This document shows, one piece after another, positions 1 to 64,000 of a stretch of 64,000 nucleotides of DNA (positions within the stretch are counted from its first letter, which is position 1; the number at the start of each line of letters is the position of its first letter). The translations under genes were made by a program, and so were the position numbers. The stretch comes from an uncultured Ramlibacter sp. (lineage in GTDB: Bacteria; Pseudomonadota; Gammaproteobacteria; Burkholderiales; Burkholderiaceae_C): contig NZ_CAKZHQ010000051.1 of assembly GCF_936925435.1 (NCBI RefSeq), positions 1 to 64,000 of the forward strand. The letters run 5' to 3'. The notes under the pieces are model-generated. The model made no database searches, had not been told where the DNA came from, and saw nothing but the letters and a program-made list of their open reading frames with translations.

Positions 1-2
1 CG

Positions 3-329
3 TTTGAGGTGTCGCAATGCGTCACTTTGGACGCGCTGGAGCGCATGCTGGAGGCAGAGCGACGTCACCAGATCCAACCGATAGACACGCTGTTAACGGG
101 TCATGACACCGTCACGCTCGACAGTGAAAATGCCGGTCGTTTTCTCAGCGGACTGCGCCGTCGTGGCGCCTGGCCGGAGGGTGAGCGAATTGCCGTGTAT
201 GGCCGGTCGACCAGCGCAGTACAGGCGGCAGTCCTGCTGGGCTCAGCCCATGTCAAGGCGGGCGAACTGATCCCTGGGCGACTGTTGAGCCCCTTAGAGA
301 TACAACAGATTTTGGAGAGTGAATCATGA
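3..329 (+). CDS. truB: tRNA pseudouridine synthase B, C-terminal part (cut by window edge)
   Basis: This is the last 108 codons of a gene whose start lies left of the window. The frame is open from base 3. TruB makes pseudouridine-55 in the T-loop of tRNAs; the part seen here is the C-terminal region that follows the catalytic domain, ending in a short basic/hydrophobic tail (AGELIPGRLL). A GTG at base 9 is not a credible start because the frame is open upstream of it. The stop overlaps the typA start in an ATGA arrangement, so the two are translationally coupled. The identity rests on this tail and on the truB-typA order common in Burkholderiales. Confidence 0.8.
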   Translation, partial: FEVSQCVTLDALERMLEAERRHQIQPIDTLLTGHDTVTLDSENAGRFLSGLRRRGAWPEGERIAVYGRSTSAVQAAVLLGSAHVKAGELIPGRLLSPLEIQQILESES

Positions 330-2152
330 GTCAGAAACAGATCCGTAACATCGCCATCATTGCCCACGTGGACCATGGCAAGACCACCATGGTTGACCAA
401 CTGCTGCGGCAGTCGGGCACCTTTGCCGAGCACGAAAAAGTGGTCGATACGGTGATGGACAACAACGCCATCGAAAAGGAACGTGGCATCACGATCCTGG
501 CCAAGAACTGCGCCGTGAGCTGGGAAGGCACGCACATCAACATCGTGGACACCCCAGGCCACGCCGACTTCGGCGGAGAAGTGGAACGCGCGTTGTCCTT
601 GGTGGACGGTGTTGTGCTGTTGATCGATGCCCAGGAAGGCCCGATGCCACAGACGCGTTTTGTGACCAAAAAGGCGCTGGCTCTCGGCCTCAAGCCGATT
701 CTGGTCGTCAACAAGGTGGACAAGCCCGGTGCCAACCCCGACAAGGTGGTGAACGCCGCGTTCGATTTGTTCGACAAGCTGGGCGCCACCGACGAGCAAC
801 TGGATTTCCCCGTGGTCTACGCCTCCGGCATCAATGGCTGGTCGTCGTTGGAAGAGGGTGCACCCGGTGAGCAGTGGGGGCCTGACATGTCGGCCCTCTT
901 CAACACCATTCTGAAACACGTGCCGCCGAACTCCGGCGATCCGGCCGCACCCCTGCAGTTGCAGATTTCTGCGCTGGACTACTCCAGTTTTGTGGGCCGC
1001 ATTGGCGTGGGTCGCATCAGCCAGGGCACACTCAAACCCAGCCAGGATGTGCTGGTCATGGAAGGGCCGGACGGCAAGTCCGTCAAAGGGCGTGTGAATC
1101 AGGTGTTGACCTTCCAAGGTCTGGACCGCATGCAAACCCCCCAGGCCGGCCCGGGTGACATCGTGCTGATCAATGGCATTGAAGACATCGGTATCGGCGT
1201 GACCGTGACCGACCCGAGCAACCCGGCGCCGCTGCCCATGCTCAAAGTGGATGAGCCGACCTTGACCATGAATTTCTGCGTCAACACCAGCCCCTTGGCC
1301 GGTCGCGAAGGCAAATTCGTGACCAGCCGTCAGCTATGGGACCGCCTGCAAAAGGAACTGCAACACAACGTGGCCTTGCGCGTCAAGGAAACTGACGAGG
1401 AAGGTATCTTTGAAGTCTCGGGTCGCGGTGAACTGCATCTGACCATCCTGCTGGAGAACATGCGCCGTGAAGGCTATGAGCTGGCCGTGTCCAAGCCGCG
1501 TGTGGTGTTCCGTGAGATCAATGGTGAAAAATGCGAGCCGATCGAACTGGTGACTGCCGATATCGAAGAGCAGCATCAGGGCGGGGTGATGCAAGCCATG
1601 GGCGAACGCAAGGGTGAACTGGTGAACATGGAGCCCGATGGCCGTGGCCGCGTGCGGCTGGAATACCGCATCCCGGCGCGTGGGCTGATCGGTTTCTCCA
1701 ACGAATTCCTGAACCTGACACGTGGTTCAGGCCTGATCTCCAACATCTTTGATCGCTATGAACCGCACAAGGGTGACATCGGTGGGCGCAAGAACGGCGT
1801 GTTGATTTCCATGGATGACGGCGAAATCTTCACCTACGCCCTGGGCAAACTGGATGATCGCGGCCGTATGTTCGTCAAAGCCAACGATCCGGTGTACGAA
1901 GGCATGATCGTGGGTATCCACAGCCGCGACAACGATTTGGTGGTCAACGCCACGCGCACCAAACAACTGACCAACTTCCGCGTCAGCGGCAAGGAAGATG
2001 CCATCAAGATCACGCCGCCGATTGAACTCACGCTGGAGTACGGCGTGGAATTCATTGAAGACGATGAGTTGGTCGAAATCACGCCCAAGAGTGTGCGTCT
2101 GCGCAAGCGCTTCCTGAAAGAACACGAGCGCAAGCGCGCATCACGGGATTAA
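326..2152 (+). CDS. typA: Ribosome-associated GTPase TypA/BipA
   Basis: A 608-residue translational GTPase of the EF-G/LepA class that binds ribosomes and supports 50S assembly and stress adaptation. The G domain is complete: P-loop GHVDHGKTT near residue 15, switch I ERGITI near residue 53, [11 protein letters not shown] near residue 75, and the NKVDKPGA motif near residue 129. An EF-Tu domain 2-like barrel, EF-G domain III/V-like parts and the basic BipA C-terminal domain ([12 protein letters not shown]) follow. Length is that of the family. It starts inside the end of truB. Codon use is richer in CGT and TTG than in most later genes. Confidence 0.97.
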
Positions 2153-2180
2153 CCTCCTTGATCCAGTTAGCCCGTGAGTC

Positions 2181-2252
2181 GGCCTCAGGGCCGCTTGCCT
2201 CCAAGGGGAATGACGCCAGTGGCCCGGCAAAGCCGGTTCCACGGCGTCCCGC
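2181..2252. repeat. Dispersed intergenic repeat, family 1, copy A
   Basis: The typA-eamA spacer holds a GC-rich segment that resembles the urtA-urtB spacer at 5683-5750. Shared blocks, in order, are GGCCT, GGCCGC, CCTC, AAGGGG, CAG(T/C)GG, CCGGCAAA, CCGG and TCC(A/G)CGG. The two copies lie in the same orientation. I read this as a short dispersed genomic repeat, not a regulatory site. The relatedness is by eye. Confidence 0.55.
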
Positions 2253-2285
2253 GAAGGGGATACGGGCGTCAGGCAGCCCCTGCAC

Positions 2286-3161
2286 ATGAAACTTACGCAC
2301 CGGCGCGCGGTCTGGTTGATGGTGGCGGTGACCTTGATGTGGTCCATCGCCGGTATCGTCACGCGCCATCTGGAGTCTGCGCGCAGTTTCGAGGTGACGT
2401 TCTGGCGCAGCTTCTTCACGGCGCTGTCGCTGGTCTTCATCCTGCCGTTGTGGCGCGGCCCGGCGACGGTCTGGCAACAACTGCGCGGTGCCCCAGCGGC
2501 CTTGTGGTGGTCTGGACTGTGCTGGAGCGGCATGTTCACCTCCTTCATGCTGGCCATGACCATGACCAGTGTGGCGTGTGTGCTGGTGATCTCGGCGCTG
2601 AACCCCTTGTTCACCGCCCTGATTGCATGGCTTTTTCTGCGCCAACGGATTGCGGCACACACCTGGCTGGCCATTGTCCTGGCCGGCGCTGGCATGGGCT
2701 GGATGTTTGTCGCCCAGATGGCTGGCGACCATTGGTTGGGGTTGTTGATTGCCCTGTGTGTTCCGCTTTCTGCCGCCATCAACTGGGTGGTGGTGCAACA
2801 AGCCCACAGTCACGGCAAAGATGTCGATCTGATTCCCTCGGTCCTGGTGGGCGCAGTGATCTCCAGCTTGCTGACCCTGCCGCTGGCACTGCCTTTGCAG
2901 GCCACGGCACACGACCTCGGCCTGCTGGCCGTACTGGGGGTGGTCCAACTGGCCATTCCTTGCACCCTGCTGGTGGTGTGCGCGCGTGTACTTCAAGCGC
3001 CCGAGGTCTCTTTGCTGGCGCAGTTGGAAATCCTGTTTGGCATCCTGCTGGTCTGGCTTGGCGCCGGGGAGCGCCCTGGCCCCGCCGTGTTGCAAGGCGG
3101 GACACTGGTGTTGCTGGCTCTGCTGGCCAATGAATGGATGATTTGGAAGAACAAACCATGA
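2286..3161 (+). CDS. DMT-superfamily EamA transporter
   Basis: A 291-residue inner-membrane protein with about ten hydrophobic helices arranged as two EamA repeats, the layout of drug/metabolite exporters such as RhaT- or YdcZ-like carriers. The N-terminal repeat begins MKLTHRRAVWLMV with an early (V)TLMWSIAG helix, and the C-terminal half carries the second EamA unit (LLAQLEILFGILLVWL). The substrate cannot be told from sequence. It follows typA after a 130-bp repeat-bearing spacer and overlaps the next gene's start by 4 bases (ATGA), so it is probably co-transcribed with the crotonase-like gene. Confidence 0.85.
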   Translation: MKLTHRRAVWLMVAVTLMWSIAGIVTRHLESARSFEVTFWRSFFTALSLVFILPLWRGPATVWQQLRGAPAALWWSGLCWSGMFTSFMLAMTMTSVACVLVISALNPLFTALIAWLFLRQRIAAHTWLAIVLAGAGMGWMFVAQMAGDHWLGLLIALCVPLSAAINWVVVQQAHSHGKDVDLIPSVLVGAVISSLLTLPLALPLQATAHDLGLLAVLGVVQLAIPCTLLVVCARVLQAPEVSLLAQLEILFGILLVWLGAGERPGPAVLQGGTLVLLALLANEWMIWKNKP

Positions 3162-4177
3162 ACCACGCGCTGACTGCAACCTGTGACGACGTTTTGACCG
3201 AGGTACGAGGGCATCTGGGCTGTATCACGCTGAACCGACCGCGTGCGCTCAACGCCTTGTCCTTGCCGATGATACGGGCCTTGGCAGGGACATTGCTCGC
3301 GTGGCGCGACGACCCTCAAGTGCAGGCGGTGGCCATCCGTGGCATGGGCAAAGAAGGTCCGTTCGGCGCGTTCTGTGCGGGTGGGGATATTCGCTTTTTC
3401 CACCAAGCCATGCTGCGTGGTGATGCCGAGCTGGAGGATTTTTTCACCGAGGAATACGCACTCAACCACCTGATCCACCACTATCCCAAACCTTACATTG
3501 CCTTCATGGACGGCATTGTGATGGGGGGGGGCATGGGCATCAGCCAGGGCGCCGCATGTCGGATCGTGAGAGATCGCACAATGATGGCCATGCCCGTGAC
3601 CAACATCGGCCTGTTTCCCGTCGTCGGTGGGGGTTGGTTCCTGGCCCGCTGTCCCAGCCAGGGGGGCGTCTGGCTGGCCTTGACCAGCGAGGTCATCGGC
3701 GTCGGGGATGCACTGAGTTTGAAACTGGCCGACGTCTGTTTCGATGCCAGCCGATTGGGTCTGGCCTGGGAGGACTTGTCCACCTTGGGGCGGTATGACC
3801 CGGCCAGCCTGCAGCAGTGGCAACAAACCTACAGCGTGACACCTGCGCCAGGCACGTTGCCGCTGGCGCAGATCGCCACCGCGATGCCGCGCCAGCAGAT
3901 CGTCGACCGTCTGGTGAAGGACGCCAACGACGACGCGGCCGTGCTCGAAGCCATGATGGCCCAGTTCCGGCTCACCGCCCGCGAGGCCGAGGTGCTCTAC
4001 TGGGTCGTCAAGGGCAAGACCAACCGCGACATCGGCGACATCCTGGGCGCCAGCCCGGCCACGGTGAAGAAGCACCTGGAGCGGGTGTTTGCCAAGCTGG
4101 GGGTGGAGACGCGCACCGCTGCCGCCGCCATGGCCATCAACCGCATCCGCCAGCTGCATCCGCATTTCGAAGGCTGA
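3158..4177 (+). CDS. Hybrid protein: crotonase-like domain with catalytic acids replaced, fused to a LuxR-type HTH
   Basis: A 339-residue ORF. I start at ATG 3158, which overlaps the eamA stop. Residues 1 to about 235 are an enoyl-CoA hydratase / 3-hydroxyisobutyryl-CoA hydrolase fold: GAFCAGGDI oxyanion loop near residue 68, MGGGMGISQG near 125, NIGLFP near 149. The Glu and Asp that catalyse in this hydrolase family (MPE...FPD) are Val147 and Val155. The hydrolase family is normally about 350-370 aa; here its C-terminal third is missing and residues 270-330 are a LuxR/GerE HTH (LTAREAEVLYWV, KTNRDIGDILG, VKKHLERVFAKLG), as found in response regulators. This looks like a recombination product joined near base 3860-3890. 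It may be a pseudogene product or, less likely, a CoA-ligand-sensing regulator of urtA. Confidence 0.8.
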   Translation: MNHALTATCDDVLTEVRGHLGCITLNRPRALNALSLPMIRALAGTLLAWRDDPQVQAVAIRGMGKEGPFGAFCAGGDIRFFHQAMLRGDAELEDFFTEEYALNHLIHHYPKPYIAFMDGIVMGGGMGISQGAACRIVRDRTMMAMPVTNIGLFPVVGGGWFLARCPSQGGVWLALTSEVIGVGDALSLKLADVCFDASRLGLAWEDLSTLGRYDPASLQQWQQTYSVTPAPGTLPLAQIATAMPRQQIVDRLVKDANDDAAVLEAMMAQFRLTAREAEVLYWVVKGKTNRDIGDILGASPATVKKHLERVFAKLGVETRTAAAAMAINRIRQLHPHFEG

Positions 4178-4258
4178 TTCATCAGCAAAGCGGCCTGAAT
4201 CCCGCACGGGGACTCCATGGGCAGCTATCAAAACAAGAGTGTTGTTGAGAACCTTCGC

Positions 4259-4276
4259 ATACGCCATGCGGCGTAT
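4259..4276. promoter_or_regulatory. Small inverted repeat upstream of urtA
   Basis: In the 222-bp spacer before urtA, a 7-base perfect inverted repeat (ATACGCC / GGCGTAT) encloses the 4-base loop ATGC. It could be a regulator site or a leader hairpin of the urea-transport operon. No clear sigma-70 boxes are visible around it. The spacer also holds an AGCTATCAAAA motif at about 4222. Function is a guess. Confidence 0.25.
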
Positions 4277-4399
4277 TTGCGCCAGCCCAGCCGCTGCCCA
4301 GAATCAAACCGTCCGCATCCAGTCCCTTCAGGGGGCGCTGCGGCGAAGTTTTCAGGTGATTGATTTCGCGGTTTCCTTACCCTCTTTCAGGAGCACTCA

Positions 4400-5668
4400 A
4401 TGCAACGTCGTTTCACACTCAAGGCGCTCACGGCCGCTGTCGCGCTGGCCGGCTCCGGCATGGCCTTCGCCCAGGCCGGTGGCACCATCAAGGTCGGCAT
4501 CCTGCACAGCCTGTCGGGCACCATGGCCATCTCCGAGACGGTTCTCAAGGACACCGTCCTGATGGCCATCGACGAAATCAACGCCAAGGGCGGCGTGCTG
4601 GGCAAGAAGCTCGAGCCCGTCATCGTCGACCCGGCCTCCAACTGGCCGCTGTTCGCCGAGAAGACCAAGCAGCTGCTGGGTCAGGACAAGGTCTCGGTGA
4701 TCTTCGGCTGCTGGACCTCGGTGTCGCGCAAGTCGGTGCTGCCGGTCGTGGAAGAAATGAACGGCCTGCTGTTCTACCCCGTGCAGTACGAGGGTGAAGA
4801 GCTGTCCAAGAACGTGTTCTACACGGGTGCAGCTCCCAACCAGCAAGCCATCCCCGCGGTGGACTACCTGATGTCCAAGGACGGCGGCGGCGCCAAGCGC
4901 TGGGTCCTGCTGGGCACCGACTACGTCTATCCCCGCACCACCAACAAGATCCTGCGCGCCTACCTCAAGTCCAAGGGCGTGAAGGAAAGCGACATCGACG
5001 AGAAGTACACCCCGTTCGGCCACAGCGACTACCAGACCATCGTTGCCGACATCAAGAAGTTCTCGCAAGGCGGCAAGACCGCCGTGGTGTCGACCATCAA
5101 CGGCGACTCCAACGTGCCCTTCTACAAGGAACTGGGCAACGCTGGCCTCAAGGCCAAGGACGTGCCGGTTGTCGCCTTCTCGGTGGGTGAGGAAGAGCTG
5201 CGCGGTGTCGACACCAAGCCGCTGGTGGGCCACCTGGCCGCCTGGAACTACTTCCAGTCGATCAAGAACCCGACCAACACCGAATTCGAGAAGAAGTGGG
5301 CTGCCTATGCCAAGGCCAAGGGCATCGCCGGCCACAAGGACAAGCCGCTGACCAACGACCCGATGGAAGCCACCTACATCGGCATCAACATGTGGAAGCA
5401 GGCCGTCGAGAAGGCCAAGTCCACCGAGACCGACAAGGTGATCGCCGCCATGGCCGGTCAGACCTTCAAGGCACCGTCGGGCATCGTCTCCAAGATGGAC
5501 GAAAAGAACCACCACCTGCACAAGTCGGTGTTCATCGGCGAAATCAAGGCAGACGGCCAGTTCAACGTGGTCTGGAAGACCCCGGGTCCGGTCAAGGCCA
5601 AGCCCTGGTCGCCGTACATCGAAGGCAACGACAAGAAGAAGGACGAGCCGGACGGCAAGTCGAAATAA
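4400..5668 (+). CDS. urtA: Urea ABC transporter, substrate-binding protein UrtA
   Basis: A 422-residue periplasmic binding protein of the branched-chain amino-acid/amide (HAAT) family, specific for urea or short amides. The N-terminus is a Sec signal (RRFTLKALTAAVALAGSGMAFA, cleaved after AFA); the mature protein opens with IKVGILHSLSGTMA, and GCWTSVSRKSVLPVVEE and LFYPVQYEGEE are typical of UrtA. The tail is unusually charged (DKKKDEPDGKSK). It heads urtABCDE. The start has AGGAG about 8 bases upstream. In related species urt genes answer to nitrogen limitation; no NtrC site is evident here. Confidence 0.96.
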   Translation: MQRRFTLKALTAAVALAGSGMAFAQAGGTIKVGILHSLSGTMAISETVLKDTVLMAIDEINAKGGVLGKKLEPVIVDPASNWPLFAEKTKQLLGQDKVSVIFGCWTSVSRKSVLPVVEEMNGLLFYPVQYEGEELSKNVFYTGAAPNQQAIPAVDYLMSKDGGGAKRWVLLGTDYVYPRTTNKILRAYLKSKGVKESDIDEKYTPFGHSDYQTIVADIKKFSQGGKTAVVSTINGDSNVPFYKELGNAGLKAKDVPVVAFSVGEEELRGVDTKPLVGHLAAWNYFQSIKNPTNTEFEKKWAAYAKAKGIAGHKDKPLTNDPMEATYIGINMWKQAVEKAKSTETDKVIAAMAGQTFKAPSGIVSKMDEKNHHLHKSVFIGEIKADGQFNVVWKTPGPVKAKPWSPYIEGNDKKKDEPDGKSK

Positions 5669-5682
5669 GACCACCCCGAAGC

Positions 5683-5750
5683 GGCCTGCGGCCGCCTCCT
5701 CTCAAGGGGCGCAACCAGCGGACCGGCAAAACCGGATCCGCGGTTGCCCA
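5683..5750. repeat. Dispersed intergenic repeat, family 1, copy B
   Basis: This stretch in the urtA-urtB spacer shares an ordered set of blocks with 2181-2252 (GGCCT, GGCCGC, CCTC, AAGGGG, CCGGCAAA, CCGG, CGCGG). Copies on both sides of the composition change near 3.86 kb suggest both sides come from the same or a closely related genome. Confidence 0.55.
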
Positions 5751-5832
5751 CGAAAAGAGAGAGGTATCGCGGGCCGGCAGGCAAGGGTCTTGCATGGTGG
5801 ACAGCGGGCTGTCCACCCTACAGGTTCTTTCA

Positions 5833-7404
5833 ATGATCAAACGACTGCTTCTGCTTGCCGCCCTCTGGGCCGCGGGCGCCGCGCAAGCCCTCACCTCCGA
5901 GCAAGCGCTGGCCATCGCCGCCGGCGAATCCGACACCCGCGTGCAAGCGCTGGGCAAGGCGCTGGCCGCGGCCGACGACAAGACGGCAGCCTTCATCCAG
6001 GCGCTGTCCGACGACGCGGTCAAGGTCGCTGGTGACAAGGTCTTCATCGTCAAGGACGACAAGGCCTTCGACCCCGTCAGCGGCGCGCCCGCCACCCTGC
6101 CCGAGGGGGCAGAGGACGTGGTCAACAACAACCGCATGCGCGGCGAGCTCGACGCCGCGCTGGCCTCGCTGCAGCTGTTCTCTAAGGACGCCAAGGTGCG
6201 CGCTGCGTCCATCAAGGCCTTGCAGGGCTCGACCGACGCCGCCCGCCTGCCGCTGATCGAGAAGGCCTGGGCCGCCGAAGCCGATGCCGTGCTCAAGGAC
6301 CAGTTGGGCCTGGTGCGCGCCTCCATCCTGCTGGGCAGCGACGACAGGGCCAAGCGCCTGGAGGCCGCCGAGTTGCTGGGCAAGCAGGGCAAGGCCGAGA
6401 CCAAGACCCTGCTGAGCGAAAGCCTGCGCGGCGAGCAGGACCCCGAGGTCAAGGCCGCGTTGCAGGCCTCGCTGCGTTCCATTGAAGCTTCGCTGGTCTG
6501 GACCGACCGCCTGGGCGCGGCCTTCTCCGGCATCAGCCTGGGCTCCATCCTGCTGTTGGTGGCACTGGGCCTGGCCATCACCTACGGCCTGATGGGCGTG
6601 ATCAACATGGCCCACGGCGAGCTGATGATGATCGGCGCCTACGCCACCTACGTGGTCCAGGGCCTGTTCCAGAAATTCCTGCCCGGCGCCTTCGACTGGT
6701 ACCTGGTGGCCGCCGTGCCGGTGGCCTTCGCGGCCTCGGCCCTGATGGGCGCTGCGCTCGAGCGCAGCGTCATCCGCTTCCTCTACGGCCGGCCGCTGGA
6801 GACCCTGCTGGCCACCTGGGGCATCAGCCTGATGCTGCAGCAGCTGGTGCGCACCATCTTCGGCGCGCAGAACGTGGGCGTGGAAAACCCCAGCTGGATG
6901 AGCGGCGGCGTGGTGCTGTTCGGCAGCCTGCAGCTGCCCTGGAACCGCATCATCATCCTGGGCTTTGCCTTCGCCGTGCTGCTGGGCATGGGCTTCCTGA
7001 TCGGCCGCACCCGCCTGGGCCTGTTCGTGCGCGGCGTCACGCAGAACCGGCCGATTGCGTCGTGCATGGGCGTCAACACCGCGCGCATCGACACCTACGC
7101 CTTCGCCCTGGGCTCGGGCATCGCCGGCCTGGCCGGTTGCGCGCTCAGCCAGGTCGGCAACGTCGGTCCCGACCTGGGCCAGGGCTACATCGTCGACTCC
7201 TTCATGGTGGTGGTTCTGGGCGGCGTCGGCCAGCTCGCCGGCACCGTCTACGCCGCCATGGGCCTGGGCGTTCTCAACAAGTTTCTCGAAGGCTGGACCG
7301 GCGCCGTGCTGGCCAAGATCGCCGTGCTGGTCTTCATCATCATCTTCATCCAGAAGCGCCCGCAAGGCATCTTCGCGATGAAGGGCAGAAGTGCAGAAGC
7401 ATGA
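5833..7404 (+). CDS. urtB: Urea ABC transporter, permease UrtB
   Basis: A 523-residue protein of the long UrtB type: a signal peptide (KRLLLLAALWAAGAAQA), a roughly 200-residue helical extracytoplasmic domain with HEAT-like character, then a LivH-type permease from about residue 235 (GSILLLVALGLAITYGLMGVINMAHGE, broken here only by its own helices). Although the frame is open upstream, ATG 5833 is chosen because it starts the signal peptide. The stop overlaps urtC (ATGA). It forms the inner-membrane channel with UrtC. Confidence 0.94.
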   Translation: MIKRLLLLAALWAAGAAQALTSEQALAIAAGESDTRVQALGKALAAADDKTAAFIQALSDDAVKVAGDKVFIVKDDKAFDPVSGAPATLPEGAEDVVNNNRMRGELDAALASLQLFSKDAKVRAASIKALQGSTDAARLPLIEKAWAAEADAVLKDQLGLVRASILLGSDDRAKRLEAAELLGKQGKAETKTLLSESLRGEQDPEVKAALQASLRSIEASLVWTDRLGAAFSGISLGSILLLVALGLAITYGLMGVINMAHGELMMIGAYATYVVQGLFQKFLPGAFDWYLVAAVPVAFAASALMGAALERSVIRFLYGRPLETLLATWGISLMLQQLVRTIFGAQNVGVENPSWMSGGVVLFGSLQLPWNRIIILGFAFAVLLGMGFLIGRTRLGLFVRGVTQNRPIASCMGVNTARIDTYAFALGSGIAGLAGCALSQVGNVGPDLGQGYIVDSFMVVVLGGVGQLAGTVYAAMGLGVLNKFLEGWTGAVLAKIAVLVFIIIFIQKRPQGIFAMKGRSAEA

Positions 7405-8537
7405 TGGACCGCGGACCCGAAACCCTTTCCCCGCCTGCGCCCCTGGTGCTGCCGACGCGGCCCGCCGTGCTCAGCCGCATGGGCTGGAGCGCCTTCGTCG
7501 TGGCCCTCATCGTGGTCTGCGCGGTGGCGCCGCTGCTCAACCTGGTCGTGCCCGAGGGCAGCGTCTTCCACATGAGCGACTACGCCGTCGCCCTGGTCGG
7601 CAAGATCATGTGCTACGCCATCTGCGCGCTGGCCATGGACCTGATCTGGGGCTACACCGGCATCCTGTCGCTGGGCCACGGCCTGTTCTTCGCGCTGGGC
7701 GGCTATGCCATGGGCATGTACCTGATGCGCCAGATCGGCCGCGACGGCAACTACAAGAGCGATCTGCCGGACTTCATGGTTTTCCTCGACTGGAAGACCC
7801 TGCCCTGGCACTGGACCTTCAGCGACAGCTTCCTGGCCACCCTGGTGCTGATCGTCGTCGTACCCGGCGTGGTGGCCTTTGTCTTCGGCTACTTCGCCTT
7901 CCGCTCGCGCATCAAGGGCGTGTATTTTTCCATCATCACCCAGGCCATGACCTTCGCGGCCATGCTGCTGTTCTTCCGCAACGAGACCGGCTTCGGCGGC
8001 AACAACGGTTTCACCGACTTCAAGCGCATCCTGGGGATTGCGATCGCCACGCCGTCCATGCGCATGGCCATCTTCGTGCTCACCGGCCTGACCCTGCTGG
8101 GCTTTTACCTGTTTGCCCGCTGGCTGGTGGCCAGCAAGTTCGGTCGCGTGCTGCAAGCCATCCGCGACGCCGAGACCCGCGTCATGTTCTCCGGCTACAA
8201 CCCCATCGGCTACAAGCTGGCGATCTGGACGCTGTCGGCCGTGATGTGCGGCGTGGCCGGCGCCCTCTATGTGCCCCAGGTGGGCATCATCAACCCAGGC
8301 GAGATGAGTCCGGCCAACTCCATCGAGATCGCCATCTGGACGGCCGTGGGCGGCCGCGCCTCGTTGATCGGCCCCATCGTCGGCGCCTTCCTGGTCAACG
8401 GCGCCAAGAGCTGGCTGACGGTGACGGCGCCGGAGTATTGGCTGTACTTCCTGGGCGCGTTGTTCATCGCCGTGACGCTGTTCCTGCCCAACGGCGTGGT
8501 CGGCCTGGTCAAGAAGCTGTGGGGCAAGAAGGCATGA
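7401..8537 (+). CDS. urtC: Urea ABC transporter, permease UrtC
   Basis: A 378-residue LivM-type permease, partner of UrtB. About eight to ten hydrophobic helices; signature segments are MDLIWGYTGILSLGHG near residue 78, the NNGFTDF loop, and the EAA-like cytoplasmic loop around AIRDAETRVMFSGYNP. It starts at the ATG that overlaps the urtB stop and ends overlapping urtD, so the five genes behave as one translationally coupled operon. Confidence 0.94.
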   Translation: MMDRGPETLSPPAPLVLPTRPAVLSRMGWSAFVVALIVVCAVAPLLNLVVPEGSVFHMSDYAVALVGKIMCYAICALAMDLIWGYTGILSLGHGLFFALGGYAMGMYLMRQIGRDGNYKSDLPDFMVFLDWKTLPWHWTFSDSFLATLVLIVVVPGVVAFVFGYFAFRSRIKGVYFSIITQAMTFAAMLLFFRNETGFGGNNGFTDFKRILGIAIATPSMRMAIFVLTGLTLLGFYLFARWLVASKFGRVLQAIRDAETRVMFSGYNPIGYKLAIWTLSAVMCGVAGALYVPQVGIINPGEMSPANSIEIAIWTAVGGRASLIGPIVGAFLVNGAKSWLTVTAPEYWLYFLGALFIAVTLFLPNGVVGLVKKLWGKKA

Positions 8538-9415
8538 CACCCGATCTGCTCGAACAAGGCGCCAGGCGCGTCGAGGCGCGCATGCAGCAACAGGCAGCGC
8601 TGGGCAAGACCGAGTCGGGCGGCCGCGCCGCCGGCTTCTCGCGCATCGCCGCCGCGCCCGGCGTGGTCGACGTCACCCACGGCCGCATCCTCTACCTGGA
8701 AGACGTCTGCGTCAGCTTCGACGGCTTCAAGGCCATCAACAATCTCTCGCTGGACATCGCGCCGGGCGAGCTGCGCTGCATCATCGGACCCAACGGCGCC
8801 GGCAAGACCACGATGATGGACATCATCACCGGCAAGACCCGGCCCGATTCGGGAACGGTGTTCTTCGGCAGCACCATCGACCTGCTGCGCTACACCGAGC
8901 CGCAGATCGCCCAGATGGGCATAGGCCGCAAGTTCCAGAAGCCCACGGTGTTCGAGCAGCTCACGGTGTTCGAGAACCTGGAGCTGGCCCTCAAGACAGA
9001 CAAGGGTGTCAAGTCCTCGATGTTCTTCCGGCTGGATTCGGCCGCCAGCGACCGGCTCGCCGAGATCCTGCACACCATCCACCTGGCCGACAGCGTGGCG
9101 CGCATGGCCGGCAACTTGAGTCACGGCCAGAAGCAGTGGCTGGAGATCGGCATGCTGCTGATGCAGGACCCCAAGCTGCTGCTGCTGGACGAGCCCGTCG
9201 CCGGCATGACCGACGAGGAGACGGCGCGCACGGCCGAACTGTTCCTCACGCTCAAGGGCAAGCACTCGCTGATGGTGGTGGAGCACGACATGAGCTTCAT
9301 CAAGACCATCTCGGAGATCGTCACCGTGCTGTGCGACGGCTCCGTGCTGGCACAAGGCACGCTGGACCAGGTCCAGAACGACGAGCGTGTGGTCGAGGTC
9401 TATCTCGGAAGATGA
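8534..9415 (+). CDS. urtD: Urea ABC transporter, ATPase UrtD
   Basis: A 293-residue LivG-type ATPase. After an N-terminal extension of about 55 residues come LYLEDVCVSFDGFKAI, Walker A GPNGAGKTT near residue 94, the signature LSHGQKQWLEIG, Walker B LLLLDEPVAGM and the switch His in VVEHDMSF. It pairs with UrtE to drive urea uptake. ATG 8534 overlaps the urtC stop, and its own stop overlaps urtE. Confidence 0.95.
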   Translation: MTPDLLEQGARRVEARMQQQAALGKTESGGRAAGFSRIAAAPGVVDVTHGRILYLEDVCVSFDGFKAINNLSLDIAPGELRCIIGPNGAGKTTMMDIITGKTRPDSGTVFFGSTIDLLRYTEPQIAQMGIGRKFQKPTVFEQLTVFENLELALKTDKGVKSSMFFRLDSAASDRLAEILHTIHLADSVARMAGNLSHGQKQWLEIGMLLMQDPKLLLLDEPVAGMTDEETARTAELFLTLKGKHSLMVVEHDMSFIKTISEIVTVLCDGSVLAQGTLDQVQNDERVVEVYLGR

Positions 9416-10110
9416 CGATGCTCTCAGTCAAGAACGTCAACCAGTACTACGGCGGCTCGCACATCCTGCGCGATGTCAGCCTGGAAGCCCACCTGGGCAA
9501 GGTCACGGTGCTGCTGGGCCGCAACGGCGTGGGCAAGACCACGCTGCTCAAATCGCTGATGGGCCTGGTGCCGATCAAGACCGGCAGCATCGAGTTCGAC
9601 GGCAAGGCCATCCACAACGCCACGCCCTACGAACGCGCCCGCGCCGGCATCGGCTTCGTGCCCCAGGGCCGCGAAATCTTCGCCCGCCTGACGGTGGAAG
9701 AGAACCTGCGCATGGGCCTGGCCTACAAGAGCGGCAGCACGCCGGTGCCGGCGGAACTCTACGAGTTGTTCCCCGTACTCAAGCAGATGCTGGGGCGGCG
9801 CGGCGGCGACCTCTCGGGCGGCCAGCAGCAGCAGCTGGCGATCGCGCGGGCCCTGGCCGCCAAGCCCAAGCTGCTGATCCTGGACGAGCCCACCGAGGGC
9901 ATCCAGCCGTCCATCATCAAGGACATCGGCCGCGTCATCCGCATGCTGGCCGACCGCGGCGACATGGCCATCCTGCTGGTCGAGCAGTACTATGACTTCG
10001 CCCAGGAACTGGCCGACGACTACTTGGTGATGGAGCGCGGCGAGTTCATCGCCCGCGGCCTGGGCAAGGACATGGAAGCCCAGGGTGTGCGCCAGCTGGT
10101 GGCGATCTGA
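9412..10110 (+). CDS. urtE: Urea ABC transporter, ATPase UrtE
   Basis: A 232-residue LivF-type ATPase. Walker A is GRNGVGKTT near residue 38, then Q-loop PQGREIF, signature LSGGQQQQLAIARAL, Walker B LLILDEPTEG and LVEQYYDFA. ATG 9412 overlaps the urtD stop; a second ATG two codons on (9418) is an equally good start. It ends the urt operon. Confidence 0.95.
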   Translation: MTMLSVKNVNQYYGGSHILRDVSLEAHLGKVTVLLGRNGVGKTTLLKSLMGLVPIKTGSIEFDGKAIHNATPYERARAGIGFVPQGREIFARLTVEENLRMGLAYKSGSTPVPAELYELFPVLKQMLGRRGGDLSGGQQQQLAIARALAAKPKLLILDEPTEGIQPSIIKDIGRVIRMLADRGDMAILLVEQYYDFAQELADDYLVMERGEFIARGLGKDMEAQGVRQLVAI

Positions 10111-10217
10111 CGACAGTGCCAGTAGGCAGCTGCCTACTGCTTGTCGGGCCGCCGTCGCTCAGCTGCAGCGGGGGCAGGGGCTTACTCTGAGGGCATCAAC
10201 CACCCAAGGAGATTTCC

Positions 10218-10292
10218 ATGCCCATCATTCTCTGGCTTCTCGGCGTTCCCCTGAGCCTCGTGCTGCTGCTGATGCTGTTCGGCGTGCTCTGA
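10218..10292 (+). CDS. 24-residue hydrophobic peptide
   Basis: A very short ORF: MPIILWLLGVPL followed by a leucine-rich run to the stop. It would make a single membrane-spanning helix. It is supported by an AAGGAG ribosome-binding site 7 bases before the ATG and by a strong terminator 20 bases after the stop, so it sits in its own transcription unit or at the very end of the urt unit. No function can be assigned; small one-helix membrane proteins of this style are widespread in Burkholderiales. Confidence 0.55.
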   Translation: MPIILWLLGVPLSLVLLLMLFGVL

Positions 10293-10311
10293 GTGCAGCA
10301 CCCCAACACGC

Positions 10312-10343
10312 AGGCCTGCCCCGGCGACGGAGCAGGCCTTTTT
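10312..10343 (+). terminator. Rho-independent terminator after the 24-residue ORF
   Basis: An 8-base perfect stem (AGGCCTGC / GCAGGCCT) with a 12-base loop runs directly into TTTTT on the plus strand. It closes the urtABCDE-plus-small-ORF stretch. Confidence 0.8.
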
Positions 10344-10356
10344 GCTGGGCGGGCCG

Positions 10357-10467
10357 CTAGAACGACGCCATGCGGTCGAACAGCAGGCCGAAGGCCAGCA
10401 CGGCCAGCAGCAGGACAAGGTCGAAGGTGACGGCCGGCAGGTCGTCTGGGTAGTGCTCGAAATACAT
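10357..10467 (-). CDS. 36-residue putative small membrane protein
   Basis: A short minus-strand ORF starting MYFEHYPDDLPAV, followed by one hydrophobic helix (LVLLLAVLAFGLLF) and ending DRMASF. The acidic start and single helix look like a real small membrane protein, but the ribosome-binding site is weak (TTGAAG) and there is no other support. No family recognised. Confidence 0.35.
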   Translation of the reverse strand: MYFEHYPDDLPAVTFDLVLLLAVLAFGLLFDRMASF

Positions 10468-10574
10468 GCTTCAAGTGTGGCCACCCAGCACGGCGGCGCT
10501 CTGTAGGAGGTGGCCGTATGAACAACTGGAAGCACAATGGAACAGACGGGCCAGGGGCCCGTCTGTGCTCAGGG

Positions 10575-11801
10575 TCAGTACGAGAAATTGACCGTCGCGG
10601 CGCTACCGCTGCTGATGTCTGCCGGCTTGCTCAGTGTTGCGCGGCCGGGCGCCTGTGTTTCCAGGGTGTATTTGCCTGCCGCTGCTGTGTCGGCCGTGAA
10701 GGCCAGTGCGGCGGACGTTGCGTAAGCTGCCTTGACCGGGGCGCCGACGGGCAAGCGAAGACTGTAGGTTCCCAGCACGCTGTCCACACCCTGGGCCGCG
10801 ACCTGGATCGCTGGTCCGCCGGCCAGGCCCTGCAAGGCGCGCACGGAGGCATCGGTCACGGGCACAGTCGTCGTCCCACTGCCCGAAGCAGTCGTGGCAG
10901 CGACAGCGCCGGTGACCGCTGCCATCGCCGACACGGGTGGCGCGATGGCGGTGGCTGTGCCATTGACCGTGGTGACGCCTGTCAGGGTCGCCACCGGAAT
11001 GCTCGTGACCACGGCTGTGCTGCGTCCGTCGGAGGTGACGACCAGGGTGTAGCTGCCGGGATCCAGATAGGGAATGCTGAACTTGCCGCTCGTGTCAGGC
11101 GCGGTGGAGCGCACGATCACGCCATTTTGCTGGGCCGAGACCGTTGTGGCGCCCGCCGTCAGTGACGTGCTCACGTAGCCCTGGATGGCCGTGGTCAGGC
11201 GGGGTACCACGGTCACCACCGGCTTGAGGATGTACTGGCCGGAGTTGCCGGCTTTCACGACGGACTTGCAGGCGTCGAAGTCCAGCACCATGTCGGCCAG
11301 CTGGCCCGACGCGATGTTGAAATGGGCCTGCAGCTTCAGGCCGCTTTGCTGCGCGCTGGGGGTCTTGAGGTCCACCAGGGCGCCGCCGGTCACTTGCGCG
11401 GCGTTGGCAAAGGCGGCCGTGCTGCTGTTTTCGGCGAGCACCAGCCGGACTTGGGAGTAGTGCCCGGCAGCCAGCGGCATCGAGCCCAGTTCTTCCAGGA
11501 CGCCATTGGTCAGTGACAACAGGTCCATCCTGCGTGGGGGAGACAGCGTCAGGTCGGACCAGCCGCTTTCAGCGTCGCCGGCGTTGGGGCTTTGGTGGAC
11601 CCGGACCTTTTCGACCGTGACGAAGATGCTGTCGTAGCCGCAACTGGGCGCGTCCGTGATGGCGACCCGCAAGGTCCCGGGGGCAGCGCCGGTGTCACCG
11701 CCGCCACCGCCACCACCGCCGCAGGCCACCAGGGCCGTTGCCGCAGCCAGGGCCGCCAGCCAGCGCATGGGCCGCTGTGTCATCGTGGTTTGTGATTTCA
11801 T
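10575..11801 (-). CDS. DUF4382-domain lipoprotein
   Basis: A 408-residue predicted outer-membrane or periplasmic lipoprotein. A signal peptide ends in the lipobox LVAC, and Cys is followed by eight glycines. Residues about 45-190 match the DUF4382 style (TLRVAITDAP, YDSIFVTVEKVRVH, DLLSLTNGVLEELGSMPLAAGHY). The middle has a carboxypeptidase-regulatory-like beta-sandwich (GKFSIPYLDPGSYTLVV). I chose ATG 11801 over the ATG at 11831 because AAGGA lies 9-10 bases before it. Function unknown. The glycine run is encoded by GC-rich repeats that could slip. Confidence 0.75.
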   Translation of the reverse strand: MKSQTTMTQRPMRWLAALAAATALVACGGGGGGGGDTGAAPGTLRVAITDAPSCGYDSIFVTVEKVRVHQSPNAGDAESGWSDLTLSPPRRMDLLSLTNGVLEELGSMPLAAGHYSQVRLVLAENSSTAAFANAAQVTGGALVDLKTPSAQQSGLKLQAHFNIASGQLADMVLDFDACKSVVKAGNSGQYILKPVVTVVPRLTTAIQGYVSTSLTAGATTVSAQQNGVIVRSTAPDTSGKFSIPYLDPGSYTLVVTSDGRSTAVVTSIPVATLTGVTTVNGTATAIAPPVSAMAAVTGAVAATTASGSGTTTVPVTDASVRALQGLAGGPAIQVAAQGVDSVLGTYSLRLPVGAPVKAAYATSAALAFTADTAAAGKYTLETQAPGRATLSKPADISSGSAATVNFSY

Positions 11802-11891
11802 TTTTGTCATCCTTCGTTGTGGGAAGCCCATCGTAGGGAGGCATTTCTGTTGCGTTTGTGAAGCCGCGTAACAGTCGGCATGGCGGACGGC

Positions 11892-11923
11892 AAAAAAAAA
11901 TGGCGGGTCCGTGACCCGCCATT
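11892..11923 (-). terminator. Rho-independent terminator of the small secreted-protein gene
   Basis: An 11-base perfect stem (AATGGCGGGTC / GACCCGCCATT) with a 3-base loop lies 25 bases past the stop of the minus-strand gene at 11948. On the minus strand it is followed by a run of nine T. It separates that gene from the DUF4382 gene. Confidence 0.85.
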
Positions 11924-11947
11924 GCGATGCTTAATTTTTTGTCTGGC

Positions 11948-12418
11948 TTATTGCGCCGGCACCAGTACCACCGGGTCGCTGGTCTTGGGCTCGATGGTCA
12001 CCGAGCTGGCGCCCGCAGGCAGGACCACGGTCTCGACCTCGCGCAGCACGCCGCCGGCGGCCACGCTGCCGGTGGTGCTGCCGTAGCCCAGCACACGGGC
12101 CTGGCAGGCCGACTTCTCTTCGCCGGCCAGCACGTCGCAGCGGGCCTTGGCATTGGATTCAAAGCTGCCATTGGCGTTGTCCAGCACGCCGCGGCGCTTG
12201 TCGGCCTGGGCGTTGCGGGCTTCGCGCAGGCAGGTGGCCTGGTCCTGCTGGGTCTTGCCGCTCATGCAGGACTGCACTTCGCTCTGGTAGCTGCCCGTGG
12301 CATCGATGCCGGTGGTGCCGGTGGCGACCTGGGCGGTGGCGGCGGTCACCGCCAGCAGGGCCGCGATACCGAAGGAGACGAGGCTCTTGCGGGAATGGGT
12401 GGAATGCTTGGCGTTCAT
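11948..12418 (-). CDS. Small secreted protein of unknown function
   Basis: A 156-residue protein with a Sec signal (SLVSFGIAALLAVTAATAQ). The mature part has four cysteines in a C-x10-C, C-x9-C-like spacing (VQSCMSG, ATCLREAR, ARCDVLA, SACQARV), which suggests two disulphides in the periplasm, and a Val/Pro-rich tail. Monocistronic, with its own terminator. I recognise the style from other Comamonadaceae genomes, but no function is known to me. Confidence 0.65.
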   Translation of the reverse strand: MNAKHSTHSRKSLVSFGIAALLAVTAATAQVATGTTGIDATGSYQSEVQSCMSGKTQQDQATCLREARNAQADKRRGVLDNANGSFESNAKARCDVLAGEEKSACQARVLGYGSTTGSVAAGGVLREVETVVLPAGASSVTIEPKTSDPVVLVPAQ

Positions 12419-12563
12419 GTCTGTGCTCCTGGACGGATGGGATTCAATGACTGCAGTCTAGGAATCCGGCCGGGTTGCCAGGGCAGGAGAGGGCAGCGCC
12501 TTGACGGCGGCTGAATGCCGGTGATGCCGTAGGACGGGGCCGTCAGGGGCGACCCTTGGCCAG

Positions 12564-13394
12564 CTACAGCGCCCAGGTGCGCGGCTGGCGGGCCGGCAGG
12601 CTCCACAGGGCGGGCCGCCAGGCGTCGCGCACGGCCTTGAGCAGGGCGATGGCCGGCTCGACCAGGGGCGCCAGCACCCGCACCACCAGCACCTGGGGGC
12701 CGGCGGCGGTGGCGCCGGCCTGTGCCGCCAGCGGATGGGCGGCGATCACCTGGCGGGCCAGGTCCAGCGCCTGTTCGCGCCGGGGCCGCGCCAGGGCTGA
12801 GCCTGTGGCCAGGTAGAGCGTGGCCATGCAGCGCTGGCCGGCCAGGCCCAGCGGCCCGTCCATCAAGCGTTTGTCCAGCGCGTCGATGCGGCCGCGCTCC
12901 AGCCAGGCGCCGGCCAGTTCCATGTGTTGCTGCAGGCTGCCCTGCGCGAAGGGCTGGCCGGCCTCGGGCAGGCCCAGAGCCGTCACATCCCAGCCCAGCA
13001 TCTCGGCGCCGGGCGCCAGCTCCATTTCCAGCCGGTTCTCAGCCCGGCAGCCGCTGTAGCAGATGGCCTCCAGCGGCAGCCATTCCAGGCGCGCGCCTTC
13101 GTCCAGCACGATGCGCGTGCGCTGCAGCGCCAGCTCGCCCTGCGAGCGGTAGAAGCGCGATGCGCCTGGCGTGGTGAGCAGGCCGTGCGTGCCGGCCGCG
13201 CCATGCACGCTGATGTCCAGCACGTCGCCGCCGACGATGCCGCTGGGCGGATGAACCAGCACGTTGTGGCAGATGGCATCGCCCTCGGGATACAGGCTTT
13301 GCAGGATGCGCAGCGGGCCTTCGTGCACGAAGCGGGCGACGCAGCGACCGCTTTCGAGGCTGTAGTCCAGGGAGAGACGGGCGTGCCAGGGCAT
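12564..13394 (-). CDS. ureD: Urease accessory protein UreD (isolated)
   Basis: A 276-residue UreD/UreH protein, which with UreF and UreG loads nickel into apo-urease. Family marks: GGVD-type motif as GIVGGDVLDI near residue 51, TTPGASRFYRS near 74, ARLEWLPLEAICYSG near 100, GWDVTALGLPEAG near 134, and the final RTWAL. It is complete. No ureABC, ureE, ureF or ureG gene lies in the window. It is the last gene of the minus-strand unit that begins with the ABC transporter at 16539, 28 bases after the deaminase, and converges on the urt operon side. Confidence 0.9.
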   Translation of the reverse strand: MPWHARLSLDYSLESGRCVARFVHEGPLRILQSLYPEGDAICHNVLVHPPSGIVGGDVLDISVHGAAGTHGLLTTPGASRFYRSQGELALQRTRIVLDEGARLEWLPLEAICYSGCRAENRLEMELAPGAEMLGWDVTALGLPEAGQPFAQGSLQQHMELAGAWLERGRIDALDKRLMDGPLGLAGQRCMATLYLATGSALARPRREQALDLARQVIAAHPLAAQAGATAAGPQVLVVRVLAPLVEPAIALLKAVRDAWRPALWSLPARQPRTWAL

Positions 13395-13422
13395 GCGGCG
13401 AGTCTACTGACGGGGCACTGGC

Positions 13423-13893
13423 CTAGGACCAGAAGCCGCTGTGCAGCTGGGCGATCTCGGCTTCCACCGCCGCCACCGGCCCCGTCACCTGCACGGCCTT
13501 CTGGCCGCGCGCGAAGACCTCGCGGCAGGGCAGGTCCATGGTCGGGTTCTCGCTGTGCTTGCCGGTGAGCTCCAGCAGACGCCGCTCCGACAGGCCGTAG
13601 ACCAGGTGGCCGATGTGGGCCCAGTACTGGGTGCCGGCGCACATGGCGCAGGGCTCCGCCGTGGTCACCAGGGTGCAGTCCCAGAGGTAGTCGGGCGCGA
13701 AGTTCTGGGCCGCGCTGCGGGCCAGAACGGCCTCGGCGTGGTTGACCGTGTCGACATTCCCCTGTTCGGCCAGCACCGTCTCGCCGTCCGGCGCCACCAG
13801 GATGGCGCCGAAGGGATGGCGGCCCAGGCCCATGGCCCGGCGCGCGACTTCGTTGGCGCGCCTGAGGTGTCGGACGACCTGATCGTCATTCAC
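13423..13893 (-). CDS. Nucleoside/nucleobase deaminase (CDA fold)
   Basis: A 156-residue zinc deaminase of the cytidine/deoxycytidylate/guanine deaminase fold. Zinc and catalytic motifs are NHAEA near residue 51 and PCAMCAG near residue 81. RHPFGAILV and QYWAHIGHLVYGLS are typical of the guanine deaminase (GuaD)/TadA-like branch. The substrate cannot be fixed from sequence. It overlaps the permease gene by 8 bases, so the transporter very likely imports its substrate. Confidence 0.82.
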   Translation of the reverse strand: MNDDQVVRHLRRANEVARRAMGLGRHPFGAILVAPDGETVLAEQGNVDTVNHAEAVLARSAAQNFAPDYLWDCTLVTTAEPCAMCAGTQYWAHIGHLVYGLSERRLLELTGKHSENPTMDLPCREVFARGQKAVQVTGPVAAVEAEIAQLHSGFWS

Positions 13894-14662
13894 CCTGGCT
13901 GCCCCGATGGGCCCAGCCGGTCGTGTGCTTCTCGACGGCGCTGAACAGCTCGTACATGACCATGGCCATGACGCCGATCACCACCAGGCCGGCAAAGGCC
14001 AGGGGCATGCGCTGCTGCGAGCCGGCTGTCTGCATCAGGTAGCCGATGCCCGAGTCGCCCGCCGTCATCTCGGCCAGCACCGTGCCGACGAAGGCCAGTG
14101 TGATGGCGATCTTGAGCGAGCCGTAGAAGTAGGGCATGGAGCGCGGCAGGCCGACCTTGACCAGCACGTCCCAGCGCTTGGCGCCCAGCACCCGCAACAC
14201 GTCCTCGAGCTCCGGCTCCAGCGTGGCCAGGCCGGTGGCGATGTTCACCGTGATCGGGAAGAAGGAGATCAGGAAAGCGGTGAGGATGCCCGGGCCGACG
14301 CCGATGCCGAACCAGACGATCAGGATGGGCACGATGGCCGCCTTGGGCACGGCGTTGAAGGCCACCAGCAGCGGATACAGCGCCGCGTACATCATGCGCG
14401 AGGAGCCGATCAGGAAGCCCAGCATCACGCCCACCACGATGGACAGGGCAAAGCCCACCATCGTCACCCAGAAGGTCTTCCAGGCCGCCTCCATGATGGG
14501 GCCGAAGAACTCCTGCATGGCCAGGGTGATGGTCCAGGGGCTGGGGAAGATGTAGTCGGGGATGGTGAAGGCCGAGCACACCAGCTGCCAGACCAGCAGC
14601 ATGGCGGCGGCGGCGATCACGGGTGCCCATCCCTCGACGCGTTTGCGGTGCGCGGCGTTCAT
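13886..14662 (-). CDS. ABC transporter permease, NitT/TauT type
   Basis: A 258-residue permease of the SsuC/TauC family with about six helices. The cytoplasmic EAA-type loop is visible around ELEDVLRVLGAKRWDVLVKVGLPRSMP (about residues 156-182; positions only approximate). Its start overlaps the ATPase stop by 4 bases and its stop lies inside the deaminase start. It forms the channel for the substrate bound by the protein at 15502-16539. Confidence 0.9.
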   Translation of the reverse strand: MNAAHRKRVEGWAPVIAAAAMLLVWQLVCSAFTIPDYIFPSPWTITLAMQEFFGPIMEAAWKTFWVTMVGFALSIVVGVMLGFLIGSSRMMYAALYPLLVAFNAVPKAAIVPILIVWFGIGVGPGILTAFLISFFPITVNIATGLATLEPELEDVLRVLGAKRWDVLVKVGLPRSMPYFYGSLKIAITLAFVGTVLAEMTAGDSGIGYLMQTAGSQQRMPLAFAGLVVIGVMAMVMYELFSAVEKHTTGWAHRGSQGE

Positions 14663-15498
14663 TGGGCCACCTCGGCGCCTGCCGTGGCCGTCGTCTTGCG
14701 CATCGCGCCGATATGGCCGCGCAGCTCGTGGACGATGTCGGTGAATTCCTTGGTGTAGGTGATCTCCAGCTCGCGCGGTCGCGGCAGATCGATCTCCTTC
14801 TTGACGACGAAGCGGCCCGGGCTCTTGCTCATGACGTAGACCGTGTCGGCCAGGAAGACCGATTCACGCAGGTCGTGCGTGACCAGGATGACGTTGAAGC
14901 GCTGCTCGGTCCACAGGTCGCGCAGGATGCACCACAGCTCCTCGCGGGTGAAGGCGTCCAGCGCGCCGAAAGGCTCGTCCAGCAGCAGCATCTTGGGCTC
15001 GTGGATGAGCGCGCGGCAGATGCTGGCGCGCTGCTGCATGCCGCCCGAGAGCTGCCAGGGGAACTTGTCCTCGTAGCCGCCCAGGCCAACCTTTTGCAGC
15101 AGCTTGCGGGCCCGCTCCACGTACTCCTTGCGCTTGGCCTTGAAGCTCGAGCGGTAGGGCTCGACGATCTCCAGCGGCAGCAGCACGTTGTCGACCGTGG
15201 TGCGCCAGGGCAGCAGCGAGGGCGCCTGGAAGGCCATGCCCGAGATCTTCAGCGGGCCGGTCACCGGCTGGCCGTCGATGCGGATGCGGCCCATCGAGGG
15301 CATGCGCAGCCCGGTGGTCAGCTTCATGAAAGTGGACTTGCCGCAGCCCGAAGGCCCGACGATGGCGATGAACTCGCCCTGGCGGACCTTCAGGTCGATG
15401 GCCTCCACCGCGAAGTGGTTGGCGCGCAGCAGCTCTTCGTTGTAGGCGAGCCAGACGTCCTGGAAATCAACAAAAAAGTTGTCTTCTGTTTCAGGCAT
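14659..15498 (-). CDS. ABC transporter ATPase, NitT/TauT type
   Basis: A 279-residue SsuB/TauB-like ATPase: Walker A GPSGCGKST near residue 48, Q-loop FQAPSLLPW, signature LSGGMQQRASICRAL, Walker B LLLDEPFGALD, switch VTHDLRESV. An unusual N-terminal stretch, ETEDNFFVDFQDVWLAYNEEL, replaces the shorter family start. ATG 15498 is preferred over the TTG just before it. Three bases separate it from the binding-protein stop. Confidence 0.92.
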   Translation of the reverse strand: MPETEDNFFVDFQDVWLAYNEELLRANHFAVEAIDLKVRQGEFIAIVGPSGCGKSTFMKLTTGLRMPSMGRIRIDGQPVTGPLKISGMAFQAPSLLPWRTTVDNVLLPLEIVEPYRSSFKAKRKEYVERARKLLQKVGLGGYEDKFPWQLSGGMQQRASICRALIHEPKMLLLDEPFGALDAFTREELWCILRDLWTEQRFNVILVTHDLRESVFLADTVYVMSKSPGRFVVKKEIDLPRPRELEITYTKEFTDIVHELRGHIGAMRKTTATAGAEVAQ

Positions 15499-15501
15499 CA
15501 A

Positions 15502-16539
15502 TCACTTCTTGGCCGGCGGCAGCACATTGAGTTCCGCCTTGGTCGGCAGGAAGCTGGCGTTCCAGACGGCGTCGGCGTTGACGCGGGTCTTGGTGGCGAA
15601 GGCGTCGGAGACCTGCGAGGCCATCAGCGACATGCGGCCCGGGTTGGCCTGGCCGAAGCCCTCGGCGCGGGCGTCGGGGCTGGCGACCACGGAGTCGATC
15701 GCCATCTTCAGGCGGCGCGTCTCCAGCTCGGTGTTGATGATGCCGTCGCGGGCCTTGACGTACTGGATGGCGTCGTCGGGCTTGGCCATGACTTCCTTGG
15801 CGCCCTTGGTGAAGGCCAGCAGGAAGGCCTTGACCGCCGCCGGGTTGTCCTTGAGCAGCTTGGGCGAGGCGATGATGACGTTGCCGTACAGCTTCACGCC
15901 GTAGTCGGCATAGGACAGGGTGACGATGTCGTCCAGCTTGACGCCGCGCGCTTCCAGGTTGAGCAGCGAGGTGAAGGAGAAGCCCGTGATGGCGTCGATG
16001 TCCCCACGCACCAGCATGGTCTCGCGCAGCGGCGGGTCCATGGCGGTCCAGGCCACGTTGCTCACGTTGTTGGCCTTGGCGAAGATCGGGTAGGCACGGC
16101 GGCCGGCGTCGAACACCGGGGCGCCCAGCTTCTTGCCATTGAGGTCGGCCGGGGTCTTGATGCCCGACTTCTTCAGGGCCATGACGGCAGCTGGCGTGTT
16201 GTTGTAGACCATCATCACGGCCACCGGCTTGTTGGGTGCGTCCGGGTTGTTGGCGTGGAACTCCATCAGGGCGGCCATGTCGGCAAAGCCCATGTCATAG
16301 GAGCCCGAGGCCACGCGGGTGACGGTGCCGCCCGAGCCGTTGCCGGCGTCCACGCTCACATCCAGCTTGGCGTCCTTGAAATAACCCTTGGCCACCGGCT
16401 GCAGGAACAGGGCGGCCGGGCCTTCGAAACGCCAATCCAGCTGGAACTTGATGGGAGTGAGGGCTTGCGCCTGCGCGCCACCAAAGGCGGTGGCGGCGGC
16501 CAGGACGAGGGCGGACTGGAGGAAGACCCGTTTTTTCAT
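15502..16539 (-). CDS. ABC transporter substrate-binding protein, NMT1/THI5-like
   Basis: A 345-residue periplasmic protein: Sec signal MKKRVFLQSALVLAAA ending GAQAQA, then LTPIKFQLDWRFEGPAALF, the opening of the NMT1/ThiY-like group that binds pyrimidines, thiamine precursors, nitrate or taurine. GNGSGGTVTRVASGSYDMGFAD is the ligand-site region near residue 70. With the adjacent deaminase the likeliest ligand is a nucleobase or related heterocycle (inference). First gene of the transporter-deaminase-ureD unit. Confidence 0.85.
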   Translation of the reverse strand: MKKRVFLQSALVLAAATAFGGAQAQALTPIKFQLDWRFEGPAALFLQPVAKGYFKDAKLDVSVDAGNGSGGTVTRVASGSYDMGFADMAALMEFHANNPDAPNKPVAVMMVYNNTPAAVMALKKSGIKTPADLNGKKLGAPVFDAGRRAYPIFAKANNVSNVAWTAMDPPLRETMLVRGDIDAITGFSFTSLLNLEARGVKLDDIVTLSYADYGVKLYGNVIIASPKLLKDNPAAVKAFLLAFTKGAKEVMAKPDDAIQYVKARDGIINTELETRRLKMAIDSVVASPDARAEGFGQANPGRMSLMASQVSDAFATKTRVNADAVWNASFLPTKAELNVLPPAKK

Positions 16540-16838
16540 TTGAAAAGCTCCAAAGCAGGAAAAAGAATGACTGGCAGGCTGGAAGCAAAAAGGATGCCGG
16601 TATCCAAGATGGGGCACAACTTGGACGGCATTGTCGCCCGACTGCCGCAGCCAGCCCTTGCGGGAAAACCCACCGCAGCCCGAGGTAGGGCCTGTCCCAC
16701 GCCGCCTCGGCGCGGTCTCGCACGGGCAGGCCGTCCCACCGACTACGCGGACGCTGCACGCCGCCCAGCACATTGCTCCTCACACCGCCCGGTCGGGCGG
16801 CTTTTCAACAACAGGCCGTTGCGGCCAAGGAGAACATC

Positions 16839-17105
16839 ATGGGTTTTGTGCTTTGGCTCATCGTAGGGGGTGTGGTGGGCTGGCTGGCCAGCCTGATCAT
16901 GAAGACCGACGGCCAGCAAGGCATCTTGCTGAACGTGGTGGTCGGGATCGTCGGCGCCTTTCTGGGCGGCTGGATCATTTCGCCGCTGGTGGGCGTGGCC
17001 ACCATCAATGAAGGCTTCAGCCTGGGCTCGGTCCTGGTCTCGCTGATCGGCGCCGTCATCCTGCTGGCCATCGTCAACCTGTTCCGCCGCGGCCGCGTGC
17101 GCTGA
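16839..17105 (+). CDS. GlsB/YeaQ/YmgE-family small membrane protein
   Basis: An 88-residue transglycosylase-associated-type protein with three hydrophobic helices (FVLWLIVGGVVGWLASLI, ILLNVVVGIVGAFLGGW, GSVLVSLIGAVILLAIV) and a basic tail RRGRVR. The family is linked to stress responses in enterics. ATG 16839 has AAGGAG 6 bases upstream, which decides the start over the open frame upstream. The 299-bp spacer before it (16540-16838) shows no other gene. Confidence 0.88.
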   Translation: MGFVLWLIVGGVVGWLASLIMKTDGQQGILLNVVVGIVGAFLGGWIISPLVGVATINEGFSLGSVLVSLIGAVILLAIVNLFRRGRVR

Positions 17106-17107
17106 GC

Positions 17108-17132
17108 AAAAAAAGAGGCCGAATCGGCCTCT
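17108..17132 (-). terminator. Terminator facing the glxR operon
   Basis: An 8-base perfect stem (AGAGGCCG / CGGCCTCT) with loop AAT. On the minus strand it is followed by seven T. It lies 60 bases past the glxR stop. Confidence 0.7.
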
Positions 17133-17149
17133 GGCTCCCGCCAAATGGG

Positions 17150-17189
17150 CCTGAGCCGCTACTGAAAATGTAGCGCCTCAGGTCTTTTT
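17150..17189 (+). terminator. Terminator of the GlsB-like gene
   Basis: A long stem (CCTGAG-C-CGCTAC / GTAGCG-C-CTCAGG, one internal mismatch) with a 7-base loop, followed on the plus strand by TCTTTTTG. Together with 17108-17132 it insulates two convergent units. Confidence 0.75.
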
Positions 17190-17193
17190 GTGT

Positions 17194-18096
17194 TCAGGCG
17201 TCGGGACAGACCGGGTGCTGGGCCATGTTTTCGATGGCCTTGACCAGGGCCGAGTGGTCGGCCTGGCCCAGGCCCAGGGCGACGCAGGACTGCATCAGCT
17301 GCGCCGCCATGGCGGTTTGCGGCAGGGCCATGCCCAGGGCGCGCGCGCCCTGCATCGCCAGGTTCAGGTCCTTCTGGTGCAGGGCGATGCGAAAGCCCGG
17401 CTCGAAAGTGCGCTTGATCATGCGTTCGCCATGCACTTCGAGGATGCGCGACGCTGCGAAACCGCCCATCAGGGCCTGGCGCACCCGGGCCGGGTCGGCG
17501 CCGGCCTTGGAAGCAAAGACCAGGGCTTCGCTGACGGCAGCGATGTTCAGGGCCACGATGATCTGGTTGGCCACCTTGCAGACCTGGCCGTCGCCGGGGC
17601 CGCCGACCAGGGTGACGTTCTTTCCCATCAGGTCCAGCAGGGGCTTGACGCGGTCGAAGGTGGCCTGCTCACCGCCGACCATGATGGTCAGGCTGGCGGC
17701 CTTGGCGCCGACCTCGCCGCCGGAGACCGGCGCATCCAGCCATTCGCAGCCCAGCTCCTGGATCTGTTTGGCGAACTTGCGCGTGGTGATGGGGTCGATG
17801 GAGCTGCAGTCGACCACCGTCTTGCCCTTGGCCAGGCCTGACGCCACGCCGTACTCGCTGAACAGCACGGCCTCCACGTCCGGCGTGTCCGGCACCATGA
17901 TGAAGATGATGTCGGCCCGCTCGGCCACGCCGCGGGCGTTGGTGCAGATGGTGGCACCGCCGTCGGCCAGCGCCTGCGGCATCTTGCCGGCCGTGTTGAC
18001 GAACAGGATGTGGCCGGCGTTGAGCAGGTGGCCGGCCATGGGCGTGCCCATGATGCCCAGGCCGATGAAGCCGATCTTGAGTCCGGATTTGGTCAT
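17194..18096 (-). CDS. glxR: Tartronate semialdehyde reductase (2-hydroxy-3-oxopropionate reductase)
   Basis: A 300-residue beta-hydroxyacid dehydrogenase reducing tartronate semialdehyde to D-glycerate with NAD(P)H. Rossmann motif GFIGLGIMGTPMAGHL near residue 8; DAPVSGGEVGA substrate loop near 121; catalytic Lys in GQVCKVANQ near 172; LHQKDLNLA near 240. I use ATG 18096, which overlaps the hyi stop (ATGA) and has AAGGAA before it; an ATG at 18114 would overlap hyi by 22 bases. Last gene of gcl-hyi-glxR. It could equally serve the galactarate route (GarR role). Confidence 0.93.
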   Translation of the reverse strand: MTKSGLKIGFIGLGIMGTPMAGHLLNAGHILFVNTAGKMPQALADGGATICTNARGVAERADIIFIMVPDTPDVEAVLFSEYGVASGLAKGKTVVDCSSIDPITTRKFAKQIQELGCEWLDAPVSGGEVGAKAASLTIMVGGEQATFDRVKPLLDLMGKNVTLVGGPGDGQVCKVANQIIVALNIAAVSEALVFASKAGADPARVRQALMGGFAASRILEVHGERMIKRTFEPGFRIALHQKDLNLAMQGARALGMALPQTAMAAQLMQSCVALGLGQADHSALVKAIENMAQHPVCPDA

Positions 18097-18869
18097 GCTT
18101 GTTCCTTCAGCCATCCCAGGCCTTCGCTTGTCGTGGTCCTGGGCTTGTATTCGCAGCCGATGGTGCCGCTGTAGCCCAGACCATCGATGTGGCGAAACAG
18201 CCAGGGGTAGTTGATCTCGCCCGTGCCCGGCTCGTTGCGGCCGGGGTTGTCGGCCAGCTGGATGTGGGCTATGCGAGCGAAATGCTTTTTCAGATTGCCA
18301 CCCAGCTCGCCCTCCATGCGCTGCGCATGGTAGATGTCGTACTGCAGGAAGAGGTTGTCCGAGGCCACCTCGTCCATCAGCGCGATGGCCTGCTCGGTGC
18401 GGTTGAGGAAGAAGCCGGGGATGTCATAGCTGTTGATCGGCTCGATCAGCAGGCGGATGCCCACTTCCTTCAGGGCTGCGGCGGCGAACGCCAGGTTGCA
18501 CACCAGCGTGGCATGGGCGGCTTCGGGTGTCACACCGGCCGGCAGCTTGCCGGCCAGGCAATTGAGCTGCGGGCAGGCCAGGGCCTTGGCGTAGTGGATG
18601 GCCTGGGCCGCGCCCTCGCGGAACTCCGCCACCCGGTCCGGGTGGCAGGCGATGCCGCGCTCGCCGGCATCCCAGTTGCCGGCCGGCAGGTTGTGCAACA
18701 CCTGCTGGAGGCCATTGGCCTTGAGCGCGGCGGCGAGTTCTTCCTTGGCATACGGATAGGGGAAGAGGTATTCCACATGCTTGAAGCCGGCTGCGGCGGC
18801 CGCGGCAAAGCGCTCCATGAAGGGCAGCTCGGTGAAGAGCATGGTCAGGTTGGCGGCGAAGATGGGCAT
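18093..18869 (-). CDS. hyi: Hydroxypyruvate isomerase
   Basis: A 258-residue TIM-barrel isomerase interconverting hydroxypyruvate and tartronate semialdehyde. MPIFAANLTMLFTELPFMERF, EYLFPYP, LLIEPINSYDIPGFFL near residue 140, DIYHAQRMEGEL and IGCEYKP are the metal- and substrate-site segments of Hyi. It lies 3 bases after gcl and overlaps glxR. Function follows firmly from family plus operon. Confidence 0.93.
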   Translation of the reverse strand: MPIFAANLTMLFTELPFMERFAAAAAAGFKHVEYLFPYPYAKEELAAALKANGLQQVLHNLPAGNWDAGERGIACHPDRVAEFREGAAQAIHYAKALACPQLNCLAGKLPAGVTPEAAHATLVCNLAFAAAALKEVGIRLLIEPINSYDIPGFFLNRTEQAIALMDEVASDNLFLQYDIYHAQRMEGELGGNLKKHFARIAHIQLADNPGRNEPGTGEINYPWLFRHIDGLGYSGTIGCEYKPRTTTSEGLGWLKEQA

Positions 18870-18872
18870 GGT

Positions 18873-20663
<1,791 letters not shown>

Positions 20664-20742
20664 TGCTGTCTCCTTTACTGCTATCGGGGTCACGACTGTA
20701 GGAAGGCGCGGCGGATTGAAGAAGACGGCTGGGGGCCATAAC

Positions 20743-20765
20743 ATCCATTCCATAACGGAATAGAT
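20743..20765. promoter_or_regulatory. Probable LysR operator between gcl and its regulator
   Basis: ATTCC-ATAAC-GGAAT (20747-20761) is a perfect inverted repeat with a T-N11-A core, inside a longer imperfect dyad CCATTCC / GGAATAGATGG. It sits between divergent gcl and the LysR gene, 10-30 bases from the regulator start: the expected autoregulatory site. Confidence 0.7.
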
Positions 20766-20776
20766 GGAGACAAGCC

Positions 20777-21691
20777 ATGGACCGCCTGCAGGCAATGGAG
20801 ATGTTTGTGCGGGTGGTGGAGACGGGCAGCTTTTCCAAGGCCGCCAAGGAGTTTTCCACCACCCAGCCCACGGTGACCAAGCAGGTGGCGGCCACCGAGG
20901 CGCGGCTCAAGGTGCGGCTGCTCAACCGCAACACCCGCGGCGTCAGCCTGACCGAATCGGGCGCGCTGTACTACGAGCGCTGCAAGAGCATCGTGCGCGA
21001 CGCGCAGGAAGCCGAGAGCATCGTGACGCTGCGCCAGTCGCAGGCCCAGGGCCTGCTGCGCATCGGCACCTCGGTGGCCTTCGGCCGCCGCGTCGTTGTG
21101 CCGCTGGCGCTGGCGTTCATGGCCAAGCACCCGCAGGTGCAGGTGGACCTGAGCTTCGACGACCGCTACAGCGACCTGGTGGCCCAGGGCCTGGACGTGG
21201 CCCTGCGCATGGGCAAGCTGGCCGACTCCACCTTGGGCGCGCGCCACCTGGGCATGAACCCCTGGCTGCTGGCGGCCTCGCCCAAGTACCTGAAAAAGCA
21301 CGGCACGCCCAAGCGTCCCTCGGACCTGAGCGGCCACAACGCGCTGGTCTACAGCAGTGTTCAGGGCGACGATGTGTGGCGGCTGGTCTCGCCCAAGGGC
21401 GAGCCGGTGACGGTGCCGGTCAGCGGCCGCCTGCGTTCCAACAATTTGTCGGCCGTGCTGGCGGCTTGCCGCAATGACCTGGGCATCGCCGCGCTGCCGC
21501 GCTACGTGGCGGCCGATTCACTGCAAGCCGGCCAGGTGGTGGAGGTGCTGCGCGACCACAGCCTGCCCGAGCAGGAGATCCACGCCGTCTTCCCCTCGCC
21601 CAAGCTCGTGCCCGGCAAGGTCCAGGCGCTGATTGCTTTTTTGCAGGGACACTTTGGGGCGAAGTGGTGGGAGACGCTGCCCAAGGCTTGA
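20777..21691 (+). CDS. LysR-family regulator, likely of gcl-hyi-glxR
   Basis: A 304-residue LysR protein: winged HTH at residues 1-60 ([30 protein letters not shown] within positions 6-36), then a periplasmic-binding-protein-like effector domain from about residue 90 ([16 protein letters not shown]). It is divergent from gcl with an inverted-repeat site in between, so it probably senses a glyoxylate-pathway metabolite and controls gcl (inference from position). The next 20 bases lead into the integron remnant. Confidence 0.88.
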
Positions 21692-21712
21692 TGGGCCCTG
21701 CCAGTGCGGACC

Positions 21713-21841
21713 TCACCCGGCCAAAATGGCATCCAGAGGACTCCTTGTGCCGCCCGCGGCCACCTTCAGGACATGCGTGTAGATCATCGTGGTGCTCACA
21801 TCGCTATGGCTGAGAAGCTCCTGCACTGTGCGGATGTCGGT
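21713..21841 (-). pseudogene. Integron integrase IntI, C-terminal remnant
   Basis: The last 42 codons of a minus-strand ORF read [26 protein letters not shown], the C-terminal end of integron tyrosine recombinases, with the active-site His of HSDV and the nucleophile Tyr of IYTHV still present. The usual GHSD is SHSD. Everything upstream (core catalytic region, Arg boxes, N-terminal domain) is missing and replaced by an IS110 fragment. The orientation, opposite to the cassettes at 22.2-23.7 kb, is the classical integron layout. Confidence 0.8.
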
Positions 21842-22099
21842 GAGCGCATGCGGCACCTCGAACTTGGGCGCCATCAGCCGCACGGTGTGGCCGTGGGCGG
21901 CGAACAGGCGTGCCCAGTGGTGAGCGCCCGAGCATGCCTCCATCCCGATCAGGCACGGCGGCAGCGACGCGACCAGCTCCAGCAGCTTGGCGCGCGCAAT
22001 GCCCGGGCGTACCAGGCCGGGCTTGCCTGTGGCGTCCACGCCATGCACGGCGAAGACGTTCTTTGCCAGTTCAATTCCCAGAGTGACAATAGCCAACTT
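21842..22099 (-). pseudogene. IS110-family transposase, N-terminal remnant fused to IntI tail
   Basis: In the same frame as the IntI tail, about 80 codons read as the RuvC-like N-terminus of an IS110 (IS1111-type) transposase: [43 protein letters not shown]. The first catalytic Asp (GIDLAK) is Glu here; the Glu of GMEAC is kept. Homology stops right after MAPKF, where the DEDD domain would continue. No ATG start remains; a TTG after GGAAGGGG at about 22096 would be the old start. This is a deletion scar, not a working element. Confidence 0.75.
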
Positions 22100-22205
22100 C
22101 CCCTTCCGAGTGAGTTGATGAGACCTTCGCACTTCCCATCGTGGCACTTCGTTGCCGGTCGCCGCAACACGCGGCTGGCCCGGGACGGGGAAGTCCCTTT
22201 CATTC

Positions 22206-22212
22206 GTTAGGG
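22206..22212 (+). other. Integron core site at the start of the first cassette
   Basis: GTTAGGG fits the integron core consensus GTTRRRY except for the last base. It marks the left boundary of the first cassette. No full attI or attC can be seen to its left; that side has been replaced by the IS110 scar. Confidence 0.5.
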
Positions 22213-22232
22213 CGCATGTGAAGCGTAGCCTC

Positions 22233-22514
22233 ATGCCACCATTTCTAGCAGCGGCGATTGTGTGCGCAGCGCTCATCTGCACAGCTTTGGGCTACATGGG
22301 AATTTCAGAGCGTCAGCTCACTACCGGAAGTCGCACCGGAATTCACACGGCCTACGACCTTTTGGCTGTAGTCGAGGGGTGGTTCTTCATTGCTGCGGCG
22401 CTCGCAATCTTGGGAGTATTCGCGAGCGCAAGTAGGTTCAAGCGGTTGATCTGGGCAGCGCTCGCCTCGGGGTGGACGGTCGCGGTTGCTGTCTACTTCG
22501 CGTGGTTTTACTAG
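22233..22514 (+). CDS. Cassette 1: small membrane protein of unknown function
   Basis: A 93-residue protein with three hydrophobic helices ([55 protein letters not shown]). ATG 22233 or GTG 22218 could start it; both lie inside the cassette bounded at 22206. The attC site begins 16 bases after the stop. No family recognised. Less GC-rich than its neighbours, as usual for cassettes. Confidence 0.6.
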
Positions 22515-22529
22515 AGGAGCGGCTATGCA

Positions 22530-22619
22530 CCCTAACAGGTTGTTGGACACGGACGCACAAGTGCGTATGCTTCCTTCGGTCGCACCTGGCTTGTGCGCCG
22601 GTCAACTCCGACGTTTGAC
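22530..22619 (+). repeat. attC site of cassette 1
   Basis: A 90-base imperfect palindrome from the inverse core CCCTAAC to the core GTTTGAC. Inner arms CGCACAAG / CTTGTGCG pair perfectly, and the unpaired spacer TCAACTCC near the right end is the same as in attC 2. Orientation and spacing fit an integron recombination site. Confidence 0.75.
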
Positions 22620-22625
22620 CGCACT

Positions 22626-23186
22626 ATGAGCCACTTCCCGGAGCTCGAGACTCAGAATCTCCTTTTGCGGGAGATCGTTGACACTGATGCTGAAGATCTT
22701 TTGAGCATTCATGGCGACGCCCAGCACATGAAGTGGTTTGGATCGGATCCCTTAACAGGCGTCGAGGGGGCGAGAAGACTGATCCAGACGTTTGCGAAAT
22801 GGCGTGAGGAACCTGCGTCCGGCACCCGCTGGGGCGTACAGTTAAAAAGCGTCCCCGGCCTGATTGGATCTTGCGGCCTGTTCCGCTGGAATCGAAACTG
22901 GAGAATGTGCGTGGTGGGCTATGAAATTTCCCCACGGCACCAGGGCCGCGGCTATATGAGTGAGGCTCTAGCTGCGGTTCTTGCTTGGGGATTCAGGGAG
23001 ATGGAGTTGAACCGAGTAGAAGCAAATGTGCATCCCGACAACCGAGCGTCCTTAGCCTTGCTTGGGAGGCTCGGTTTTGTGGAGGAAGGGTGTCTACGAG
23101 AAGTCGGCTATTGGGCCGGGTCACATCATGACTTGATGCTGCACTCACTCTTGAAGCGGGAGTGGAGGAGCGGCGGTGCGGTCTAA
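22626..23186 (+). CDS. Cassette 2: GNAT acetyltransferase (RimJ/RimL-like)
   Basis: A 186-residue N-acetyltransferase: ETQNLLLREIVDTDAEDLL at the start, CVVGYEISPRHQGRGYMSEAL (the Q/RxxGxG/A acetyl-CoA loop) near residue 105, NRVEANVHPDNRASLALLGRLGF near 133. It may acetylate a protein N-terminus, an amino acid or a small toxic molecule; resistance-type GNATs are frequent cassette cargo. ATG 22626 is used because an upstream in-frame ATG lies inside attC 1. The TAA stop is part of the inverse core of attC 2, typical for cassettes. Confidence 0.82.
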   Translation: MSHFPELETQNLLLREIVDTDAEDLLSIHGDAQHMKWFGSDPLTGVEGARRLIQTFAKWREEPASGTRWGVQLKSVPGLIGSCGLFRWNRNWRMCVVGYEISPRHQGRGYMSEALAAVLAWGFREMELNRVEANVHPDNRASLALLGRLGFVEEGCLREVGYWAGSHHDLMLHSLLKREWRSGGAV

Positions 23187-23294
23187 CGGGTCGTTCGACG
23201 CGGACACGCACCGGCACCGCGCCGCAAAGCGTGTGGACGAGCCTGCGCCATGCGGCGCAGTATCGGTGCGCGCCGGGCAACTCCAACGTTAGAG
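23181..23294 (+). repeat. attC site of cassette 2
   Basis: A 114-base imperfect palindrome from GTCTAAC to GTTAGAG (R-double-prime and R-prime). Inner arms GCGGACACGCACCG and CGGTGCGCGCCG pair almost fully, and the CAACTCCAACG right end is the canonical attC form. This is the clearest of the three sites. Confidence 0.88.
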
Positions 23295-23300
23295 TTCACC

Positions 23301-23588
23301 ATGACAGTCTGGTTTTTGATCGTTGCGGTTTCTGCATTCGTGGGTGCCATGTGCGCACGCATCCATCGAAGGTGGTTCTCCATTCTTGCCGGCGCTGCTA
23401 TCCCCTGGTTCGGCTTCCTGTCGCTCTTGCTCGTTGAAGCGTATGTGTTGCCATACCGCGGCGGCGGAGCGACCATGTGGCCAATTGCTCAACTCTTTGG
23501 CGGCACTGCCGCAGCGCTCATCGGCGTGGGCTCGTGTGTGCTGTTCCGGGGCCGCCGTCGCGGCAAGGAAGCTCCTGGTGAGCCCTAA
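23301..23588 (+). CDS. Cassette 3: small membrane protein of unknown function
   Basis: A 95-residue protein with three hydrophobic segments (VWFLIVAVSAFVGAMCA, FSILAGAAIPWFGFLSLLLVEA, IAQLFGGTAAALIGVGSCVLF) and a basic tail RGRRRGKEAPGEP. ATG 23301 follows attC 2 by six bases. The stop codon overlaps the inverse core of the next attC. No family recognised. Confidence 0.6.
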   Translation: MTVWFLIVAVSAFVGAMCARIHRRWFSILAGAAIPWFGFLSLLLVEAYVLPYRGGGATMWPIAQLFGGTAAALIGVGSCVLFRGRRRGKEAPGEP

Positions 23589-23753
23589 CTTGGCAATCGA
23601 TACGGACGTCCTATCTGTCGGCTTTCGCCGCCCGACTGTCCGTCGGTCATTTCTACGTGAGAGCGGTCTATCTCTGGACGCATCCCGCTGGACGAGGTCC
23701 GCTATGGTCGGAAGCGGACATGCCGGTCTTCCATATCGCCTGTCTCGTTAGAC
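23583..23753 (+). repeat. Probable attC site of cassette 3 (long)
   Basis: From CCCTAAC, overlapping the ORF stop, to GTTAGAC. The ends pair imperfectly (GGC-ATCGATA-GG against CCATATCGCC). At 171 bases it is longer than the usual attC range of roughly 57-141, so it may be two merged sites or a cassette without an ORF. Confidence 0.5.
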
Positions 23754-23760
23754 TGGCGCA

Positions 23761-23979
23761 ATGCCTCCCCTGCGCTTAAGCGTCTTCGGCCGCATCTACC
23801 TGGTCCAGCGCGAAGCCGGCTTGTGGCAGGCCTACGCTGTGGGTGCGGACTGCAAGCGCAGTCCGGCCGGCTTCGTGGTGCCGGACTTCATTGAAGCAGA
23901 GGAAATTGCGCAGTTCCTGTTCGACCTGTTCCACGAAAGCGCCACGCCGGGCAACGGCGATGTCAGCCGGATTGCGTGA
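23761..23979 (+). CDS. Small conserved protein (DUF7661-like)
   Basis: A 72-residue soluble protein, LRLSVFGRIYLVQREAG...; residues GFVVPDFIEAEEIAQFLFDLFHESATP form a helical C-terminal half. It resembles a small family often found beside short AraC regulators, but no function is known. It starts 7 bases past the last integron core site, so it marks the return to chromosomal sequence, and it ends just before (or 4 bases into) the AraC gene. Confidence 0.6.
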   Translation: MPPLRLSVFGRIYLVQREAGLWQAYAVGADCKRSPAGFVVPDFIEAEEIAQFLFDLFHESATPGNGDVSRIA

Positions 23980-23981
23980 CC

Positions 23982-24464
23982 ATGGACCTGCCCGCTCCCA
24001 TCCAAGCCGAGGTCCTGCGCCGCCTGCTGCGCGCCAGGGACAGGATGGACGCCGCTTCGCAGGAGGCCTGGCCGGTCGAGCGGCTGGCGCGCGTCAGCCA
24101 CATCTCCGAGGCGCACTTCGCGCGCCTGTTCAAGCAAGCCTTCGGCGTCCCGCCGCACCGCTATCTGCTGACGCGGCGCATCGAGAAAGCCGCGACCCTG
24201 CTGCGCGACACGGACATGCCCATCACCGAGATCGCTTTCGGCACCGGTTGGGCCAGTCTTGGCAGCTTCGGGCGTACCTTCCGCGACATCACGGGCGAGA
24301 GCCCAAGCGCCGTGCGCTCCCGCGGGCCGGCGCTGGCGCCGGGCTATGTGCCAGCCTGCTTCTTGAGTGCGGCGCAGCGACCCGATCTGAGAACCGCAGT
24401 TTCGGAGAAGCGGCGCCAGGCGGCGGCCGGTACAACCACGGCTTCAGAAACAAAGGAGCTGTGA
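23982..24464 (+). CDS. Short AraC-family regulator
   Basis: A 160-residue protein that is almost only an AraC DNA-binding domain: RLARVSHISEAHFARLFKQAFG (first HTH, about residues 30-50) and PITEIAFGTGWASLGSFGRTFRDITGESP (second HTH, about 80-108). There is no effector domain. ATG 23982 or GTG 23976 could be the start. Its stop overlaps the VOC gene start (TGATG), so it probably controls that gene. Confidence 0.85.
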   Translation: MDLPAPIQAEVLRRLLRARDRMDAASQEAWPVERLARVSHISEAHFARLFKQAFGVPPHRYLLTRRIEKAATLLRDTDMPITEIAFGTGWASLGSFGRTFRDITGESPSAVRSRGPALAPGYVPACFLSAAQRPDLRTAVSEKRRQAAAGTTTASETKEL

Positions 24465-24871
24465 TGAGCCAAGGTGTTCAGTCGGTGGGGTTGTATGTGC
24501 GAGACCAGGACGAGGCGCTTGTCTTCTATGTGGACAAGCTGGGTTTCAAAGTCCACACGGATGTGCGCAACGGTGACTACCGATGGCTGACGGTGCAGCA
24601 CCCGGACCAGCCTTCGTTCCAGCTGGGTCTGTGCAAACCCGGCCCGCCAGTCATGGACGACGCGACTGCCCAGGCACTGAACGCGCTAGTGGCCAAGGGC
24701 GCGATGCCGCCCCTGGTGCTGAGCGTCACGGACTGCCGCGCCGCCTGCGAGCAGATGCGCGCCAGGGGCGTGGAGTTCACGCAGGAGCCGACGGACCGCT
24801 ACGGCACGGTGGACGCGGGCTTTCGCGACCCCTCGGGCAATGGCTGGAAACTCGTCCAGGCGCGCGGCTGA
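24464..24871 (+). CDS. VOC-superfamily (glyoxalase/bleomycin-resistance-like) protein
   Basis: A 135-residue vicinal-oxygen-chelate protein: SVGLYVRDQDEALVFYVDKLGF at the start, FRDPSGNGWKLVQ near the end with the metal-site region. Such proteins act as dioxygenases, lyases or drug-binding proteins; the pairing with a short AraC regulator is common but the substrate is unknown. Confidence 0.82.
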   Translation: MSQGVQSVGLYVRDQDEALVFYVDKLGFKVHTDVRNGDYRWLTVQHPDQPSFQLGLCKPGPPVMDDATAQALNALVAKGAMPPLVLSVTDCRAACEQMRARGVEFTQEPTDRYGTVDAGFRDPSGNGWKLVQARG

Positions 24872-25283
24872 GGCCGCTGCTTTCGTGAAGTAGTTCCTCG
24901 ATACGGGATCCATAAGGGGGCGCAAGCCAGGCCGGCCGGGGGGGCGGGGCGGTTTTTACTTGGCGTTTCGAGGCGAAATAGCCGTCAAGCCCCTGAAAAT
25001 AAAGCCTTCGTTGCTATCAACTTGGAAGCAAAAAAGGCCTGCTCACCTGAGGCTGTTCGTTTGGGTCACGTTCGCTTACACTCCGCGGGCATTTCCCGCC
25101 TGGGGTGTGGTCCCCTCAACGAAAGTCTGTCTGCGGTGCCTGGGCAGTTCAGCCAGCACCGCCAGCGGCCTCCAACCTGCCGCCGCCTTCGTGTCGCCAC
25201 GCAAGCTGCCCCGCGCAGCGTCCTGCGTTCCCATCCTTGATCCCAGTCTGGCATGACGCGTCGCTTGACGTGGAAGGCCATTT
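24872..25283. other. 412-bp spacer without a recognisable gene
   Basis: The left part has a G-run (24938-24945); the right part has a TTGCTATCAACTTGG motif near 25011 of a type seen in Comamonadaceae spacers. No ORF with homology, no terminator and no convincing sigma-70 promoter could be read, although the giant gene after it must have its promoter here. Confidence 0.4.
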
Positions 25284-28200
25284 TTGAGTCTGAAAATGTC
25301 CGTCACCACCGACCAACTGTTCCAGCTGTACCTTGCCTACTTCGGCCGCCCGCCTGATGCGGATGGCATGCGTTTCTACACCAGCGGCAACCATGAACTC
25401 AAGGACGTGGCCGCCGCCTTCAGCGCCTCGCCGGAGTCGGTGGCCCTGCACGGCAGCAGTTTCGGGACGGCCCAGGTCAACGCGATCTACCAGAGCCTGT
25501 TCAACCGGGATGCGGAGCCTGCAGGCCAGGCCTACTGGCAGCAGGAAGTGAACTCGGGGCGCCTGAGCCCCGCCCAGGCCGCCATGGCCATCCTGACCGG
25601 CGCGCAGAATGCGGACAAGGCCGCGGTGAGCAACAAGCTGGCGCTGGCGCACAGCTTCTACGAGCAGCTCGACACCCCGGCAGAGATCAACGGCTACGCC
25701 GGTACCGCGGCGGCCGCGCTGGCCCGCAACTTCATTCACTCTGTGGATGCGTCGGACGCCAGCCTGGCAAGCGCGCAGGCGTCGCTGCAGGCCAAGGTGC
25801 TGGCGATCACCGGCACCGGACAGGTTCCTCCGGTCGGGCCGCCGGCAGCGCCCGACCCGGTCTTCGCCGTCAGCAAGGATGGCGGCGACATCGTTTCCTT
25901 CACCACTGCCGGCGCGCAGATCAGCGTGACCGAGGCGCTTGGCGTCTTCACCTTCACCAGCAGCGGCACCACCGGCACCGCCGCCGCTCCCATCACCGGC
26001 ATCGTCGTGCCCACCGGCACCACCCTGAGCATCAGCAGCGTGCTGGCGTCGGGCAAGACCTTCAGCGGCGCCGGCACGGCCCTGGTCGTGGCGAACACCA
26101 CCGGCGAGGACCTCAGCACCTTCACCGCCACTGGCGTCACAGGCTTTCAGCTGACCAGCGGGGAGAGCTACACGCTGACCGCAGCGCAAGCCGCGATCGG
26201 CCGCATCGGTGCCGCTGGCGCCGCCGGCACGCTCACCGATGGCGGAACCATCATCGTCCGCGACAGTCTGGCAGCCCTGGGCGGCGGCGTCGCCGCCACG
26301 CTCAAGACCAAGGGCGCCGACAGCGTGATCGCCACGGCCGCCACCAGCGCCGACGTGTCGGCCATCAGCGTGGCGGGCATCGACAGCATCACCCTGGCCA
26401 CCGGCCAGAACTACACCATGACGGCCGCACAGGCCGCGCTGGTGGCCACGGCGCCGGGCGCACAGACGCTGACCTTGACCACGCCGGCCTCGGGCACGCT
26501 CAGTGCGGCAGTGGAATCCTTCGTGCTGGGCAACTTCGCCAACACCGCGACACTGGGCGCAGCGGCGCAGAACGTCAGCGGCGCCGCCGGCACGGCCAGC
26601 AGCCTGGCCATCGGTGGCCTGGCCGCCACCGGCACCTGGACCCTGGCCAACGGCGCGGACACCCTGGTTGCCACCAATGGCGCGAACATCGCCGGCGTCA
26701 ACGCCGGCGCCGCCACCACCGCCGAGAACCTGACACTCACCGGCGCCATCACCATGACGCGCGTCCAGCACGAGGCCTTCACCGGCACCGTCTTGGCGAC
26801 CGGCGGTGCCGATGCGATCACCATCAGCGGCGCCGGCGCGGTGACGGCCAAGGCCGGCATCGAGTCCTATGCGCTGTCGGGCGGCGGCGCCAACGACATC
26901 ACGGTGCTGGCGGGCACGACTGGCCTGACCGGCGCGGCCGGCAACGCCACCACGGTGACCGTGGGCGGCGGCACAGTGGCGGGCACCTGGGCCCTTGGCA
27001 ATGGTGCCGACAGCATCGTCGCCACCGATGGCGCCGACATCTCCGGCGTGAATGCGGGCAGCGCCACCAGCGCAGAAAACCTCACGCTGACAGGCGGGGT
27101 CAGCATGACGCTGGCACAGCACGATGGGCTGGCCATCACGGCGGCCGGCGGCTCGGACAAGATCAGCATCACCACCGGCGGTGCGGTGACCGCCAAGGCC
27201 GGCATCGAGTCCTATGCGGTCTCGAGCGGCGGCACCAACAGCATCATGGTGCTGGCCGGCGCGACTGGCCTGAGCGGCGCGGCTGGCAACGCCACCACGG
27301 TGACCGTGGGTGGCAACACCGTCAGTGGCACCTGGGCGCTGGCCAACGGCGCCGACTCGCTGGTGGCCACGGATGGCGCGAGCATCGCCGGGGTCAACCT
27401 CGGCGCGGCAACGACTGCGGAAAACCTCACGCTCACCGGTGGCATCGCCATGACGCTGTCGCAGCACGACGCGCTGGCCATCACGGCAGCCGGCGGTGTG
27501 GACAAGATCAGCATCACCAGCGGCGGCGCGGTGACCGCCAAGGCTGGCATCGAGTCCTATGCGGTCTCGGGTGGTGGCGCCAACAACATCACGGTGCTAG
27601 CGGGCGCGACTGGCATCAGCGGCGCGGCCGGCAATGCCACCACGGTGACCGTCGGTGGCGGTACCGTCAGTGGCACCTGGGCCCTGGCCAACGGTACCGA
27701 CAGCCTCGTTGCCACCGATGGCTCCGACATCTCGGGGGTGAATACGGGCAGCGCCATCAGCGCAGAAAACCTTACGCTGACTGGCGGGATCGCCATGACG
27801 TTGGCGCAGCACGATGGGCTGGCCATCACGGCGGCCGGTGGCGCGGACAAGATCACCATCAGTAGCGGCGGCACGGTGACGGCCAAGGCCGGCATCGAGT
27901 CCTATGTGGTCTCGGGCGGCGGCGCCAACAACATCACGGTGCTGGCGGGGGTGACCGGCCTGACCGGTGCGGTCGGCAACGCCACGACGGTGACCGTGGG
28001 TGGCAACACGGTGTCGGGCACCTGGGCGCTGGGCAACGGCGCCGACGTGCTGGTGGCCACCAGTGGTGCCAACATCGCCGGCGTCAACACAGGCGCGGCG
28101 ACCACGGCTGAGAACCTCACACTCACTGGCGCCATCACCATGACGCGCGTCCAGCACGAGGCCTTGGCTGTCGCGGCGGCCGGCGGCGCCGATGCGGTCA

Positions 28201-31200
28201 CCATCACCACCGCAGGTGCGGTGACAGCCAAGACTGGCATCGAGTCCTATGCGCTCTCGGGTGGTGGCGCCAACGCCATCACATTGCTGGCGGGCGCGAC
28301 AGACCTGAGTGGCGCGGCTGGCAATGTCACCACGGTGGCCGTGGGCAGTAGCACGGTGTCAGGCACCTGGGCCCTGGGCAATGGTGCCGACGCGATCGTC
28401 GCCACCAACGGCGCGAACATCGCCGGGGTCAACGCCGGCGCGGCAACGACCGCTGAGAGCCTGACCCTGGCCGGTGGGATCGCCATGACGCAGGCGCAGT
28501 ACCTGGGCCTGACGTCCATCACGGCCGCCGGCGGCTCGGACGCCGTGGCCATCACCAGCGGTGGCGCGGTGACAGCCAGGGCCGGCATCGAGGCCTATGC
28601 GCTGTCTGGCGGCGGCGCCAACAACATCACGGTGCTGGCGGGTGCGATCGGCCTGACCGGTGCAGCCGGCAACGCCACCACGGTGACGGTCGGCGGCAAC
28701 ACCGTCAGTGGCACCTGGGCCCTGGCCAACGCCGCTGACAGCCTCGTCGCCACCGATGGCGCCGACATCTCGGGCGTGAACACGGGCAGCGCCACCAGCG
28801 CAGAAAACCTCACGCTGAGCGGCGGCATCGCCATGACGCAGGCGCAGTACCTGGCCCTGACATCCATCACGGCCGCCGGCGGCGCCGATGCGGTCAACAT
28901 CAGCACCGCTGGCGCGGTGGCGGCCAAGGCCGGCATCGAGTCCTATGCACTCTCGAGCGGCGGCACCAACAGCATCACGGTGCTGGCCGGCGCGACTGGC
29001 CTGAGCGGCGCGGCTGGCAACGCCACCACGGTGACCGTGGGTGGCAACACCGTCAGCGGCACCTGGGCCCTGGCCAACGGCGCCGACGTGCTGGTGGCCA
29101 CCGATGGCGCGAGCATCGCCGGGGTCAACGCCGGTGCGGCCACGACTGCCGAGAGCCTGACGCTGACAGGCGGGATCAGCATGACGCTGGCGCAGCACGA
29201 CGGCCTGGCCATCACGGCCGCTGGCGGTGCTGATGCGATCACCATCAGCACTGCCGGCACGGTGACGGCCAAGGCCGGCATCGAGTCCTATGTGCTCTCT
29301 GGCGGCGGCGCCAACGACATCACGGTGCTGGCGGGCACGACCGGCATCACAGGCGCGGCCGGCAACGCCACGACGGTGACCGTGGGCGGCGGCACGGTGG
29401 CAGGCACCTGGGCCCTGGCCAACGGCGCCGACGCGCTGGTGGCCACCAGTGGTGCGAACATCACCGCCGTCAATACCGGCGCAGCAACCTCGGCCGAGAA
29501 CCTCACGCTGACCGGCGGCATCACGATGACGCGCGACCAGCACGAGGCCTTCACCGGCACCGTCTCCGCCGGCGGCGGCAGCGACTCGGTGACCATCACC
29601 ACCAGTGGCGTCGTCACGCTGAAAGCTGGCGTAGAAAGCTACATCGTGGCGCAGCAAGCCGGCACGCCCAACACCATGTCGGTGTCTGCTGCGGTTGCCG
29701 GCGTCAACATCACGGGTGGCAAAGGCGATGCCTTGGTTGTCGTCGACACCAATGTCACCGCGACCGGCAACTGGTCGCTCAACGGCACCAGCGACGGCCT
29801 CAGCGCCGCGACCGGCGCCAACATCAGCGGTGTCAACGGCGGCCTGGCCACCACAGCCAAAAGCCTGAACCTCATCGGCGCCATGACCATGACGCAGGCG
29901 CAGCACCAGGGATTCACCAGCTTCACGGCGGTGGGCGCCTCGGACTCGATCACGATCACCACCGGCGGCGCCATCACGGCCGGGGCCGGCATCAACAGCT
30001 ACGTGCTGTCGGGTGGCGGCGCCAACAACCTAGCGGTGCTCTCGGGCACGACGGGCATCACCGGTTCAATGAAAAACGCCACGACGGTGACCGTCGCGGG
30101 CCAGACCGTGGCCGGCACCTGGGCGTTGGCCCACACCACCGACGACACGATCGTCGCCACCGGCACTTCGAACATCGCCGGCGTCAATGGTGGCGCCGTG
30201 ACCTCCGCCGAGAAGCTCACGCTCACTGGCGCCATCACCATGACGCGCGACCAGCACGAGGCGCTCGCCATCACGGGCGCGGGCGGTTCGGACGCGGTGA
30301 CCATCACCACCCAGGGCATCGTCACGCTGAAGGCCGGCGTCGAGAGCTACATCGTGTCGCAACCTGGCAAGGCCAACACCGTGTCGATGACCACCGCTGA
30401 CGGCGGCGTGAACATCGCTGATGACAAAGGCACGACGACTGTGGAGATCGATGCCGGCACCGTTGTCACCGGCACCTGGTCCCTGAGCGGTAACTTCGAC
30501 GCGATCGGCGCCGCCAATGGCGTCAACCTCAGCGGCATCAATGGAGGCGCTGACACGACGGCGAGGTACCTCACCGTCAACGGCAGCACGATCTCGATGT
30601 CGCAGGCGCAGCACGAGAAATTCACCAGCATTGTGGCAAACGGCAGTTCTGATGTGCTCACGATCACCTCAGGCGGCGCGGTGAAGGCATGGACCGGCAT
30701 CGAGACCTATGCGCTGTCGGGTGGCGGCGCAAACAACATCACGGTGCTCACGGGCGCGACCGGCATTACCGGGTCAGCGAATTACGCCACGACGGTGACC
30801 GTCGGGGCAGGGCTGGCCGTGTCGGGCACCTGGACGCTGAACAACGGATTCGACGTGATCACCGCCGCCAGTGGTTCCAGCATCGCCGGTGTCAACGGGG
30901 GCGCGGGCACCACGGGGGCGGAAACCCTGAACATCACCGGCACGGTCAGCATGACGGCGGCCCAGCACGGGGCGATGGCCATCGCGGTGGGAAGCAGCAC
31001 CGACGCGGCGAAGATCACCACAGGCGGTACCGTCAACGCCAAGGCCAGCGTCGGAACCTACAGCCTGTCCTCCGTCGCGTCCAACACGCTCAACGTGAAC
31101 GGAGGCAAGCTGGATGTCGGCATCATCGGCGATGCGAGCAACGCCACGACGGTGAGCATTGGCGGCAACACCGTCACCGGCACGTACATCCTGAGCAACG

Positions 31201-32990
31201 CAGCCGATGTGCTGGACGCCACAGACGGCGCCAACATCGCAGGCGCCACGCTAACGCAGGTCGAGCGCTTGGCAATGGCCGGCGCCGTGACCATGCGGGC
31301 CAACCAGTACGGCGCGTTCAGCCAGATCACCGCGGGCGGCAGCAACGACAGGATCATCCTGACCCAGGCGCTCGGCGCAAGCTTGCTGAACGCCGCGGTG
31401 GAGCACTTCACCCTGGCCGCGGGCAACAACTCGGCCACCCTGGAAGCCGCGCAGACCGTCGACGCGACGGCGCTGACCGCGGGCCAGGCTCTGTCGCTGG
31501 CAGGCAGCTTCGCCGCGACCGTCACACTGACGGCAGGCGCGCTGTCGGCGGGCTCGGCGAGTGGCAACCTGACCGTCAACGCAGGCACGGCCGCCAACAC
31601 CATCATCGGCGGCAGCGGCAACGACACGGTCAACGCAGGCGGCGGCGACGACCTCATCACCGGCGGCAACGGAACCGACACCCTCAACGGCGACAACGGC
31701 AACGACACCTTCTTTTACGATTCGATGGCGCTGTTTCTTTCGGCGAACGCGCTGCTCGACCTGGTCAATGGCGGCAGCGACATCGACACCGCCGAGATTG
31801 AAGGCAGCATCATCCTGGCGACGGCGTCCGACCTGACGCGCATGACCAGCGTCGAGAGGATCACGGCGCGGTCCCTATCCACGGCCCTGCAGACGCACAG
31901 CGTCATTGTCAACAGCGACTTCAACCTGGGCGGCGTGACCACCATCGACCTGTCGGGCGACACCAACAGCGGATCGGCCGCGACCATCGATTTCACCGGC
32001 GTCACCACCGCCATGACGCTCAAGGGCGTGGGCGCGGGCAAGAACACCATCACCGGCGGCTCGGGCGCGGACACGCTGATCGGCAGCACGGGCGTCGGCA
32101 CCGTCAACACCATCAACGGGGGCATGGGCGCGGACACCATCGTTGGCGGCTCAGGCCACGACTTCTTCATCTACGACAGCGCGGCCGCCGCGGTCGCGGA
32201 CGACGTCACCGGTGGGGGGGGCACCGACAGCGTGCTGTTCAGGTCGACCACGGGTGAGACGCTGGTGGTGGGCAACAACTTCAAGGCGGGCCTTTCCTAC
32301 ATGGTCACCACCAACAGCACCGCAACGGCCAACGGGACGACCGCCGAAAACATCAATGCCAGCACCCATACGGGGGGCGCCGTCACGCTGACCGGGAACG
32401 CCGGCAACAACATCCTGACCGGGTCGGTGGGTGCGGACACGCTGGTCGGCGGCGGGGGCAACGACACCATGCGCGGTGGCGCCGGCGGTGACACCATCAC
32501 CAGATCTCCCACAGGCACGACAACCTATGTCTTCGAGAACACGGCCAGCAACAACGGCAACGACTCCCTGAACGGAGTGCGCGCTGACAACACCTACAAC
32601 GACGTCTTCAATTTCTCCGCGTTTCTGGGCACCAGCGTCGTCAAGCGCGCCGCGGTGGACGCGATCGAACCGCTGGTGGGGCTGGACCTGACGACCGGGC
32701 AGAACGTCGGCATCCGTTATGGGACTGGCAGCTTGGGCACTGGCAACATCCGGCTCGCGACTGACAACGCCGTGGCCGGCGAAGTGGCCATAGCCGACGA
32801 CGGCAAGGCCGTGGTGTTTTCATTCTCATCGGGCAACTCAAGTGGCTCCGCGACCGGCACGATCTACTACGTGCAAGACACCCTCATTGGGGGCGGGCAG
32901 CAATGGGAGGTGTTCGCGGTCGGTTCGATCAACAGCAACTCCGGCAGCACGAGCGTCACGAACTTCGCAATTTATAGCAACTACATCTAG
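25284..32990 (+). CDS. Giant DUF4214 / tandem-repeat / RTX surface or secreted protein
   Basis: About 2568 residues. Residues 10-175 resemble DUF4214 (LYLAYFGRPPDADGMRFY, IYQSLFNRDAEPAGQAYW). Residues about 410-2020 are about 14 tandem beta-rich units of 115 residues, each with an AENLTLTGGI-MT--QH segment, an AGIESY segment and GAAGNATTVTVGG. RTX calcium-binding nonapeptides follow near 2107-2145 (GGSGNDTVNAGGGDDLITGG), 2255-2295 and 2370-2415, then a serine/glycine-rich tail ending FAIYSNYI, as in type I secretion signals. No cysteine-rich or lipobox signal. TTG 25284 is favoured by GGAAGG 6 bases upstream; ATG 25296 is the alternative. Probable S-layer-like protein or adhesin; no secretion genes lie nearby. 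Confidence 0.85.
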   Translation: MSLKMSVTTDQLFQLYLAYFGRPPDADGMRFYTSGNHELKDVAAAFSASPESVALHGSSFGTAQVNAIYQSLFNRDAEPAGQAYWQQEVNSGRLSPAQAAMAILTGAQNADKAAVSNKLALAHSFYEQLDTPAEINGYAGTAAAALARNFIHSVDASDASLASAQASLQAKVLAITGTGQVPPVGPPAAPDPVFAVSKDGGDIVSFTTAGAQISVTEALGVFTFTSSGTTGTAAAPITGIVVPTGTTLSISSVLASGKTFSGAGTALVVANTTGEDLSTFTATGVTGFQLTSGESYTLTAAQAAIGRIGAAGAAGTLTDGGTIIVRDSLAALGGGVAATLKTKGADSVIATAATSADVSAISVAGIDSITLATGQNYTMTAAQAALVATAPGAQTLTLTTPASGTLSAAVESFVLGNFANTATLGAAAQNVSGAAGTASSLAIGGLAATGTWTLANGADTLVATNGANIAGVNAGAATTAENLTLTGAITMTRVQHEAFTGTVLATGGADAITISGAGAVTAKAGIESYALSGGGANDITVLAGTTGLTGAAGNATTVTVGGGTVAGTWALGNGADSIVATDGADISGVNAGSATSAENLTLTGGVSMTLAQHDGLAITAAGGSDKISITTGGAVTAKAGIESYAVSSGGTNSIMVLAGATGLSGAAGNATTVTVGGNTVSGTWALANGADSLVATDGASIAGVNLGAATTAENLTLTGGIAMTLSQHDALAITAAGGVDKISITSGGAVTAKAGIESYAVSGGGANNITVLAGATGISGAAGNATTVTVGGGTVSGTWALANGTDSLVATDGSDISGVNTGSAISAENLTLTGGIAMTLAQHDGLAITAAGGADKITISSGGTVTAKAGIESYVVSGGGANNITVLAGVTGLTGAVGNATTVTVGGNTVSGTWALGNGADVLVATSGANIAGVNTGAATTAENLTLTGAITMTRVQHEALAVAAAGGADAVTITTAGAVTAKTGIESYALSGGGANAITLLAGATDLSGAAGNVTTVAVGSSTVSGTWALGNGADAIVATNGANIAGVNAGAATTAESLTLAGGIAMTQAQYLGLTSITAAGGSDAVAITSGGAVTARAGIEAYALSGGGANNITVLAGAIGLTGAAGNATTVTVGGNTVSGTWALANAADSLVATDGADISGVNTGSATSAENLTLSGGIAMTQAQYLALTSITAAGGADAVNISTAGAVAAKAGIESYALSSGGTNSITVLAGATGLSGAAGNATTVTVGGNTVSGTWALANGADVLVATDGASIAGVNAGAATTAESLTLTGGISMTLAQHDGLAITAAGGADAITISTAGTVTAKAGIESYVLSGGGANDITVLAGTTGITGAAGNATTVTVGGGTVAGTWALANGADALVATSGANITAVNTGAATSAENLTLTGGITMTRDQHEAFTGTVSAGGGSDSVTITTSGVVTLKAGVESYIVAQQAGTPNTMSVSAAVAGVNITGGKGDALVVVDTNVTATGNWSLNGTSDGLSAATGANISGVNGGLATTAKSLNLIGAMTMTQAQHQGFTSFTAVGASDSITITTGGAITAGAGINSYVLSGGGANNLAVLSGTTGITGSMKNATTVTVAGQTVAGTWALAHTTDDTIVATGTSNIAGVNGGAVTSAEKLTLTGAITMTRDQHEALAITGAGGSDAVTITTQGIVTLKAGVESYIVSQPGKANTVSMTTADGGVNIADDKGTTTVEIDAGTVVTGTWSLSGNFDAIGAANGVNLSGINGGADTTARYLTVNGSTISMSQAQHEKFTSIVANGSSDVLTITSGGAVKAWTGIETYALSGGGANNITVLTGATGITGSANYATTVTVGAGLAVSGTWTLNNGFDVITAASGSSIAGVNGGAGTTGAETLNITGTVSMTAAQHGAMAIAVGSSTDAAKITTGGTVNAKASVGTYSLSSVASNTLNVNGGKLDVGIIGDASNATTVSIGGNTVTGTYILSNAADVLDATDGANIAGATLTQVERLAMAGAVTMRANQYGAFSQITAGGSNDRIILTQALGASLLNAAVEHFTLAAGNNSATLEAAQTVDATALTAGQALSLAGSFAATVTLTAGALSAGSASGNLTVNAGTAANTIIGGSGNDTVNAGGGDDLITGGNGTDTLNGDNGNDTFFYDSMALFLSANALLDLVNGGSDIDTAEIEGSIILATASDLTRMTSVERITARSLSTALQTHSVIVNSDFNLGGVTTIDLSGDTNSGSAATIDFTGVTTAMTLKGVGAGKNTITGGSGADTLIGSTGVGTVNTINGGMGADTIVGGSGHDFFIYDSAAAAVADDVTGGGGTDSVLFRSTTGETLVVGNNFKAGLSYMVTTNSTATANGTTAENINASTHTGGAVTLTGNAGNNILTGSVGADTLVGGGGNDTMRGGAGGDTITRSPTGTTTYVFENTASNNGNDSLNGVRADNTYNDVFNFSAFLGTSVVKRAAVDAIEPLVGLDLTTGQNVGIRYGTGSLGTGNIRLATDNAVAGEVAIADDGKAVVFSFSSGNSSGSATGTIYYVQDTLIGGGQQWEVFAVGSINSNSGSTSVTNFAIYSNYI
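26520..31400 (+). repeat. Tandem array of about 14 coding units of about 345 bp
   Basis: The AGIESY-type landmark recurs near 26865, 27210, 27555, 27900, 28245, 28593, 28941 and 29286: spacings of 345, 345, 345, 345, 348, 348 and 345 bases. Further, more diverged copies sit near 29635, 29995, 30345, 30700 and 31055. The reading frame is kept throughout. The first eight are close to each other in DNA as well as protein; later ones are progressively different. Confidence 0.88.
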
Positions 32991-32995
32991 GCCTG

Positions 32996-33094
32996 GTCAC
33001 GCCGCTCAACTTCCGGCACCTCTATGACTTCTGGGTGGTCGCCAAGGACGGCGGCACCTCCCGCGCCGCGGAGCGGCGGGGCATGGCGGCCTGA
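32996..33094 (+). pseudogene. LysR (NhaR-like) regulator, N-terminal remnant
   Basis: Starting six bases past the giant gene, 32 codons read VTPLNFRHLYDFWVVAKDGG-TSRAAERRGMAA and then stop. This is the first helix-turn-helix half of an NhaR-type LysR regulator (NFRHLYYFWVVAKEG...). The initiator codon is GTC, not a start, and the rest of the gene is absent. Confidence 0.7.
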
Positions 33095-33357
33095 TCAAAG
33101 GCCTCCGACAGCCCCTTTGCCTGGCTGCGCCGCGCCTGCAGCAGCTGCCAGACATTGACCGGCACCAGCACAAGATGCAAGGCCAGAGCTGGGCCTGCAG
33201 GGCATAGGCGATGAAGGCTGCATTGGCAGCCAGAGCCGCGTAGCGCAGGCGGAGCATGTTGTTGCATGAGAAGGCCAGCAGCGTGAGCGCCGCGGCCGCC
33301 CATCCCAGAACCTCATGCAGATGGAGCGCAAGGTCTGCTGCGCCTGCTGCACCATTC
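33022..33357 (-). pseudogene. Frameshifted small membrane protein
   Basis: On the minus strand one frame reads LHLHEVLGWAAAALTLLAF...MLRLRYAALAANAAFIAYALQAQLWP, and the next frame takes up with LALHLVLVPVNVWQLLQARRSQ. Together they make one three-helix protein of about 90-110 residues. The shift lies near 33180-33195. No in-frame ATG remains at the N-terminus. A decayed gene. Confidence 0.6.
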
Positions 33358-33450
33358 GACACCGCCGTCGCGGCGAGAGGCGGATTGCGCAGCTTGAGGG
33401 AGGTGGTGGGACGCGGATAATGGAACGCCTGCAAGCAGCTGGAGCGTCCC

Positions 33451-34149
33451 ATGCCCGCCACCATCACCGCCTTTGCACGCTCGCCCGATCGCGGCAGGGG
33501 CCTGGCCCGTGACATGCGCGTGCGCTGGGCGCTGGAAGAAGTGGGCCAGCCCTACGAGGTCCGCCTGGTGTCGTTCAGTGAGATGAAGGAGCCCGCGCAC
33601 CGCGCCCTCCATCCTTTCGGGCAGATCCCCACCTATGAGGAAGGCGATCTCGCCCTGTTCGAGTCCGGGGCCATCGTCTTGCACATCGCGCAGCGCCATG
33701 CCGGCTTGCTGCCCGACGATGCGAACGCAAGGGCCCGCGCGGTGGCGTGGATGTTTGCTGCCCTCAATACCGTGGAGCCGCCCATCCTGGAGAACCGGTT
33801 TGCCTGGATGCTCGAGCGCGACCAGCCCTGGTACGCGCAACGCCAGCAGGTTCTGGACGACCGCGTGCGTGTGCGGCTGGCTGAGCTCTCCGGCCGGCTC
33901 GGCGATGCGCAATGGCTGGACGGTGCGTTCAGCGCGGGCGACCTGTTGATGGTGACGGTGCTGCGCCGCCTGGGCGCATGGCCTGTGCTGGATGAATATC
34001 CGAATCTTTGCGCCTATGTCGCCCGCGCCGAAGAGCGCCCAGCGTACAAGCGCGCTTTCGACGACCAGCTGGCGGTCTTCACCACCAGCGCACCCGATAC
34101 ACTGACCGGCAAAGGACTTGAAAAAAATGGGGACTCAAGCGACGTTTGA
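33451..34149 (+). CDS. Glutathione S-transferase
   Basis: A 232-residue GST: thioredoxin-like domain at residues 1-85 (RDMRVRWALEEVGQPYEVRLVSF, GQIPTYEEGDLALFESGAIVLHIA with the cis-Pro and ES glutathione site), then the all-helical domain. Bacterial class of the Gst/YfcG-like type; substrate unknown. The last 8 codons overlap a separate small ORF, so its C-terminus may have been altered by rearrangement. Confidence 0.88.
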   Translation: MPATITAFARSPDRGRGLARDMRVRWALEEVGQPYEVRLVSFSEMKEPAHRALHPFGQIPTYEEGDLALFESGAIVLHIAQRHAGLLPDDANARARAVAWMFAALNTVEPPILENRFAWMLERDQPWYAQRQQVLDDRVRVRLAELSGRLGDAQWLDGAFSAGDLLMVTVLRRLGAWPVLDEYPNLCAYVARAEERPAYKRAFDDQLAVFTTSAPDTLTGKGLEKNGDSSDV

Positions 34150-34276
34150 CCAGGGGCTGTTCGCCGGCCGGCAGGTCACCGGCTACGAAGATGTCTTCAC
34201 CAAGATCGAGATGTGCCGCAAGCACTACACCGAGTGCGGACTGGGCGCGGCCTTCGTGGACCAGTACATCCGTTAA
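34127..34276 (+). CDS. 49-residue ORF, unrecognised, possibly a gene fragment
   Basis: It starts inside the GST gene end, with AAAGGA about 10 bases before the ATG. The protein ([39 protein letters not shown]) looks like real globular sequence, perhaps the C-terminal piece of a longer enzyme. I do not recognise a family. It ends 20 bases before garD, so it could also act as a translated leader. Confidence 0.4.
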
Positions 34277-34296
34277 AGCGTTTTTTGATTGATTCC

Positions 34297-35865
34297 ATGC
34301 AAGCTGCCATCGCATCCCCCCTGTACATCACCATGCACGCCAGCGACAACGTCGCCATCGTCGCCAACGATGGCGGCCTGCCCGCGGGAACGGTGTTCCC
34401 TTGCGGCCTGACGCTGCGCGACCACGTTCCCCAGGGCCACAAGGTGGCGTTGCAAGACCTGGCCCAGGGCAGCGCGGTGCGCCGTTACAACGTGCCCATC
34501 GGCTACGCGCTGAAAGACATCCCGGCCGGCAGCTGGGTTCATGAGCGCCTGCTGCAGATGCCCGACGCCCTGGGCCTGGACAAGCTGCCGATTGCCACCG
34601 TCAAGCCCGAACCCATGGCGCCGCTGGAGGGCTACACATTCGAGGGCTACCGCAACGCCGACGGCTCGGTCGGCACCCGCAACATCCTGGCCATCACCCA
34701 GACCGTGCAATGCGTGGCCGGGGTCACGGAATTCGCCGTGCAGCGGATCAAGGACGAACTGCTGCCGCGCTACCCCAATGTGGACGACGTCGTCGCACTT
34801 GAACACGGCTACGGCTGCGGCGTGGCCATCGACGCGCCCGATGCCGTCGTGCCCATCCGCACGCTGCGCAACATCAGCCTGAACCCCAATTTCGGCGGCG
34901 AGGTGATGCTGGTCAGCCTGGGCTGCGAGAAGCTGCAACCCGAAAGGCTGATGCCGCCGGGAACGATTGCCGTCATCGACGAGCGCCAGACCCAGGATGC
35001 GGCGCTGGACGTGGTCTGCCTGCAGGACGAGGCCCATGTGGGCTTCATGTCCATGGTCGAGTCCATCCTGCGCCAGGCCGAAGTGCATCTGAAGCGATTG
35101 AATGCGCGCCGGCGCGAGACCGTGCCGGCCAGCGAGCTGGTGGTGGGCGTGCAATGCGGCGGCAGCGATGCCTTTTCCGGCGTCACCGCCAATCCGGCCG
35201 TGGGCTTTTGCACCGACCTGTTGGTGCGCGCCGGCGCCAGCGTCATGTTCTCCGAGACGACCGAGGTGCGCGACGGCATCGACCAGCTCACTTCGCGCGC
35301 CACCACGCCCCAGGTGGCCGAGGCGATGATCCGCGAGATGGCCTGGTACGACGCCTACCTGCAGCGCGGCAGCGTCGACCGGAGCGCCAACACCTCGCCG
35401 GGCAACAAGAAGGGTGGCCTGTCCAACATCGTGGAAAAGGCCATGGGCTCCATCGTCAAGTCGGGCACGTCGCCGATCTCGGGCGTGCTGGCGCCGGGCG
35501 AAAAGCTCAGGCAACGCGGCCTGACCTACGCCGCCACACCGGCCAGCGACTTCATCTGCGGCACGCTGCAGCTGGCGGCCGGCATGAACATGCACGTGTT
35601 CACCACCGGTCGCGGCACGCCTTATGGCCTGGCGCAGGTGCCGGTCATCAAGGTGGCCACGCGCAGTGATCTGGCGCGCCGCTGGCACGACCTGATGGAC
35701 GTGAACGCCGGCACCATCGCCGACGGCACACACAGCATCGAGCAGGTGGGCTGGGAGCTGTTCCAGCTGATGCTCGATGTCGCCAGCGGCCGCAAGAAGA
35801 CCTGGGCCGAGCACTGGAAGCTGCACAACGCCCTCGTGCTTTTCAATCCGGCGCCGATCACTTGA
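34297..35865 (+). CDS. garD: Galactarate dehydratase
   Basis: A 522-residue UxaA/GarD-family iron enzyme converting D-galactarate to 5-dehydro-4-deoxy-D-glucarate. N-terminal SAF domain at residues about 1-100 ([29 protein letters not shown]); core with [23 protein letters not shown] near residue 170, [32 protein letters not shown] near 285 and [18 protein letters not shown] 34297 is chosen for the fit to the family start. The next pathway enzymes (GarL or KdgD) are not in the window; GlxR at 17-18 kb could act downstream. No neighbouring regulator is obvious. Confidence 0.92.
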
Positions 35866-36263
35866 GGTGATGCTGGCCCGTCACCAGGCTTTGTGCCCGC
35901 GTGACAGGCCCGCGCTTACGCGGGCTCGCGCTAGACCACTTTGGGTCGTTGACTGCCGTCGCTCCTGCGCGACGGATCGAAGTATTTTTGCACCGCGTTG
36001 ATCAGCTGCCTAAGCAATAGGCAATGGCTGCAGAGCGAGCGTCGGCGCGGCTGCCGCAAGGGCTCCACAAGCTTGTCCACAGCCTTCTCCACGCCTGAGG
36101 TGGACAGCAGGCGAGGCAGGTGTGCTAGGCATGTCCCGCAGGTCCGCCCCGGCCAGACACGGCCATGCAAGGCGAGCGGATCGCCACCCATTTGCTTCCA
36201 ATTCCATAGCAAGTCACGCCCATTTCCCGGGAGCTACAGGCCGATTTCCCTCTAAAAAAGGCG
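35866..36263. other. 398-bp spacer between garD and the next LysR gene
   Basis: It contains TTGTCCACA-like and GTGGACA motifs around 36066-36105 and a minus-strand open frame (35931-36212) with some protein-like character (GVEKAVDKLVEPL, INAVQKYFDPSRR), but no start or ribosome site and no recognised family. I see no convincing gene. Confidence 0.35.
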
Positions 36264-37163
36264 TCAGGCCGCCGCCCGCAAACTGCGCCCCAGCGCCAGC
36301 TTGCGGATGCAGGAGGCGAATGAGCGCACAGAAGACGTCTGCCTGGCGTCGCGCTTCCACAGCATGCCCGGCGTGCGCACGGGGCTGGGGCTTTCCAGCG
36401 GGATGACGCGAACATCGTCGCGCGGCTGCACGGCGTGGCTGGAGACGATGGCGGCCAGCTGGGTGCGGGCCACCAGGCCGACGATGGGGGCGATGGTGTT
36501 CATCTCGGCGGCGATCACCGGCTCGGCGCCGCAGGCGCGAAAACACTCGTCCAGCATGACGCGCGTGGCAAAGGCGCGCGGTAGCAGGGCCAGGCTTTGC
36601 CGGTGCAGCTCCACCATGCGCACCCGCTTGCGCTGGGCCAGCGGGTGGCTGGGCGCCACCACCAGCACCATCTCTTCGGTGTAGAGCGGCTCGAACCACA
36701 GGTGGGTGGGGTCGGCCGGCTGGTAGGCGATGCCCACGTCCAGGGTCTCGTCGATCAGCCGCTGCGCGATCGCATCGGCCGCCAGCTCGTCCACCGTCAC
36801 CTTCACCGTGGGATGGCGCTTGAGGAACATGGCCAGTGCCTCGGGCACGAAACCCAGGTTGAAGGTGCCGGTGGCGCCGATGCGCACCTCGCCCGACAAC
36901 GCGTCGCCGGCGCGTTTGAGCTGCGACAGGCCGTGGTCCACCTCCTGCAGCGCCTTGGCGGCATGGCCCAGAAAGGTCTCGCCTGCCTCGGTCAGCAGCA
37001 CCCGCTTGCCGATGCGGTCGAACAGCGGGTGGCCCAGCTCGTCTTCCATCTGGCGGATCTGGTGCGAGAGCGTGGACTGGCTGACATGCGCGCGCTCGGC
37101 GGCGCGGGTGAAAGACAGGCACTCCGCCAGTGCGACGAAGTAGCGCAGATGGCGCAGTTCCAT
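36264..37163 (-). CDS. LysR-family regulator of the dioxygenase cluster
   Basis: A 299-residue LysR protein of the CatM/BenM/CbnR-like group, whose members regulate aromatic catabolism: MELRHLRYFVALAECLSF, AERAHVSQSTLSHQIRQMEDELG (HTH), then an effector domain from about residue 90 (GEVRIGATGTFNLGFVP). ATG 37163 gives the normal family N-terminus. It is divergent from the intradiol dioxygenase with a dyad in between, so it very probably controls that operon in answer to a pathway intermediate. Confidence 0.9.
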   Translation of the reverse strand: MELRHLRYFVALAECLSFTRAAERAHVSQSTLSHQIRQMEDELGHPLFDRIGKRVLLTEAGETFLGHAAKALQEVDHGLSQLKRAGDALSGEVRIGATGTFNLGFVPEALAMFLKRHPTVKVTVDELAADAIAQRLIDETLDVGIAYQPADPTHLWFEPLYTEEMVLVVAPSHPLAQRKRVRMVELHRQSLALLPRAFATRVMLDECFRACGAEPVIAAEMNTIAPIVGLVARTQLAAIVSSHAVQPRDDVRVIPLESPSPVRTPGMLWKRDARQTSSVRSFASCIRKLALGRSLRAAA

Positions 37164-37192
37164 AGGGTTTACCAAGGTGAATGATCGACGGC

Positions 37193-37207
37193 ATCGATCC
37201 GGATCAT
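37193..37207. promoter_or_regulatory. Probable LysR box in the divergent promoter
   Basis: AT-CGATCCGGATC-AT has the T-N11-A form with a 10-base perfect palindrome GATCCGGATC at 37196-37205, and flanking ATGATC at 37181 pairs with GATCAT at 37202. It lies between the LysR gene and the dioxygenase gene, the expected position for the activator site. Confidence 0.6.
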
Positions 37208-37273
37208 CGAAATTCTTCACTTCTTCTGCGTCCTGTCAATCGATACAGTCCCGCCCCATTGACGGAGATTTGC

Positions 37274-38167
37274 ATGGCCCAACTGGAATACGACACGGAA
37301 AGCATCACCGACGCGGTCATCGCCCGCATGACCGACTGCAAGGACCCGCGCTTCAAGCAAGTGATGGGTTCCCTGGTGCGCCACCTGCACGCCTTTGCCC
37401 GCGAGATCGACCTCAAGGGCGACGAGTGGTTCAAGGCCATCGAGTTCCTCACCGCCTGCGGCAAGGCCTGCGACGCCAAGCGGCAGGAGTTCATCCTGCT
37501 GTCCGACACGCTGGGCCTGTCCATGCAGGTGGTGGCGCTGGAACATGCGCGCGCCCTCAAGGGCCGCAGCGGCGCCACGCCGCCCACCGATGCCACCGTC
37601 CAAGGTCCCTTCTTCTGGGAGGGCGCGCCCGAGCTGCCGCTGGGTGCCGACATCGCGCAGGGCGTGTCGGGCGAGCCGGCCCTGTACAGCGGCCGCGTCA
37701 CCGACCTGGAAGGCCAGCCCCTGCAAGGCGCGCTGCTGGACATCTGGTCGGGCGACGGCGACGGCGTCTACGACATGCAGATCGAGGACGGCGGCATGCG
37801 CGCCCGCGCCCGCATCCGCACCGATGCCCAGGGCCGCTACTGGTTCTGGTCGATCCGCCCCACCTACTACCCGGTGCCCGACGACGGCCCGGTGGGCGCC
37901 ATGCTGCGCAAGATGGGCCGCCATCCCAACCGTCCGGGCCACATCCACATGATGGTGTCGGCGCCTGGCCACAAGAAGCTGACCACCCATTTGTTCGTCA
38001 AGGGCAGCCCCTACCTGGACTCGGACGCCGTCTTCGGTGTGCGCGACAGCCTGATCGTGGAGTTTGAACAGCACGAGCCCGGCACCGCCATGGACGGCCG
38101 CAAGATGGCCAAGCCCTACCACGTGGCGCATTACGACTTCCGCCTGATTCCGCAGGAGACGGCATGA
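37274..38167 (+). CDS. Intradiol ring-cleavage dioxygenase (hydroxyquinol 1,2-dioxygenase-like)
   Basis: A 297-residue non-haem Fe(III) dioxygenase. Residues 1-110 are the N-terminal helical dimerisation domain of catechol/hydroxyquinol dioxygenases (DPRFKQVMGSLVRHLHAF, KRQEFILLSDTLGLS); residues 110-290 are the catalytic beta-sandwich with PFFWEGAPELPLG and iron ligands Tyr in DGVYDMQ, Tyr in RPTYYPVP, and the two His of RPGHIHMMV. Hydroxyquinol is the nearest guess, but maleylacetate reductase is missing nearby and the following genes do not fit the usual 3-oxoadipate route. ATG 37274 has GGAG upstream. Its stop overlaps the lyase gene. Confidence 0.9.
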   Translation: MAQLEYDTESITDAVIARMTDCKDPRFKQVMGSLVRHLHAFAREIDLKGDEWFKAIEFLTACGKACDAKRQEFILLSDTLGLSMQVVALEHARALKGRSGATPPTDATVQGPFFWEGAPELPLGADIAQGVSGEPALYSGRVTDLEGQPLQGALLDIWSGDGDGVYDMQIEDGGMRARARIRTDAQGRYWFWSIRPTYYPVPDDGPVGAMLRKMGRHPNRPGHIHMMVSAPGHKKLTTHLFVKGSPYLDSDAVFGVRDSLIVEFEQHEPGTAMDGRKMAKPYHVAHYDFRLIPQETA

Positions 38168-39000
38168 GCGCTGGCGCCCCCACTGCATCGATCAACAAGA
38201 TCGGCAAGTCCACGGTGCCCCGCACCGCCATCTGCACCTCGGACGAGCACAGCATCACGGTGCGCGGCGAGGACCTGTGCCGCGACCTGATCGGCCAGAT
38301 CAGTTTCACCGACTACTTCAGCCTGCTGGTCACCGGCGAGCGCCCCACCCGCGCCGATGCGGCCGTGCTCGACGCCACCCTGGTGGCTATCGCCGAACAT
38401 GGCCTGGTGCCCAGCGTGCAGGCCAGCCGCATGACCTATGCCGCGGCGCCCGATGCGCTTCAGGGTGCGGTGGCGGCCGGCATCCTGGGCTGCGGCAGCG
38501 TCATCCTGGGCGCCTCCGAGACGGCGGGCCGTTTGTTCACGGAGGTGGATGAGGAGGCCAAGGCCGGCGCTGACCTGGAAGCCGCCGCCCGCACGGTGGT
38601 GGCGCGCTGGCGCGCTGCCGGCAAGCCCATCCCCGGCTACGGCCATCCACTGCACAAGGACAGGGACCCGCGCGTGGCGCGCCTGTTCGCGGTGGCGCTG
38701 GAAGCCGGCACCAGCCTGCGCTTTGTCGAGATCGCCGAGATGGTCGAGCAGGTCATTCCCGAGATCGTCGGCAAGGAGCTGCGGCTGAACGTCTCGGCCG
38801 CCATCCCGGCCGTTCTGCTGGGCACCAGCTTTCCGCTGCGTGGCCTGCGCGGCGTGCCCATCCTGGCGCGCACCGCCGGCCTGATCGCCCACCTGTGCGA
38901 AGAGGCAGTCACACCCAGCGGCTTTGCACTGTCCTACCAGGCCACACGCGAAGTCATTTACGAAGGCAAGCCGGCCGCCGCCAAAGAGGGCGCCGCATGA
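38164..39000 (+). CDS. Citrate-synthase-like CoA lyase (citryl-CoA lyase type)
   Basis: A 278-residue protein of the short citrate synthase/citryl-CoA lyase family. ITVRGEDLCRDLIGQISFTDYFSLLVTGERP is the family opening; GYGHPLHKDRDPR near residue 159 carries the catalytic His. The catalytic Asp expected in NVD is Ser (LRLNVSAAIPAVL, near residue 209). Such enzymes split or make 3-hydroxy-acyl-CoA esters releasing acetyl-CoA. Overlapping starts with both neighbours put it in one pathway with the dioxygenase and CoA-transferase. Confidence 0.82.
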   Translation: MSAGAPTASINKIGKSTVPRTAICTSDEHSITVRGEDLCRDLIGQISFTDYFSLLVTGERPTRADAAVLDATLVAIAEHGLVPSVQASRMTYAAAPDALQGAVAAGILGCGSVILGASETAGRLFTEVDEEAKAGADLEAAARTVVARWRAAGKPIPGYGHPLHKDRDPRVARLFAVALEAGTSLRFVEIAEMVEQVIPEIVGKELRLNVSAAIPAVLLGTSFPLRGLRGVPILARTAGLIAHLCEEAVTPSGFALSYQATREVIYEGKPAAAKEGAA

Positions 39001-40142
39001 TCGGAGTGCTCAAGGGCGTGCGGGTGCTGGAGCAGGGCACCTTCATCACCGGCCCGGCCTGCGGCATGCTGCTGGGCGACCTGGGTGCCGATGTCATCAA
39101 GGTGGAGCAGCCCGGCACGGGCGACCCCTTCCGCGCCTTCAAGGGCGGCCTGTACAGCCCGCACTTCCAGACCTACAACCGCAACAAGCGCAGCATCACG
39201 GTGGACACCAAGTCCGCCGCCGAGCGTGCGCGCTTCTACGAGCTGGTCAAGACGGCCGACGTCTACATCCAGAACTTCCGGCCCGGCGTGGCCGAGCAGC
39301 TGGGCGTGGGCGAGGCGCAGCTGCGCGCGCTCAACCCACGGCTGATCTATTGCTCGATCAGCGGCTTCGGTGCCACCGGCCCCTCGGCGGGCCGCCCCAG
39401 CTACGACACGGTGGCCCAGGCCGCCAGTGGCTACCTCAAGCTGCTGGTCAACCCGGCCAATCCACGCGTGGTGGGCCCGGCCATCGCCGATGCGGTGACG
39501 GGCTTTTACGCGGCCTATGGCGTGCTGGGCGCGCTGTACGAGCGCGAGCGCAGCGGCGTGGGCCGCAAGGTCGAGGTCTCGATGCTCGAGGCCATGAGCC
39601 ACTGGAACCTGGACGCCTTCACCCACTACTACTCGGCCGGCGAGGTGATGGGCCCGTTCAGCCGGCCGCGCGTCTCGCAGTCCTATGTGCTGGAGTGCCA
39701 GGACGGCAAGTGGCTGGCGCTGCACATGTCCTCGCCGGAAAAGTTCTGGCAGGGCCTGGCCCAGGCCATCGAACGGCCCGAGATCTTCCAGGACCCGCGC
39801 TTTGCCACGCGCGAGGCCCGCATCGACCACCAGGATGCCATGATCGGTGTGCTGTCCCAGCGCTTCCTCACCCGCACGCGGGTCGACTGGTGCAACCGCC
39901 TGCTGGCGCAGGACGTGCCGCACGCCCCCATGTACGACACCAACGAGGCGCTGGAAGACCCACAGGCCCAGCACCTGCAGCTGCTGGTGTCGGCACAGCA
40001 CCCCACCATGGGCGAGTTCCGCACCGTGCGGCCGCCCGTGTCCTTCGACGGCCAGCGTTCGCTGTCGGTGCTGCCGCCGCCCACATTGGGCGAGCACAAC
40101 GCCGAGATCGAACGCATGCTCGCGACCCCGAGCGCGGCCTGA
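38997..40142 (+). CDS. CaiB/BaiF family III CoA-transferase
   Basis: A 381-residue CoA-transferase: GVRVLEQGTFITGPACGMLLGDLGADVIKVEQPGTGDPFR at the N-terminus, YNRNKRSITVD, and the nucleophilic Asp region YDTVAQAASGY near residue 140-150. Family III enzymes move CoA between carboxylic acids without a covalent sugar or ATP step. It probably activates the ring-cleavage product or a derivative so that the lyase can split it (inference). ATG overlaps the lyase stop. Confidence 0.92.
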   Translation: MIGVLKGVRVLEQGTFITGPACGMLLGDLGADVIKVEQPGTGDPFRAFKGGLYSPHFQTYNRNKRSITVDTKSAAERARFYELVKTADVYIQNFRPGVAEQLGVGEAQLRALNPRLIYCSISGFGATGPSAGRPSYDTVAQAASGYLKLLVNPANPRVVGPAIADAVTGFYAAYGVLGALYERERSGVGRKVEVSMLEAMSHWNLDAFTHYYSAGEVMGPFSRPRVSQSYVLECQDGKWLALHMSSPEKFWQGLAQAIERPEIFQDPRFATREARIDHQDAMIGVLSQRFLTRTRVDWCNRLLAQDVPHAPMYDTNEALEDPQAQHLQLLVSAQHPTMGEFRTVRPPVSFDGQRSLSVLPPPTLGEHNAEIERMLATPSAA

Positions 40143-40199
40143 CAGCCGCGACCGCCGGACCCTGAGACCGACAGAGCGATTCACAACGAGGAGACAAGC

Positions 40200-41414
40200 A
40201 TGACGCAACCGACTTTCCATCGCCGTACCGTCCTGGCCGCGGCCGCCGGATCCGCAGTCACGGCCGCCGCATTGCCGCTGGCGGCCTGGGCCCAGGGCGG
40301 GCCGATCAGGATCGGCAGCACCCTGGCCCTGACCGGCCCGCTGTCTGCCACCGCCCAGGTACACAAGCTGGTGGGCGAGATCTATGTGGAGGATCTGAAC
40401 AGCCGCGGCGGCCTGCTGGGCCGCAAGCTGGAGTGGGTGCTCAAGGACGACCAGTCCAAGGCCGACCTGGCCCGCACGCTGTACGAGCAGTTGCTCACCT
40501 CCGACAAGGTCGACCTGCTGATGGGCCCCTACGCCACCGGCGCCATCCTGTCGGCCGTGGGCGTGGCCCAGCGCTACAACAAGGTGCTGGTGCACCACAC
40601 GCTGGGCGTGCCTTCGCTGGTCAAGTACGACATGCAGTTCCCGGCCTGGTCGCTGGGATCGGACCCTGGCGTGACGGTCAACAACACCTTGTTCGAGGCG
40701 CTGGCCAATGGCCCGAAGCCGCCCAAGACGGTGGCGGTGGTCACCAGCAAGTTCCCCTCCATCCACTTCATGTCCATGGGCGCGCGCGAGACCATCAAGA
40801 AAAAGGGACTGACCGAAGTGCTGTTCCTCGAGTGGGAATTCGGCAACCGCGACTTCGGGCCCATCGCCAGCCGGGTCAAGGATGCCAAGCCCGACTTTGT
40901 CTACGTGGGCGCCATCGGCCTGGACGGCAACCTGCTGCTCGACGCGATGAAGAAGATCGACTATGTGCCGCCGCAGCACTTCTACATGTATCCGGCGCCG
41001 GGGCCGCTGGTGGCCTCGCCGGAAGGCAAGAACGCGCTGTCGGTGACCATCTTCGAGGACCAGCCGCCCTTCAACACCCGGCCGAACGCGGAAAAATTCA
41101 TCACCACCTACCGCGCCCGCGCCGCCAAGGCGAATTTCCCCGATACCTCGGTCGAAGTACAGGCCGCGGCCTCCTATACGGCGTGGCAGATCCTGGAGGC
41201 GGGCGTCACCGCCACCAAGAGCCTGGACGATAAGAAGATCGCCGATTATCTGAAGAAGAACAAGGTCAACACCATCCAGGGGGCGCTGCGTTTTGACGGC
41301 CCCTCGAACTACGGCGACGACCTGATGCGCATCAAGCAGATCCAGAACGGCAAGTGGGTCGTGGTGTGGCCGCGCGAAATGGTGACGCCTGGTTTCCGCA
41401 TGGCGACGAACTAA
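40200..41414 (+). CDS. ABC transporter substrate-binding protein, branched-chain/aromatic type (LivK-like)
   Basis: A 404-residue periplasmic binding protein. The signal has a twin-arginine-like start (HRRTVLAAAAGSAVTAAALPLAAWAQ) but could go by Sec. The mature part begins IRIGSTLALTGPLSATAQ, with YATGAILSAVGVAQRY and DAKPDFVYVGAIGLDG typical of type I binding proteins. Given the cluster it likely binds an aromatic acid or the dicarboxylate derived from it. GAGGAG lies just upstream of the start. Confidence 0.9.
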   Translation: MTQPTFHRRTVLAAAAGSAVTAAALPLAAWAQGGPIRIGSTLALTGPLSATAQVHKLVGEIYVEDLNSRGGLLGRKLEWVLKDDQSKADLARTLYEQLLTSDKVDLLMGPYATGAILSAVGVAQRYNKVLVHHTLGVPSLVKYDMQFPAWSLGSDPGVTVNNTLFEALANGPKPPKTVAVVTSKFPSIHFMSMGARETIKKKGLTEVLFLEWEFGNRDFGPIASRVKDAKPDFVYVGAIGLDGNLLLDAMKKIDYVPPQHFYMYPAPGPLVASPEGKNALSVTIFEDQPPFNTRPNAEKFITTYRARAAKANFPDTSVEVQAAASYTAWQILEAGVTATKSLDDKKIADYLKKNKVNTIQGALRFDGPSNYGDDLMRIKQIQNGKWVVVWPREMVTPGFRMATN

Positions 41415-41426
41415 GGCAGCAGCGCG

Positions 41427-42287
41427 ATGAGTTTTCCGAGCTGGACGCTGCTCGGCCAATCGGTGTTGTCCGGCGTATTCGCCGGCGCGCTGTACGGCCT
41501 GCTGGGGCTTGGGCTGGGCCTGAGCTGGGGCCTGCTGCGCACCATCAACCTGGCCCACTTTGCCTTTGCCTTCCTGTCTGCCTACATCTGCTGGCAGTTG
41601 TCGGTGGTGGCCAAGTGGGACCCCTTGCTCACCCTGGTCTGCGTCGTGCCTCTGATGTTCGCGCTAGGCGCCGGCCTGCACTGGCTGACCGAGCGCTTCC
41701 GTCTCACGCCCTTCAGCTCGCTGCTGCTGACCTTCGGTTGCATGGGCATTGTGGAATCCGTGATGCAGACCATCTGGACGGCCGACCCGCGCAAGCTGGA
41801 GTCGCACTACGCCGAGCTGAAGTTCCGCCTGGGCCCGCTGTACCTGCCGGTGCCGGAAGTCCTGACCCTGGTGCTGGCCATCGCGATCTCCTTCGCTGTG
41901 TGGGTCGTGCTGCGTTTCACCGACCTGGGCAAGGCCTTGCGCGCCAGCGCTGAAGACGCGCCTGTGGCGGCGGCCTTCGGCATCGACCAGCGACGCAACG
42001 GTTTCTTGCTGGCCGGCACCTGCGCGGCCATCGCCGGTGTGGCCGGCGTGTGCATCGCCCTGTCCAGCAGCATCAGCCCCTCGCAGATGTACACCTGGGT
42101 GGGCGTGGTCTTCGCCGCCGTGATGCTCGGCGGGCTGGGCAGCGCGCTCGGTCCCCTGGTGGCGGGCATCATCATCGGCGTCAGCGAGGCCGTCACCATG
42201 GCGGTGACCTCGCCCTCGTGGGCGCCGCTGGTGTCGTTCGCATTGCTGATCGCCATCTTGCTGCTGCGGCCGGGGCGGGTGCGATGA
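41427..42287 (+). CDS. Branched-chain-type ABC permease (LivH-like)
   Basis: A 286-residue LivH permease with about eight helices: GVFAGALYGLLGLGLGLSWGLLRTINLAHF is interrupted only by helix breaks, DLGKALRASAEDAPVAAAFGID is the cytoplasmic coupling loop, and GLGSALGPLVAGIIIG closes it. It begins 12 bases after the binding protein and overlaps the LivM-LivG fusion start (ATGA). Confidence 0.93.
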   Translation: MSFPSWTLLGQSVLSGVFAGALYGLLGLGLGLSWGLLRTINLAHFAFAFLSAYICWQLSVVAKWDPLLTLVCVVPLMFALGAGLHWLTERFRLTPFSSLLLTFGCMGIVESVMQTIWTADPRKLESHYAELKFRLGPLYLPVPEVLTLVLAIAISFAVWVVLRFTDLGKALRASAEDAPVAAAFGIDQRRNGFLLAGTCAAIAGVAGVCIALSSSISPSQMYTWVGVVFAAVMLGGLGSALGPLVAGIIIGVSEAVTMAVTSPSWAPLVSFALLIAILLLRPGRVR

Positions 42288-44035
42288 AGCTGCAACGCGC
42301 TCCCGCCGGCATCCTGGCCGCCGGCTTGCTGCTGGCCGCGCTGCCCTTTCTCAAGTTGCCGGCCTTCTACGAATCCTTCCTCTACCTGGCGCTGTTCTGG
42401 ATGGTGCTGGCCACCTCCTGGAACATCCTGTCGGGCTACGCGGGCTATTTCTCCTTCGGCCACGGCGCTTTCTTTGGCGCGGGCGTCTACACCTCGGCCA
42501 CACTGGCAGGCAAGTTCAACTGGCCCTTCCTGTGGACCCTGCCGGTGGCGGCGCTGGTGGCGGCGCTGATCGGCGTGGGCGTGGGCGCCGTGGTGTTCCG
42601 CGTGCGCGGCATCCGCGGCGAGGTCTTTGCCCTGCTGTCGATGGCTGTGACCTTCGTGGTCGCCACCATCATCGGCAACACGCCCATCGACGGCGGCCCG
42701 GGCGTCTACCTCAACGCCGTGGCCGTGCCCAAGCTGGGCCCCACGCCCACCTCCAGCCTCTACCTGATGATGCTGGTGGCGGCGGTGGTGACCCTGCTCG
42801 TGTCCTGGGCCATCCGCCATTCGCGCTTCGGCGCGGCCCTGTTCGCCATCCACGACGACGAGGACGCGGCCGAGGTGCTGGGCGTGCCCACCTACCGCTG
42901 GAAGCTGCTGGCGCTGGCGATTTCCTGCGCGCTGGCGGGCTGGGCCGGCGGCATCCACGCGCTGTTCGTCTCCTACGTCACCACGGCCGAGACCTTCAAC
43001 CTCACCGTGCCGCTGACGGTGGTGCTCATGAGCATCCTGGGAGGTACGCGCCACTGGGCCGGCCCGGCCATCGGCGCGGTGGCCATCACCTGCCTGTTGT
43101 TCTCCTTCACCGGCGGCGAGTACGCAGTGATGGGCAAGGGCGTGATCGGCCTGATCCTGGTGGTGGGTGTGCTCTTCATGCCGGAAGGTGTGATGGGAAA
43201 ACTGCGACGCAAGCAGATTCGTCATCCCCGCGCAGGCGGGGATCCAGTGCTTTCCACTGAGCCGAAGGCGGGCGCCCTGGATTCCCGCCGCCGCGGGAAT
43301 GACGGAGGTGTTCTGCTCGACGTCCACGACCTGTCCAAATCCTTCCGCGGCCTCAAGGCGCTGAACAAGGTCTCGCTGCAGGTGCGCGAGGGCGAGATCC
43401 TGGGCTTGCTGGGGCCCAACGGCTCGGGCAAGTCGACCTTCATCAACGTGGTCAGCGGGCACTTTCTGCCCAGTGGAGGCCAGGTCAAACTGGCTGGCCG
43501 CGATATCGCCGGCCTGCCGGCCCATGCGATCGCCCAGGCCGGCATCGCCCGCACCTACCAGATCCCCCGGCCCTTCGCCCAGATGAGCGTGCTGGACAAC
43601 GTGGCCGTCGCCGCCATGTACGCCGGCCAGGGCCTGGGCAGCATGGAGGCGGGCCGTCGCGAGGCCATGCGCTGGCTGGATTTCACCCACCTGGAGGGCA
43701 AGGCGCACAGCCTGCCGGGCGAACTGAACCTGCACCAGCGCAAGTTCCTGGAGCTGGCGCGGGCGCTGGCCGGCCGGCCGCGCCTGGTGCTGCTGGACGA
43801 GGTGCTGTGCGGTCTGACGCCCGCCGAGATCCAGTCGGCCGTGGCCCAGATCCGCCGCATCCGCGACCAGGGCACGACCATCGTCTTCGTCGAGCACGTG
43901 ATGGACGCCGTGATGGCGCTGACGGACCGCATCGTGGTCTTCGACCAGGGCGCCATGCTGGCCGAGGGCGCGCCGCGCGAGGTGATGCAAAGCCCGGCCG
44001 TGATGAGCGCTTACCTGGGAATTCAGCATGCTTGA
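42284..44035 (+). CDS. LivM permease fused in frame to LivG ATPase
   Basis: A single 583-residue ORF. Residues 1 to about 308 are LivM (NILSGYAGYFSFGHGAFFG, DDEDAAEVLGVPTYRWKLLAL, GGTRHWAGPAIGAV). Residues about 313-340 are translated from an 84-bp inverted-repeat element (HPRAGGDP ... DSRRRGNDG). Residues 343-583 are LivG: Walker A GPNGSGKST near 381, signature-region LNLHQRKFLELARAL, Walker B LVLLDEVLCGL, FVEHVMDAV. No ATG, GTG or TTG start suitable for a separate LivG remains before the Walker A strand. The C-terminus overlaps livF by 8 bases. Confidence 0.88.
   Translation: MKLQRAPAGILAAGLLLAALPFLKLPAFYESFLYLALFWMVLATSWNILSGYAGYFSFGHGAFFGAGVYTSATLAGKFNWPFLWTLPVAALVAALIGVGVGAVVFRVRGIRGEVFALLSMAVTFVVATIIGNTPIDGGPGVYLNAVAVPKLGPTPTSSLYLMMLVAAVVTLLVSWAIRHSRFGAALFAIHDDEDAAEVLGVPTYRWKLLALAISCALAGWAGGIHALFVSYVTTAETFNLTVPLTVVLMSILGGTRHWAGPAIGAVAITCLLFSFTGGEYAVMGKGVIGLILVVGVLFMPEGVMGKLRRKQIRHPRAGGDPVLSTEPKAGALDSRRRGNDGGVLLDVHDLSKSFRGLKALNKVSLQVREGEILGLLGPNGSGKSTFINVVSGHFLPSGGQVKLAGRDIAGLPAHAIAQAGIARTYQIPRPFAQMSVLDNVAVAAMYAGQGLGSMEAGRREAMRWLDFTHLEGKAHSLPGELNLHQRKFLELARALAGRPRLVLLDEVLCGLTPAEIQSAVAQIRRIRDQGTTIVFVEHVMDAVMALTDRIVVFDQGAMLAEGAPREVMQSPAVMSAYLGIQHA
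43221..43304. repeat. 84-bp palindromic repeat element inside the livM-livG junction
   Basis: Two 26-base arms at 43221-43246 and 43279-43304 form an inverted repeat with few mismatches (GTCATCCCCGCGCAGGCGGG... against the reverse of ...CGCCGCCGCGGGAATGAC); the spacer is 32 bases. This is a REP/MITE-like element of the kind whose translation, RHPRAGGDP...SRRRGNDG, is found at many proteobacterial loci. Its length is exactly 28 codons, so it keeps the frame. Confidence 0.88.
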
Positions 44036-44732
44036 ACTGCACCAACTGACCGTGGCCTACGGCCAGGCGCGCGCCATCTGGGATGTGTCGCTGCGCGTCG
44101 CCCAGGGCGAGCTGCTGTGCATCGTCGGCCCCAACGGCGCGGGCAAGACCACCCTGGTCAACACCATCGCCGGCGTGCTCCAGCCCATGGCCGGCCGCAT
44201 CTCGATGGAAGGCCAGGACATCACGCGGCTGGCGCCGCACCGCTTCTGCGCCGCCGGCATCGCCCTGGTGCCCGAGGGCCGGCGCCTGTTCACCGGCCTG
44301 ACCGTCGCCGAGAACCTGGACGTGGGCAGCTTCCTGCCGGCGGCCAAGGCGCGCCGCGGCCAGTCGCTCGATGAGGTGCTGGCCCTGTTCCCGGCCCTCA
44401 AAGCCAAGCTGGCTGCGCCGGCCGGTGAGCTCTCCGGCGGCCAGCAGCAGATGGTGGCCATAGCCCGGGCGCTGATGGCGCGGCCGCGCCTGCTGCTGCT
44501 GGACGAGCCCTCGCTGGGCCTGTCGCCGCTGGTCGTGGGTGACATGTTCGAGGCCATCCGCAAGGTCAGCGCCGCCGGCATCACCATCGTGCTGGTCGAG
44601 CAGAACGTTTCGATGGCGATGAAAGTGGCGCACCGCGCCTGCGTGCTGGAATTGGGCCGCGTTGTGGCCGAGGGCTTGCCGCAGGAATTGATGGAGCGAC
44701 CCGAGATTCGCAAAGCCTACCTTGGCGTCTGA
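44028..44732 (+). CDS. Branched-chain-type ABC ATPase (LivF-like)
   Basis: A 234-residue ATPase: Walker A GPNGAGKTT near residue 36, LVPEGRRLF, signature LSGGQQQMVAIARAL, Walker B LLLLDEPSLGLSP, LVEQNVSMA. It overlaps the end of the LivM-LivG fusion by 8 bases and is the last gene before a dispersed repeat. Confidence 0.94.
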   Translation: MLELHQLTVAYGQARAIWDVSLRVAQGELLCIVGPNGAGKTTLVNTIAGVLQPMAGRISMEGQDITRLAPHRFCAAGIALVPEGRRLFTGLTVAENLDVGSFLPAAKARRGQSLDEVLALFPALKAKLAAPAGELSGGQQQMVAIARALMARPRLLLLDEPSLGLSPLVVGDMFEAIRKVSAAGITIVLVEQNVSMAMKVAHRACVLELGRVVAEGLPQELMERPEIRKAYLGV

Positions 44733-44735
44733 ATG

Positions 44736-44810
44736 TGACCCCACGCTCGCCCACGGCGTGTGGCTCGCTGCCCCCGAGGGCGCGTGGTTTGCCTAGGGGC
44801 GGCCCGTCGG
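44736..44810. repeat. Dispersed intergenic repeat, family 2, copy A
   Basis: The livF-Bug spacer carries GACCCCACGCTC, GCTCGCTGCCCCC, GAGGG and GGGGCGGCCCG blocks. The reverse complement of 57362-57436 has the same blocks in the same order. This type of sequence is frequent between genes in Comamonadaceae (recollection, not searched). Confidence 0.6.
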
Positions 44811-44840
44811 CAAAACAATACCAAACGAAGGAGACAAAGC

Positions 44841-45815
44841 ATGCTGTCGCCCACCACCATCTCCCGCCGCATCCTCATTGCCGCCGGTCTGGCCGCTGCC
44901 GCGCCCGCGCTGCTGGCGCAAGCCAGCGATGGCACGCTGCGCCTGGTCGTGCCCTTTGGCGCGGGCACCACGACCGATATCGTCAGCCGCGTGCTCGGCG
45001 ATGGCCTGGGCAAGGCCTTGCAGCAGACTGTGGTGGTGGACAACCGGGCCGGCGCGGGCGGCTCCACCGGCTCGGACCAGGTGGCCAAGGCCGCGCCCGA
45101 CGGCCGCACCATCGTCATGGGCACGGTGGGCACGCATGCGATCAACGCCTCGCTGTTCAAGAAGCTGCCCTACGACCCGCTGCGCGACTTCGCGCCCCTG
45201 GCCCTGGTGGGCTTCACGCCCACCCTGCTGGTGGTTGGCGCCGACTCACTGGCCAAGACACTCAACGATCTCAAGGCCATGGCGGCCCGGCCCGAGGGCG
45301 TGAGCTTTGCCTCCGCCGGCAACGGCACCTCCGGCCACCTGGCCGGCGAGATGCTGGCCCAGCGCCTGGGCGTGAAGATGACGCATGTGCCCTACAAGGA
45401 GGGCGCGATGGCCATGACGGCCGTGATGGGCCGCCAGGTCGACCTGATGTTCTACCACCCGGCGGCCGTCATGCCCCAGGTCAAGGCCGGCAAGCTGCGC
45501 GCCCTGGGCGCCAGCAGCGCGCAACGCAGCGCCGCCGCGCCCGAGGTGGCCACACTGATGGAGCAGGGCCTGGCCGACTTCGACCTGGTCGCCTGGTTCA
45601 TGCTCTACGCGCCCGCCGCCACACCGCCGGCCACGCTGGCGAAGCTGCGCGCCGCCGCAGCCAGCGTGCTGGCCTCAAGCGAAGTGGCGGGCAAGCTGCG
45701 CGAGCAGGGCGTCGAGCAGCGCGCCTTGAAGGCCGAGGAGCTGGCCGGCTTCAACAAGGCGGAGATGGACAAGTGGGCCGTTCTCGTCAAGCGCTCCGGC
45801 GCGCAGGTGGACTGA
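44841..45815 (+). CDS. Tripartite tricarboxylate (Bug/TctC) receptor
   Basis: A 324-residue periplasmic binding protein of the Bug family: Sec signal ILIAAGLAAAAPALLAQA, then LRLVVPFGAGTTTDIVSRVLG, VDNRAGAGGSTGSDQVAKAAPDG and YKEGAMAMTAVMGRQVDLMF, the ligand-site segments of TctC. No TctA/TctB membrane genes are near, as is usual for Bug proteins. AAGGAG precedes ATG 44841. It may belong to the catabolic cluster or act as a sensor. Confidence 0.9.
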   Translation: MLSPTTISRRILIAAGLAAAAPALLAQASDGTLRLVVPFGAGTTTDIVSRVLGDGLGKALQQTVVVDNRAGAGGSTGSDQVAKAAPDGRTIVMGTVGTHAINASLFKKLPYDPLRDFAPLALVGFTPTLLVVGADSLAKTLNDLKAMAARPEGVSFASAGNGTSGHLAGEMLAQRLGVKMTHVPYKEGAMAMTAVMGRQVDLMFYHPAAVMPQVKAGKLRALGASSAQRSAAAPEVATLMEQGLADFDLVAWFMLYAPAATPPATLAKLRAAAASVLASSEVAGKLREQGVEQRALKAEELAGFNKAEMDKWAVLVKRSGAQVD

Positions 45816-45819
45816 TTCT

Positions 45820-46827
45820 TCAGCGCACCGTCGCGCGCACCTTGTCCAGTTCGGCCCGGTACAGCTTCACCGCGGCCGGGTCGTAGGTCGCGGCAAACTT
45901 CTCGGCCACCGGCGCGGTCAGTTCGCGCATGCGGGCCAGCGTCGCGGGCGACACGTCATTGATCTGCATCTTGCTTTCCAGCTCCTTGCGCGCTGCGACG
46001 GCCGACTCGCGGCTCAGGCGGCGCTGGTAGGCGCCAGCTTCCACCGCGGCGTCCTGCAGGATCTTCTGCTCGGTGGCGCTCAGGCGGTCCCACAGCTTCT
46101 TGCTGATGAGAACCGGGCTGGCCGTGTACACGTGGTTGGTCACGCTCAGGTACTTCTGCACTTCGTAGAACTTGCTGTTCGCGATGATCGCGAAGGGGTT
46201 CTCCTGCGCGTCCATCGCCTTGGACTCGAGAGCGCCGTAGAGCTCGGGAAAGGCCATCGGCACCGGGTTCGCGCCCAGAGCAGCGAAGCTCTCCACAAAC
46301 ATGGGGTTGGGGATCACACGCAGCTTCAGGCCCTTGAGGTCTTCCACGGTCTGGATCGGCCGGCGGCTGTTGGTGAACTGGCGAAAGCCCGCCTCCCAGA
46401 AGCCCAGCCCCACCAGGCTCCTCTCCGGCAGCCGCTGCAGCAGCGACTTGCCGAACGGTCCTTGCACCAGCGCATCCACCTGCTCGCCACTGGTGAACGA
46501 GAAGGGGATGTCCAGCAGCGTGAACTCCTTGACGGCACCGCCCGTGACGGTGGCCGACAACACGACCATGTCCTGCGCGCCACCTTGCACGGCGCTGAAC
46601 TGCTGCTGCTCGCCGCCCAAGCTGCTGGTGTGAAACTCCTGCACTTTGAGCTTGCCACCGCTGCGGGCGCCGACGATCTCCGCGAATTTCTGCACGCCCA
46701 GCGACAGGTGGTGGCCCAGTGGATTGACGTGGCCGAAGCGGATCACGCGGTCCTGGATGTCCTGGGCGGATGCGGCGGCACAGGCGGCTGCGAGCACCGC
46801 GAGGGTGGCGAGTTTGCGGAAGGTCAA
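45820..46827 (-). CDS. TRAP transporter substrate-binding protein (DctP family), paralogue 1
   Basis: A 335-residue periplasmic receptor. Sec signal RKLATLAVLAAACAAASAQ, then DRVIRFGHVNPLGHHLSLGVQKFAEIV, LKLRVIPNPMFVESF and the conserved ESKAMDAQENPFAII. I prefer a TTG start at 46827 because AGGAGA lies 5-6 bases before it, as for its paralogue's ATG; an ATG at 46857 lacks a ribosome site. No DctQ or DctM gene is near. Close relative of 48386-49396. Confidence 0.87.
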   Translation of the reverse strand: MTFRKLATLAVLAAACAAASAQDIQDRVIRFGHVNPLGHHLSLGVQKFAEIVGARSGGKLKVQEFHTSSLGGEQQQFSAVQGGAQDMVVLSATVTGGAVKEFTLLDIPFSFTSGEQVDALVQGPFGKSLLQRLPERSLVGLGFWEAGFRQFTNSRRPIQTVEDLKGLKLRVIPNPMFVESFAALGANPVPMAFPELYGALESKAMDAQENPFAIIANSKFYEVQKYLSVTNHVYTASPVLISKKLWDRLSATEQKILQDAAVEAGAYQRRLSRESAVAARKELESKMQINDVSPATLARMRELTAPVAEKFAATYDPAAVKLYRAELDKVRATVR

Positions 46828-46964
46828 GGCTGTCTCCTGGATGTTCTTTTGCGCCATGCGACTGCCCGGCGCTGGGGGCATTCTAGACAGCAAAACCCGG
46901 CTTCGCTGTCGCTGGAACGGGCCCGTTTGGTGGCACAGTGGAACCCTTTTCGAGGAGCTCAGTG

Positions 46965-47858
46965 ATGGTGATGTCCGAAGGCGTGCGCTGCGTGGTGCCG
47001 GGGAGCGATGTGCTGGGCGAAACGCCCTTGTGGTGCGAGCAGACGCAGTCCCTGCTGTGGCTGGACATCGAGCAGGCACGGCTGCAGCGCTTCCACCCCG
47101 CCAGCGGACGCCACGACGTCTTCCAGTTCGACGAGCGCTACGTCGGATCGCTGGCATTGCTGCGTCGCCCGGGCCGGGTGCTGCTGGGCCTGGACCTGGC
47201 GCTGGTCAGCTTCGACCTGGGCACGGGCCAGCGCGAACTGGTCTGCCAGGTGGAGCCCGACGGTGGCGCCGACAACCGCCTGAACGACGGCCGCTGCGAC
47301 AGCCGTGGGCGCTTCTGGGTCGGCACCATGGACAACCAGCTGCACCGGGGCAACGGCGGCGTCTACCGCGTGGACCCGGACGGCAGCGCGCACCGCCAGT
47401 TCGGTGACGTCATCGTCGCCAACACGATCGCGATGTCGCCGGGCGAGGACACGCTGTACTTCTCGGACACGCGACGCTACACGACCTGGCGCTTCGGCCT
47501 GGACATGGAAGCGGGCAAGCTGGGTGAACGCCAGGTGTTCGTCGATCACACGGCCGTGCGCGACCGGCCCGATGGCGCCTGCGTGGACGCCCAGGGCTAT
47601 GTGTGGAACGCGATCTTTGCGGGCAAGCGGGTCGTGCGCTACGCGCCCGATGGCCGCATCGACCGCGTCATCGCGCTGCCCGTGAGCAATCCCACCTGCG
47701 TGTGCTTCGGTGGTCCGGACCTGCGCACCCTGTACATCACCACGGCGCGGCGCTTTCTCACGCGCCAGCAGCTGCGCGACGAGCCCTGGTCAGGGTCGCT
47801 GCTGGCCATTGACGTGGACGTTCAAGGTCTGCCAGAGCGGCGCTTCGGCCGCGACTAG
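46965..47858 (+). CDS. SMP-30/gluconolactonase-family lactonase
   Basis: A 297-residue six-bladed propeller lactonase. Metal-site residues are recognisable: Glu in LGETPLW near residue 17, NDGRCD near 105, the Asn in VANTIAMSPGEDTLYFSDT near 150, and Asp in RPDGACVDAQG near 198. It probably opens a sugar-acid or quinate-type lactone; the substrate is unknown. ATG 46965 has AGGAG 7 bases before it. It is divergent from TRAP receptor 1 and convergent on aroQ. Confidence 0.88.
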   Translation: MVMSEGVRCVVPGSDVLGETPLWCEQTQSLLWLDIEQARLQRFHPASGRHDVFQFDERYVGSLALLRRPGRVLLGLDLALVSFDLGTGQRELVCQVEPDGGADNRLNDGRCDSRGRFWVGTMDNQLHRGNGGVYRVDPDGSAHRQFGDVIVANTIAMSPGEDTLYFSDTRRYTTWRFGLDMEAGKLGERQVFVDHTAVRDRPDGACVDAQGYVWNAIFAGKRVVRYAPDGRIDRVIALPVSNPTCVCFGGPDLRTLYITTARRFLTRQQLRDEPWSGSLLAIDVDVQGLPERRFGRD

Positions 47859-47917
47859 CACGAAGAGGCGAGCGCTCTTCGTGCCAGCGCGCTGACGCAG
47901 CCGCGATCAGCGGCTGC
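47859..47917. terminator. Two hairpins between convergent genes
   Basis: Stem 1: CACGAAGAG / CTCTTCGTG, 9 perfect bases, 7-base loop (47859-47883), touching the lactonase stop. Stem 2: GCAGCCGC / GCGGCTGC, 8 perfect bases, 5-base loop (47897-47917). Neither has a proper T run, so they are likely bidirectional transcript ends rather than classic terminators. Confidence 0.5.
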
Positions 47918-47927
47918 TTGTGGCCGC

Positions 47928-48368
47928 TCAATGCGCCTGTTGCGCCAGGGCGGCCAGGGCCCGCAGTCCCATGAGATAGGACAGGGGCCCCAGGCCCTGG
48001 ATGGTGGCCTTGACGGCCGGCGAGATGATCGAGTGCGCACGCCAGCTCTCGCGCGCGGCGATGTTGGACATGTGCACTTCGATCACCGGGAACGGCATGG
48101 CCTTGATGGCGTCGTGCAAGGGCACGCCGTGCTGTGTCAGGCCCGCCGGGTTGACCAGGGCGCCCTGCGCGTCGTCGATGTGGCGGTGCAGGAAGTCGAT
48201 CAGCGCGCCCTCGTGGTTCGACTGGATCGTCTCGAGCTGCACGCCGAGCTCGCCAGCCAGCGTGGCGAGCTGAGCGTCGATCTGCGCCAGGGTGGTATGG
48301 CCGTAAATGTGCGGCTCGCGGCGCCCGAACAGGTTCAGGTTCGGGCCGTGCAGGACAAGAATTTTCAC
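47928..48368 (-). CDS. aroQ: 3-dehydroquinate dehydratase, type II
   Basis: A 146-residue flavodoxin-like dodecameric dehydroquinase: LVLHGPNLNLFGRREPHIYG (with the catalytic Tyr), ETIQSNHEGALIDFLH, NPAGLTQHGVPLHDAI, EVHMSNIAARESWRAHS (catalytic His region). It converts 3-dehydroquinate to 3-dehydroshikimate, either for the shikimate pathway or for quinate catabolism. Lying 17 bases after a TRAP receptor and beside a lactonase, it may here be catabolic (inference). Confidence 0.93.
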   Translation of the reverse strand: MKILVLHGPNLNLFGRREPHIYGHTTLAQIDAQLATLAGELGVQLETIQSNHEGALIDFLHRHIDDAQGALVNPAGLTQHGVPLHDAIKAMPFPVIEVHMSNIAARESWRAHSIISPAVKATIQGLGPLSYLMGLRALAALAQQAH

Positions 48369-48385
48369 GGAGTCGTCGATTCGCT

Positions 48386-49396
48386 TCAGAACTTGGACAC
48401 GCGTTCCAGTTCGGACTTGAAGAGGGTCACGATGGCCGGGTCATAAGCCGCCGAGAACTTGTCGTACACCGGACGAACCGCGACGCGCATCTTGGCCAGT
48501 TCAGCGGGCGGGAGGTCGTTGTAGACCATGCCTTTTGCGGTCAGCTCGCCCAGCGCCTTGCTGGAAACTTCGCGGCTGACGGTGCGCTGCCAGTTCTGGG
48601 CTTCAATGGCGGAGTCGGCCAGGATCTTCTGTTCAGTCGCCGACAGGCGGTCCCAGAAGCGCTTGCTGATCTGGACCGGATTGGTCGCGTAAACGTGGTT
48701 GGTGCCGCTGACGTACTTCTGGACCTCATAGAACTTGCTCGACGCAATGACCGCGAACGGGTTCTCCTGGCCGTCCACAGCCTTGCTCTCGAGAGCGCCG
48801 TACAGCTCGGCGAACGCCATGGGCAGCGGATTCGCGTTGAAGGTCTTGAATGTTTCCAGGAACACCGGATTGGGGATCACTCGCAGCTTCAGACCTTCGA
48901 GGTCGGAGCCTTTCATGATCGGGCGCTTGCTGTTGGTCACATTGCGAAAGCCCAGGTCGAAGAAACCCAGAACGATCACGCCCTTTTCGGGCAGCTTCGC
49001 GGCCAGGGCCTTGCCCAGGGGGCCGTCGACCATCGCATCGGCCTGCTTGGCATTGGCGAACAGGAACGGGAAGTCCAGCAGACCGAACTCCTTGGCGATC
49101 CCGTTCAAGGACGTGGTGGACGCGACCAACATTTCCTGCACGCCGCCCTGCAGCGCCGATTGCTGCTGCAGCTCGTTGCCCAGCTGCGACGCGGCGAACT
49201 CCTGCACCTTGATCTTGCCGCCGCTCTTGGCAGCAACGATCTCGGCGAACTTCTGCACGCCCAGGCTGGTCGGGTGACCGGCGTTGTTCAGGTGGCCGAA
49301 CTTGATGGTGCGTTCTTGGATGTCCTGTGCGCTGACACCGGTAACGGCGGCGAGCAAGGCAATGGCGGTCAGGCCGCGGCGGGTAATGAATCTCAT
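48386..49396 (-). CDS. TRAP transporter substrate-binding protein (DctP family), paralogue 2
   Basis: A 336-residue periplasmic receptor: signal RRGLTAIALLAAVTGVSAQ, then ERTIKFGHLNNAGHPTSLGVQKFAEIV, GLKLRVIPNPVFLETF and ESKAVDGQENPFAVI. AAGGAG precedes ATG 49396. It is strongly similar to the protein at 45820-46827 along its whole length. Membrane subunits are absent. It is divergent from an IclR regulator and followed by aroQ in the same direction. Confidence 0.9.
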   Translation of the reverse strand: MRFITRRGLTAIALLAAVTGVSAQDIQERTIKFGHLNNAGHPTSLGVQKFAEIVAAKSGGKIKVQEFAASQLGNELQQQSALQGGVQEMLVASTTSLNGIAKEFGLLDFPFLFANAKQADAMVDGPLGKALAAKLPEKGVIVLGFFDLGFRNVTNSKRPIMKGSDLEGLKLRVIPNPVFLETFKTFNANPLPMAFAELYGALESKAVDGQENPFAVIASSKFYEVQKYVSGTNHVYATNPVQISKRFWDRLSATEQKILADSAIEAQNWQRTVSREVSSKALGELTAKGMVYNDLPPAELAKMRVAVRPVYDKFSAAYDPAIVTLFKSELERVSKF

Positions 49397-49482
49397 GCGT
49401 GTCTCCTTTTGGTGTCGATGCGAAAGTGGGGCATGATAGGCACGAAGCAAGAACCCCGTTCCAAGTCGGAATTCAATATCAC

Positions 49483-50295
49483 ATGACGAACTCGGCGGTC
49501 ATTCCTTCCGGCACTGTCGAGCGCACCCTGCGCATCGTGGAGACCTTGGCCTCGCAGCCTGAGGGTCTGCCTCTGGCGTCACTGGCCGATGAACTCAACC
49601 TGCCCCGTAGCGCGTGCCATCGACTGCTGGCAGACCTGGTGCGCTGCGGCTATGTGCGTCAGCTGCGTGAGATGGGCGACTACACCCTCACCATGCGCCT
49701 GCCGGCGCTCGGCCTGAGCTTTCTGGGTGCGGCGGGCATTGTGGATATCGCGCAACCCATCATTGACCGCCTCGCGGAAGTGTCCGGTGAACTGGTGCGC
49801 CTGGCGCTGGTGGACGGCGACCGCCTGACCTTCGTCGCGAAAGCGCAGGGCGCGCGCACCGGCCTGCGCTACGACCCCGATATGGGCATCGAGGTGCGCC
49901 TGTCCTGCAGCGCCGGTGGCCATGCGTGGCTGATGATGCTGGACGAGGAGCGTGCAACGGAAATCGTGGCCCGCCAGGGCTTTGGCTCGCCGCGAGAGTA
50001 CGGGCCCAACGCGCCCACCACATTCAAGTCGCTGATGAAGGTGCTGGGGGAAGACCGACAGCGCGGCTTCAGCCTCATGGCGGAGATGTACGCGCCGGGG
50101 ATGAGCGCCATGGCCGCGCCGGTGCTCAGGCGCGGCGGCGCCGCGGCCGCCGTCATCACCATCGCGGGACCGCTCCAGCGCCTGACAGCCGCGCGCATGC
50201 AGGAACTGGGCAAACCGCTCGTGCAAGCCGCCGAGGAGCTCGCAATGGCGGCTGCCAGCTCTCCACTGCTTCGCCGCCCCGCGCACTCCGCCTGA
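49483..50295 (+). CDS. IclR-family regulator
   Basis: A 270-residue IclR protein: N-terminal winged HTH at residues 10-70 (VERTLRIVETLAS, LASLADELNLPRSACHRLLADLVRCGYV) and C-terminal effector domain (GIVDIAQPIIDRLAEVSGELVRLALVDGDRLTFV, SLMAEMYAPGMSAMAAPVL). IclR proteins commonly control aromatic-acid use. The 86-bp divergent spacer with TRAP receptor 2 suggests it controls that gene and aroQ. The true start could vary; ATG 49483 fits the family. Confidence 0.9.
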   Translation: MTNSAVIPSGTVERTLRIVETLASQPEGLPLASLADELNLPRSACHRLLADLVRCGYVRQLREMGDYTLTMRLPALGLSFLGAAGIVDIAQPIIDRLAEVSGELVRLALVDGDRLTFVAKAQGARTGLRYDPDMGIEVRLSCSAGGHAWLMMLDEERATEIVARQGFGSPREYGPNAPTTFKSLMKVLGEDRQRGFSLMAEMYAPGMSAMAAPVLRRGGAAAAVITIAGPLQRLTAARMQELGKPLVQAAEELAMAAASSPLLRRPAHSA

Positions 50296-50320
50296 ACCAC
50301 AAGAAGAACATCGGTGTGGC

Positions 50321-50998
50321 TCAAGTGCGCGGCGCTTCGCTGGCAGACAGCGCGCTGGCCAGCACGCTTCCTGCCCATCCGCCGGCCAACTGCGCCAGCA
50401 CGAACGCCGGCGCATCGGTCGGGGCGACCCCTGCGAACGTGTCACTGAGCATGCGTCCCGCCACCGCCGCAGGATTGGCAAACGAGGTGCTCGCCGTGAA
50501 CCAGTACGCCGCGCCGATGTAGCAGGCGACAAGCGCAGCGGCCTTGCCCTGCGGCGCTTTCAAGACCACGAAGACCAGGCCCGCCGTGGCGACGGCCTCG
50601 GCGGCCCACTGGCCCCAGCCTGCGCGCAGCCGGGTGCTGGCCTGGAGGATGGGCAGATCGAACATGAGGTGTGCCAGCCAGGCGCCGGCCACTGCACCGG
50701 CCAGCTGCGCGGCCACGAAGAGCAGCACTGCATCGCGTCGCCCGCCCTGGCCGAACTGGCCCTTGCTGGCGAGCACCAGTGTGACCACGGGGTTGAAGTG
50801 CGCGCCGCTGACCGGGCCCAGGGTTTCAATCAACACGAACAGGGCGAACACCGTGGCCAGCGTGTTGGCCAGCAGCGCGACGGCCATGTTGCCGCCCGCC
50901 AGGCGCTCGGCCATGATGCCCGAGCCGATGACAGCGCACAGCAGCATGGCAGTGCCGGCAAACTCCGCCGCAGCGGCCCGACGCAGTTGCGGCGCCAT
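50321..50998 (-). CDS. Aquaporin-family channel in the arsenic operon (AqpS-like)
   Basis: A 225-residue MIP channel with six helices and two half-helices: HFNPVVT (an NPV variant of the first NPA box) near residue 68 and FANPAAVAGR near 177. Placed directly after arsC (TGATG overlap) in an operon without ArsB or Acr3, it most likely lets As(OH)3 leave the cell, as AqpS does in Sinorhizobium meliloti (known case; transfer to this protein is inference). Confidence 0.87.
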   Translation of the reverse strand: MAPQLRRAAAAEFAGTAMLLCAVIGSGIMAERLAGGNMAVALLANTLATVFALFVLIETLGPVSGAHFNPVVTLVLASKGQFGQGGRRDAVLLFVAAQLAGAVAGAWLAHLMFDLPILQASTRLRAGWGQWAAEAVATAGLVFVVLKAPQGKAAALVACYIGAAYWFTASTSFANPAAVAGRMLSDTFAGVAPTDAPAFVLAQLAGGWAGSVLASALSASEAPRT

Positions 50999-51498
50999 CA
51001 GCTGCGGGCCAGGTCGCGGGCGGTCTGCTGCAGCAACAACTTGTCCACGCGGTCCGCCGGAAGATTCACCAGCAGTTCCAACCGCCTGCGGATCGCATGC
51101 AGGGTCTGGCGGAAGGCTTCCAGGCGTTGTTCCTCGCTGCCTTGCGCCTCCGATGGGTCGGCATAGCCCCAGTGTGCCGTGGCGGGATGGCCGGGCCAGA
51201 AAGGGCAGGCCTCGCCTGCGGCGTTGTCGCAGACGGTGATCACCAGGTCCATGCGCGGTGCGTCCGGCTGGGCGAACTCATCCCAGCTTTTGCTGCGCAA
51301 GTCCTGCGTGGGGATGCCAGCCTTCTCCAGCACCTGCAGCGCCATCGGATTGGGTCTCTGATTCTCCCTGGGGCTGCTGCCGGCCGAATAGGCCTGGAAG
51401 CGGCCCCGCCCGAGCGCGTTCAGGGCGGCCTCGGCCAGGATGCTGCGGGCCGAGTTGTGCGTGCACAGGAACAGCACGTTGATGGCTTTGTCGCTCAC
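50998..51498 (-). CDS. arsC: Arsenate reductase, low-molecular-weight phosphatase type
   Basis: A 166-residue thioredoxin-type ArsC: P-loop LFLCTHNSARSILAEA (C-x5-R) near residue 12, the aspartate loop and VITVCDNAAGEACPFWPG with the further redox cysteines near 80-90. It reduces As(V) to As(III). GTG 51498 is the start: GGAGG lies 7-8 bases upstream and the frame before it is not homologous. It is 14 bases after arsI and overlaps the aquaporin start by 1 base. Confidence 0.92.
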   Translation of the reverse strand: MSDKAINVLFLCTHNSARSILAEAALNALGRGRFQAYSAGSSPRENQRPNPMALQVLEKAGIPTQDLRSKSWDEFAQPDAPRMDLVITVCDNAAGEACPFWPGHPATAHWGYADPSEAQGSEEQRLEAFRQTLHAIRRRLELLVNLPADRVDKLLLQQTARDLARS

Positions 51499-51512
51499 AG
51501 GACCTCCAGGGC

Positions 51513-51956
51513 CTAGCAGCAGGACTGCGTCTGCGCAGACTTGGGTGCGCAGCAAGCAGGGCCTGCGGATGAAGCCGCTTTTTCGCTGAAGACGGGAATA
51601 TCCGCCAGCGTGTGGAACTGCTCCCAGGCGATGCCCTGCGGATCGGTGATCCAGTGCTTCTCGCTGCGGGCGTAGCAGCAGGTGGTGGCGCCGTCGTCGG
51701 CCAGCGCCATGTCGGCGGCCTGGGCACGCGCCTTCAAGACAGCCAGTTCTTCCTGGGAATCGGTCTGGAAGCCCAGGTGGTCGACACCGGGCTTGTCGCC
51801 ACGGGTGGAAATGGCGAAGTTGATGCGGGGGTCGTCCAGCATCCATTTCGCGTAGTCGTTCTCCACCCGGCTGGGTTCGGCGTCGAACAGCCTGGAATAA
51901 AAGGCGATGCTCGCCTGCAGGTTCTCGACGTGGGCATGGACGTGGAAGCGCTTCAT
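51513..51956 (-). CDS. arsI: ArsI/CadI-family VOC metalloprotein
   Basis: A 147-residue VOC protein: RFHVHAHVENLQASIAFYSRLFDAEP, DHLGFQTDSQEEL, the vicinal cysteine pair of TTCCYARSEKHWITDPQG near residue 92, and a Cys-rich tail (PACCAPKSAQTQSCC). ArsI splits carbon-arsenic bonds of trivalent organoarsenicals; CadI members bind cadmium. The vicinal cysteines and the operon favour ArsI. Confidence 0.85.
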   Translation of the reverse strand: MKRFHVHAHVENLQASIAFYSRLFDAEPSRVENDYAKWMLDDPRINFAISTRGDKPGVDHLGFQTDSQEELAVLKARAQAADMALADDGATTCCYARSEKHWITDPQGIAWEQFHTLADIPVFSEKAASSAGPACCAPKSAQTQSCC

Positions 51957-51975
51957 GGTGGGTCTCCGGTGGTGG

Positions 51976-52305
51976 TCAGCAGGTGGTGCAGGCGGCGGCC
52001 GCTGGGTCGACGGCGCACTCCGCGCCCTGGCAGCAGTTGTCTGTGAGGTAGGCGAGCAAGGCGTTCATCTGCCCGAAGGCGGCCCGGTAGATCTGGTTGC
52101 GGCTGGCGCGCTCCTGGGTGAGCAGACCGGCGTTGGTCAACTCCTTCAGGTGGAAGGACAGGGCGCTAGGGGAGATGCCCAGGCCGTCGGCCATGGTGCC
52201 TGGCGTCATGCCTCTGGGCCCGGCCACGACCAGGGCGCGAAACACCTGGAGGCGCACGGGCTGGGCCAGGGCGGCAAGGGCTTTGACAACGCTTGTTTCA
52301 TCCAT
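51976..52305 (-). CDS. arsR: Arsenic-responsive repressor ArsR
   Basis: A 109-residue ArsR/SmtB repressor: RLQVFRALVVAGPRGMTPGTMADGLGISPSALSFHLKELTNAGLL spans the winged HTH (positions about 18-62). It lacks the helix-alpha3 ELCVCDL-type site; cysteines sit at the C-terminal side instead (NCCQGAEC near 89, CTTC at the end), as in the Acidithiobacillus/Corynebacterium-like ArsR variants with relocated metal sites. First gene of arsR-arsI-arsC-aquaporin. Confidence 0.9.
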   Translation of the reverse strand: MDETSVVKALAALAQPVRLQVFRALVVAGPRGMTPGTMADGLGISPSALSFHLKELTNAGLLTQERASRNQIYRAAFGQMNALLAYLTDNCCQGAECAVDPAAAACTTC

Positions 52306-52328
52306 ATTTCAATAATACATGAAATATG
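52303..52328. promoter_or_regulatory. Likely ArsR operator overlapping the arsR start codon
   Basis: A perfect 9-base inverted repeat, CATATTTCA and TGAAATATG, with an 8-base AT-rich spacer. The left arm contains the complement of the arsR ATG. ArsR-family operators are AT-rich dyads of this size. Binding here would block both transcription and the leader. Confidence 0.7.
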
Positions 52329-52400
52329 AAGTTGCGGCTGCCTGCTTGCCGGCCCGGTTCTAATGGAGACTTCCGCCTCAACGAGAGAGCAAGCACCAGC

Positions 52401-53396
52401 ATGATCCGCAGCTCCGTCCCGTCATGGCTAGCCGCCATCGCCTGCCTGGCCCTCGCCGCCTGTGCGACCCCGCCACCGTTGGCCACCAACCGCCTGGGGA
52501 TGGAACTGGTCCTGGTCCCGGCCGGCGAGTTCACCATGGGCAACGATGCGCTCGTGCAGGAAATGGCCCAGCTCTTCCCCGGCCTGGAGCTCACGCGCCT
52601 GCAAGACCTGCGGGACGAAACCCCCGCCCACCGCGTGCGCATCACGCGGCCCTTCTACATGGCGCGGCACGAAGTGACGGTGGGCCAGTTCCGCCAGTTC
52701 CTGGCCGGCTCGGGTCACGTGCCGGAGTCCGTGGCCGATGGCACGGGCGGCTACGGCTATTCCGCCAGTTACGACCCCAGCGCCACCCGGCGCGGCGACG
52801 CCTTCGAAGGCCGCGACCCGCGCTACTCCTGGCACAACCCCGGCTTTGCGCAGACAGAGGGGCATCCGGTGGTCAACGTGACCTGGAACGACGCCCAGGC
52901 CCTGGCCCGCTGGCTCAGCGCCACCGAGGGGCGCCACTACCGTCTGCCCACGGAGGCCGAATGGGAATACGCCTGCCGCGCCGGCACGCGCACGCAATTC
53001 CACAGCGGCGATGCGCCGGCCTCATTGAGCGCGGTGGCCAATGTGTTCGATGCCGATGCGGCGCCGCACTGGCCCAAGTGGCAGGCCTTCGCGCTTCCCG
53101 CCGCGGATGGCTTTGCGTTCACCGCACCTGTGGGCCGGTTCGCGCCCAACGCCTTCGGCTTGCACGACATGCACGGCAACGTCTGGGAATGGACGGCTGA
53201 CTGGCACGACGACAGCTACTACGCCCGTTCGCCGCAGGACGATCCGCAGGGACCGGCCGAGGGCGGCGTGAAGGTGCGGCGCGGCGGCTCCTGGCACACC
53301 TGGCCGCTCTATGCGCGCTGCGCCTACCGCAACTGGAATGCACAGGACACGCGCTACACCCTCGTGGGAATCCGCCTGGTGATGGAAGCGCAGTAG
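52401..53396 (+). CDS. SUMF1/formylglycine-generating-enzyme-like lipoprotein
   Basis: A 331-residue lipoprotein: signal with lipobox LAAC near residue 22, then a C-type-lectin-like SUMF1 domain (GMELVLVPAGEFTMG, FYMARHEVTVGQFRQF, HPVVNVTWNDAQALARWLSA, YRLPTEAEWEYACRAGT, GLHDMHGNVWEWTADW, RRGGSWHTWPLYARCAYRNW). True formylglycine-generating enzymes have two active-site Cys in the last segment; here only one is present. It is therefore probably a non-enzymatic or different SUMF1 member. Divergent from arsR. Confidence 0.85.
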   Translation: MIRSSVPSWLAAIACLALAACATPPPLATNRLGMELVLVPAGEFTMGNDALVQEMAQLFPGLELTRLQDLRDETPAHRVRITRPFYMARHEVTVGQFRQFLAGSGHVPESVADGTGGYGYSASYDPSATRRGDAFEGRDPRYSWHNPGFAQTEGHPVVNVTWNDAQALARWLSATEGRHYRLPTEAEWEYACRAGTRTQFHSGDAPASLSAVANVFDADAAPHWPKWQAFALPAADGFAFTAPVGRFAPNAFGLHDMHGNVWEWTADWHDDSYYARSPQDDPQGPAEGGVKVRRGGSWHTWPLYARCAYRNWNAQDTRYTLVGIRLVMEAQ

Positions 53397-53402
53397 GCCG
53401 GC

Positions 53403-54635
53403 TTACTGCAGCAGGTCGTACAGCACCCGCGCCACCACCTTGGTGGCCTTGCGCAGATCTGCCAGGTCCAGGCGCTCGTCGGCGCGCTTGGCGTGCGACT
53501 CCAGCACGCTGCGCGGGCCCGAGCCATAGATCACGCCGGGGATGCCGGCCTCGCCGTACAGGCGCACGTCGGTGTACAGCGGCGTGCCCATGGCGGGGAT
53601 GGGCTGGCCGAACAGCTGTTCGCCGTGCTTCTGGATCGCATCGACCAGGGGCTTGTTGCCCGCCAGCGGCCGCATGGAGTTGGCCAACAGGATGCGTTTG
53701 ATGTCCACCGTGATGCCCTTGCATTGGGCGGCAGCATCGGCGATCACCTGGCGAATGGATTTCTCCACCTCCACCGGGTTTTCTTCCGGGATCATGCGGC
53801 GGTCCAGCTTGAACACCACCTTGCCGGGCACGACGTTGGTGTTGGTGCCGCCCTCGATGCGGCCCACGTTCAGATAGGGGTGCTGGATACCGGCGACATC
53901 CGATGTCACCTTCTTGTACAGCGCGTTCTGTGCGTACAAGGCATTGAGGATGGCGACGGCGCCCTGCAGCGCATCGACACCGGTGTCGGGGATGGCGGCA
54001 TGGGCCATCTTGCCGTGCACCGTCACCTCCATCTGCAGGCAGCCGTTGTGCGCCGTCACCACCTCGTAGCTGAAGCCAGCCGCCATCATCAGGTCTGGTT
54101 GGGTCAGCTTGTTCTTGAGCAGCCAGCCCGGGCCCATCTCGCCGCCGAACTCCTCGTCGTAGGTGAAGTGCAGTTCCACCGCGCCCTTGAGTTGGGCCTG
54201 CAGCGACTCCAGCGCGCGCACGGCGAAGCTGAAGCTGGCAAAGTCGCCCTTGCTCACCGCCGTGGCGCGGCCGTAGATCTTGCCGTCCACGATCTCGCCG
54301 CCATAGGGGTCATGGCTCCAGCCTTCACCCGGCGGCACCACGTCGCCGTGGGCGTTCAGGGCGATGGTGCGGCCTTCGCCGTATTTGCGGCGCACGATGA
54401 GGTTGGTGATGGACTCCAGGCCATAGGCCTGCACCTCGGCCCGCGGCACGGGATATTTTTCCGCCTCGAAGCCGAAGGCCTTGAGCAGTTCGGCCGTGCG
54501 CTCTGCATGCGGCGCGTTGTTGCCAGGTGGCGTGTCGGTGGGCACGCGCACCAGTTCCTGCAGGAAGCGCACTTCCTCATCGAAGTGGGCGTCGATCCAG
54601 GCGTCGAGCGTGGCGTAGGCTGTCATGTCGTTCAT
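53403..54635 (-). CDS. M20-family amidohydrolase (ArgE/DapE-like)
   Basis: A 410-residue zinc amidohydrolase: LNAHGDVVPPGEGW (first metal His/Asp) near residue 94, TYDEEFGG (catalytic and metal Glu) near 160, dimerisation domain in the middle (MEVTVHGKMAHAAIP, VGRIEGGTNTNVVPGKV), and the final metal His near ESHAKRADE. It overlaps the uraD-allC gene by 4 bases and so probably works on an intermediate of ureide breakdown, but its substrate (ureidoglycolate, an N-acyl or carbamoyl amino acid) cannot be set from sequence. Confidence 0.85.
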   Translation of the reverse strand: MNDMTAYATLDAWIDAHFDEEVRFLQELVRVPTDTPPGNNAPHAERTAELLKAFGFEAEKYPVPRAEVQAYGLESITNLIVRRKYGEGRTIALNAHGDVVPPGEGWSHDPYGGEIVDGKIYGRATAVSKGDFASFSFAVRALESLQAQLKGAVELHFTYDEEFGGEMGPGWLLKNKLTQPDLMMAAGFSYEVVTAHNGCLQMEVTVHGKMAHAAIPDTGVDALQGAVAILNALYAQNALYKKVTSDVAGIQHPYLNVGRIEGGTNTNVVPGKVVFKLDRRMIPEENPVEVEKSIRQVIADAAAQCKGITVDIKRILLANSMRPLAGNKPLVDAIQKHGEQLFGQPIPAMGTPLYTDVRLYGEAGIPGVIYGSGPRSVLESHAKRADERLDLADLRKATKVVARVLYDLLQ

Positions 54636-56419
54636 TGGGTTTCGGTCGCAAGCTGGTCCAGCAGGCCCAGGAAGGCCCGCACGCCCAGGGCTATGTCCTC
54701 GTTGGTCGTGCTTTCCAGCGGGTTGTGGCTGATGCCGGCGTTCTGGCCGCGTACGAAGAGCATGGCCTGGGGCATCACCTCGTGCAACTTCATGGCGTCG
54801 TGGCCGGCGCCGCTGGGCATGCGAAACAGCGGCACACCCAGGGCGTCCACCGCTTGTTCCCAGCGCTGCTGCCAGGCCGGCGCGCTGGGCGCCGCGGCGG
54901 CACGCATGGTCTGCTCCACTGTGTGGCGCACACCGCGGCGCTCGCAGATGGCCTGGAGTTGCGCCAGCACGTCGGCCACCATGGCGTCGCGCTGCGCGTC
55001 ATTGGGGGCGCGCAAATCGAGCGTGAAGACGCAGCGGCCCGGCACCACATTGGTGGAGCCGCCCGGCACGTTGAGGATGCCGATGGTGCCCACAGAGTCG
55101 CCGTCCTGCGCCGCGCGCTGCTCCACGTAGAGCGCCAGTTCGGCCACGGCCGCGGCGGCATCGCGGCGGCGGTTCATGGGCGTGGTGCCGGCGTGGCTGG
55201 CCATGCCGATCACCTCGCACAGGTAGCGCACGCCGCCATTGATGGAAGTGACGATGCCCAGCGGCAGGTCCAGCTCATTGAGCACCGGGCCCTGCTCGAT
55301 GTGGACCTCGACAAAGCCCAGGTAGTCGGAGGGGGTGCGCTGCAGGGCGTCAATGGCCTGCAGATCGGCCGGCAGGCCGGCATTCTTCATCGCATCGGCC
55401 ATGCTGATGCCGTCGACGTCTTTCTGTGTCAGCCAGTCGGGGTTGAAGCCGCCGATGAGCGCGCCCGAACCCAGAAAGGTGGCCTTGTAGCGCTGGCCTT
55501 CCTCTTCCGAGAAGCCCACCACCTCGATGCCGAAGGGCAGGCGCCGGCCGGCTTGCGCCAGGGCACGCACGCAGGCCATGGGCGTGAAAATGCCCAGGCG
55601 GCCGTCGTACTTGCCGCCGTTGCGCACAGTGTCGTAGTGCGAGCCTGTGAGCAGGCGTTTGGCGCCGGGGGAGGCTGCTTCGTAGCGGCCCACCACATTG
55701 CCCACGGCATCGATGTCCACCGTGTCGAAGCCGCAGTCCCGCATGTCCTGCGCAATGCGCGCTGCCGCTGCGCGGTGGGCGTCGGTCAGGTAGGTGACGG
55801 TGAGCTGGCCCAGCTCCTTGAAGCCGGGGTCGCTGAACTCGGCCAGGCTTTCCTGCCAGTCCCAGACCAGGTTGCCCAGCTCGGGCTGCACGCCGAACTT
55901 GTCGGCCAGGCGGATCTCGGCGATGCGGTGGATGTTGCGCAGGGCCTCGCCCAGCTCGAAGTCCGGATGGTGGTCCACGCGGCGCTCGAAGGTCTCGATG
56001 ATCTGCTGGCGCGTCAGGCCGCTGCCGCGCGGGCCACGCACCGCCAGGATGAAGGGGAAGCCAAAGCGTTCGTTGTAGGCGGCGTTGAGCTGCTGGATCT
56101 TGGCGAACTCCTGCGGCGTGCAGTCCGTCAGGCCGGCCTTGCCCTGTTCGTTGGTGGATTCGGCGGTCAGCGTTTTGCTGACCATGGCCTTGCCCGCCAG
56201 CTCGGGGTGGGCGCGGATCAGAGTGAGCTGCTTGTCGCGGCCGGCATCGGCCACCACGCGCGCCATGGCGTACTTGAGGTGGGCCAGGGAGCGGAAGGGC
56301 CGCTGCGCCATCGCGGCTGCGGCGATCCAGGGCGAATGCTCGTAGGTGCCGTCCAGCAGTTGTGCGGCGTCGGCGGCGCTGGCCGCGTTGAGTTGGTCCA
56401 GGGTGAGGGCCATGTGCAT
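54632..56419 (-). CDS. Fusion of OHCU decarboxylase (UraD) and allantoate amidohydrolase (AllC)
   Basis: A 595-residue two-domain enzyme. Residues 1 to about 168 are UraD: ANAASAADAAQLLDG-type start, RAHPELAGKAM (catalytic His) near 68, NEQGKAGL near 89, GFPFILAVRG near 120, making S-allantoin from OHCU. Residues about 180-595 are a zinc M20/HyuC-type allantoate amidohydrolase: GSHYDTVRNGGKYDG near 259, FSEEEGQRY near 303, VEVHIEQGPVLN near 370, PSGAGHDAMKL near 540. ATG 56419 shares one base with the puuE stop. Both steps lie on either side of PuuE in the pathway. Confidence 0.93.
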   Translation of the reverse strand: MHMALTLDQLNAASAADAAQLLDGTYEHSPWIAAAAMAQRPFRSLAHLKYAMARVVADAGRDKQLTLIRAHPELAGKAMVSKTLTAESTNEQGKAGLTDCTPQEFAKIQQLNAAYNERFGFPFILAVRGPRGSGLTRQQIIETFERRVDHHPDFELGEALRNIHRIAEIRLADKFGVQPELGNLVWDWQESLAEFSDPGFKELGQLTVTYLTDAHRAAAARIAQDMRDCGFDTVDIDAVGNVVGRYEAASPGAKRLLTGSHYDTVRNGGKYDGRLGIFTPMACVRALAQAGRRLPFGIEVVGFSEEEGQRYKATFLGSGALIGGFNPDWLTQKDVDGISMADAMKNAGLPADLQAIDALQRTPSDYLGFVEVHIEQGPVLNELDLPLGIVTSINGGVRYLCEVIGMASHAGTTPMNRRRDAAAAVAELALYVEQRAAQDGDSVGTIGILNVPGGSTNVVPGRCVFTLDLRAPNDAQRDAMVADVLAQLQAICERRGVRHTVEQTMRAAAAPSAPAWQQRWEQAVDALGVPLFRMPSGAGHDAMKLHEVMPQAMLFVRGQNAGISHNPLESTTNEDIALGVRAFLGLLDQLATETQ

Positions 56420-57354
56420 CAGCCTTGAAAAGGATGGGTCTGCTTCCAGTGGCGCGCGATGTCGATGCGGCGCGTGATCCAGACCTTGTCGTGCTTTTGC
56501 ACATGGTCCAGGAAGCGCTGCAGGGCGACGATGCGACCGGGCCGGCCCAGCAGGCGGCAGTGCATGCCGATGCTCAGCATCTTGGGCGCCTCTTTGCCTT
56601 CGGCATAAAGGGCATCGAAGCTGTCGCGCAGGTAGACGAAAAAGTCCTCGGCTTGCGCAAAGCCCTGGGGCAGGGAAAAGCGCATGTCGTTGGTGTCCAG
56701 GGTGTAGGGCACGATGAGTTGCGGCACAACGGCGCCGTCGGTCTTTTGCACCTTCATCCAGAAGGGCAGGTCGTCGCCGTAGTAGTCGCTGTCGTACTCG
56801 AAGCCGCCGTAGTCGGCCACCAGGCGGCGCGTGTTGGGGCTGTCGCGGCCGGTGTACCAGCCCAGGGGGCGCTCGCCCGTCATCTCTTGGATGATCTCCA
56901 TACCGACGCGCATGTGCTCGCGCTCCACTTCCTCGGGCAGGCCCTGGTAATGGATCCAGCGCCAGCCGTGGCAGGCGATTTCGTGGCCCAGCTCCTGGAA
57001 GGCGGCCGTCAGCTCGGGGTGGCGCTGCAAGGCCATGCTCACGCCGAACACCGTCAGCGGCAGCTGGCGCTTCTCGAACTCGCGCAGCAGGCGCCAGACG
57101 CCGGCGCGCGAGCCGTACTCATAGACGCCTTCCATGCTGATGTGGCGCGCCGGGTAGGTCGCCGGGTTGAACATCTCGGAGAGAAACTGCTCGGAACCGG
57201 CGTCGCCATGGAGCACGGCGTTCTCGCCGCCTTCCTCGTAGTTGAGGACGAACTGCAGGGCGATGCGGGCCTGGCCGGGCCATTGCGCGTGGGGCGGATT
57301 GCGGCCGTAGCCGACCAGGTCGCGCGGGTAGGGGGCTGTGCTGTCGTAGGTCAT
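56419..57354 (-). CDS. puuE: Allantoinase PuuE (polysaccharide-deacetylase fold)
   Basis: A 311-residue metal-independent-type allantoinase of the carbohydrate esterase 4 fold: YPRDLVGYGRNPPHAQWPG, LQFVLNYEEGGENAVLHGD, EIACHGWRWIHYQGL near residue 118, GWYTGRDSPNTRRL near 165. It opens allantoin to allantoate. First gene of puuE, uraD-allC, M20; the 85-bp gap to the gntR gene is filled by a dispersed repeat. Confidence 0.93.
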   Translation of the reverse strand: MTYDSTAPYPRDLVGYGRNPPHAQWPGQARIALQFVLNYEEGGENAVLHGDAGSEQFLSEMFNPATYPARHISMEGVYEYGSRAGVWRLLREFEKRQLPLTVFGVSMALQRHPELTAAFQELGHEIACHGWRWIHYQGLPEEVEREHMRVGMEIIQEMTGERPLGWYTGRDSPNTRRLVADYGGFEYDSDYYGDDLPFWMKVQKTDGAVVPQLIVPYTLDTNDMRFSLPQGFAQAEDFFVYLRDSFDALYAEGKEAPKMLSIGMHCRLLGRPGRIVALQRFLDHVQKHDKVWITRRIDIARHWKQTHPFQG

Positions 57355-57361
57355 GGTTCAG

Positions 57362-57436
57362 TGCCCGCCCGGCCGCCCGTAGGGCACTGAGGCCCCCTCG
57401 GGGGGCAGCGAACGGATGTGAGCGTGGGGGTCGTCA
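57362..57436. repeat. Dispersed intergenic repeat, family 2, copy B
   Basis: Inverted relative to the copy at 44736-44810. The shared blocks, read on the minus strand, are CCCCCACGCTC, TTCGCTGCCCCCC, GAGGG and GGGCGGCCGGGCGG. It fills almost the whole gntR-puuE gap. Confidence 0.6.
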
Positions 57437-57439
57437 TGT

Positions 57440-58102
57440 TCATGCGAGTGCCAGGGCGATGTCGTGGGTGGGCAGCTGGCGGTCGAAGGCCAGGCTCTGC
57501 TCCACATGCAAGAGGTGTTCCTCCATCAGGCGCACGGCACGCCCTTCGTCGCGGGCCGCCAGGGCCTTGACGATCTCCACGTGCTCCTCCTGCGAGTGGC
57601 GCGCTGCGCCGCCCGGCTGGTACATCAGGGTGATCAGGGAGGCGCGCGAGACCAGGTCCTTGAGGATCTGGGCCAGCACCTCGTTGCCCATGAGTTCGGC
57701 CATGCGCACGTGGAAGTCGCCCAGCAGTTCGACGCGCTCCGCAGCGTCCTGGCTGTCGACGGCGGCTTTTTCCAGGGCCACGTGCTCGCGCAGGGCGCGC
57801 AGGCGGGCCGGTGTCATCTCGCGCACGAAGGCGCGGGTCATTTCGGCTTCCAGCATGCGGCGCACTGCAAAGACCTGGCGCGCCTCTTGCACCGAGGGGG
57901 TGGAGACGAAGGCGCCGCGCGCCGGCTCCAGCGTCACCAGGCGGTTTTGCGCCAGCTGGAACAGGGCCTGGCGCACCAGGGTGCGCGAGACGCCAAAGTG
58001 GTCGGCCAGCTTCTGCTCGGCCAGCTTGCTGCCCGGCTGCAGCCTGTGCTCCACGATGGCCCGGGTGAGCGATTCGACGATGACGCTGGTGGAGGACTCC
58101 AT
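57440..58102 (-). CDS. GntR-family (FCD) regulator of purine/ureide degradation
   Basis: A 220-residue FadR-type regulator: winged HTH at residues 5-75 (LAEQKLADHFGVSRTLVRQALFQLAQNRLV) and an FCD helical effector domain (EARQVFAVRRMLEAEMTRAF, FHVRMAELMGNEVLAQIL with the metal-site Asp/His pattern). ATG 58102 gives the normal family start; an ATG at 58153 would lie across the operator. It lies between puuE and uraH, so it likely governs both directions. Confidence 0.9.
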   Translation of the reverse strand: MESSTSVIVESLTRAIVEHRLQPGSKLAEQKLADHFGVSRTLVRQALFQLAQNRLVTLEPARGAFVSTPSVQEARQVFAVRRMLEAEMTRAFVREMTPARLRALREHVALEKAAVDSQDAAERVELLGDFHVRMAELMGNEVLAQILKDLVSRASLITLMYQPGGAARHSQEEHVEIVKALAARDEGRAVRLMEEHLLHVEQSLAFDRQLPTHDIALALA

Positions 58103-58128
58103 GGCGGCATGATAGTCCTGAACGGGAA

Positions 58129-58142
58129 AAGTGTATACACTT
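58129..58142. promoter_or_regulatory. Palindromic operator between gntR and uraH
   Basis: AAGTGTATACACTT is a perfect 14-base palindrome located between the divergent gntR and uraH starts. TGTATACA-centred dyads are typical of FCD-type GntR binding sites. Likely autoregulatory and common to both promoters. Confidence 0.75.
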
Positions 58143-58167
58143 GTGTCCACCAAATACGGAGAAGACC

Positions 58168-58521
58168 ATGGGTTTGAGCACGCACGTCCTGGACACCATG
58201 CATGGAGCGCCGGCCGTCGGCATGACGGTGTCGCTCTACACCACGCAGGGCGAGGCCGCCACGCTGGTCAAGAGCTTTGTGCTCAACCAGGACGGGCGCA
58301 ACCCCGGCGGCCTGCTCTATGACAGCACCAGCCTGAAAACCGGCACCTACCGCCTGGTGTTCGATGTGGCGGCGTACTTCAAGGCCCGCGGCGTGGCCCT
58401 GCCCGAGCCCAACTTCCTCAACCGCGTCAGCCTGGACTTCGGCGTGGCCCACGCCGACCAGCACTACCACGTGCCCCTGCTGGTGAGCCCATGGGCCTAT
58501 TCGACTTACCGCGGCAGTTGA
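58168..58521 (+). CDS. uraH: 5-hydroxyisourate hydrolase (transthyretin-like)
   Basis: A 117-residue transthyretin-related enzyme: LSTHVLDTMHGAPAVGM with the catalytic His, the middle Arg in DGRNPGG, the His of ADQHYHVPLL, and the C-terminal tetrapeptide YRGS that defines the family. It converts 5-hydroxyisourate to OHCU. ATG 58168 follows a GGAGA site. Only 2 bases separate its stop from the convergent lipoprotein gene. Confidence 0.95.
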   Translation: MGLSTHVLDTMHGAPAVGMTVSLYTTQGEAATLVKSFVLNQDGRNPGGLLYDSTSLKTGTYRLVFDVAAYFKARGVALPEPNFLNRVSLDFGVAHADQHYHVPLLVSPWAYSTYRGS

Positions 58522-58523
58522 GA

Positions 58524-59021
58524 CTAGTCCTGCCCCTCGGTCAGGGTGTCCAGCTGGAACTTGCCGTTCTTGTGCCACAGCCAGGTGTCGGTGTAGACCA
58601 CCTTGCCCATGCGGGCCGGCACCGGGTAGGGCGCGGCGGCGCGGACGGTGCGCTCGATCTCGGCGATCACTTCCGGCGCGTGCTTGGGCGCGCGCATCCA
58701 GTTCAGGCTGCGCACCGCGCCGCGGTTGTCGATGTCCACCTGCAGCACGCCGATGGCATAGAGCATGGGCGGCAGCCGGCCCTGGTAGATGCGATCGCGG
58801 TTCAGCCCGTACAGGTGGGTGGCGGCGTCCTGGCGGTAGGCCTTGGGGTTGCCGGCGGCCGAGGCGCGTGTGCCAGTGATGGGGGTGGCGCCCGATTGCA
58901 CGGTCTCGGGCGAGGCCGTTGCGGCGGGCGGCGGCGCGGAGCTGCAGGCGGCCAGGATGGCGGCCATTGCGCTGCTCAGGGGCAGAGCCAGGCGGCGCAG
59001 TCTGGAAAGCTGTTGTTTCAA
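58524..59021 (-). CDS. Lipoprotein of unknown function
   Basis: A 165-residue protein with a signal ending in LAAC near residue 26, a Ser/Pro/Ala-rich linker, and a C-terminal domain of about 100 residues (RLPPMLYAIGVLQVDIDNRGAVRSLNW, KVVYTDTWLWHKNGKFQL) that looks like a TonB-C-type beta/alpha fold. A TTG start at 59021 is favoured because GGAG lies 8 bases before it; an ATG at 59066 has no ribosome site. Function unknown. Confidence 0.65.
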   Translation of the reverse strand: MKQQLSRLRRLALPLSSAMAAILAACSSAPPPAATASPETVQSGATPITGTRASAAGNPKAYRQDAATHLYGLNRDRIYQGRLPPMLYAIGVLQVDIDNRGAVRSLNWMRAPKHAPEVIAEIERTVRAAAPYPVPARMGKVVYTDTWLWHKNGKFQLDTLTEGQD

Positions 59022-59145
59022 GGTTTTGTCTCCAATCGTGGGCGGATCGCCGCAAGGCTGATCCATTCAACGGCATTGAGCATACTGTGATGACAGCGTT
59101 TACAAAAGAATCCGCCGCTTGCGTCCGCTTGCGCGATTCCCCGCC

Positions 59146-59958
59146 ATGTCCATGAAAGATTTCACAAGCCGCCTGGCCCGCTCCGATGCCGTGCTGGTGC
59201 AGGTGGCCGCCACCCAGGGCTCGGTGCCGCGCGAGGCCGGCGCCTGGATGGCCGTGTTTGCCGATGCGGTGGCCGGCACCATCGGCGGCGGCCAGCTGGA
59301 ACACGAGGCCATCGCCCAGGCGCGGCGCCGCCTGGCCGGCGACCAGGCAGGGCAGGGCGAGGAGGCGTTGCAGCGCTATCCCCTGGGCCCCAGCCTGGGC
59401 CAGTGCTGCGGCGGCGTGGTGCAGCTGCGCTACCGTCGCGTCACGGCCGCTGACCTGCCGTCCCTGCGCCAGGAGCTGGCCACGCCGGCCGTGCCCCTGG
59501 CCCTGTTCGGCGGGGGTCATGTGGGCAAGGCCCTGGTCCGCGTCCTGGGCCAGCTGCCCTTTGCCGTGACCTGGATCGACAGCCGCGACGAGATCTTCCC
59601 GACCGAGCTGCCCGACAACGTGGCCTGCGAGCATTCCGACCCGGTGCAGGCAGCGGTTGCCGGCCTGGCGCCCGGCTCTCGGGTCCTGGTCATGAGCTTC
59701 AGTCATGCCGAGGATCTGGACGTGGTGGCGGCCTGCCTGCAGCGCCAGCGCGCGCATGCCGACCTGCCTTTCATCGGCCTGATCGGCAGCCAGACCAAGT
59801 GGGCCACCTTCCGCCACCGGCTGGAGGCACGCGGCTTCAGCGCCGAAGAACTGGCCCATGTGACCTGCCCGATCGGCCTGGCCGGTATCACGGGCAAGCA
59901 GCCCGAGGTGATCGCCGTCAGCGTGGCGGCACAGCTTTTGCATACACTCTCGCTCTAG
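59146..59958 (+). CDS. xdhC: Xanthine dehydrogenase accessory protein XdhC
   Basis: A 270-residue XdhC/CoxI chaperone that binds molybdenum cofactor, has it sulphurated and inserts it into xanthine dehydrogenase. Family marks: TQGSVPREAGAWM near residue 22, GGGQLEHEAI near 47, GQCCGGVVQL near 86 (cofactor-binding cysteines), FGGGHVGKAL near 122, IGLIGSQTKW near 212. The dehydrogenase subunits xdhA/xdhB are not in the window. It precedes puuD on the same strand. Confidence 0.92.
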   Translation: MSMKDFTSRLARSDAVLVQVAATQGSVPREAGAWMAVFADAVAGTIGGGQLEHEAIAQARRRLAGDQAGQGEEALQRYPLGPSLGQCCGGVVQLRYRRVTAADLPSLRQELATPAVPLALFGGGHVGKALVRVLGQLPFAVTWIDSRDEIFPTELPDNVACEHSDPVQAAVAGLAPGSRVLVMSFSHAEDLDVVAACLQRQRAHADLPFIGLIGSQTKWATFRHRLEARGFSAEELAHVTCPIGLAGITGKQPEVIAVSVAAQLLHTLSL

Positions 59959-60057
59959 ACATCAGGCCGCAGCGGCGCCGGGCTTTCCAGCCCTTGGTTC
60001 GCGGCCCCATCTGCTCAGAGCGCCCGCGGTGGTGAGCAGGCCCCGAAAGATTGAGAC

Positions 60058-61275
60058 ATGGAAAGCTATCTTCTCGACTGGGCCAACCTGCTGCTGCGCT
60101 GGGTCCACGTCATCACCGCCATCGCCTGGGTCGGCTCCTCGTTCTACTTCGTCTTCCTGGACAGCAGCCTGACGCCGCCGGTCGATGAAGACCTGAAAAA
60201 GCAGGGCGTCAGCGGCGAGCTCTGGGCGGTGCACGGCGGCGGCTTCTACCACCCGGTCAAGTTCGCGGTCAAGCCGCCCGAGCTGCCCCAACACCTGCAC
60301 TGGTTTTACTGGGAGAGCTATTCCACCTGGCTGTCGGGCTTTGCCCTGTTCACGGCCTCCTACATCTGGAACGCCGGCAGCTACCTGGTCGACAAGTCGC
60401 TGATGAACTGGTCGCCCGGCGCGGCCATCAGCGTGGCCCTGGCCTTCTTCGTGGTGTTCTGGATGCTCTACGACGCCATCTGCCAGTTTTTCGCCCAGCG
60501 CAAGAACGGCGAGGCCATCGTCGGCGCGCTGGTGCTGCTCCTGGTCTGCGTCGCCTCGTGGCTGGCCTGCCACTGGTTTGCCGGCCGCGCCGCCTTCCTG
60601 CTGGTGGGCGCCATGATCGCCACCTCCATGAGCGCCAACGTCTTTTTCTGGATCATCCCGGGCCAGAAAAAGGTGATCGCATCGATCAGGGCCGGCGAGC
60701 CGGTGGACCCGGTCCATGGCCAGCGCGGCAAGCAGCGCAGCGTGCACAACACCTACTTCACGCTGCCGGTGCTGTTTGCCATGCTGAGCAACCACTACAG
60801 CTTCACCTGGAGCCATCCGCACAACTGGCTGGTGCTGATCCTGATGATGTTCGCCGGCGCCGCCATCCGCCAGTTCTTCGTCATGCGCCACGGCCACAAG
60901 CTGGGGCGCAACGGCAACCCGCTGCCCTACGCTCTGGTGGGCATTGCGGTGATCATCGCCACCATCGTCTGGCTCAAGCCTTCCGCTCCTGATTCAATAG
61001 CATCTCAGGTCCAATCCACGGGGGCTGGAGCCGAATCCGGCTTCAAATCCGTGCAAACGGTGCTGGAGCAGCGCTGCTATGCCTGCCATGGCGCCCAGGT
61101 GCAGATGAAGAACCTGCGGCTGGACTCGCCGGCCCTGGCCAAGCAGCACGCCCAGAACATCTACCAGCAGGCCGTGGTCACCAAGGTCATGCCGCTGAAC
61201 AACGCCACCGGCATCACCGACGCCGAGCGCGCCGTGATCGGCCGCTGGTTCCAGGCCGGCGCCTCGCTGGACTGA
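60058..61275 (+). CDS. puuD: Membrane urate oxidase with cytochrome c domain (PuuD)
   Basis: A 405-residue PuuD: about eight helices in the urate hydroxylase domain (NLLLRWVHVITAIAWVGSSFYFV with haem-type His, HGGGFYHPVKF, HLHWFYWESYSTWLSG, NTYFTLPVLFAMLSNHY) and a C-terminal cytochrome c domain with CYACH at residues 340-344 and a probable Met ligand in KVMPLNN. It oxidises urate to 5-hydroxyisourate and passes electrons to the respiratory chain. The linker at residues about 308-330 (SAPDSIASQVQS) is low-complexity and may come from a short intergenic-type repeat. Confidence 0.94.
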   Translation: MESYLLDWANLLLRWVHVITAIAWVGSSFYFVFLDSSLTPPVDEDLKKQGVSGELWAVHGGGFYHPVKFAVKPPELPQHLHWFYWESYSTWLSGFALFTASYIWNAGSYLVDKSLMNWSPGAAISVALAFFVVFWMLYDAICQFFAQRKNGEAIVGALVLLLVCVASWLACHWFAGRAAFLLVGAMIATSMSANVFFWIIPGQKKVIASIRAGEPVDPVHGQRGKQRSVHNTYFTLPVLFAMLSNHYSFTWSHPHNWLVLILMMFAGAAIRQFFVMRHGHKLGRNGNPLPYALVGIAVIIATIVWLKPSAPDSIASQVQSTGAGAESGFKSVQTVLEQRCYACHGAQVQMKNLRLDSPALAKQHAQNIYQQAVVTKVMPLNNATGITDAERAVIGRWFQAGASLD

Positions 61276-61282
61276 GGCCGCC

Positions 61283-62710
61283 ATGCGCACACTGCTGATC
61301 CGAGGTGCCGACTGCATCGCCACGCAGGACGCGGCGCTGGGCGAGCTGCGCGGGGCCTCGGTCCTGGTGCGCGGCCACCGCATCGAGGCCATCGGCCCGG
61401 CCGACGCGCTGCCGCAAGAGGCCGACGAGGTGATCGACGCGCGCGGCCACATCGTGGTGCCCGGCCTGGTCAACACCCACCACCACATGTACCAGTCGCT
61501 CACGCGCGCCATCCCTGGCGTGCAGGACGCGGAGCTGTTCGCCTGGCTGCGCGGCCTCTACCCGATCTGGGCCGGCCTGACGCCGGAGATGGTGCGTGTC
61601 TCCACCCAGGTGGCGATGGCGGAACTGCTGCTGGGGGGCTGCACCACCAGCAGCGACCACCTCTACATCTATCCCAATGGCGTGCGGCTGGACGACAGCA
61701 TCGAGGCGGCGGCGCAGATCGGCATGCGCTTTACCGCCAGCCGCGGCAGCATGAGCGTGGGCCAGTCCCAGGGCGGCCTGCCGCCCGACAGCGTGGTCGA
61801 GCGCGAGGACGCCATCCTGCGCGACAGCCTGCGCCTGATCGAGAGCTTCCACGACGCATCGCACGGCGCGATGACCCAGGTGGCGCTGGCGCCTTGCTCG
61901 CCCTTCAGCGTCAGCCGCGACCTGATGCGCGAGTCGGCCGCGCTGGCCCGAGCCCATGGCGTGCGCCTGCACACCCATCTGGCCGAGAACGACCACGACG
62001 TCGCCTACAGCCAGGCCAAGTTCGGCTGCACGCCGGCCCAGTACGCGCAGGAGCTGGGCTGGCTGGGCCACGACGTCTGGCATGCCCACTGCGTCAAGCT
62101 CGATGACGAGGGCATCTTCCTGTTCGCTGCCAGCCGCACCGGCGTCGCCCATTGCCCCTGCAGCAATATGCGCCTGGCCTCGGGCATCGCGCCTGTGCGC
62201 CGCATGCTCGATGCCGGCGTGCCGGTGGGCCTGGGCGTGGACGGCAGCGCCAGCAACGACGGCGCCCAGCTGCTGGCCGAGGCGCGCCAGGCCCTGCTGC
62301 TGGCCCGCGTGGCGCGCGCGCTGCAGCCGCCGGAGACGGACCCCACGGGCCGGACCTTCTTTGGCTGCGACCTGGGCCCGGCGCAGATGACGGCGCGCGA
62401 CGCCCTGGCCCTGGCCACGCGCGGCGGCGCCCAGGTGCTGGGCCGCAGCGACATCGGCCACCTGGCGCCCGGCATGTGCGCCGACATGGCGCTGTACGAC
62501 CTGCGCACTGCGGCGATGGCCGGCGCTGCGGTGCACGACCCGGTCGGTGCGCTGATGCTGTGCGCCAGCCCGCAGGCAGCCTGGACCATCGTCAATGGCC
62601 GCGCCGTGGTGCGCGAAGGCCGGCTGGCCACTCTGGACCTGCCGCCCCTGCTGGAGCGCCACAACCGGCTGGCCATCGTGCTGGCCGAAGCGGCGCGCAG
62701 CGCGCATTAG
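61283..62710 (+). CDS. 8-oxoguanine deaminase (amidohydrolase family)
   Basis: A 475-residue amidohydrolase of the TrzN/AtzB/8-oxoguanine deaminase branch: PGLVNTHHHMYQSLTRAIP (metal His pair) near residue 60, SSDHLYIYPNG near 127, LHTHLAENDHDV near 230, HAHCVKL near 268, GLGVDGSASNDGAQLL (metal Asp) near 317. It turns 8-oxoguanine into urate, which PuuD next oxidises. It lies 7 bases after puuD. Guanine or a related purine is a possible alternative substrate. Confidence 0.9.
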   Translation: MRTLLIRGADCIATQDAALGELRGASVLVRGHRIEAIGPADALPQEADEVIDARGHIVVPGLVNTHHHMYQSLTRAIPGVQDAELFAWLRGLYPIWAGLTPEMVRVSTQVAMAELLLGGCTTSSDHLYIYPNGVRLDDSIEAAAQIGMRFTASRGSMSVGQSQGGLPPDSVVEREDAILRDSLRLIESFHDASHGAMTQVALAPCSPFSVSRDLMRESAALARAHGVRLHTHLAENDHDVAYSQAKFGCTPAQYAQELGWLGHDVWHAHCVKLDDEGIFLFAASRTGVAHCPCSNMRLASGIAPVRRMLDAGVPVGLGVDGSASNDGAQLLAEARQALLLARVARALQPPETDPTGRTFFGCDLGPAQMTARDALALATRGGAQVLGRSDIGHLAPGMCADMALYDLRTAAMAGAAVHDPVGALMLCASPQAAWTIVNGRAVVREGRLATLDLPPLLERHNRLAIVLAEAARSAH

Positions 62711-62766
62711 CCCGAACCATCCCCTGCGCGACACGCGGGGATTGGTGCCCAGCCTAAAATCACAGC

Positions 62767-62786
62767 GCCAGCCTGCAAAGGCTGGC
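62767..62786 (+). terminator. Hairpin before the FMN riboswitch
   Basis: GCCAGCCT / AGGCTGGC, 8 perfect base pairs with a GCAA loop, 57 bases after the deaminase stop. No T run. It may end the upstream transcript. A TAAAAT box just before it (62755-62760) could be the -10 of the ribH promoter, in which case the hairpin is at the start of the leader instead. Confidence 0.4.
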
Positions 62787-62789
62787 AGC

Positions 62790-62940
62790 GTTCTCAGGGC
62801 GGGGTGCAATTCCCCACCGGCGGTATCCGTGCGCAAGCGCGGGAGCCCGCGAGCGCCCGGCCTGCGCCACAGCGCGTGCCGGGGTCAGCAGACCTGGTGC
62901 GATGCCAGGGCCGACGGTCACAGTCCGGATGAAAGAGACG
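62790..62940 (+). promoter_or_regulatory. FMN riboswitch (RFN element)
   Basis: All conserved blocks are present in order: TTCTCAGGGCGGGGTGCAATT near 62791 (one run shown short here), CCCACCGGCGGTAT, GCCCGCGAGCG, GGTCAGCAGACCTGGTG, GGCCGACGGTCA, AGTCCGGATGAAAGAGA. The long variable stem lies between about 62830 and 62875. FMN binding would lower expression of the lumazine synthase gene 91 bases downstream. The expression platform is unclear; the following region has no strong T run, which favours control of translation. Confidence 0.95.
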
Positions 62941-63031
62941 CGAAGTCTGGCTGCCGCATGCGCCTCTGGTGCAGGCGGGGTCGGCCGTTCGCACGCGCCC
63001 TGATTCTGGCAACCAGCTCTTTGGCAACACC

Positions 63032-63532
63032 ATGAACCAGGCTTCTTCTGTCTCCGTCTCCGCTTCTTCCAACGGCAGCCGCATCCGCGTCGCCGTCATC
63101 TGTTCGTCCTGGCACCAGGACATCGTCCACCAGGCGCGCGACGCACTGCTGGCGGAGTTCGAGCGCGGCGGCCTGCCGTCCAGCCGGGTCGACCTGCTGG
63201 ACGTGCCCGGCGCGTTCGAGATCCCGCTGCTGGCCCGCAAGCTGGCGCGCAGCCGCCGCTACGACGCCATCATTGCCTGCGGCCTGGTGGTCAACGGCGG
63301 CATCTACCGCCATGAATTCGTCAGCAGCGCCGTCATCGACGGCCTGATGCGCGTGCAACTGGACACCGAGGTGCCGGTGCTGTCGGCGGTGCTGACGCCG
63401 CGCGACTTCCACGAGCACGAGGACCACCTGCGCTTTTTCAGGGAGCACTTCGTCAAGAAGGGCACGGAGGTGGCGCGCGCCTGCCTGGACACCATCGCCT
63501 GCCACCGGCAGTTCGACAACGTGCCGGCCTGA
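63032..63532 (+). CDS. ribH: 6,7-dimethyl-8-ribityllumazine synthase, type II
   Basis: A 166-residue lumazine synthase of the RibH2 type (as in Brucella and Mesorhizobium): IRVAVICSSWHQDIV, VDLLDVPGAFEIPLLARKLA, GLVVNGGIYRHEFVSSAVIDGLM (catalytic His), VPVLSAVLTPRDFHEHEDHLRFF. It makes the last riboflavin precursor. It stands alone behind an FMN riboswitch, apart from other rib genes, as RibH2 paralogues often do. The site before the ATG has little Shine-Dalgarno character. Confidence 0.93.
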   Translation: MNQASSVSVSASSNGSRIRVAVICSSWHQDIVHQARDALLAEFERGGLPSSRVDLLDVPGAFEIPLLARKLARSRRYDAIIACGLVVNGGIYRHEFVSSAVIDGLMRVQLDTEVPVLSAVLTPRDFHEHEDHLRFFREHFVKKGTEVARACLDTIACHRQFDNVPA

Positions 63533-63543
63533 GGACGCGCGCG

Positions 63544-63561
63544 GGCCCGCTGCTGCGGGCC
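63544..63561. terminator. Hairpin between ribH and the convergent gene
   Basis: GGCCCGC / GCGGGCC, 7 perfect base pairs with loop TGCT, in the 36-bp gap between convergent stops. No T run; a likely bidirectional end signal. Confidence 0.45.
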
Positions 63562-63568
63562 GGGAGGC

Positions 63569-64000
63569 TTACTTCTTGGCGGGAGCCTTGTCGACCGCGA
63601 TGGCCACGGCTTCGATGAAGACGGCCTCGACCTGGTCGCCGACCTTGATGTCGGCCAGCTGCTTGGGATCTTCCACCTTCAGGTCGACCGTGCGTTCCGG
63701 TCCGCGCAGGCGTACCGTCTTTTTTGCCTGGTCGATCGAGACCACATCGGCGATGACGCGGATCTCACGCGCTGCCGCGGCGGCGGGCGCCTCGCCCGGC
63801 TTGGCGCGGACCGCGCCTTCGGTTTCGGTCTTGGTGCGGGTGGCGCCGCCGTTCTTCTTGAGCTCCAGCGCCACGGCCACGGTGTGGCTGAGCGTCACCT
63901 GGTCGCCGGCCTTGACCTGGGCCAGGTTTTTCACATCGGGGCTGGCGGTAAAGCTGTAGACCGATCCGTCGGCCCCGCGCAGCTTGACCTTGCGCGTGGT
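63569..64000 (-). CDS. Protein of unknown function, N-terminus cut by window edge
   Basis: A minus-strand frame open to base 64000 gives 143 residues of a longer protein. It contains two repeated beta-rich units: KVKLRGADGSVYSF...VKNLAQVKAGDQVTLSHTVAVAL and KKTVRLRGPERTVDLKVEDPKQLADIKVGDQVEAVFIEAVAIAV, each a small barrel-like module with a D-x-K-x-L...VKAGDQV pattern similar to DUF5666-type periplasmic proteins. A Thr/Ala-rich linker and the end DKAPAKK. The ATG at 63934 is internal. Function unknown. Confidence 0.65.
   Translation of the reverse strand, partial: TTRKVKLRGADGSVYSFTASPDVKNLAQVKAGDQVTLSHTVAVALELKKNGGATRTKTETEGAVRAKPGEAPAAAAAREIRVIADVVSIDQAKKTVRLRGPERTVDLKVEDPKQLADIKVGDQVEAVFIEAVAIAVDKAPAKK

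Follow-up and report, generated by a model that had tools for sequence, protein, structure and literature searches.

3-Hydroxyisobutyryl-CoA hydrolases (HIBCH; families NF004127 and PF16113, with solved chains 3bpt and 4hdt) have a catalytic glutamate and a catalytic aspartate. The HIBCH fold is also found in a non-metabolic setting, in the protein mS47 of the mitoribosome. The other relevant system is the LuxR/GerE-type response regulator of the urt locus. In members of the host's genus, a gene that we take from its translation to be a permease-kinase, the regulator, and urtA follow in succession, with or without intervening genes.

The window (the whole stretch of DNA that we analyzed, 64,000 nucleotides from an uncultured Ramlibacter sp.) contains a single open frame of 339 codons on the forward strand (3158-4177) that resembles both systems. 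An in-frame ATG further upstream, at 3134, would lengthen the fused protein to 347 amino acids. Residues 1 to ~236 are similar to HIBCH in sequence, in predicted fold, and in the oxyanion loops, but both catalytic acids are replaced by valine, the C-terminal third is gone, and an unrelated LuxR tail stands in its place. The last 82-83 codons and their location upstream of urtA resemble the urt-locus response regulator of the genus, but there is no receiver domain and the linker before the tail is unrecognizable. The fused protein also shares its HIBCH fold with the mitoribosomal mS47; unlike the fused protein, mS47 has the full-length fold and no DNA-binding domain. Judged from sequence, the predicted protein is not a HIBCH, on grounds of both catalysis and completeness, nor is it a response regulator, because the receiver domain is lacking.

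The initial annotation described a crotonase/3-hydroxyisobutyryl-CoA-hydrolase-like N-terminus and a LuxR helix-turn-helix (HTH) in one frame, and the family profiles bear this out. ECH_2 (PF16113) matches residues 21-268 of the fused protein (248 bits) and GerE (PF00196) matches residues 272-326 (62 bits). NF004127 matches residues 7-252 with 295.9 bits, which passes its curated cut-off of 274; the match spans positions 6-253 of the profile's 356, and the C-terminal third of the hydrolase is absent. The true homology to hydrolases is shorter than the Pfam envelope: DNA matches to homologues stop at about 3866 (codon 236), and homology to response regulators begins at about 3931. The frame can thus be divided into ~236 hydrolase-like codons (3158-3866), whose start overlaps the stop of the preceding EamA gene; ~21 unassignable codons (3867-3930), which lack secure homology in the loci compared and whose third-position GC content (GC3) is already host-like; and ~82 codons from the 3' end of a LuxR/GerE-type response regulator (3931-4177). 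We considered that the middle stretch might be a remnant of the regulator's linker, and rejected this as it has no match in the loci compared. The receiver domain, absent from the fused protein in the Pfam scan, is present in a relative on host contig C33.

We propose that two unrelated sequences meet accidentally in this frame, most likely through a chimeric assembly of the left end of its contig (C51), although we hold this with only about even confidence. The left side (1 to ~3866) would be a typA-EamA-hydrolase fragment from a different, Curvibacter-like bacterium. The right side (from ~3931) would come from the host and comprise the final 82 codons of a LuxR-type response regulator from the urea locus, with urtA behind them. 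The foreign and host halves would meet in frame by chance. If translated, the frame would yield a truncated crotonase core that lacks both the C-terminal part and the catalytic acids, then a short linker and an HTH without a receiver, and we expect this product to be non-functional.

The first base of the window is also the first base of the contig, and the first 3.87 kb hold a typA-EamA-hydrolase block that the genome also has elsewhere, in diverged form. The usual locus is on host contig C13, where the hydrolase is intact (372 amino acids, 65% identity to the window copy). Among the matches listed, only two of the 246 matching genomes (this one, G000, and G146) have two hydrolase matches at E ≤ 1e-60. 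All of the genes in the block are on the forward strand. The C-terminal piece of a gene that is cut by the contig end (9-329) is presumably truB; no family was named for this frame by Pfam (E ≤ 1e-5) or NCBIfam (E ≤ 0.01). It is followed by an intact second typA, for a translational GTPase of 608 amino acids (326-2152; TIGR01394, 912.9 bits), and by a gene for an EamA-family transporter (2286-3161; PF00892). The intergenic sequence 3' of typA (2171-2260) is a dispersed repeat with many copies in Curvibacter-like genomes, and for the equivalent part of L046 there are 16 short matches within the host genome.

From base 1 onward, the left block aligns unbroken with at least 10 genomes of one genus (g39) at 77-81% DNA identity. 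Judged by its best named relatives, this genus is Curvibacter-like; the identity to Curvibacter sp. AG1 is 81% over 99-3866. The closest match among those listed is also at ~81%, and the search did not turn up a near relative of the donor. Similarly, the EamA protein has 77-81% amino acid identity to the nine Curvibacter-like loci listed versus 58% to the host's own copy.

The composition changes at the join as well. GC3 is 0.75 in the window's typA, 0.78 in EamA, and 0.745 in the hydrolase, versus 0.93 in the LuxR tail and 0.91 in urtA, and the sliding GC3 climbs at ~3850-3880, which is the fusion point. The host's own typA on C13 has a GC3 of 0.914. In the g39 loci, GC3 of typA ranges from 0.785 to 0.904 and just two of the seven loci compared are near 0.79-0.80, so the left block is low in GC3 even for that genus. 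This untypical composition counts against the chimera.

To count changes that are private to the window's genes, we compared 20 rows for typA, 18 for EamA, and 22 for the hydrolase (identical rows were dropped). The foreign typA has 35 synonymous and 4 nonsynonymous private codons, which implies strong constraint. Such constraint fits the sole copy in another organism rather than an old redundant copy. Because of the contig end, the duplicate block, the composition break, the uniqueness of the fusion (see below), and the constrained foreign typA, we favor the chimera, and we infer that the assembler, not the cell, most likely made the join.

The junction is possibly a recent real insertion, which would still not make it an established regulator. 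Here, a foreign typA-EamA-hydrolase segment would have entered the genome upstream of urtA, a duplicate urea regulator would have lost its 5' part, and the resulting frame would be real but incidental and non-functional. We consider this possible but somewhat doubtful. A redundant foreign typA that shows no relaxation would require a very recent event, and since the block starts at the contig end, its other boundary lies outside of our view. On the other hand, the private nonsynonymous count for EamA (17) is the highest of its set (the next is 16), which fits a real insertion and counts against the chimera. Also against the chimera, no donor-like copies of the genes that flank the block were found in the bin (tested with one 10.7-kb relative), and the frame survives across the join, which by our estimate would happen by chance about one time in three.

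The right half is host-like. In DNA, the tail is 82.7% identical to the complete regulator gene of the host (contig C33), with values of 84.1-86.8% for five members of the genus and 80.5% for a sixth. At the protein level, the last 82-83 codons are 84-85% identical to the urt-locus regulator of the genus, whose host copy on C33 is a complete response regulator (366 amino acids from its first ATG). The protein identity of the tail is 77-78% in two Curvibacter genomes versus 82-85% in the loci compared from the genus. The tail is followed by a host-like urtA, for the substrate-binding protein of a urea ABC transporter (4400-5668, forward strand; TIGR03407, 598.9 bits). Among the matches listed, the host genome has no other long match to urtA, and the DNA identity of this gene to most members of the genus is 85-92%. 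That the tail precedes urtA, just as the regulator does in relatives from the genus, is consistent with a real join.

A misassembly should have left the 5' half of a second regulator somewhere. But the assembly, which is given as 100% complete, does not contain such an orphan half; apart from the C33 regulator itself, the best match to that regulator reaches 50% over the receiver domain. The tail may therefore really be truncated in the cell, which is evidence for a real insertion and against the chimera.

The regulator gene on C33 lies 640 bases from that contig's right end, and this end (C33:48094-48734 of G000; 6094-6734 of L156) also looks joined, which speaks for the chimera. It contains an AMP-nucleosidase-like start of ~36 codons that runs into an unrelated frame on the reverse strand, which we take to be a POTRA/ShlB-type start. 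An AMP-nucleosidase-like start is found 3' of the regulator in L182, L183, and L186, from Hylemonella and Curvibacter genomes (the gene in L183 belongs to PF10423). AMP nucleosidase is not found 3' of the regulator in members of the genus: the four that we searched carry the family elsewhere, and the host has it on C19. Since members of the genus carry AMP nucleosidase at other places, the C33 end resembles other genera here.

The initial annotation suggested that the frame might encode a CoA-ester-binding transcription factor with a new architecture. In a working regulator of this kind, a crotonase domain that lost its catalytic acids but still binds an acyl-CoA ester would control a LuxR-type HTH at the urtA promoter. 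Such a regulator should recur, and its domain pair should be found upstream of urtA in more than one species. Among the matches listed from 61 genomes (this one, 36 others of the same genus, and 24 of the order), the fusion was found in this genome only. The same was true among the matches listed for 399 genomes of the family and, at E ≤ 1e-92, for 399 genomes of the order. (Each set of 399 includes this genome, the three samples overlap one another, and in the two larger ones, up to the best five candidates per genome were scored.) A hydrolase match at E ≤ 1e-60 was found in 246 of the 399 family genomes, and at E ≤ 1e-92 we estimate that a fusion with about half identity would be expected to appear. 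When we searched 60 genomes of the genus with the left and the right parts separately, the two were adjacent only in this genome, among the matches listed. Furthermore, none of 125 distinct homologous hydrolase frames carries a LuxR tail, and 121 of the 125 have the canonical C-terminus. In the samples searched, relatives carry the hydrolase and the regulator as two separate genes, an outcome that the initial annotation had named as a refutation, and there is no conserved junction upstream of urtA. As judged by these sequence searches, the defining feature of a conserved crotonase-LuxR regulator, recurrence in more than one species, is absent, and the proposed architecture lacks comparative support.

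A few matches looked like fusions at first. In a GTDB scan (best 80 loci), six matches appeared to be full-length, extending to residues 331-333 (L048, L049, L053, L054, L072, and L074); their translations are intact hydrolases whose C-termini were forced into alignment with the LuxR tail, so we rejected them as conserved fusions. L030 has a similar alignment (11-333), and its frame is 364 amino acids. A match over 7-323 in G443 (L201) was also rejected, as its translation is an intact hydrolase. We considered carriage on a plasmid as well, but a search of PLSDB with 2286-4400 returned 127 records, none of which cover 80% of the query. Among the titles that we met in a literature search, none described a crotonase-LuxR fusion, which does not prove its absence.

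The loss of both catalytic acids, which the initial annotation had noticed, is real: the fused protein has V147 and V155 where 125 of 125 homologues have Glu and 125 of 125 have Asp. (The homologues are distinct frames of at least 300 amino acids whose identity is 45% or more; we dropped frames below these limits, identical ones, and the window's own loci.) The solved chains 3bpt and 4hdt also align E and D opposite V147 and V155. In agreement with the initial annotation, the putative oxyanion loops are kept: residues 74-77 and 123-125, which we take to be these loops, are invariant columns across the 125 homologues and are retained in the fused protein. Of the ~63 columns that are conserved at 97% or above, just three are broken (T138R, E147V, and D155V), and two of these are the catalytic pair. 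Under random placement, the chance of this is 0.0015. Other homologues have a median of zero broken columns, with three each in L125, L097, and L082, and 9, 13, and 14 in three distant homologues.

As an alternative to a new regulator, the initial annotation proposed that a decayed hydrolase gene had been fused by deletion to the tail of a urea-related regulator. In its components this comes close: a truncated hydrolase is joined to the tail of a urea-related response regulator, and relatives of this regulator are found upstream of urtA. But with just T138R, E147V, and D155V at the conserved columns, we rejected general pseudogene decay as a full account of the hydrolase, and the scarcity of broken columns also weighs against the real but incidental insertion. 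That proposal also lacked the foreign typA-EamA-hydrolase block at the contig end, the composition break, and the intact host copies of both genes.

The changes in the hydrolase are concentrated around the active site. There are 8 private nonsynonymous codons among the 45 codons in 131-175 (the next homologue has 4 there), 4 among the 130 codons before, and 6 among the 61 after. The excess (8/45 versus 10/191; Fisher p = 0.009, with a boundary that was picked after inspecting the data) would fit a real insertion as well. In contrast, codons 1-130 have 12 synonymous and 4 nonsynonymous private codons. Private changes also fall at weakly conserved positions (133, 134, and 139, for example), which, together with the boundary of the Fisher test, counts against targeted change. 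We also noticed that in 3542-3670 (codons 129-171), substitutions are densely clustered around the active site, several of them altering more than one base of a codon, and that across codons 61-120, the differences from Curvibacter sp. AG1 are at third positions only.

The lost catalytic acids are the sole observation that an accidental junction leaves unexplained: an ordinary donor gene should have kept them, as 125 of 125 homologues do, and this counts against a simple chimera. The acids might already have been lost in the Curvibacter-like donor, where the protein would be a non-catalytic relative of the enzyme, to which the LuxR tail is irrelevant. We view this as a reasonable possibility, short of even confidence. 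Both kinds of accidental join would allow for it, so our confidence in it is not to be added to theirs. Since the neighboring typA shows no relaxation, we infer that the hydrolase acquired its changes in the donor lineage, prior to the join. The clustering of private changes in codons 131-175, while codons 1-130 and typA evolve normally, is consistent with this, and mS47, whose chains are among the structural matches (see below), illustrates that HIBCH-like proteins with a non-metabolic role exist. However, the conservation of both acids in all of the homologues examined argues against loss in the donor, as does the failure to find any genome near it (the best DNA identity over the block is ~81%, among the matches listed).

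The pattern of loss could also be read as support for a working regulator, as the protein retains its oxyanion loops and almost every other conserved column, the frame and the HTH are intact, and the chance of hitting the catalytic pair is low. An AlphaFold2 model of the fused protein keeps a crotonase-like core and the HTH, with some order in both domains (mean pLDDT 79). However, the hydrolase lacks its C-terminal part, and pLDDT is low in the linker (~55 for residues 241-260) and at residues 148-157 (below 50). Nothing stands out in codons 1-130 or in the tail, the fusion is in a single assembly within the genomes searched, and the constraint on the foreign typA suggests that the hydrolase had changed before the join. 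We consider a working regulator to be improbable. Its fullest version, in which a crotonase domain without its catalytic acids was recruited after gene transfer, by fusion to a response regulator's tail, as an acyl-CoA-sensing transcription factor for the urea uptake operon, seems more improbable still.

The weakness of the model near the active site is only partly specific, because a full-length control (86.5 overall) also scores low there: pLDDT for residues 141-150 and 151-160 is 63 and 45 in the fused protein versus 69 and 63 in the control. The best matches of the model in Foldseek are HIBCH-type and mitoribosomal chains.

More broadly, when two genomes are joined at the end of a contig, the result can mimic a new regulator architecture, open frame included. 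Such a case can be exposed by checking for a second copy of a housekeeping block, a shift in GC3 at the join, and separate intact genes in relatives. If read mapping proved that the join is real, then the gene fusion would be very young, and it would be worth assaying because the catalytic acids are specifically gone.

Elsewhere in the window, an FMN riboswitch (62786-62943, 93 bits) is the sole Rfam match above threshold. An open frame of 2568 amino acids (25284-32990) has matches to DUF4214 and to RTX-type calcium-binding repeats; from these matches, it probably encodes a large secreted or surface protein.
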